This document shows positions 1-22,703 of a stretch of 22,703 nt of DNA, in pieces; position 1 is the first letter of the stretch, and every line of letters begins with the position of its first letter. Under the pieces are notes generated by a model. That model worked only from the letters and a program-made list of their open reading frames with translations. It had not been told where the DNA came from and did no database searches. This stretch comes from Opitutaceae bacterium. Lineage in GTDB: Bacteria > Verrucomicrobiota > Verrucomicrobiia > Opitutales > Opitutaceae. The position numbers and the translations under genes are program-made. Location of the stretch: the NCBI GenBank assembly GCA_031254955.1, contig JAIRTK010000008.1, positions 1 through 22,703 on the forward strand. Reading direction: 5' to 3'.

Positions 1-1398
1 GCGCCCGTCTCGACCTTCACGGCGGACGTGGACACGGCCAGCTACACCAACGTCCGCCGCTTCCTCGACGGCGGACGACTGCCGCCGCCCGATGCCGTGC
101 ATGTCGAGGAACTGGTCAACTATTTCCCCTACGACTACGCACCGCCGCCGCGCGACGGCGAAGCGCCGTTTGCCGCCTCGATGGAAGTCGCCGCCGCGCC
201 GTGGAATCCCGCGCACCGGCTCGTGCGCATCGGCATCAAAGGCCGCGAATTGGACACCGCCACACGCCCGCCCGTAAGCCTCGTTTTCCTGCTCGATGTC
301 TCCGGCTCGATGAACACGCCCGAAAAACTCCCGCTCGTGAAGGACGCCATGCGCATGCTGCTCGACACGCTCCGGCCCGACGACCGCGTGGCCATCGTCA
401 CCTACGCGGGCGCGTCGGGACTGGCGCTGCCCTCCACGCCCGCGTCGAAAAAACGCGACATCCTCGCGGCGCTCGACGCGCTGCGGGCGCAAGGCTCGAC
501 CAACGGCGCGCTGGGCATCCAGCTCGCCTACGATGTCGCCAAGGCCAATTTCATCCAAGGCGGCGCGAACCGCGTCATCCTCTGCACCGACGGCGACTTT
601 AATGTCGGCGTCACCAACGACGGCGACCTCGCCCGGCTCATCGAGGAAAAGGCGCGCACCGGCGTGTTTCTCACCGTGCTCGGCTTCGGCATGGGCAACT
701 ACAAAAACTCGAAACTCGAACTCTTGGCCAACAAAGGCAACGGCCAGCACGGCTACATCGACTCGCGCCTGGAGGCGCGGCGGATGCTCGCCGGCCAGGC
801 GGGCGCGACGCTCGTCACCATCGCGAAAGACGTGAAGCTGCAAGTCGAGTTCAACCCGGCGGCGGCGCAGTCGTATCGGTTGATCGGATACGAAAACCGC
901 CGGCTCGCCCGCGAGGATTTCAACAACGACAACGTGGACGCCGGCGAGCTTGGCGCGGGCCACACCGTGACGGCGTTCTACGAGATCGTGCCCCTCGACG
1001 CGGATTCCGCCGCGTCCGCCGAGTCCGCCGCCGCCGTGCCGCCAGTCGAACCGCTGAAATACCAAGCCGCCGCGCCCCGCCCCGTGAATCCGGCGCTGGC
1101 GGGCGAGTTGCTGACGCTGAAAATCCGCTTCAAGCCCCCTGCGGCGGACCAAAGCGAGATGCTGGAGTTTACGCTGGAAAATTCGAGCCGGGCATTTGCC
1201 GACGCGAGCCGCGATTTCAAGTTCGCCTCAGCCGTGGCGGCGTTCGGCATGGTGCTGCGCGACTCGCCGGACAAGGCCGGCGCGGACTACGACAAAGTGC
1301 TCGACTGGGCCGAAAGCGGCCTCGGCCCCGATGCCGACGGCCGCCGCCGCGAATTCCTCGGCCTCGTCCGCCGGGCGAAAGAAATCGCGATGAATTAA
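1..1398 (+). CDS. YfbK-type von Willebrand factor A domain protein (5' end missing)
   Basis: The frame is open from base 1 and the first visible residues (APVSTFTADVDTASYTNVRR) match the conserved N-terminal YfbK motif rather than a start, so the gene begins outside the window; the GTG at 28 is inside the protein. Numbering from base 1, the N-terminal YfbK domain spans about 1-60 and the VWA domain about 90-270. The metal-binding DVSGS (residues 99-103) and a TDGD segment are both present, so metal-dependent ligand binding is likely intact. The C-terminal part (about 275-460, with GYENR and DFNNDNVDAGELGAGHTVTA) resembles the DUF3520 domain usually fused in this family. Such proteins are usually membrane-attached or secreted; a signal peptide would lie upstream. 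The role is not established. It is followed by 450 bases without a gene. Confidence 0.9.
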   Translation, partial: APVSTFTADVDTASYTNVRRFLDGGRLPPPDAVHVEELVNYFPYDYAPPPRDGEAPFAASMEVAAAPWNPAHRLVRIGIKGRELDTATRPPVSLVFLLDVSGSMNTPEKLPLVKDAMRMLLDTLRPDDRVAIVTYAGASGLALPSTPASKKRDILAALDALRAQGSTNGALGIQLAYDVAKANFIQGGANRVILCTDGDFNVGVTNDGDLARLIEEKARTGVFLTVLGFGMGNYKNSKLELLANKGNGQHGYIDSRLEARRMLAGQAGATLVTIAKDVKLQVEFNPAAAQSYRLIGYENRRLAREDFNNDNVDAGELGAGHTVTAFYEIVPLDADSAASAESAAAVPPVEPLKYQAAAPRPVNPALAGELLTLKIRFKPPAADQSEMLEFTLENSSRAFADASRDFKFASAVAAFGMVLRDSPDKAGADYDKVLDWAESGLGPDADGRRREFLGLVRRAKEIAMN

Positions 1399-1851
1399 AC
1401 CTGTTCAGCCCCCACCGGCCCCCTTTTCTGCAGTGCGCAACACGACGTGCCGAATGCCCCTTTACCAACCGGAATTGGAGCCTTTTTGGGTTTATTGTGT
1501 CGCCAACGCAAACGATCTGGCGCGGAAGCGCCGGTAGGGAGGCCTCTCCGAGGCCTCCGCCGTGCGGGGCCGGGTGTTTGGAATTTCATGGGTAAATCGG
1601 AGCGTGGTGACGGAGGACTCCGAGAGGCCTCTCTGCCGCCGGACTTGTGGAGGACGGTTTCCCAAAGTGCCCTGAATCCTGTCGTGCCGCGCCGCGCCAT
1701 CGCGACTGCATGGTAAGCAGAGCGGTGGCGGGAACGCCGCCGTTCCGTCAAGGCTTCCCCTTATTGCCGCCATTCGCAATCACACTTGGAGCCGGATGGT
1801 GTTGATAATTTCGCGAAGCGGATGACAGGATTACGATTCTCGGAGTTCTTG
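1399..1851. other. Gene-free spacer holding a 105-bp palindromic repeat
   Basis: I see no credible gene in this stretch. It holds a small GGCGC/GCGCC hairpin at about 1519-1532, then a 105-bp palindromic repeat at 1533-1637 listed separately. The remainder (about 1640-1850) is GC-rich with no convincing coding pattern. The short open frames here lie on the repeat and are not protein-like. Confidence 0.6.
1533..1637 (+). repeat. 105-bp palindromic repeat, copy 1
   Basis: The ends are inverted: it begins GGTAGGGAGGCCTCTCCGAG and ends with a near reverse complement of this. A second copy of the same 105-base length lies at 14017-14121 in the opposite orientation; aligned by eye the two differ at 9 positions. 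The conserved centre (about 1575-1610) is not palindromic. Here the repeat is free-standing, while copy 2 lies inside a larger inverted-repeat element. Confidence 0.9.
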
Positions 1852-2681
1852 TTATTTTTTATTTTTCTCGGCATACTCCGCCAGCGTCAGTGCCTTCTCT
1901 TTTTGACGTTTTAATCTGATGGGTGCCCTGCCTGCCGCAGCCTCCAAATCAAGCGTCCCGTCGTCGTTCAGCGTGAACGTCATAATGTGGGTTTCCTTCT
2001 CAATGCGCATTTCAAGTTCGGCGCGTTTTGGGCCGGTGATTCTCCACGGGAACCAGCCGACAGGACTGATGGCTATGCCAAAAAGCCCCAAGCCCTCTTC
2101 GTTTAATATTATATAGACCGTTTGAAATTCACCCTTCTCATTTGACCAAACGCCGATGAACGAGGAATCCTTGGGCGGTGTGTATTCCGCCAGCAACGCG
2201 GCTTGCCGGCCCTTGGTGTCGAGAAGGCGCAGCCCGGCGATGTCACGTTTTTCGGCAAGAAACTCCACCGCCGACATGCTTCCTCCCGGTTTGGAATAAG
2301 GATTGGCCCCTGCCTTCAATAATACATCGACCATTCCCTGCGAGTCCTTGCGTGGGTTGGCAACAACAGAAAGCAATAACGGGCTGTTTTCAAAATCGGT
2401 GACTCTGGCACCACAGGAAAGCAGATGCCTGACTAAATCAACATTTCCTCTGAGCACCGCGTTCTGCAACGCCGTCATGCCCTCATTGGTTTTATTTATA
2501 TCAGCGCCGTGGGAGAGCAGCAAATCAACCATATCCCGGTCGCGGGCGGCTTGCAGCGGAGTGGAACTGGCCTCTCCGTCGTAGCCCTCTATCTTTTCAG
2601 CGCCATTTATATCAGCGCCCAGTTTTATGATTTGATAAAAACGTTCCCTGCCAAGATATGCCCCGGCGTCAACGAATACCC
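1852..2681 (-). pseudogene. Ankyrin-repeat protein, 3' part of a frameshifted gene
   Basis: This is the downstream part of the gene that begins at 3716. Read upstream of the ATG at 2532, the same frame continues without a stop to about 2681 and encodes VFVDAGAYLGRERFYQIIKL followed by ankyrin units such as GADIN, TPLQAARDRDMVDLLLSHGA and TALQNAVLRGNVDLVRHLLS. This shows that the ATG at 2532 is internal. The last ~110 residues (FIGVWSNEKGEF onward) form a non-ankyrin, beta-rich-looking domain ending in a lysine-rich tail. Ankyrin repeats bind proteins; no partner can be named. One base added to the C run at 2679-2682 joins it to the first part. Confidence 0.8.
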
Positions 2682-3716
2682 CAGTGCCAGGGTGGCCATT
2701 TGCCTGCGGGTTTCCGACGTGGTGTATTGGTCGAAAACTGTCGCAAATTCCTTGCTGTCTTCGAGCCGGGTTGCCCGAAGGATTATCATCTCGGCTGTGT
2801 AGGGTTTGATTTTCGCAAGTTCGGCCTCATCCGTCATCCCCAATGCGCGGGCGATGAGCGGCAAACGGGCATTGGCGGCGCGCTGGACGAACGAGGTATT
2901 CCACTGGTCGCGTTCTCGGAATATAAAACCGAGTTCATTGAGTTCATTTACTATTTCGGCAAACTCAGCCTCCCGATGCGGACGACCTGCAGCCGCTTCC
3001 AAAAGCCCTCCGGGGTTCAGTAGTTTTCGAGGCGAGGAACGAAGGCGTTCTTTATGCTGTTCAATCAATTCATCGGCAAGCGCGAAGTGCCCGCCCTCTA
3101 GTGCGGCAAGCGGCAAACAGCCGCCGTTTTTGCTGACATATGCAAAATTCGCTCCCAGCTGGCGCAGCCGTTCGATTCTTGCCGTATTATTACTCCGCAC
3201 CTCCGCAAACAATGCCAATGCATAACCATCCGCCTCGTCGGAGGAGGGAGATTTTTTGCAATAGTCAAGGAGCAGGTCGAATATCGCTGGATCATAGTCG
3301 AGGTTTTGCGCCTTGGTCAGCGGATGACTCCACGGTTCCGCGCCCGGAGGGGCTTCCACGCGGGCGCCGGCTTCGAGCAAAAGCCGCAAAATTTCCATAT
3401 TTTTCTCCTCTATTGCGGCGGTCAGGCAGGTGCTCTTACCGGCTTTGTATGTATTAGTGAACATCGCATTTGGATTTGCGCCCGCCTTCAACGCGTCCCG
3501 GGCGGCTGCGGCGTTCTTGGTCAGGATGGCCTTGATCAGGTCGAAGTCGGTTTGCGTGAGAGTCGAGGCCGACTGGTGGAGTTTGATAGACTGAAGCATG
3601 TCGTCCGGTCCCGGCCATGCGGCTTGCGCGCAAAGCGACACCACGAACGTGGCGAGTGCGAACAGCACCGGGAACAAGCTGTTTGTTTTTTGGCGGAGTG
3701 TAATTTTGGGATGCAT
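2625..3716 (-). pseudogene. Secreted ankyrin-repeat protein, 5' part of a frameshifted gene
   Basis: The chosen start is the ATG at 3716, because it places a classical signal peptide at the N-terminus (MHPKITLRQK, then a hydrophobic stretch, then SLCAQA as cleavage site). The in-frame ATG at 3764 would add 16 polar residues before the signal. Ankyrin-like units follow, for example TCLTAAIEEKNMEILRLLLE and CLPLAALEGGHFALADELIE. After ATLALG the frame leaves the ankyrin pattern, and it stops at 2625. The remaining ankyrin repeats continue in another frame, so the intact protein would be about 620 residues and probably periplasmic. It is transcribed divergently from the M23 peptidase gene at 3854. 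I cannot tell whether the frameshift is real or a sequencing error. Confidence 0.8.
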
Positions 3717-3853
3717 GGGCGGGCGCGATTTCTGCGTGCGATTGTTTCTTGCAAAACGATCCATGCAACCCCGGTTTCGTTGCCCGCGGCCAGTTCGGAC
3801 GGGGCGCGTGTTTTTTGCGGGACAATCCCCGCCGCGCCGGTTTTGTTGACGGG

Positions 3854-4921
3854 ATGAAACCGGTGCGCGTTTGTTTTTTCCCGGCGGCTTTTTTTCTCAC
3901 GGCAACCCTGCTGGCGGGGCGCACCGGGATTGTCTGGCCCACGCCGAACACCGCCTTTTTCGACGGGAAACCCATCGAGGCGTTCATCCAGCCCACGGCC
4001 TCGGGCATCGTCGAGTCGGGCTTGTATGGCGGCGTGCGCAACGGCGGCGCCCGCTTCCACGAGGGGCTTGATTTGTTCCCGCTGCAACGCGACCGGCAGG
4101 GCGAGCCGCTCGATCCGGTCTTCGCGGTGATGCCGGGCGTGGTGCGGCATGTCAGCACCCTGCCGGGAAACAGCAGCTACGGGCGTTACATCGTGATCGA
4201 GCATCCGGGCGAAACTCCGGCGGTTTACACGCTTTACGCACACCTGCGCGCAATCGAGCCGGGCGTCGCGCCGGGCGCGGCGGTCGCGCGCGGCCAGCGC
4301 ATCGCCACGATGGGGCGCAGCGCCAGCGTGATGGCCATCCCGAAGGCGCGCGCGCACTTGCATTTCGAGATCGGCGTGCGGCTGACGGACGCCTTCCAAC
4401 CGTGGTATGACGCGCAACAATTCGGCAGCCCCAACAAGCACGGCATCTGGAACGGCCTGAACCTGATGGGGCTTGACCCGCTCGACTTTTACCGCCGCCT
4501 GCGCGCGGGCGGCGTGGCGGATTTCCAGGATTATTTCCGGCAAATGAAAACGGCGGTGCGCCTGCGCATCGCCAGCGGGAGCCGTCTGCCGGACTTCGTG
4601 GAACGGTATCCGTCGTTGCGCACCACGCCGGTGCGCGCCGTGGTATCGCCAGTATCGGTGGTGTCGGCGGACGGGGTGGCGGCGGATGAGGTGGGCGGCT
4701 GGGAGATTGCGTTTAACGAAACCGGGATTCCCTTCGCCTGGACGCCGCTGCAAGCGCGCGAACTGGCGGATTACAAGCCGGGCGAGGCGCGCGTGCTGAC
4801 GGTGGACGAGGCTTTGGCAAAACAGTGGCGCTGCAAATCCCTCGCCGTGAAAACGCGCGGCCAGTGGCGCGCGGGCGGCGATCTCAACACGGTGCTGGCG
4901 TTGTTGTTTGGGCCGCGATGA
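3854..4921 (+). CDS. Secreted M23 (LytM-type) metallopeptidase
   Basis: Predicted zinc peptidase of the M23 family, whose members cut peptide cross-links in peptidoglycan. The start at 3854 gives a signal peptide (MKPVRVCFFPAAFFLTATLL); upstream in-frame starts such as 3749 add a segment unlike a signal. The catalytic set is visible: HEGLD (H69, D73), a histidine in YAHL (H130) and HLH (H168, H170), so the enzyme should be active and not a LytM-type regulator lacking zinc ligands. The C-terminal ~180 residues (from about 175) have no assignment I recognise. It is 355 residues long, with a 137-base divergent spacer from the ankyrin gene. Action in the periplasm on the cell wall is inferred from the family. 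Confidence 0.88.
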   Translation: MKPVRVCFFPAAFFLTATLLAGRTGIVWPTPNTAFFDGKPIEAFIQPTASGIVESGLYGGVRNGGARFHEGLDLFPLQRDRQGEPLDPVFAVMPGVVRHVSTLPGNSSYGRYIVIEHPGETPAVYTLYAHLRAIEPGVAPGAAVARGQRIATMGRSASVMAIPKARAHLHFEIGVRLTDAFQPWYDAQQFGSPNKHGIWNGLNLMGLDPLDFYRRLRAGGVADFQDYFRQMKTAVRLRIASGSRLPDFVERYPSLRTTPVRAVVSPVSVVSADGVAADEVGGWEIAFNETGIPFAWTPLQARELADYKPGEARVLTVDEALAKQWRCKSLAVKTRGQWRAGGDLNTVLALLFGPR

Positions 4922-5085
4922 GCGGCGGCTTCGACGCGGGTGCAATCCAAAGTGATTTCGCTCGCCCGCCCTCATTTTTCCATTTGCGCGACTTCAATCA
5001 TAAAGCCAACCTCGCATCCCACTTCGCATTCCGGCCCCGCGTCCTGCCCCCGCAGCGCCGGCGCCGCCCATAACGCCGCCCACCC

Positions 5086-5883
5086 ATGCCCGCGCCCGCC
5101 ACCCATCGACCCACCGGAAAACACGTCCAACTCATGGCCACGTGCCTGTGCGACGCCGTCTTCGACGACACCGCCATCGCCACCGTCGAAGTGCTCGAAC
5201 ACCTCGGCTGCCGCGTCGCCTTCCCCGAGGCCCAAACCTGCTGCGGCCAACCCGCCTTCAACACCGGCGACTGGCCCGCCGCGCGCAAAGTCCTGCGCCA
5301 CGTCGTGCGCGCCTTTGCCGGCGACGAACCCATCATCGTGCCCTCCGCCTCCTGTGCCGCGATGCTGTTTCACGGCGCGCAACTCGCCTTTGAAAACGAG
5401 CCTGATCTTCCCGCCGTCCGGCAGGTCGGCGGACGCACTTGGGAACTCGCCGACTACATCGTCAACGCCCTCGGCGTCACCACATGGCCCGGACGCTTCG
5501 ACGCCAAAATCGCCTTTCACCGCTCCTGCCACGCGCGCGGCGCCGCCACCGGCGCCGCCGCGCTCACGCTCCTCAACTCCATCGACGGCCTCACCCTCGT
5601 CCCCTTCGACGAACCCGAGCAATGCTGCGGTTTCGGCGGCACCTTTTCCGTGACCTTCCCCCACCTCTCGCAAGCCGTGGGCAACCTGAAACTCGACCAC
5701 ATCCTCGCCGCCCGGCCCGACCACATCGTATCCATCGACCAAAGCTGCCTCATGAGCCTCGCCGGCCTCGCCGCGAAAGGCGACCGCCCCATCAAAACCC
5801 TGCACCTCGCCCAAGTCCTGCGCGACGCGCTGCGCGCGCCGAAAGCAACCAACGCCAAGCAACAGGCAACCAACACCAAATAG
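5086..5883 (+). CDS. lutA: LutA, lactate utilisation iron-sulfur protein
   Basis: LutA is one of three proteins (LutABC) that oxidise L-lactate to pyruvate in the cytoplasm or at the membrane. The protein carries two cysteine-rich CCG motifs, CCGQ at 52-55 and CCGFGG at 180-185, plus C20/C22, a CH pair at 148-149 and SIDQSCL near 220, as expected for LutA/GlpC-type CCG domains. Its 265 residues are slightly longer than usual: the last ~14 residues (KATNAKQQATNTK) are encoded by an A/C-rich repetitive tract that continues past the stop codon, so the tail may be a recent addition. lutB follows 176 bases downstream and lutC further on, same strand. Confidence 0.93.
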   Translation: MPAPATHRPTGKHVQLMATCLCDAVFDDTAIATVEVLEHLGCRVAFPEAQTCCGQPAFNTGDWPAARKVLRHVVRAFAGDEPIIVPSASCAAMLFHGAQLAFENEPDLPAVRQVGGRTWELADYIVNALGVTTWPGRFDAKIAFHRSCHARGAATGAAALTLLNSIDGLTLVPFDEPEQCCGFGGTFSVTFPHLSQAVGNLKLDHILAARPDHIVSIDQSCLMSLAGLAAKGDRPIKTLHLAQVLRDALRAPKATNAKQQATNTK

Positions 5884-6059
5884 CAGGCAACAAAAACGCC
5901 CCCCGCCGCCGCCGCGTCCTCCTCCCCATTCCGCATTCTCATTCCCTCCTTCCCTCCGCATTCCCCCCTCCGCATACCCCAATCCGCATTCCCCCCGCCG
6001 CATTCCGCATACCCCATTCCGCAATTCGCAATTCCGCAAACCCGCATTCCGCACTCTCC
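5884..6059 (+). repeat. Degenerate GCATTCCGCA-type tandem repeat between lutA and lutB
   Basis: From about 5926 to the lutB start, the + strand is built from variants of CCGCATTC, CCGCATAC and CGCAATTC and holds almost no G except within CCGC units. There are roughly ten units with irregular spacing. There is no gene, and no ribosome binding site is visible before lutB. The tract lies in the middle of what should be a tight operon. Confidence 0.75.
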
Positions 6060-7451
6060 GTGAAACACCAACAAATCGACCAATACGCCGCCCGGCTCGC
6101 CGCCGACAAACGCGCCGCGGTTTACGACGGCTCGAAATCCGGCTACGACGCCCGCCACCGCGCCCTCGCCGCCAGCTACACCACGCCCGACACACTCCGC
6201 CGCCTCGCCGGCGACATCAAACAACACACCCTCGAAAACCTCGACACCTACCTCCCCCAAGCCGCCGACCGCCTCGCCGCCAACGGCGCGCAAGTCCACT
6301 GGGCCGCCGACGCCGCCGAAGCCCGCGCCCACATCCTCCGCATCATGCGCGAGAACAACGCCACCAAAATCGTGAAAGCCAAAACCATGGTCAGCGAGGA
6401 AATCGGCCTCGCCCCCTACCTCGAAAAAGAGGGTCTCGAATGCCTCGAAACCGACCTCGGCGAATTCATCATCCAGATCGACCACGACCACCCCTCGCAC
6501 ATCGTCAAACCCATCATCCACAAAAACCGCCGCGAAATCGCCGCCTCCTTTGAGAAAAACGGCCTCGGCGCCTACGACGACGACCCCACCACCATCACCC
6601 GCCGCGCCCGCCGGCACCTCCGCCACAAATACCTCGCCGCCGACATCGGACTCACCGGCGCCAACTTCGTCTCCGCCGAAAGCGGCCGCATCGTCCTTGT
6701 CACCAACGAAGGCAACTCCCGCTTCTGCCTCGCCGCCACGAAAATCCACATCGCCCTCGTCGGCATCGAAAAAATCCTCCCCCGCGACCGCGACCTCGCC
6801 CTCTACCTCAACCTCCTCGCCCGCTCCGCCACCGGCCAGCAACTCACCTCCTACACCGAGTTCATCCGCGGCCCGAAATCCCCCGGCCAGCCCGACGGCC
6901 CCGAACAGACACACGTCATCTTCGTGGACAACGGTCGCGGCGAAGTCCTCGCCAGCAACTGCCGGGAAATCCTCCGCTGCATCCGCTGCGCCGCCTGCCT
7001 CAACGTCTGCCCCGTCTACCGCCAAGCCAGCGGCCACGCCTACCGCGCCGTCTACCCCGGCCCCGTCGGCGCCGTCCTCACCCCGCTCCTCGCCGGCAAA
7101 CGCTTCCCCGCGCTCGCCGACCTCCCCAAAGCCTGCACCCTCTGCGCCGCGTGCAACGAAGTCTGCCCCGTCAACATCCCCCTCCCCGACCTCCTCCTCC
7201 GCCTCCGCGACCGCGGCAAACAAGAAAAAAGCGAAGCCGCGCTCGCCGCCACGCCCCCGATGGGCGAGTTCGCGATTCTGGCCAGCAGTCCCTTCCTCTG
7301 GAAAACCGCCATGAAAGCCGGCGCGCTGGCCCCGCTCGTCCCGACATTCCTGATGCCCGCCGCCGGCAAGACCTGGCTCCGCACCCGTGGCCTCCCCCCC
7401 TGGCGCGGCGGCAAATTCCGCAAATGGATGAAAACCCGCCAAAAACATTGA
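6060..7451 (+). CDS. lutB: LutB, lactate utilisation iron-sulfur protein
   Basis: LutB is the ferredoxin-like subunit of the LutABC system. The GTG at 6060 is chosen because the conserved N-terminus (KHQQIDQYAARL) starts there. The frame is open far upstream through the lutA region, but that part overlaps lutA in another frame and is not LutB. The LUD domain fills about residues 60-290 (KAKTMVSEEIGL, GANFVSAESGRIVLVTNEGN). Two 4Fe-4S motifs follow: C307, C310, C313, C317 and C359, C362, C365, C369, each ending in CP. The C-terminal part ends in a basic tail. The length of 463 residues is normal. The 230-base gap to lutC is unusual for this operon. Confidence 0.94.
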   Translation: MKHQQIDQYAARLAADKRAAVYDGSKSGYDARHRALAASYTTPDTLRRLAGDIKQHTLENLDTYLPQAADRLAANGAQVHWAADAAEARAHILRIMRENNATKIVKAKTMVSEEIGLAPYLEKEGLECLETDLGEFIIQIDHDHPSHIVKPIIHKNRREIAASFEKNGLGAYDDDPTTITRRARRHLRHKYLAADIGLTGANFVSAESGRIVLVTNEGNSRFCLAATKIHIALVGIEKILPRDRDLALYLNLLARSATGQQLTSYTEFIRGPKSPGQPDGPEQTHVIFVDNGRGEVLASNCREILRCIRCAACLNVCPVYRQASGHAYRAVYPGPVGAVLTPLLAGKRFPALADLPKACTLCAACNEVCPVNIPLPDLLLRLRDRGKQEKSEAALAATPPMGEFAILASSPFLWKTAMKAGALAPLVPTFLMPAAGKTWLRTRGLPPWRGGKFRKWMKTRQKH

Positions 7452-7681
7452 ACCGAAAAGAACAAAGACAACAAAGAGGATGATTATCTGGACAAGATTA
7501 ACAAAATTAAAAACCAATTCCGCCAACCCTTGAAATTAGTTAATTCCGTCAAAATAAATAACCTTAAATAAATCATATATAAACAAAGAGCCGCCCGGCC
7601 CAAAACCTTTTATAAAAACCCGCCTTCTTTGTTCCCTTCGTTTCCTTCTGTTCAAAATAAAAAACCTTCCGAACACTCCCC
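7452..7681. repeat. AT-rich lutB-lutC spacer with inverted repeat ends
   Basis: The spacer is markedly AT-rich in a GC-rich neighbourhood. A segment at 7450-7478, rich in ACAAAG units, is repeated in inverted form at 7624-7653, about 22 of 29 positions matching by eye. The middle (about 7500-7600) contains AAATAAATAACC and ATATATAAAC stretches. It could form a long stem in the operon transcript, or be an inserted palindromic repeat. No coding capacity is apparent. Confidence 0.6.
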
Positions 7682-8311
7682 ATGACCTCCCGCGAAACCA
7701 TCCTCGCCCGCGTCCGCGCTGCCCTCGCTCCACTCAAACACCGCGCCCCGTATCCGGATTACCCAGACACCATCGCCGTCCCCCCCCCGCTCGCCCCGCA
7801 ACTCGCGCCCGGCTCCGACCTCTGGACGGCCTTCTCCGCCCGCGCCCGCCTTGTCCACGGCACGCCGATGGAAGGCGGCCCCGCCGCCCTCGCCGCATGG
7901 CTTCGCGAAAAACAACTCACCCGCGGCTACTGCGACCCCGCGCTCCACCCGCAATTCGAGACCGCCCTCGCCGCCGCCGGCATCGCCATCGAGACCACCT
8001 TTGACCGCGCCCGGATTGACGCCTACGAATTTGGCATCACCCAAGCCGCCGCCGCCATCGCCGAAAGCGGAACGCTCGTTCTCTCCGACGCCACGACCAG
8101 CAGCCGCCTCGCCGCGCTCGCCCCCTGGGTGCACATCGCCACGCTCACCCGCGAACACATCCACGCCACCCTGGCCGAAGCCATCGCGGCCCTGGGCGAC
8201 GACCCCAACCTCATCTGGTGCACCGGCCCCTCGCGCACAGCCGACGTGGAAGGCATCCTCATCGAAGGCGTCCACGGCCCCGGCGAACAAATCACCCTTC
8301 TCATGCCGTGA
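7682..8311 (+). CDS. lutC: LutC, lactate utilisation protein
   Basis: LutC is the third LutABC component, a stand-alone LUD (DUF162) domain protein without iron-sulfur cysteines. The start ATG at 7682 lies directly in front of the conserved opening TSRETILARVRAAL. The LUD core is recognisable in FGITQAAAAIAESGTLVLSD, the PSRTADVEG motif and the ending GVHGPGEQITLLMP, the typical C-terminus of this family. Its 209 residues are a normal length. It completes the lutABC set; the spacer upstream is AT-rich and lacks a clear Shine-Dalgarno sequence. Confidence 0.94.
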   Translation: MTSRETILARVRAALAPLKHRAPYPDYPDTIAVPPPLAPQLAPGSDLWTAFSARARLVHGTPMEGGPAALAAWLREKQLTRGYCDPALHPQFETALAAAGIAIETTFDRARIDAYEFGITQAAAAIAESGTLVLSDATTSSRLAALAPWVHIATLTREHIHATLAEAIAALGDDPNLIWCTGPSRTADVEGILIEGVHGPGEQITLLMP

Positions 8312-8335
8312 CGCCCGGTGCCGCCGGATTGCGTG

Positions 8336-8356
8336 GCACGGGCGACCCGCCCGTGC
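8336..8356 (+). terminator. Perfect 9-bp GC hairpin after lutC
   Basis: GCACGGGCG and CGCCCGTGC pair perfectly across a 3-base loop, 24 bases after the lutC stop codon, followed by a short T-containing run (TTTG). It is a candidate transcription terminator, though the T run is weak. A degenerate version occurs near 19225, so it may instead be a dispersed repeat placed here by chance. Confidence 0.45.
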
Positions 8357-8691
8357 TTTGTGACGGCGGCTCACGAAATCGGCCCGTCACTATTTTCGAT
8401 GTCTGAAAACGACAAAAAATTTCTCTCCTACCAATGCTCAATGATAATTGGTATAAAACGGGTTCCTCGCTCTTTTGAATGAATTTCACGTCGCGCAGCT
8501 CCGAAGCAGCGGCAGCGGTTGACGTTTTCAGCCCCGGAGGGGCGTCGGCTCTTAGTTGTCGGTGACGAGCGCAGCGAGGAACCCACGGAATACGTTGATA
8601 ACCACACAAGCCCTGAAGGGGCGACAGCGCACGCCGCCCGGTCATCGCATCTTCCCTCGCTGCCGCCCTTTCAGGTCTCATTTTTTTATTG

Positions 8692-8812
8692 ACTGATGGG
8701 ACGCGCTGCCGTCGTAGCGCAGGTTTCCAAACCTGCTGAGCACGCAACGCTGGCGTAAAATGAAGCAGACTTGGAAGTCTGCGCTACGACCGAAACAGCG
8801 CGTCCCATCAGT
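8692..8812. repeat. Modular inverted-repeat element, copy A
   Basis: The ends are 17-bp perfect inverted repeats: ACTGATGGGACGCGCTG at 8692-8708 and its complement at 8796-8812. Just inside is a 12-bp perfect pair (GTCGTAGCGCAG at 8711-8722 and 8779-8790), and within that two small hairpins (GCAGGTTTCCAAACCTGC and GCAGACTTGGAAGTCTGC). End sequences of this family recur at 10991-11147, 13964-14165 and 15811-16028. Confidence 0.9.
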
Positions 8813-9050
8813 TATTGATGGATTCCGTGGGTTCCTCGCTGCGCTCGTCACCCACGGCTAACCGCTGCCGCCCCTCCGGGGCTTTGTTGTCTCATCGAAA
8901 AGAGCGGGGAACCATAAAACGCGGTTTCCCCGTAGGGATGGCGCTTGCGACACCCGGTTCGGCAACACGCTGTTCGGGGGCTTCGCTTGCGCAGCCCCCG
9001 CGGGCCGGGCCATTCCCATCAATTTCAGCAGGGCTCCTGAAATTTGCGGG

Positions 9051-9380
9051 CTAAACCGCGCGTGTTTTGGCCGCTGAAACGAATTCTTTTTTGCGCCCTT
9101 GGCCGCCGTCTGCCTCCGGCGGGGCGGATGCGGTCTTTTCTTCCGTCCGGGACGCATTCCGCTCCGTGTTCAGGATGATCGGCAGCGTGATGCTGTGAAA
9201 TTTCTCATAATGGCGGCACAAGGCGTTTAGCAAGGCGCGGATCACCTCGACCTCGCTGATGCCGGTTTCGGACTTGATCCGGGCAAGCATCCGCACCGTG
9301 CGGTCATCAATTTTGGCTGAAATCTGCGGATTGCGAACACCCATGCGGCACACATTACCAAACAGCCGGGGAAAATTCAT
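9051..9380 (-). CDS. Small ribbon-helix-helix-like protein, possible regulator
   Basis: A 109-residue protein. The segment NPQISAKIDDRTVRMLARIK, then SETGISEVEVIRALLNALCR, fits a ribbon-helix-helix (CopG/Arc-like) fold: a short beta strand followed by two helices at about residues 17-55. The C-terminal 40 residues are charged and low complexity. If functional it would bind DNA as a dimer. It is divergent from the envelope gene at 9520, and the spacer holds an 8-bp inverted repeat (9429-9450) that could be its operator; this link is inferred. An alternative start is the ATG at 9344; neither start has a good ribosome binding site. The family call is from pattern only. Confidence 0.6.
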   Translation of the reverse strand: MNFPRLFGNVCRMGVRNPQISAKIDDRTVRMLARIKSETGISEVEVIRALLNALCRHYEKFHSITLPIILNTERNASRTEEKTASAPPEADGGQGRKKEFVSAAKTRAV

Positions 9381-9428
9381 CGACTTAAGTAACTTTATTA
9401 CATGCTTTTACTTATTTTTGTGATTTTA

Positions 9429-9450
9429 CATGCAATAAATGTATTGCATG
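9429..9450. promoter_or_regulatory. Inverted repeat in divergent spacer, candidate operator
   Basis: CATGCAAT and ATTGCATG form a perfect 8-bp inverted repeat with a 6-base centre. Part of the left arm recurs in a direct repeat: TTACATGCTTTTA at 9398-9410 and TTACATGCAATAA at 9427-9439, 29 bases apart. The site lies between the minus-strand small protein (start 9380) and the plus-strand gene (start about 9520), where an autoregulatory operator would be expected. Confidence 0.5.
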
Positions 9451-9519
9451 CATAAACAGTCCAATTCTAAAAACGGCCCGCCACTCAAAGACCTCACCGC
9501 ACGCATGACGCAACAACCC

Positions 9520-10992
9520 ATGAAATCTAAAGGACGGAACATCTTCCGCCTGTCCGTCGCAGCCCTCCTCGTCGCGCTCCCATCCACCGGGAACGCTGCG
9601 CTCAAGGACGTTTTTAAGAAAAAAGCCGACGCCGACGCGCTTTATCAGGAGGCGTTCCTGGCCGGCGACTACGCCGCCGCGCTGGAAACCGGCATCCAGG
9701 CCGCCGGCAAGAAAATGCCCGAAAAGGCGCAGATTCTTTGGCAATTGCACGCCGGCTCCGTCGCGTCCCTCGCAGGAAAAACCGATGATGCCATCAAATT
9801 CTATGACTACGCCGACACTTCGTTCCGGGAGGCGGACGTGGCGCCAAAGGGCAAAAAACTCCTGTCAAATCTCACGAAAGGTTTCAGCAAAAAAGCCGGT
9901 TCCTATGACGGAAAAATCTACGAGCGCATCATGCTCAACACCAGCAAGGGGCTGGCCTGGCTCGGGATGAACGACGCGGAAAAAGCGCGCGTCGAGTTCA
10001 ACCGGATGCGGGAATGGCAGGCGGAGGCGGCGGAGCGGTTCGCAAAGGAAATAGAGAAAGAAAGGGCGGCCGAGGAGGAGGAGCGTCAGAAAAACGCCGC
10101 CCCGCTTCCCGATGCCGGCGAGATTTTGGGGCAGCTCAAGTTTGGTGAAAACGGGCGGGACTTTGACCAGGAATTTCTCACCACCGCGGATTTCAAACCC
10201 TACAAGGATTTTGAAAACCCCTACGCCACTTGGATCGCCGGCCTCGCGGCGCTGCTCGAAAACGACACCGAAAAAGCCGGAAACTACCTGCGGGAGGTGG
10301 TCGGCATGGTGCCCGAATGCAAACAGGCCGCCGAGGATTTCAAAACCGCCTCGGCCGGCCAGCCGGTCGCCGATCGAGTCTGGGTGATCGTCGAAAACGG
10401 ACTTTGCGACAGGCTGGTCGAGGAAAAAACCCGGCTTCCCATTCCCCTGCCGGTGGGCAAGGACAAGGCGGGGAATGCGGAAGTGGTGCTGGTGAACTGC
10501 GTCTTCTCGCTTCCCAAACTGGTGAATCGCGACTCCGCGCAAAAAGCCTACCACGTCGAGGCCGGCGGGCTGCGTTACGAAAGCGAGCTTATTTGCGACA
10601 TGGACCGGGTTGTCCGCGCCGAATATGATAAAACCATTCGCGGGGTGGCCTTGCGCGCGGTCACACACACGCTCGTCCTGTGCGCCGGACAGGCCGTGCT
10701 CAACAAGCAGGCGTCCAAAAAAGGCGGCATTGCGGAACTGGGCGCGACCATCGGCACCGGGCTTGCCGCCGACGCGCTCACCCATGCCGACACCCGCCAG
10801 TGGACGACGCTGCCCGGGGAAATATACATCGCCAGCCTGCCCATCCCCGAGGGGCGCTCGCTTACCTTGTGCTGTGAAACGGGAAAAGCGACCGTCGAGA
10901 TCCCGCCCTGCAAAAACGCCATCGTGCATTACCGCGTGCCCACGACACCCGACAAGGCGCCGCCGCCCCGCGTCATCACCTTCAACAAATAA
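9520..10992 (+). CDS. COG3014-like secreted protein of the LpoB neighbourhood
   Basis: A signal peptide follows the ATG at 9520 (MKSKGRNIFRLSVAALLVAL, cleavage after GNA). Starts at 9505 and 9439 are also in frame, but 9439 falls inside the 9429-9450 inverted repeat. The N-terminal half has TPR-like helices (ALYQEAFLAGDYAAALETGI, KAQILWQLHAGSVASLAGKT), then a charged coiled stretch rich in E/K near residues 165-195. The C-terminal half matches my memory of COG3014 lipoproteins: VWVIVENGL, a middle beta region, and the closing ADTRQWTTLPGEIYIASLPI. There is no lipobox, so it is probably a soluble periplasmic form. The function of this family is unknown. The stop codon overlaps the first bases of an inverted-repeat element. 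Confidence 0.75.
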   Translation: MKSKGRNIFRLSVAALLVALPSTGNAALKDVFKKKADADALYQEAFLAGDYAAALETGIQAAGKKMPEKAQILWQLHAGSVASLAGKTDDAIKFYDYADTSFREADVAPKGKKLLSNLTKGFSKKAGSYDGKIYERIMLNTSKGLAWLGMNDAEKARVEFNRMREWQAEAAERFAKEIEKERAAEEEERQKNAAPLPDAGEILGQLKFGENGRDFDQEFLTTADFKPYKDFENPYATWIAGLAALLENDTEKAGNYLREVVGMVPECKQAAEDFKTASAGQPVADRVWVIVENGLCDRLVEEKTRLPIPLPVGKDKAGNAEVVLVNCVFSLPKLVNRDSAQKAYHVEAGGLRYESELICDMDRVVRAEYDKTIRGVALRAVTHTLVLCAGQAVLNKQASKKGGIAELGATIGTGLAADALTHADTRQWTTLPGEIYIASLPIPEGRSLTLCCETGKATVEIPPCKNAIVHYRVPTTPDKAPPPRVITFNK

Positions 10993-11147
10993 CTGATGTT
11001 ACGCGCCCCTGACGTAACGCGGGTTTCCAAACCGGCTGACGGGCCGAAGGCCCTCCCCGAATGCAAAACAGCATTTTCCCCCTTGGCGTGAACCGCTCGA
11101 AGCAGACTTGGAAGCCTGCGATACGTCAGAGGCTCCGCGTAACATCA
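10991..11147. repeat. Modular inverted-repeat element, copy B
   Basis: TGATGTTACGCG at 10994-11005 is inverted perfectly at 11136-11147. Inside, CTGACGTA at 11009-11016 pairs with 11122-11129, and the GGTTTCCAAACC and GCAGACTTGGAAGCCTGC segments correspond to those of copy A (8692-8812). It begins on the stop codon of the preceding gene. Confidence 0.85.
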
Positions 11148-11160
11148 ATAAATAATATAA

Positions 11161-11335
11161 GGGAGATTCTAAAAATTCACCACCAAGGCACGAAGGACAC
11201 GAAGACTGTAAAAAACAAAAGTCACAAAAACCGGGTTGCCCAATAACCATGAATTAATTGAGGGCCACGATGACGGCATCCCATCTTGGTGTCCTTTGTG
11301 CCTTCGTGGTGAAAAAATAATTTTTGGAATCCCCC
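11161..11335. repeat. 175-bp inverted-repeat element between the COG3014-like and YcfL-like genes
   Basis: The left end (GGGAGATTCTAAAAATTCAC and onward through an AAGGCACGAAGGACACGAAG tract) is matched by the reverse complement of the right end (about 11278-11335), with a small insertion in one arm. The arms are about 45-55 bases and the centre about 75 bases. The GGCACAAAGGACAC-type arm is a motif I recall as common between genes in this phylum; that is memory, not a search. Confidence 0.8.
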
Positions 11336-11363
11336 ATAAAACATCCGAAGTCTCCCGCCCGCG

Positions 11364-11741
11364 ATGAAAACAATCCTTATATCAACATTCGCCGCCGCCC
11401 TCCTGCTCCTCGCGGGCTGCGCGTCGCCCGCGCCCGACCCGCGCCTCACGCTCGCGCCGGGACTCAAAGGCAAAATCCGGGTCGAGCCACTGGTCGTCCG
11501 CGTCAACGACCGGGGCGTCACCGACGCGCGGCTTGTCGTGCATAATACGGATGCCGGGAAGACCCGCGCGTTTGAATACCGCGTGCGCTGGGCGGACGGG
11601 CGGGGCTTCCCCATCGACACGGTCACGGGCAACTGGAGCCGCTTCGCCGTTCCGCCCGGCGCGGCGCACACACTGTCCGTCACCGGCCCCTCGCCGTCCG
11701 CGGCCGGATTTAACATTTACCTGAGAATGGCGGAAAACTAA
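11364..11741 (+). CDS. YcfL-like lipoprotein
   Basis: A 125-residue predicted lipoprotein: MKTILISTFA, a hydrophobic stretch and the lipobox LAGC with C19. The mature part has the layout of Escherichia coli YcfL (DUF1425): a conserved FEYRVRWADGRGFPIDTVTG segment, then SRFAVPPGAAHTLSV and the ending AAGFNIYLRM. YcfL-type genes adjoin lpoB in enterobacteria, and here the LpoB-like gene follows 71 bases downstream, which supports the call. The molecular role is unknown. Location in the outer membrane facing the periplasm is inferred from the lipobox. Confidence 0.8.
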   Translation: MKTILISTFAAALLLLAGCASPAPDPRLTLAPGLKGKIRVEPLVVRVNDRGVTDARLVVHNTDAGKTRAFEYRVRWADGRGFPIDTVTGNWSRFAVPPGAAHTLSVTGPSPSAAGFNIYLRMAEN

Positions 11742-11812
11742 ATGGCGGAAAACCAATCCCTTCCGCCGCCATAATCATTTCCCGTATTAATAATATTATT
11801 GTTATAAATTCC

Positions 11813-12454
11813 ATGAATATAAAATCCATGAGCATTAAAAAAATCATCTCCGGCACGGCGCTCGCGCTCACACTGCTCGCGATTTGCGGCTGCGCCTCCA
11901 GTCCCAGGGTCGTCAACCCGGACCAGGACACCGGCGGCACCAGCGGCGGGTTGGACTCCCGCGATTTCCAAAACGCGGCCAGCGTCATGCTGCAAGACCT
12001 CTTCCGCTCGCACCGCCTCGAAAATCCCAACGGCGGGCGCTACGTGATGGAAATAGGAAAAGTCAAGAATGACACTTCGCTTCGCGGCGTCAGCAGCGAC
12101 CAGATTATATGGACAATCAAGGAGGAGCTTACCAACAGCGGCCTGGTCGCCATCACTTCCGCGATCAGCTCCGGCAGCGCCGGGAATGTCAACGCCGGTG
12201 TCTATGGCGTCCGCGAGCTTCGGGGCGACGCCGAGTTTAATCAGGCCAGCGTCCAGAAAGCCGGGACGCTCATCGCCGCGGATCTCAGCATAAGCGGGCA
12301 GATACTCCAGCGCGACAACCGCCTGGGAAGCACGCTCCGGACGGAATACTATTTCCAGTTAAAAATCACCGACTTGAAGACCGGCTTGGATTTTTGGCAG
12401 AAACAAAACGTCATTGTAAAAGAAGGAAACGCCAGGGAAATGCGCCGCCGCTAA
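11813..12454 (+). CDS. LpoB-like penicillin-binding protein activator lipoprotein
   Basis: A predicted lipoprotein of 213 residues, with lipobox ICGC (C27). In E. coli, LpoB is an outer-membrane lipoprotein that spans the periplasm and switches on PBP1B. Here LDSRDFQNAASVMLQDLF, VMEIGKVKNDTS, TIKEELTNSGLVAIT, LSISGQILQRDNR and EYYFQLKITDLKTGLDFWQK follow the LpoB fold and order. The linker after the lipobox is short (about 20 residues, DQDTGGTSGG), unlike the long disordered linker of the enterobacterial protein. Two in-frame ATGs (11813 and 11828) are possible. Upstream is an AT-rich leader instead of a Shine-Dalgarno site. Confidence 0.83.
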   Translation: MNIKSMSIKKIISGTALALTLLAICGCASSPRVVNPDQDTGGTSGGLDSRDFQNAASVMLQDLFRSHRLENPNGGRYVMEIGKVKNDTSLRGVSSDQIIWTIKEELTNSGLVAITSAISSGSAGNVNAGVYGVRELRGDAEFNQASVQKAGTLIAADLSISGQILQRDNRLGSTLRTEYYFQLKITDLKTGLDFWQKQNVIVKEGNAREMRRR

Positions 12455-12543
12455 CGGGGCGCGCCGGAATCACGCCGTATTGTCTCCTTAATGCCAAACC
12501 CGGATATTATTATTACAATCATCATCATTATTATTATTTGCTT

Positions 12544-13941
12544 ATGAAAACCGCCCGAAATATCATTGCAATCTGCCTGGCGGGCCTGCTGCCTGCCCTT
12601 GCCCACGCCCAAAACGATAACGACGCCCCCGCCGCCAGCCCGGACGGGGGGACGGCGCCGATCAATCCGGACGAGATCAATCAACTGGCCGCCGCGCCCA
12701 CCGCGGGCGAGCGCGTCGAGCAGGAGCGGGACGCCTATCTCAAGGAGCAAAACATCACCCTCGGCGTTCAGGATAAAAAAGGCCGCATTTTTTATTACGC
12801 GCAGCAGGCGGTGGGCGTTCCAGCCACCGACGCCCGCTGGGGACGGGCGCGCATCCTGGCCCATGACGGGGCCTTGCTTGCCGCGCAGACCGAGTTTTTG
12901 CGGGACAGGTTCGGGGCGCAAACCGTCGAAATCGCCCGCACCTATTTTAATCAGGAAAACAATGACGGCGCGGACGAATTTCCCGAGGAAGCCGTCAAAA
13001 ACCCCAAAGGCACGCTGGAGGCCATAGCAAAAAAAGTCGCGGTGCTTGCCGAGGCGAAATTGGACAGTGCGCTTGAGAAAGAGGGTGTTGATCCCGCCCA
13101 ATACAACAACCTGCCGCCCGCCCAAAAAAAGACGCTTTTCATGGACCAGCTGGTCAAAAACACCATCAACAAGGCCGTCGGTGACGCCTCGGGGCTGACC
13201 ACGGTCCAAAGCTTCACGGGCAATGACGAGGCCGGCAATTATGTCGTCGGGGTCATCATGATGTATTCGCCGGATTTGCGGCAGCTCGCGTATGATATAA
13301 GCCACAAAAAACCGTCGCTCATCACGGGAAGGCCGAAAAAGAGCATTCAGGACATGATTCCGACGGACGGTGAAATGCTCAACGAGGCGCTTGGCCTCCG
13401 CGTCGGCTTTGACTCGAACGGACGCCCCTGTGTCATTTCCTTCGGGCAGTGGTCCAGTGATTATAATGGCAAGGACGCGCGCCGCGCCGAGCGGGCGCGC
13501 GAGGCGGCGTCGCGCGTCGCGCTCACGCAGGCGGATGCTTATATAACCACTTTTCAAAATGCCGGCATGAGCTTCCTCGACACGACTTCCGTCGGTCAGT
13601 CCGTCGAGCGCACGCTTGCAAAAGCCCCGGACGGAAACATCACGGACGTGGACACGACCAAATTGATGGAAATTATAAATGAAAAGACCCGGCTCACCGC
13701 CCGCGCGGACATGCTGGGCCGCGCCACCGTGAAGCGATGGAGCTATGTCACGCCCGGAGGCCACCGGATGAGCGGCGTGGTGCGCGCGTGGACGCTCGAA
13801 AACCTGGAGGCGGGGCAGGCGGTGCGCAATTGGAAGCCCTCGACCAAGCCCGCGGCAACCCCTGCCGCGTCTTCCGCCGGAAAGCAGGAGGAGGCCGCGG
13901 GCGTCAAACGCGGATTCGGCCAGGACCTCAATGATTTTTAA
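12544..13941 (+). CDS. Large periplasmic protein of the LpoB cluster, function unknown
   Basis: The ATG at 12544 gives a clean signal peptide (MKTARNIIAICLAGLLPALA, cut after AHA). The frame is open further upstream, but that part covers the end of lpoB and a trinucleotide-rich leader. The mature protein is about 440 residues and soluble-looking, with KLDSALEKEGVDPAQYNNLP near 180, NYVVGVIMMYSPDLRQLAYD near 240 and VISFGQWSSDYNG near 300. The tail is rich in A/P/K. I recall similar proteins, possibly DUF6844, beside COG3014 and LpoB genes in gammaproteobacteria; that is memory only. No catalytic motif is seen. It is the fourth gene of the group, 89 bases after the LpoB-like gene. Confidence 0.7.
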   Translation: MKTARNIIAICLAGLLPALAHAQNDNDAPAASPDGGTAPINPDEINQLAAAPTAGERVEQERDAYLKEQNITLGVQDKKGRIFYYAQQAVGVPATDARWGRARILAHDGALLAAQTEFLRDRFGAQTVEIARTYFNQENNDGADEFPEEAVKNPKGTLEAIAKKVAVLAEAKLDSALEKEGVDPAQYNNLPPAQKKTLFMDQLVKNTINKAVGDASGLTTVQSFTGNDEAGNYVVGVIMMYSPDLRQLAYDISHKKPSLITGRPKKSIQDMIPTDGEMLNEALGLRVGFDSNGRPCVISFGQWSSDYNGKDARRAERAREAASRVALTQADAYITTFQNAGMSFLDTTSVGQSVERTLAKAPDGNITDVDTTKLMEIINEKTRLTARADMLGRATVKRWSYVTPGGHRMSGVVRAWTLENLEAGQAVRNWKPSTKPAATPAASSAGKQEEAAGVKRGFGQDLNDF

Positions 13942-13963
13942 CACGGCTCGCGTTGATTTATAC

Positions 13964-14165
13964 AAGTGAAGTCACGCGGAGGAGTCCTTTTGAACAACCA
14001 AACGAGACAAGCCCAAGGTAGGGAGGCCTCTCCGAGGCCTCCGTCACCACGCTCCGATTTGCCTATGAAATTCCAAACATCCCGCCCCGCCCGGCGGAGG
14101 CCTCGGAGAGGCCTCCCTACCGGCGCCGCCGCGCCCGCACCACGCCGGCCCGCGTGACATCAGTT
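13964..14165. repeat. Modular inverted-repeat element, copy D, with 105-bp palindrome inside
   Basis: The right end CCGCGTGACATCAGTT (14150-14165) is the family end sequence. The left end AAGTGAAGTCACGCGG (13964-13979) is its degenerate inverse. Inside sits copy 2 of the 105-bp palindrome (14017-14121). Thus a different palindrome occupies the interior compared with copies A, B and C. Confidence 0.75.
14017..14121 (-). repeat. 105-bp palindromic repeat, copy 2
   Basis: It is the inverted copy of 1533-1637, with equal length and 9 differences by eye. The ends (GGTAGGGAGGCCTCTCCGAG and its complement at 14102-14121) are a perfect inverted repeat and would form a strong stem. Confidence 0.9.
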
Positions 14166-14354
14166 ATATAAATGAACCCCTGAAATTGTTTTTATCGCGA
14201 AAGATGCCGGGAATGCGAAGATAAAACCGCCGTCATCATGCTTTTCAATTACGCCATGACCAACGGATTTGCTATTTTCCGATTTCATTTTTTCAGCCCC
14301 CGCATCCTTCGCGCCCTTCGCGATTAAATTTTAACAACCCTCCATAATTCCGTC

Positions 14355-15635
14355 ATGAACATAAAAACATTATTCCGCGGCATGGGTTTGCTGTTGGGTT
14401 TCGCGCTGGCCGCGTTCTGCGTGAAAGCCGGCGCCGCCGGGCCAAAATACACAGTGCAGGCCGAAGGCGAGGGGGCGACGCGCCAGCTTGCGATTATCGA
14501 CGCGATCAAGCAGGCGCTCATGCAAGCCGGGGGAGTCAGCCTTGTCGCGGTTGAGCGCCTGAAAAACGAGGAGCACTCGCATTTCTCGTCCCGCGACGGC
14601 GTCGAGCAAAGCTCGCAGACCGGCGACGACAAATTCCAGCGCGACATCCTGAGCGCCACATCCGGCCGCATCGCCGGATACGATGTCATAAGCGCGGACC
14701 GGAGCGGCGGCAATTCATGGACTGTGGTGATAAATGCCACCCTTGACAAATATGACACCCCCGGCAACAGCCCGGACAGCCGGCGCAAACTCGCCATATT
14801 GCCGTTCCGGACGCACGACGGCGGCTACCAGCTGGACGGGGCGGGGCTTGCCGGCGCCGCCATCGCGGATCGCCTCGGGCAGCGTCTTGTGACGACATTT
14901 ACACAGTCGAGGAAATTCGCCGTCGTGGACCGCGATTATACAAATGAATATTTGAAGGAGGCCGGCTTTGTGCAATCCGGCAACGCCCCGAGTTCCGAGC
15001 TGGTCAAGATAGGGCAGGCGCTCGGCGTGGATTATCTCATTGTAGGCGCCATCGAGGAGTTTTCAGGAAGGCTCGTGACGCGGCATCAGGCGGTTACAAA
15101 CCGCCAGTTTTCATATTACGAAGGCGCCGCCATCGCCTCCTACCGGATACTCGTCATGGCCACGCGCCAGATAAAATGGAGCGACACCATCCGGCTGGAC
15201 ATTGGCGCGATTCCCGACGGCGGGCCGGAGGCGAGGCTCGACATGGCCGTCACCGAAATCGCGCGGACAATCGGCGGGCAGGCGCTGGAAAACATATATC
15301 CCGTCAAAATCGTCGATATAGACATGGAAACCGGGGACGTGATAATCGGACGCGGCGGCGAAAGCATTCTGACTGGTGATCGTTTCGACGCCATGAGTGT
15401 CTCGGACAAAGTCATTATTGATCCCGACACCGGGGAGCCTTTGGAAAGGCGGGAGACGCCGGTCGCCCTTTTGGAAATCACCCGTGTCGGAGCCAAGATG
15501 TCCTACGCCAGGATTCTCCAGGGCGACATCGCCCGTTTGAAGACGGGTGACATCGTGCGACGGAACCCGGAGGCGGCATCCCAGCCCGCGCTGGCGGCGC
15601 CGCCGCCGGTGGTAAAGTTTCCCGGCGACCGGTGA
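14355..15635 (+). CDS. FlgT/CsgG-like secreted envelope protein
   Basis: A 426-residue protein with a signal peptide (cleavage near KAGA at 24-27). Three regions fit FlgT-type proteins. Residues 32-66 (YTVQAEGEGATRQLAIIDAI, KQALMQAGG) resemble the FlgT N domain. Residues 145-240 (KLAILPFRT, GAAIADRLGQRLVTTFTQSR, KFAVVDRDY, LGVDYLIVGAIEEF) resemble the CsgG/TolB-like middle fold. Residues 315-400 (VKIVDIDMETGDVIIGRGG, TGDRF, DPDTGEPL, GDIVRR) resemble the small C-terminal barrel. FlgT belongs to the flagellar H ring and CsgG is an outer-membrane pore; no flagellar or curli gene is nearby, so the partner is more likely the LpoB/YcfL group. It is last in the row, and a large hairpin follows its stop. 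Confidence 0.72.
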   Translation: MNIKTLFRGMGLLLGFALAAFCVKAGAAGPKYTVQAEGEGATRQLAIIDAIKQALMQAGGVSLVAVERLKNEEHSHFSSRDGVEQSSQTGDDKFQRDILSATSGRIAGYDVISADRSGGNSWTVVINATLDKYDTPGNSPDSRRKLAILPFRTHDGGYQLDGAGLAGAAIADRLGQRLVTTFTQSRKFAVVDRDYTNEYLKEAGFVQSGNAPSSELVKIGQALGVDYLIVGAIEEFSGRLVTRHQAVTNRQFSYYEGAAIASYRILVMATRQIKWSDTIRLDIGAIPDGGPEARLDMAVTEIARTIGGQALENIYPVKIVDIDMETGDVIIGRGGESILTGDRFDAMSVSDKVIIDPDTGEPLERRETPVALLEITRVGAKMSYARILQGDIARLKTGDIVRRNPEAASQPALAAPPPVVKFPGDR

Positions 15636-15684
15636 ATGTCGTTTTTGTGGTTTCCCGCCATTTTGAATGGCTGGTTTGTTTCCA

Positions 15685-15758
15685 ATGGCCACAAAGAGGC
15701 ACAAAAGGCACAAGATTGAGTGATTGTTTTTGTGCTTCTTGTGCCTCTTTGTGGCCAT
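15685..15758 (+). terminator. Large hairpin after the FlgT-like gene
   Basis: ATGGCCACAAAGAGGCACAA (starting 15685) is mirrored by the inverse ending at 15758, with arms of about 29 bases, few mismatches and a short A/T-rich loop. It starts 50 bases after the stop codon and is followed by TTTTATACC. It could end transcription of the envelope genes, and is also one of the GGCACAAA-type dispersed palindromes. Confidence 0.5.
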
Positions 15759-15810
15759 TTTATACCAATTCCCAACGATATTTTGGGTTCTTCGCTATTT
15801 TGAATGAATA

Positions 15811-16028
15811 ACTGATGTTACGCGGCCCCCCTCCGGCCGCACTGCGAGGCTTGTTATGGAGTGCGGCGACCTGGTGCCGCTTTTGACGGCGCGACCTGGC
15901 GCGCCGCCCCGCCTGCCGCCGTCGCCCGGGGGAACCCCAGGGAGAATCGCGGCGGGCCGCCAGGTCGGTCCGTCAAAAGCGGTGCCAGGTCACCGCACTC
16001 CATAAAAGAACCGCCGCGTAACATCAGT
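15811..16028. repeat. Modular inverted-repeat element, copy C
   Basis: The ends are a 16-bp perfect inverted repeat: ACTGATGTTACGCGGC at 15811-15826 and its complement at 16013-16028. Inside, a 36-base arm (15854-15889, starting TTATGGAGTGCGG) is inverted at 15970-16005 with about 3 mismatches. The interior is unlike copies A, B and D. Outside the ends, GGTTCTTCGCTATTTTGAAT (from about 15786) pairs loosely with the inverse at about 16034-16055. Confidence 0.9.
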
Positions 16029-16116
16029 GAATCAAACCAGCCATCGAAAATAGCGACGACCCAATATTATTTTTCCCCGCCGTCTTCGCTGGCGGGACAA
16101 ACTGAACCCATCCGAC

Positions 16117-17412
16117 TCACGCCCGCACCAGGGGCGCGCCCGCCGCCAAACCTGCCCCTGCCCCCGTCCGCGACAATTCCCGCCGCAACCAGTCCAACGC
16201 CGCGTTCACCGCGCGCTGCTTCGCGATCTCGCGCGAGCCAAGGAAACCCAGCGATTTCGCCCACGCCCCTCGCGGTGAATGCAACCCCATGAAAACCGCC
16301 TCGCCCGCCGGGACGCCGTCCCCTCCCCCCGCGCCCGCGCCCGTGATCGACAACGCATAATCGGCGCCCAGCCGCTTCGCGACACCCGTTGCCATCGCGA
16401 CCGCCGTCTCCCCGCTCCCCGCGCCATGCCGGCTCAAGATGCCCTCCGGCACGCCGGACAACCGCATCCCGGCCCCATTGCCAAGGCACACGCAGCCACC
16501 CGCGAAAAACTTTTCCGCGCCCGGCAACCCCGCGAAACAATTCGCCAGCATCCCCCCCGTCGCCGACTCCGCCACCGCCACCACGCGCTCCGCCCGGCGG
16601 AGCAAGCCGCCCGTCACCTCGGCGAGCGAATCGTGCCCGAAACACAAAAAATCATCACCCAGCAACGCCGCGCACTCCCGCGCCACGCCCTCCAGTTTCG
16701 CCCGCCCCAACCGCCCGTCCGGCGAACTCAACCGGCAATCCACCGCGCCCGGATGCGCGCACCACGCCACAGAAAGCGCGTCCCCGTGCCGCGCCAGCGC
16801 CGGCGCGAGCCGCGTTTCCAGCATCGACTCGCCGATGCCCGTCGTGCGCACCTGCACATACGCCTCGCCCTCCGCCAGCAACCCGCGCGCCGCCAGCCGC
16901 GGCAGCACTTGCGCGACAAACATCGGCTGCAATTCCCCTGGCGGCCCCGGCAGCATGCCCAGCGCCTTGCCATCCTGCTCCACCCATATCCCCGGCGCCG
17001 TGCCGTTCGGGTTGGGCAAAAACACCCCGCGCTCCGGCCGCAACGCCTGCTTCAGATTATTCTCCGTCATCACGCGCCCCATCCGCGCGAAACGCTCCCG
17101 GAGCGCCGCCGCCGCGCCCTCGTCAAACACCAGCCGCTGCCCGAGCACGCCCGCCACCGCCTCGCGCGTCCGATCGTCGCAAGTCGGCCCCAGTCCGCCC
17201 GACGTGAGAACCACGTCCGCCGCCGCCCAACACTCCGCAAACTGCCGGGCGATGACCTCCGCGTCATCCGTCACCGTGACATTGCGCGCCAACGCCAGCC
17301 CGCGCCGCGCGAGTTGCGCCCCGACAAACGTCAGATGACTGTTCGCCGTCAACCCCAGCAACAACTCATCGCCCAACGTCAACAATTCAACCCGAGTGTG
17401 TTTGATAGCCAT
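16117..17412 (-). CDS. cinA: CinA family protein (COG1058 domain plus PncC-like amidase domain)
   Basis: Bacterial CinA proteins join a molybdopterin-binding-like domain (COG1058, reported ADP-ribose pyrophosphatase in some species) to a nicotinamide-nucleotide amidase (PncC) domain. The start at 17412 gives the classic opening MAIKHTRVELLTLGDELLLG. The first domain (1-260) has SGGLGPTCDD (71-80) and LPGPPGE (154-160). The second domain (about 270-415) keeps AESATGG (281-287) but differs elsewhere: the usual YSNxxK segment reads LGNGAG (310-315) and the TGIAGP segment reads TGAGAG. The amidase may therefore be weak or inactive. Its 431 residues are a normal length. It is divergent from uvrC with an 87-base gap. 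An open frame runs on upstream to 18813, but that is antisense to uvrC. Confidence 0.9.
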   Translation of the reverse strand: MAIKHTRVELLTLGDELLLGLTANSHLTFVGAQLARRGLALARNVTVTDDAEVIARQFAECWAAADVVLTSGGLGPTCDDRTREAVAGVLGQRLVFDEGAAAALRERFARMGRVMTENNLKQALRPERGVFLPNPNGTAPGIWVEQDGKALGMLPGPPGELQPMFVAQVLPRLAARGLLAEGEAYVQVRTTGIGESMLETRLAPALARHGDALSVAWCAHPGAVDCRLSSPDGRLGRAKLEGVARECAALLGDDFLCFGHDSLAEVTGGLLRRAERVVAVAESATGGMLANCFAGLPGAEKFFAGGCVCLGNGAGMRLSGVPEGILSRHGAGSGETAVAMATGVAKRLGADYALSITGAGAGGGDGVPAGEAVFMGLHSPRGAWAKSLGFLGSREIAKQRAVNAALDWLRRELSRTGAGAGLAAGAPLVRA

Positions 17413-17499
17413 AAGGAATGCATTTACATATCTTCGCGGTTTGCTTCTTTTCTCCAAGAACACCCGTAACTTCAAAAAAAATAAGTTAATTATTTCAAA

Positions 17500-19065
17500 A
17501 TGCGAACGCCGCCCCCAGATAAGCCGCCCGCCGCATTGCCCGCCTCCTCGCCCGCCGGCGACGACGCCCCGCTTACATTGAAGGAAAAAGTTCGCCGCCT
17601 CCCCGGCAAACCCGGCGTTTACCTCATGAAAGACCGCCTCGGACGCATCATCTACGTCGGCAAAGCCAAAAACCTCAAAAAACGCGTCTCCAGCTACTTC
17701 ACCCCATCGCGCCGCGCCCTCGCGCAACAACCCAAAATCCGCGCCCTCATCGGCCTGATCGAGGACTTCGACACCATCGAAGTCCGCTCCGAACCCGAGG
17801 CGCTCCTCCTCGAAGGCCGCCTCATCAAACAATGGAAACCCCGCTACAACACCGACTTCGTGGACGACAAACGCTTCCTCCTCGTCCGCGTCAATCCCCA
17901 CGAACCCATCCCCCGCTTCCGCCTCACGCGCCTCCGCAAGGACGACCGCTCCCGCTATTTCGGCCCCTTCGCCCACTCCGGCCTCCTCCGCAAAACGCTC
18001 GCCCAGATGCGCCGCCAGTTCGGCATCCTCCTCGCCGACGCGACACCGCAAAAACTCCCCGACGGACGCTGGCAACTCTACGACGACATCCGCCAGGAAA
18101 TCTACGGCCACGCCAACGAAGTGACGGAAAACGAATACAAACAACGCCTCCTCGACGCCTGCGACTTCCTGGAAGGCAAATCCCGCGAATGGCTGGTCGC
18201 CCTGCGCAACGAGATGATGGCCGCCGCCGCGAAACAAGAATTTGAAAAAGCCGCCGGACTTCGCGACATCACCCAAGCCCTCGAAAAAACCCTCGCCCCC
18301 GCCCGCCGCTTCGAACGCGAACGCCCCCTCCCCCCGCCCGCCGGCGACGCGCCCGCCGCCCTCGAAACCCTTCGCGCCGCCCTCGGCCTCCCCGCGCCCC
18401 CCGCGCGCATGGAATGCTTCGACATCTCCCACATTTCCGGCACCTACGTCGTCGCCTCCATGGTGCACTTCGCCGCCGGCCTCCCCGACAAAAACCACTA
18501 CCGCCGCTACCGCATAAAATCCTTCACCGGCAACGACGACTTCCGCGCCATGGAAGAAGTCGTCGGACGCCGCTACCGCCGCCTCCGCGACGAACGGAAA
18601 CCGCTCCCCGAACTCGTGGTCATCGACGGCGGACGCGGCCAAGTCGCCGCCGCGCTGAAATCCTTCGTCGCCCTCGGGCTTGAACCGCCCGCGCTCATCG
18701 GCCTCGCGAAAAAACACGAAACCATCATCTTCCCCGACGCCCGCCCCCCGCTGAACCTGCCGCTCACCCACCCCGGCCTGCAACTCCTCCAACGCCTCCG
18801 CGACGAAGCCCATCGTTTCGCCAACACTTACAACGCCGATCTCCGCACCCGAAAGATAAAGGAATCGGTACTGGACGATTTCCCCGGCCTCGGCCCCGTC
18901 CGCCGGGCCGCGCTGCTCGCCCGCTTCGGCAGCATGGAAAGACTCCGCGCCGCCGGAGCGCGGGAACTATCAAAAGTCGAGGGCATAGGGAAAAGCCTGG
19001 CGGAAAAGTTATATGAATTTCTCCACGCCGAACCCGTGCAAAAACCAAAACCGCCGCCCCCCTGA
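17500..19065 (+). CDS. uvrC: UvrC, compact excinuclease ABC subunit C
   Basis: UvrC makes both incisions in nucleotide excision repair, acting with UvrA and UvrB. The GIY-YIG domain (about 37-117) has GVYLMKD, IIYVGKAKNLKKR and the catalytic-type E105 in LLLEGRLIKQWKPRYN. The UVR motif lies at about 222-262. The RNase H-like nuclease (from 304) has FDISHISGT, GNDDF, VIDGGRGQ and DEAHRFANTYN. Two helix-hairpin-helix units end it (about 458-510). The protein has 521 residues against about 610 in E. coli. The cysteine-rich stretch normally before the UVR motif is replaced by residues 179-212 without cysteine, and only about 40 residues separate the UVR motif from the nuclease domain. Both active sites look intact. 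Confidence 0.93.
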   Translation: MRTPPPDKPPAALPASSPAGDDAPLTLKEKVRRLPGKPGVYLMKDRLGRIIYVGKAKNLKKRVSSYFTPSRRALAQQPKIRALIGLIEDFDTIEVRSEPEALLLEGRLIKQWKPRYNTDFVDDKRFLLVRVNPHEPIPRFRLTRLRKDDRSRYFGPFAHSGLLRKTLAQMRRQFGILLADATPQKLPDGRWQLYDDIRQEIYGHANEVTENEYKQRLLDACDFLEGKSREWLVALRNEMMAAAAKQEFEKAAGLRDITQALEKTLAPARRFERERPLPPPAGDAPAALETLRAALGLPAPPARMECFDISHISGTYVVASMVHFAAGLPDKNHYRRYRIKSFTGNDDFRAMEEVVGRRYRRLRDERKPLPELVVIDGGRGQVAAALKSFVALGLEPPALIGLAKKHETIIFPDARPPLNLPLTHPGLQLLQRLRDEAHRFANTYNADLRTRKIKESVLDDFPGLGPVRRAALLARFGSMERLRAAGARELSKVEGIGKSLAEKLYEFLHAEPVQKPKPPPP

Positions 19066-19144
19066 AACCGCCGCCCCCGCGCCGATTCCCCTACGCCGAT
19101 TCTCTCCGCGCCGACTCCCGCCGCGGCCTTCCTCGGCAACCGTC

Positions 19145-19165
19145 GGCGGTCTCGGCGAGACCGCC
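19145..19165 (+). terminator. Perfect 9-bp hairpin downstream of uvrC
   Basis: GGCGGTCTC and GAGACCGCC pair perfectly around a 3-base loop, 80 bases after the uvrC stop. There is no T tract, so a role as intrinsic terminator is uncertain; it may be a dispersed palindrome. Confidence 0.35.
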
Positions 19166-19327
19166 CTACCCAGAAGACACAATATCGTCGGGAAAGAGTA
19201 TCACGCGAGGCAGGGCGGTTCGAGTGGCACGGGCGCTCCACCCGTGGACGGCGCGGAGCGCCGCCATCTTTTCCGAAAAATATGGGCGGAGACGCCCTTG
19301 CCACTCGGCCATGCGGGTGAGCCGCCC

Positions 19328-19381
19328 AAGCAGACTTGGAAGTCTGCGCTACGACCAAGGCAGCGCATAACCTCAGTTATT
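19328..19381. repeat. Half copy of the modular element (E)
   Basis: These 54 bases match the right half of copy A (8763-8816) at about 47 positions by eye, including GCAGACTTGGAAGTCTGC, GCGCTACGAC and the end CTCAGTTATT. A clear left end is not found upstream, so it is truncated or strongly diverged. Confidence 0.75.
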
Positions 19382-19462
19382 AACCCCTGTCACGTTCGCC
19401 GGAACTTTACGCCTTTGTGCCTTCGTGTGGGATAAAAAACAATCCATCAGATTGTCCACAGA

Positions 19463-19522
19463 TTACACAGATTTACGCAGATTAAGAATGAATTATTAGA
19501 AAATCTGCGTAAATCTGTGTAA
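19463..19522. repeat. 21-bp perfect inverted repeat
   Basis: TTACACAGATTTACGCAGAT plus T (19463-19483) is inverted without a mismatch at 19502-19522, across an 18-base AT-rich centre. It is immediately followed by the ATACCAATTCC motif. Confidence 0.92.
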
Positions 19523-19562
19523 TACCAATTCCCAATGAGATTTATCCTTTTGTAGTCAGATT

Positions 19563-19670
19563 TTGCTCTTTCTCTTTATTCTTTATCTTTCCTCTTTCTC
19601 TTCCTTCCTCCCATTACTGATTGGAAACGAGGAGAAAGAGAAAGATAAAGAGGAAAGAGAAAGAAATGGG
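19563..19670. repeat. Long polypyrimidine/polypurine palindrome
   Basis: A C/T-only run on the + strand (about 19566-19611, CTCTTTCTCTTTATTCTTTA type) is followed after a short loop by a G/A-rich run (about 19629-19665) that is largely its reverse complement, including AGAAAGAG, AAAGATAAAGA and AAAGAGAAAGA. It would form a long hairpin. Confidence 0.8.
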
Positions 19671-19719
19671 CAGCACGGCGGCTATCCATCCAAAAGAATA
19701 AATTTTGTTCGGAATTGGT

Positions 19720-19986
19720 ATTATTGCAGACAAAGGCTACGATACCAACGAGATTGTAGAGGACGCCCGTCACCGTGGCATGGCAGTAGTCATCCCGCCG
19801 CGCAAGCATCGGGTGGCACCAAGAAACTAGGACCGTTATTTGTATCGGCAGCGGCATCTGGTGGAAAACGCCATCCTGAAACTGAAAGGCTGGCGAGGAA
19901 TCGCCACACGTTCTGTGAAAAACGCCTCCATTTTCCTTGCCGCCGTCCCAATCCGATGTCTTTACCTCTGATTCAAAATCTCATGA
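19720..19986 (+). pseudogene. Decayed 3' end of an IS4/IS5-type transposase
   Basis: In frame from 19720 the sequence reads ADKGYDTNEIVEDARHRGMA, VVIPPRKHRVAPRN, a stop at 19828-19830, then DRYLYRQRHLVENAILKLKG, WRGIATRSVKNASIFLAAV and IRCLYL, a second stop at 19969-19971, and FKIS before a final stop at 19984. This is the C-terminal part of an IS4/IS5-type DDE transposase: the DKGYD segment and the YRQRHLVENAILKLKG segment with the last acidic residue. The 5' two-thirds is missing and two internal stops show the gene is dead. No intact terminal repeats are visible, but the remnant abuts a GGAATTGGTAT motif that recurs in the window. Confidence 0.85.
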
Positions 19987-20074
19987 CGACGCGCTCTAGG
20001 AAAAAAACATCCGCCACAAAACAGGCGCCACCTCCAGCGCCAAGCGAGCCTGTCAAATAACGCGCTGGTGGCGC

Positions 20075-20995
20075 TCACACCGCTTCACCCAAGCGGTCGC
20101 CCATGCGCGCGTAGGTTTCGCGGCACTCGCGGCTTTGCCCGGCGAGGTCGGCGTCGAATATTATCCGTCCGCGCTCGAAAAGCGTGATCACGCACGAGCC
20201 GCCGAATTTGAAAAACCCCTTCTCCTCGCCTTTCGCCACCGGACGGTTTTCCACATACAGTTGCATGATGCTCCCGACATTGGTGGCGCCGACTTCGAGC
20301 ATCGCCACCGTGCCGAAGGCCGGCGTTTTCAGCAGCGTGAGCATGCGTTTGTTTTGCACGAGGTAGTCGATGTTGCGGCGCAGAGCGATGGGACTCACCG
20401 AATACAGAAACCCCTTGAGCAAGCGCGCCTCGTCCGGCGTGCCCGCGCTGGGGAAATGAAAGCGGTGGTAGTCCACCGGACACAGCCTCGAGATGAGCAT
20501 CGCGCCGCCGGCAAAGTTGCGCGCGAGCGTTTGCCCGGCCTCCGGCAGCCCGTCCTCGCCGAGCAGTTCCGCGAGCGTGAACTTCGCGCCCTTCACATAA
20601 AATCCGTCCGCCGCGTCCACGTCGGGAAACGCCAGATGCCGCCCGTCCGCCGGAAACACCGCCACGCGCTCGCCGGCGGCAACGGGACGCGCCTCGCGTT
20701 TCAAGGCTCGCGAGAAAAATTCATTAAACGTGCGCATCTTGTAGATCGACTTGGCGAACTCGTCGGCATCGAGGTTGTAGTTCACGACGAACGGGAAAAT
20801 CTTCGACGCGCTCCAGCGCCGGTTCATGCGCCGTCCGTAATACCACGAGAAAAACTTCCGCTTCACCAGCGCCCAAAGCAGGAGGCGTCCGACCGGGTTT
20901 TCATAGATGAGGCGCATCCACGTTTCACCGTAAATGTCCTCGGTTTCGATTTGCTTGGTGTAACGGTTGAAAAACTGGATGGGTTCGCGGGCCAT
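20075..20995 (-). CDS. psd: Phosphatidylserine decarboxylase proenzyme
   Basis: Psd converts phosphatidylserine to phosphatidylethanolamine at the inner membrane. The ATG at 20995 starts MAREPIQFFNRYTKQIETED, the typical opening of the longer Psd type known from Clostridium and Chlamydia; the 51-residue in-frame extension upstream is arginine-rich and unlike the family. Conserved parts are FNEFFSRALK, the aspartate in FPADGRH, the histidine region RLCPVDYHRFHFP and EVGATNVGSI. The self-cleavage site reads FGGSC with S267, where the serine becomes the pyruvoyl group. The 306 residues are normal. The phosphatidylserine synthase gene is not next to it here. It is divergent from the tRNA gene. 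Confidence 0.94.
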   Translation of the reverse strand: MAREPIQFFNRYTKQIETEDIYGETWMRLIYENPVGRLLLWALVKRKFFSWYYGRRMNRRWSASKIFPFVVNYNLDADEFAKSIYKMRTFNEFFSRALKREARPVAAGERVAVFPADGRHLAFPDVDAADGFYVKGAKFTLAELLGEDGLPEAGQTLARNFAGGAMLISRLCPVDYHRFHFPSAGTPDEARLLKGFLYSVSPIALRRNIDYLVQNKRMLTLLKTPAFGTVAMLEVGATNVGSIMQLYVENRPVAKGEEKGFFKFGGSCVITLFERGRIIFDADLAGQSRECRETYARMGDRLGEAV

Positions 20996-21168
20996 GATGG
21001 GACAGGAGAGAAATTGGAAACGAAAAGAAACGCGCGCCAGCATCGCCCGCCGTCGGCGTCGTGCGCAACGCGGAAAATGCGCCGCGCGGGTCCCGAAGCG
21101 CCCCCGCCGCACTCCGCTCCGGCAATCGCAATCGCCCCCGCAAATCAATCAATCCCGGCAAATCCGGG

Positions 21169-21198
21169 TTGACGTGACGCCCTTCGCGCCGGTAAACC
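21169..21198 (+). promoter_or_regulatory. Candidate sigma-70 type promoter of tRNA-Thr
   Basis: TTGACG at 21169-21174 and TAAACC at 21193-21198 are separated by 18 bases, and the tRNA begins 16 bases after the -10 box. The -35 box is good and the -10 box is weak. Position relative to the tRNA makes it plausible. Confidence 0.45.
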
Positions 21199-21213
21199 CA
21201 GCATCTCATTTTT

Positions 21214-21289
21214 GCCGAGCTAGCTCAGTTGGTAGAGCAATGCTTTCGTAAAGCATGGGTCGTCGGTTCGAGTCCGATGCTCGGCTCCA
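21214..21289 (+). tRNA. tRNA-Thr (anticodon CGT)
   Basis: The full cloverleaf can be drawn. The acceptor stem GCCGAGC pairs with GCTCGGC, the D arm is GCTCAGTTGGTAGAGC, and the anticodon stem ATGCT/AGCAT holds the loop TTCGTAA with anticodon CGT, reading the threonine codon ACG. The T arm has TTCGAGT, and the CCA end is encoded (21287-21289). It is 76 bases long. A terminator hairpin follows 4 bases later. I see no integrated element at its 3' end. Confidence 0.96.
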
Positions 21290-21293
21290 CTCT

Positions 21294-21329
21294 AAAAGCC
21301 TCGCAACTGGAAACGGTCGCGGGGCTTTT
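21294..21329 (+). terminator. Rho-independent terminator of tRNA-Thr
   Basis: AAAAGCCTCGC and GCGGGGCTTTT pair over 11 positions with one G-T pair, a 14-base loop and a closing TTTT. It starts 4 bases after the tRNA CCA end, in the right position to end its transcript. Confidence 0.8.
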
Positions 21330-21408
21330 GCGTCTGGCCCGCCGCGCGGTTTCGCTCCTTTGAAAAAGGTGAAACCCGCGGCGTCCGGCGAAGTCACAAG
21401 TGCAGGCA

Positions 21409-21858
21409 ATGAAACCCTCCTGTCTTCCGCCCCTCGCATTCCTGACTCTCGCATTCCCGGCCCTCGCATTCCCGGCCCTCGCCCTTCTCGTCCTCGCCGG
21501 ATGCGCCTCCGCCTCCAAATCGCTCTCGCGCCATGACTTCGGCCCGCCGCCGGAAAAGGCGCGGGAGCGCGCCCGGTCATTTGCCATCTCCACGCTCAAC
21601 ACGCCGGAATCCGCCATCGTCGAGTTCGGCGACCTGGCCAAGGCGGTCATGGAGGCGGGCCGCTACCGGGGAGAAAAAACCTATTACGGCTGGGTCCAGA
21701 GCCTGAGCATCGCCGTGAAAAACGAACACGGAGAACGCGCGGCGCCCAAGCGCTGGCACATCATGTTTTTCGAGGACGGCACCTTGGGAAACGTGACCGA
21801 CATGGTCGCTTCCGGCATGGTGAAAAAGATCGCGGTGCCGGCGGCGCGCCCCGGTTGA
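21409..21858 (+). CDS. Small lipoprotein of unknown function
   Basis: A 149-residue protein from the ATG at 21409; a GTG at 21400 would add three residues. The signal peptide is long, with the repeated pattern LAFLTLAFPALAFPALA encoded by tandem CTCGCATTCCCGGCC-type DNA, and ends in the lipobox LAGC with C32. The mature part is about 118 residues with LNTPESAIVEFGDLAKAVME, GEKTYYGWVQSLSIAVKNEH and RWHIMFFEDGTLGNV, a mixed alpha/beta pattern I do not recognise. Anchoring in the outer membrane is inferred from the lipobox. It is convergent with the XRE regulator gene at 21894. Confidence 0.75.
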   Translation: MKPSCLPPLAFLTLAFPALAFPALALLVLAGCASASKSLSRHDFGPPPEKARERARSFAISTLNTPESAIVEFGDLAKAVMEAGRYRGEKTYYGWVQSLSIAVKNEHGERAAPKRWHIMFFEDGTLGNVTDMVASGMVKKIAVPAARPG

Positions 21859-21893
21859 AGCCCGCCCGCCCGCTTCCGCGCGCCTAGGCGCCA

Positions 21894-22280
21894 TCAGCGG
21901 CGACGCCGCCGGCGCGCCGGACGTTTTCCGCCGGTTTTCGGCGCGGTTCCCCCGGCGTCGGTTTTCGGAGAGTTCAGCGTCCGCCCATCCTTGCGCGGGC
22001 GTCCCGGCCCGTGTTTCGCGGACAACTCCGCCACCGTCACCCCCGCGCGCGCCTCCACCAACTCCACCTCGTCGCAAAGCAACACCCACGGACTCACCCC
22101 GAAAACCTCCGCCAGCTTCTCCACCAGTTTGAGCGACGGCGCCGCCGTGCGCCCCGCCTCGAAAAGCTGATAATACTTGTAATCCAGCCCCGCGCGCTCG
22201 GCCAGCGCCTCCTGCGTCCAGCCCCGCTTCACGCGCAACGCACGCGCCAGCCGCCGCAACATGGGAAGACTTCCGAGCAT
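21894..22280 (-). CDS. XRE-family regulator with basic AT-hook-like tail
   Basis: A helix-turn-helix of the XRE/Cro type spans about residues 7-65 counted from 22280: MLRRLARALRVKRGWTQEAL, AERAGLDYKYYQLFEAGRTA and KLVEKLAEVFGVSPWVLL. The C-terminal ~40 residues are basic and low complexity, with GRPRKDGR (an AT-hook-like core) and a final ARRRRRR. The ATG at 22280 is preferred: the frame is open to an ATG at 22355, but the added residues look non-coding, and the extra stretch contains an inverted repeat (22308-22337) better read as an operator. It would bind DNA in the cytoplasm; the target is unknown. It is divergent from the small lipoprotein at 22358. Confidence 0.8.
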   Translation of the reverse strand: MLGSLPMLRRLARALRVKRGWTQEALAERAGLDYKYYQLFEAGRTAAPSLKLVEKLAEVFGVSPWVLLCDEVELVEARAGVTVAELSAKHGPGRPRKDGRTLNSPKTDAGGTAPKTGGKRPARRRRRR

Positions 22281-22307
22281 GTCCCCAAGGTAAGGGCGAT
22301 TGAACAA

Positions 22308-22337
22308 AAAAACACCTTGCCACAACACGGTGTTTTT
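22308..22337. promoter_or_regulatory. Inverted repeat upstream of the XRE gene, candidate operator
   Basis: AAAAACACC (22308-22316) and GGTGTTTTT (22329-22337) form a perfect 9-bp inverted repeat with a 12-base centre. It lies between the XRE gene (start 22280, minus) and the lipoprotein gene (start 22358, plus), the usual position for an operator serving both. Confidence 0.5.
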
Positions 22338-22357
22338 GCCAAAAATCCCCTTCATCC

Positions 22358-22516
22358 ATGCCGCTCCCCGTGAAATTCCTCTCCCTCATCACCTTCGCCC
22401 TTGCGTCCGCCCTCCTCCTCGCCGCCTGCTCCACGCCGCCGAAAATCCCGCGCGGCATCGCCTCCAGCGGCATTTCGCCGGCGCCAGCGCAAACCGTTTC
22501 CGCCGCCGCCGCATGA
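22358..22516 (+). CDS. Very small lipoprotein (52 residues)
   Basis: The ATG at 22358 opens MPLPVKFLSLITFALASALL with lipobox LAAC (C24), followed by a 28-residue proline/alanine-rich tail ending in SAAAA. An in-frame GTG at 22370 is an alternative start. The stop overlaps the start of the next gene (ATGA at 22513-22516), which suggests translational coupling. No function can be inferred; small lipoproteins of this layout are common companions of secreted proteins. Confidence 0.65.
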   Translation: MPLPVKFLSLITFALASALLLAACSTPPKIPRGIASSGISPAPAQTVSAAAA

Positions 22517-22703
22517 AAACCCTCCGCGCACCAACACTCTGCCTTGCGCGCCGCGTCTTCTCCGCCCTCCTCCTGACGCTCCTCGCCAGCGGCGCCATCA
22601 CCTCGCCCACGCACGCCGCGAAAAAGAAAAGTGAAAATAAACCGAAACGCGCCATCTCCACCACTTCCGGCCATAAACTCGAATGGGAAATGTCCTACGG
22701 CGG
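22513..22703 (+). CDS. Secreted protein, 3' end beyond the window
   Basis: The ATG at 22513 overlaps the previous stop. The product begins MKTLRAPTLCLARRVFSALL, a hydrophobic stretch and the cleavage-like THAA, then a lysine-rich segment (KKKSENKPKR) and TTSGHKLEWEMSYG where the window ends. It is a signal-peptide protein exported to the periplasm or beyond. The 63 visible residues do not identify a family. Coupling to the small lipoprotein suggests a joint operon under the control region at 22281-22357. Confidence 0.65.
   Translation, partial: MKTLRAPTLCLARRVFSALLLTLLASGAITSPTHAAKKKSENKPKRAISTTSGHKLEWEMSYG

Follow-up and report, generated by a model that had tools for sequence, protein, structure and literature searches.

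Sequence evidence for a MITE-type transposon family of Opitutaceae with common short ends and varied, mostly REPIN, interiors

Results

The window analysed here is the whole stretch of 22,703 nucleotides from an Opitutaceae contig (JAIRTK010000008.1, forward strand), and it holds four palindromic elements and a half copy, all on the plus strand. Element A (8692-8812) has its ends at 8692-8705 and 8799-8812 (ACTGATGGGACGCG) and encloses a REPIN, GTAGCGCAGGTTTCCAAACCTGC / GTAGCGCAGACTTCCAAGTCTGC, with arms at 8711-8737 and 8764-8790; the target duplication TATTG lies at 8687-8691 and 8813-8817. Element B (10992-11149), with the ends ACTGATGTTACGCG / ATTGATGTTACGCG and A-type REPs inside, is flanked by the duplication AAATA (10987-10991 and 11150-11154). 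Element C (13965-14164; ends AGTGAAGTCACGCG / ACTGATGTCACGCG) carries a GTAGGGAGGCCTCTCCGAGGCCTCC REPIN whose arms, at 14017-14043 and 14095-14121, are 100% complementary, and its flanks, TATACA/TATATA, are without an exact target duplication. Element D (15811-16028) has perfect ends around a GGAGTGCGG-headed palindrome with arms at 15854-15911 and 15948-16005, and its flanks, GAATA/GAATC, form an imperfect duplication. The half copy (19328-19377) consists of an A-type REP and a right end alone (19364-19377, 2 mismatches). These bounds keep those originally predicted for A and D and revise those of B (formerly 10991-11147), of C and of the end of the half copy; the enclosed palindromes do differ among the copies, as had been described. 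The copies sit between genes having family matches, with B directly beside a stop codon.

Two further repeats belong to the window. A C-type REPIN on the minus strand (1519-1637) is 91% identical to 14017-14135 on the opposite strand and has no ACTGATG end close by (at up to 3 mismatches), showing that the interior exists without the frame. At 8530-8629, also on the minus strand, there is an intact, empty copy of a larger palindromic repeat, and the same repeat is split by element A (8658-8691 / 8818-8883).

A and D were also considered as the outer ends of a composite transposon holding the 7.3-kb gene block, a reading rejected as unsupported since TATTG and GAATC, the flanks on the outer sides, do not form a duplication. 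Genome G002 lacks the block 8303-16116, the borders of which do not match those of the elements.

With up to 2 mismatches allowed, ACTGATGTTACGCG was matched 449 times in the host genome (237 + 212), compared with 7 (5 + 2) for a reversed-pattern control. Among the matches listed, the ends were frequently paired in inverted orientation, as the original prediction would have it, around interiors that differ widely. They are spread over many contigs and, because of this, the position of window copies around envelope genes, which had been pointed out, looks incidental. The terminal inverted repeat is 14 bp long, ACTGATGTTACGCR, at both element ends. Among 362 ends compared, each position had one base in at least 85% (position 14 being G or A) except position 6 (T in 307), values that are inflated by having picked the ends at up to 3 mismatches; conservation between interior types ends after about 14 bp. 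At the same threshold the window itself has 10 matches, against a mean of 1.43 and a maximum of 7 in 100 shuffles (0/100 reach 10). One of them, at position 11008 inside B, is a chance match, and related ends are present at all five places where they had been reported. The end sequence did not occur in the published paper texts searched.

For the analysis of mobility, a pair was defined as adjacent ends (plus then minus) with up to 3 mismatches each and 5 combined, less than 320 start-to-start and with a 12-nt flank. Duplicates were removed, as was the chance match at 11008, and the rule favours well-conserved copies. This gave 181 element pairs, 33-326 bp long, whose counts are not genome-wide rates because the loci were fetched for carrying ends or interiors. 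Exact flanking direct repeats were found at 69 of these pairs (54 at 5 bp and 15 at 6 bp), compared with shuffle means of 2.17 and 0.30, respectively. The other 112 pairs, including C and D of the window, had no exact 5- or 6-bp duplication, which weighs against the MITE reading. The flanking 5 nt were 75% AT, compared with 39% at 150-200 nt away, and the target consensus is near TATTA, itself the commonest target.

Joined flanks were compared with repeat copies for five elements: window A, L042 (three copies) and L321 aligned cleanly across the junction, L310 was mismatched at the junction and L319 was of low complexity. For element A, empty paralogous sites are present at a locus of genome G001 (L279) and at 8530-8629 of the window. 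Orthologous empty sites were found for L029 in G002 and for L211 in G000 and G001 (clean), and with small junction gaps for L015 and L133, both in G002. In paralogous and orthologous DNA alike, the ends and the interior were missing together. Both signs of insertion that had been proposed as checks, target duplications and empty sites, are therefore present, and they bear out the prediction that the repeat is mobile and non-autonomous, with ends in common and palindromic interiors that vary.

The interiors form 40 clusters and about a dozen palindrome families; as the clusters include three minis with less than 20 nt inside, and several have a REP core in common, the figure of 40 should not be read as a count of independent captures. 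Of the 48 elements in cluster 0, 37 are in Gx485, where loci were selected by an end spacing of 90-120; the cluster represents one composite at many sites. Folding gave z < -3 for 27/37 tested interior representatives and for 3/37 flank controls; the 10 interiors that were not clearly palindromic weigh against the MITE reading as stated. Strong folding, together with the position of the window copies between family-matched genes and of B against its stop codon, would suit structured RNA or regulatory palindromes at gene ends, kept for function and immobile. However, the sole Rfam match at gathering score in the window is a tRNA, and the duplications and empty sites show insertion, which makes this explanation highly improbable.

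Most interiors are REPs or REPINs with GTAG/GTGG/GGAG heads towards the ends: this was the case at 198 of 330 ends, with inward heads at 11 of 330 and control values of 7 and 9 of 288, in a count that omits 16 elements with short interiors. The REPIN interiors consist of two inverted REPs with heads outward; other interiors are not REPs, and those lacking a REP head include pyrimidine palindromes and the ATGGGAG type. Between end and REP the spacer measures anything from 3 to 52 nt overall, and most families, including the large clusters, keep a typical pair (e.g. 4/14, 8/11, 30/39). A unit that arose once and was copied afterwards would be expected to show this, which weighs against the explanation we prefer. 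Most clusters are confined to one genome.

C-type REPINs were seen with both ends, with one end or with none in a survey of 30 loci, 7 of them unclassed owing to a position filter; three loci were without ends, and L140 has, by inspection, a left end beside the REPIN. No D-type interior without any end was present in 30 loci, which represent about 26 distinct places and include four seen on both strands. Hybrid interiors combine A and C types in L043 and A and H types in L312, the two relied on from a screen that flagged 15/181 elements with more than one REP family, several of these being cross-hits of similar cores; a nested repeat lies inside L187. When the flanks of 12 elements were searched in other genomes, 4 matched across the junction, and all of these sites were empty, with 0 holding another interior. 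The acquisition or exchange of inner hairpins that had been proposed is the best reading of so many interiors behind one end pair and of the few hybrids, but exchange in place was unseen; as none of the loci compared carried different interiors in two genomes, exchange is something that we infer.

The interiors could also have arrived later than their frames, if a RAYT inserted REPINs in situ into prior empty MITEs with the inner edge as its preferred target. REP heads that face the ends, often a few bases inside, would fit this, as would the Y1_Tnp genes of the host genome and near-empty elements of 33-42 bp, three of which have exact duplications (L203 TCTTT, L277 GAAGTA, L398 GAAAA). However, two minis, L203 and L277, resemble, by eye, deletion products of longer elements of the same genome: the middle of L203 is similar to G007 spacers and that of L277 to the pyrimidine-type spacer. 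With the informative empty sites lacking both ends and interior, with interiors that have no REP head, and with spacer length varying so widely, insertion in situ is unlikely.

The same ends occur in a MAG recorded as Methylococcaceae (G057), and hence as a distant relative, in which there are 193. Exact 5-bp duplications flank 14 of the 28 elements read there, compared with 0.88 expected by shuffle. The 28 interiors form 8 clusters, and none of them matches any of the 177 Opitutaceae interiors compared at E 1e-3. Neither a window element nor a G057 element had a match in plasmid records, and viral contigs gave 0 matches when the end pair was sought at a spacing of 90-120 bp; the viral and genome scans for end pairs used exact ends and one spacing range, and their counts are lower bounds.

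The separateness of these 8 clusters, and of the many single-genome clusters and large clusters with a typical spacer pair, would be expected if there were several independent MITE families, their ends alike through selection by one transposase and their interiors never exchanged. However, C-type REPINs also lie outside ends, hybrid, nested and mosaic interiors exist, and if at least a dozen interiors, most of them palindromes that share an orientation, had separate origins, a capture process would still be needed. We therefore find independent families rather doubtful, with a modest chance of being right.

It had been suggested that the two ends of each copy match each other even where copies differ, through pairing or compensatory change. 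At the positions concerned the two ends are alike in A, C and D, C carrying GTCACGCG at both ends rather than the reported GTTACGCG, but this does not hold generally: the GGGACGCG variant, with GG at end positions 8-9, was found in 10/181 elements (stricter matching counted 9 carriers), and in 1 of these, window A, it is on both ends. Variants shared by both ends of a copy numbered 25, compared with 13.2 when shuffled within genome (0/1000 shuffles reach 25) and with 17.4 when shuffled within genome and interior cluster (7/1000). There is a weak excess of variants common to both ends, and pairing or compensatory change is unsupported by it.

The loci read, in which pairs of ends lying 0.5-4 kb apart around a gene were looked for, held no transposase bounded by these ends, and none lay within a spaced end pair among the matches listed for two near-complete genomes (100 of 132 in G007 and 50 of 60 in G002, where the 60 ends at up to 2 mismatches are not above the control, 64). 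A profile search with PF01609, the sole family profiled, gave 45 matches; 30 of these loci were fetched, and such ends enclosed no transposase in them. Three wide pairs had equal TATTA flanks, in two loci (L303 and L351). L351 consists of two elements with a 256-aa reading frame between them; it may be a composite or a coincidence, given that TATTA is the most frequent target.

Y1_Tnp genes are present at six places in the host genome. One has K-type REPs on both sides (L014), two have one K-type REP each (L010, L012), and L009 has an A-type REP elsewhere; no C- or D-type REP was shown beside Y1_Tnp at the six places. The flanked gene and the predominance of REPIN interiors could indicate that the ends are an extended foot of REPINs and that a RAYT moves the whole unit. 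Transposition of the IS200/IS605 type, to which RAYTs are related, leaves no duplication, however, and exact 5- and 6-bp duplications are present. The same ends also enclose unrelated REPs, in genomes that belong to two phyla, as well as non-REP palindromes, and REPINs occur free of ends, so that there is very little chance that the ends are such a foot.

Discussion

Judged from enriched paired ends, flanking duplications and empty sites, the repeats are a MITE-type transposon family of Opitutaceae: they are short, noncoding and multi-copy, with no transposase gene between paired ends in the loci read, and have terminal inverted repeats and target-site duplications. Quite probably these MITEs, with their 14-bp ends, are moved in trans and carry interiors that are not fixed and are usually REPINs.

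The elements would be short DNA transposons without genes. A putative trans-acting transposase, of the DDE kind by its footprint, may cut at the ends and insert the whole unit into AT-rich targets of 5-6 bp, near TATTA, which are thereby duplicated; ends, pairing, duplications and empty sites are read in the sequence, and the enzyme is our inference. The interior would usually be a REPIN, in which two host REP palindromes of the type ascribed to RAYT transposases are paired head-out, and at times a different palindrome, with different hosts putting different repeats between the same ends. A new interior most likely arises when a REPIN, or some other repeat, lies between two ends that come to act as a pair, resulting in a composite that is then copied. 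The hybrid and nested elements suggest that composites are altered afterwards by deletion and recombination among copies. A palindromic interior could possibly be favoured by bringing the two ends together, which is speculative.

More tentatively, and with less than even confidence, the ends could be a broad-host-range transposon chassis, present in at least two phyla, that takes up resident RAYT-made REPINs as complete head-out units, so that a second, duplication-forming transposase spreads REPINs and the interior acts as a modular slot. REPINs would then gain a second route of movement, with insertions that are recognisable by target duplications and empty sites. This bears on the question of how REPINs spread. 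Here one end pair carries at least a dozen palindrome families, a natural set for testing which interiors a miniature transposon can tolerate and which it prefers. The same ends around different REPINs in Opitutaceae and in the MAG recorded as Methylococcaceae tie together two repeat classes that have been treated separately.

Bacterial MITEs are usually regarded as one family with one interior. Bcr1, ERIC, EFAR and NEMIS are likewise short, high-copy and hairpin-forming with terminal inverted repeats, but unlike the present elements they are known with one interior, or related interiors, per family. These four are among the bacterial MITEs named in PMC3733652. The TIRtrons/TIRYTs and the 'double inverted repeats' of Pseudomonas, also described there and numbering hundreds in P. 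putida and P. fluorescens, are similar in that degenerate GTAG REPs adjoin unrelated stem-loops; they differ in being reported around tyrosine transposase genes, and the passages on them in PMC3733652 mention no target duplications.

The family is a REPIN-carrying MITE, and its nearest precedents are TIMEs and REPINs. TIMEs, as far as their descriptions go, are also non-autonomous, lack a transposase gene, use AT-rich targets with 5- or 6-bp duplications, and have common ends with differing cores, including mosaic and composite derivatives. They have 38-bp Tn3-type ends, however, and are usually single-copy, whereas conservation in the present elements stops at about 14 bp, copies number in the hundreds and the interiors are REPINs or other palindromes. 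REPINs and GTAG REPs with their RAYTs (PMC3116915, PMC3733652) have the same GTAG/GTGG-type heads and inverted doublets, and O. terrae, also of the Verrucomicrobia, is reported to be highly enriched in GTAG repeats (PMC3733652). The term 'target site duplication' is absent from the main text of PMC3116915. Unlike the REPINs described in these sources, those found here are cargo within DDE-style ends with target duplications.

Results

Distribution of the end sequence

The four elements (A, 8692-8812; B, 10992-11149; C, 13965-14164; D, 15811-16028) and the half copy (19328-19377) were found where the original prediction had placed them or at most two bases away. In their own genome (3.58 Mb, 574 contigs, 68.7% complete), the 14-bp terminal inverted repeat ACTGATGTTACGCG had 449 matches with up to two mismatches, against 7 for the reversed pattern used as a control. 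With at most one mismatch, the family is carried by 4 of 57 genomes (own genome and relatives), namely the own genome (G000, 236 ends), the Opitutaceae MAG Nm470_bin120 (G001, 686) and the near-complete relatives G002, of the same genus (24), and G007 (52); the remaining 53 had 0-2 matches each, which is the control level. At up to two mismatches the excess persisted in G007 (132 ends vs 36 for the control), and there was none in G002 (60 vs 64).

An exact-pair scan of genome contigs returned 38 stretches from three MAGs, two of them Opitutaceae and one, LinL3_bin-0520, recorded as Methylococcaceae, an assignment taken from the record title. The latter MAG had 193 ends compared with 1 for the control (at most one mismatch), spread over many contigs, some of 50-78 kb; among 100 matches listed, 17 end in GCG without mismatch and most others in GCA. 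The GC content was 0.54 in its loci that were read and 0.61 in the window. A binning error is possible, yet it would need to have hit many contigs. Exact 5-bp duplications were present in 14 of 28 elements from this MAG (shuffle mean 0.88), and the interiors of these 28, whose cores include GTAGGGCGGCCTTCAGGCCGC, GTAGGTCGGCAACCC and GGAGCGTCAAAGC plus a GGATAACATCCC palindrome, formed 8 clusters, for which no match was found among 177 Opitutaceae interiors at E 1e-3.

Target duplications and empty sites

Judged from their sequences, the elements are transposons. Inverted end pairs of 33-326 bp were sampled (181 in total: 76 in G000, 45 in the Opitutaceae MAG Gx485_bin97, 33 in G001, 15 in G007, 11 in G002 and 1 in the Methylococcaceae MAG), and an exact direct repeat immediately flanked the ends in 69 of them, with a length of 5 bp in 54 and 6 bp in 15. 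Random re-pairing of the flanks (1000 shuffles) gave means of 2.17 and 0.30 and maxima of 8 and 4, respectively, and the 5-bp excess held for each of the five Opitutaceae genomes separately. The five flanking bases are 75% AT, compared with 39% at a distance of 150-200 bp, and when these 54 exact 5-bp duplications are pooled with the 14 from LinL3_bin-0520, the resulting 68 are centred on TATTA. In the window, exact duplications flank A (TATTG) and B (AAATA), and neither C nor D has one.

Element A splits a larger palindromic repeat, and its joined flanks align across the junction both with an intact copy in G001 (locus L279) and with an inverted copy at window 8530-8629. Intact paralogous copies of the target were also found for L042, of D type (three), and L321 (one); two other joined flanks were compared, of which L310 mismatched at the junction and L319 was of low complexity. 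The joined flanks of 12 elements were then searched against G000, G001 and G002, scoring 40 candidates per genome, and four had a match spanning the junction in another genome. Clean empty sites with a single target copy were found for L029 in G002 and for L211 in G000 and G001, and G002 also has empty sites for L015 and L133, where the matches show small gaps at the junction; the other eight elements had no match across the junction among these candidates. Exchange of interiors in place was not observed: the flanks of these 12 elements in the three genomes included no site with a different interior. The empty sites lack both the ends and the interior, which therefore arrive as one.

Interiors

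The 181 interiors formed 40 clusters (60% mutual coverage), including three minis with fewer than 20 nt inside, and about a dozen palindrome families by core pattern. When one representative from each of 37 clusters was folded, 27 had z<-3, compared with 3 of 37 equal-length flank controls; five of the ten without such a score are shorter than 60 nt. The majority of interiors are REP doublets, represented by GTAGCGCAGACTTCC in A and B, GTAGGGAGGCCTCTCC in C, GGAGTGCGGCGACC in D and, among others, GTAGGGCCTGACC, GTAGGGCGGTCTCG, GTGGCACGGGC, GTGGCGCGGGC and GTAGGGGCGTCGC. Of 330 ends, 198 were faced by a GTAG, GTGG or GGAG head followed by a hairpin, and at 11 such a head pointed inward, the controls giving 7 and 9 of 288.

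Every one of the 30 D-type loci, which represent about 26 separate places, was accompanied by at least one end. For the C type, 23 of 30 fetched loci were classed, nine with both ends, ten with one and four with none, or three if L140, scored as endless but showing a left end on inspection, is moved; an unframed C-type REPIN (a head-out REP doublet) also lies at window 1519-1637 with no end nearby. There are hybrid interiors (A+C in L043, A+H in L312) and minis of 37-42 bp with a target duplication (L203, L277, L398). In G001, the ends of a 461-bp pair (L187, 1054-1514) surround not just a pyrimidine palindrome but also one copy of the large repeat that is split by element A in the window, such that nesting of the repeats goes both ways. 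Taken at sequence level, the hybrids, this nested repeat and the minis point to ongoing loss and mixing.

Other interiors are an ATGGGAG-type palindrome (L228, L276) and pyrimidine/purine palindromes, the latter within ACTGATG ends in G001 (L272, L278, L296). In the window region 19520-19944, a palindrome of this same kind is framed by another pair of ends, TAATACCAATTCC .. GGAATTGGTATTA, and adjoins the remnant of a PF01609 transposase (19711-19944) that contains a stop. Interiors may therefore be shared between two MITE-like families. Further inverted repeats, of CACGAAGGCAC / CACAAAGAGGCACAA type, are intergenic at window 11176-11320 and 15675-15768.

Matching of the two ends

It had been proposed that the two ends of each copy match through pairing or compensatory change, and this did not hold as a rule: of the 181 elements, 10 (9 by a stricter match) carry the GG variant GGGACGCG at positions 8-9, and one of them, window A, has it on both ends. 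Non-consensus bases common to both ends numbered 25, three of them from the window, compared with 13.2 when right ends were shuffled within genomes (0 of 1000 shuffles reached 25) and 17.4 when the shuffling was further confined to the same interior cluster (7 of 1000). Given this excess, a weak linkage between the ends is likely real, perhaps arising from occasional conversion between them, and is not a compensatory rule.

Gene surroundings

The stretch from A to D contains one gene that matches no Pfam family, one gene each of the DUF1425, LpoB and DUF6844 families, and a weak match to CsgG; a cinA-like gene and uvrC come next. The block 8303-16116, with the LpoB/DUF6844/CsgG-like genes and all four elements, is missing from G002, which has about 290 bp instead, and to either side of the block the two genomes share about 90% identity. 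Element B sits at the stop codon of the ORF 9439-10992 (window 10987-10992), the final TAA base being the first element base; a stop is also read when the flanks are joined.

Discussion

The sequences show that members of the family share their ends, insert as whole units, duplicate 5-6 bp of AT-rich target and carry a mostly palindromic cargo with outward heads. Mobilisation is probably provided by a DDE-type transposase acting in trans. A limited search (loci read, listed end places of two near-complete genomes and the PF01609 profile) found no transposase bounded by these ends. In L014 (contig C529 of G000), a Y1_Tnp gene containing an HLH motif is flanked on either side by GTAGGGGCTTCGCTTGCGAAGCCC repeats and is likely a RAYT with its own REPs.

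No description of REPINs inside a MITE was found in a search of openly accessible, non-subscription papers on REPINs/RAYTs, MITEs and Opitutaceae, and the family is therefore taken as a new form of a known kind of element. A palindromic interior might, more speculatively, be favoured by drawing the ends together. In L351 (G001, 1780-2956), two elements about 1 kb apart have TATTA at both outer flanks and a 256-aa reading frame between them, which could be a composite by analogy with TIME-COMP, or chance. Local REPINs were probably captured when two flanking ends paired up, a step that we liken to the mobilisation of plasmid segments by TIMEs (PMC4133298).
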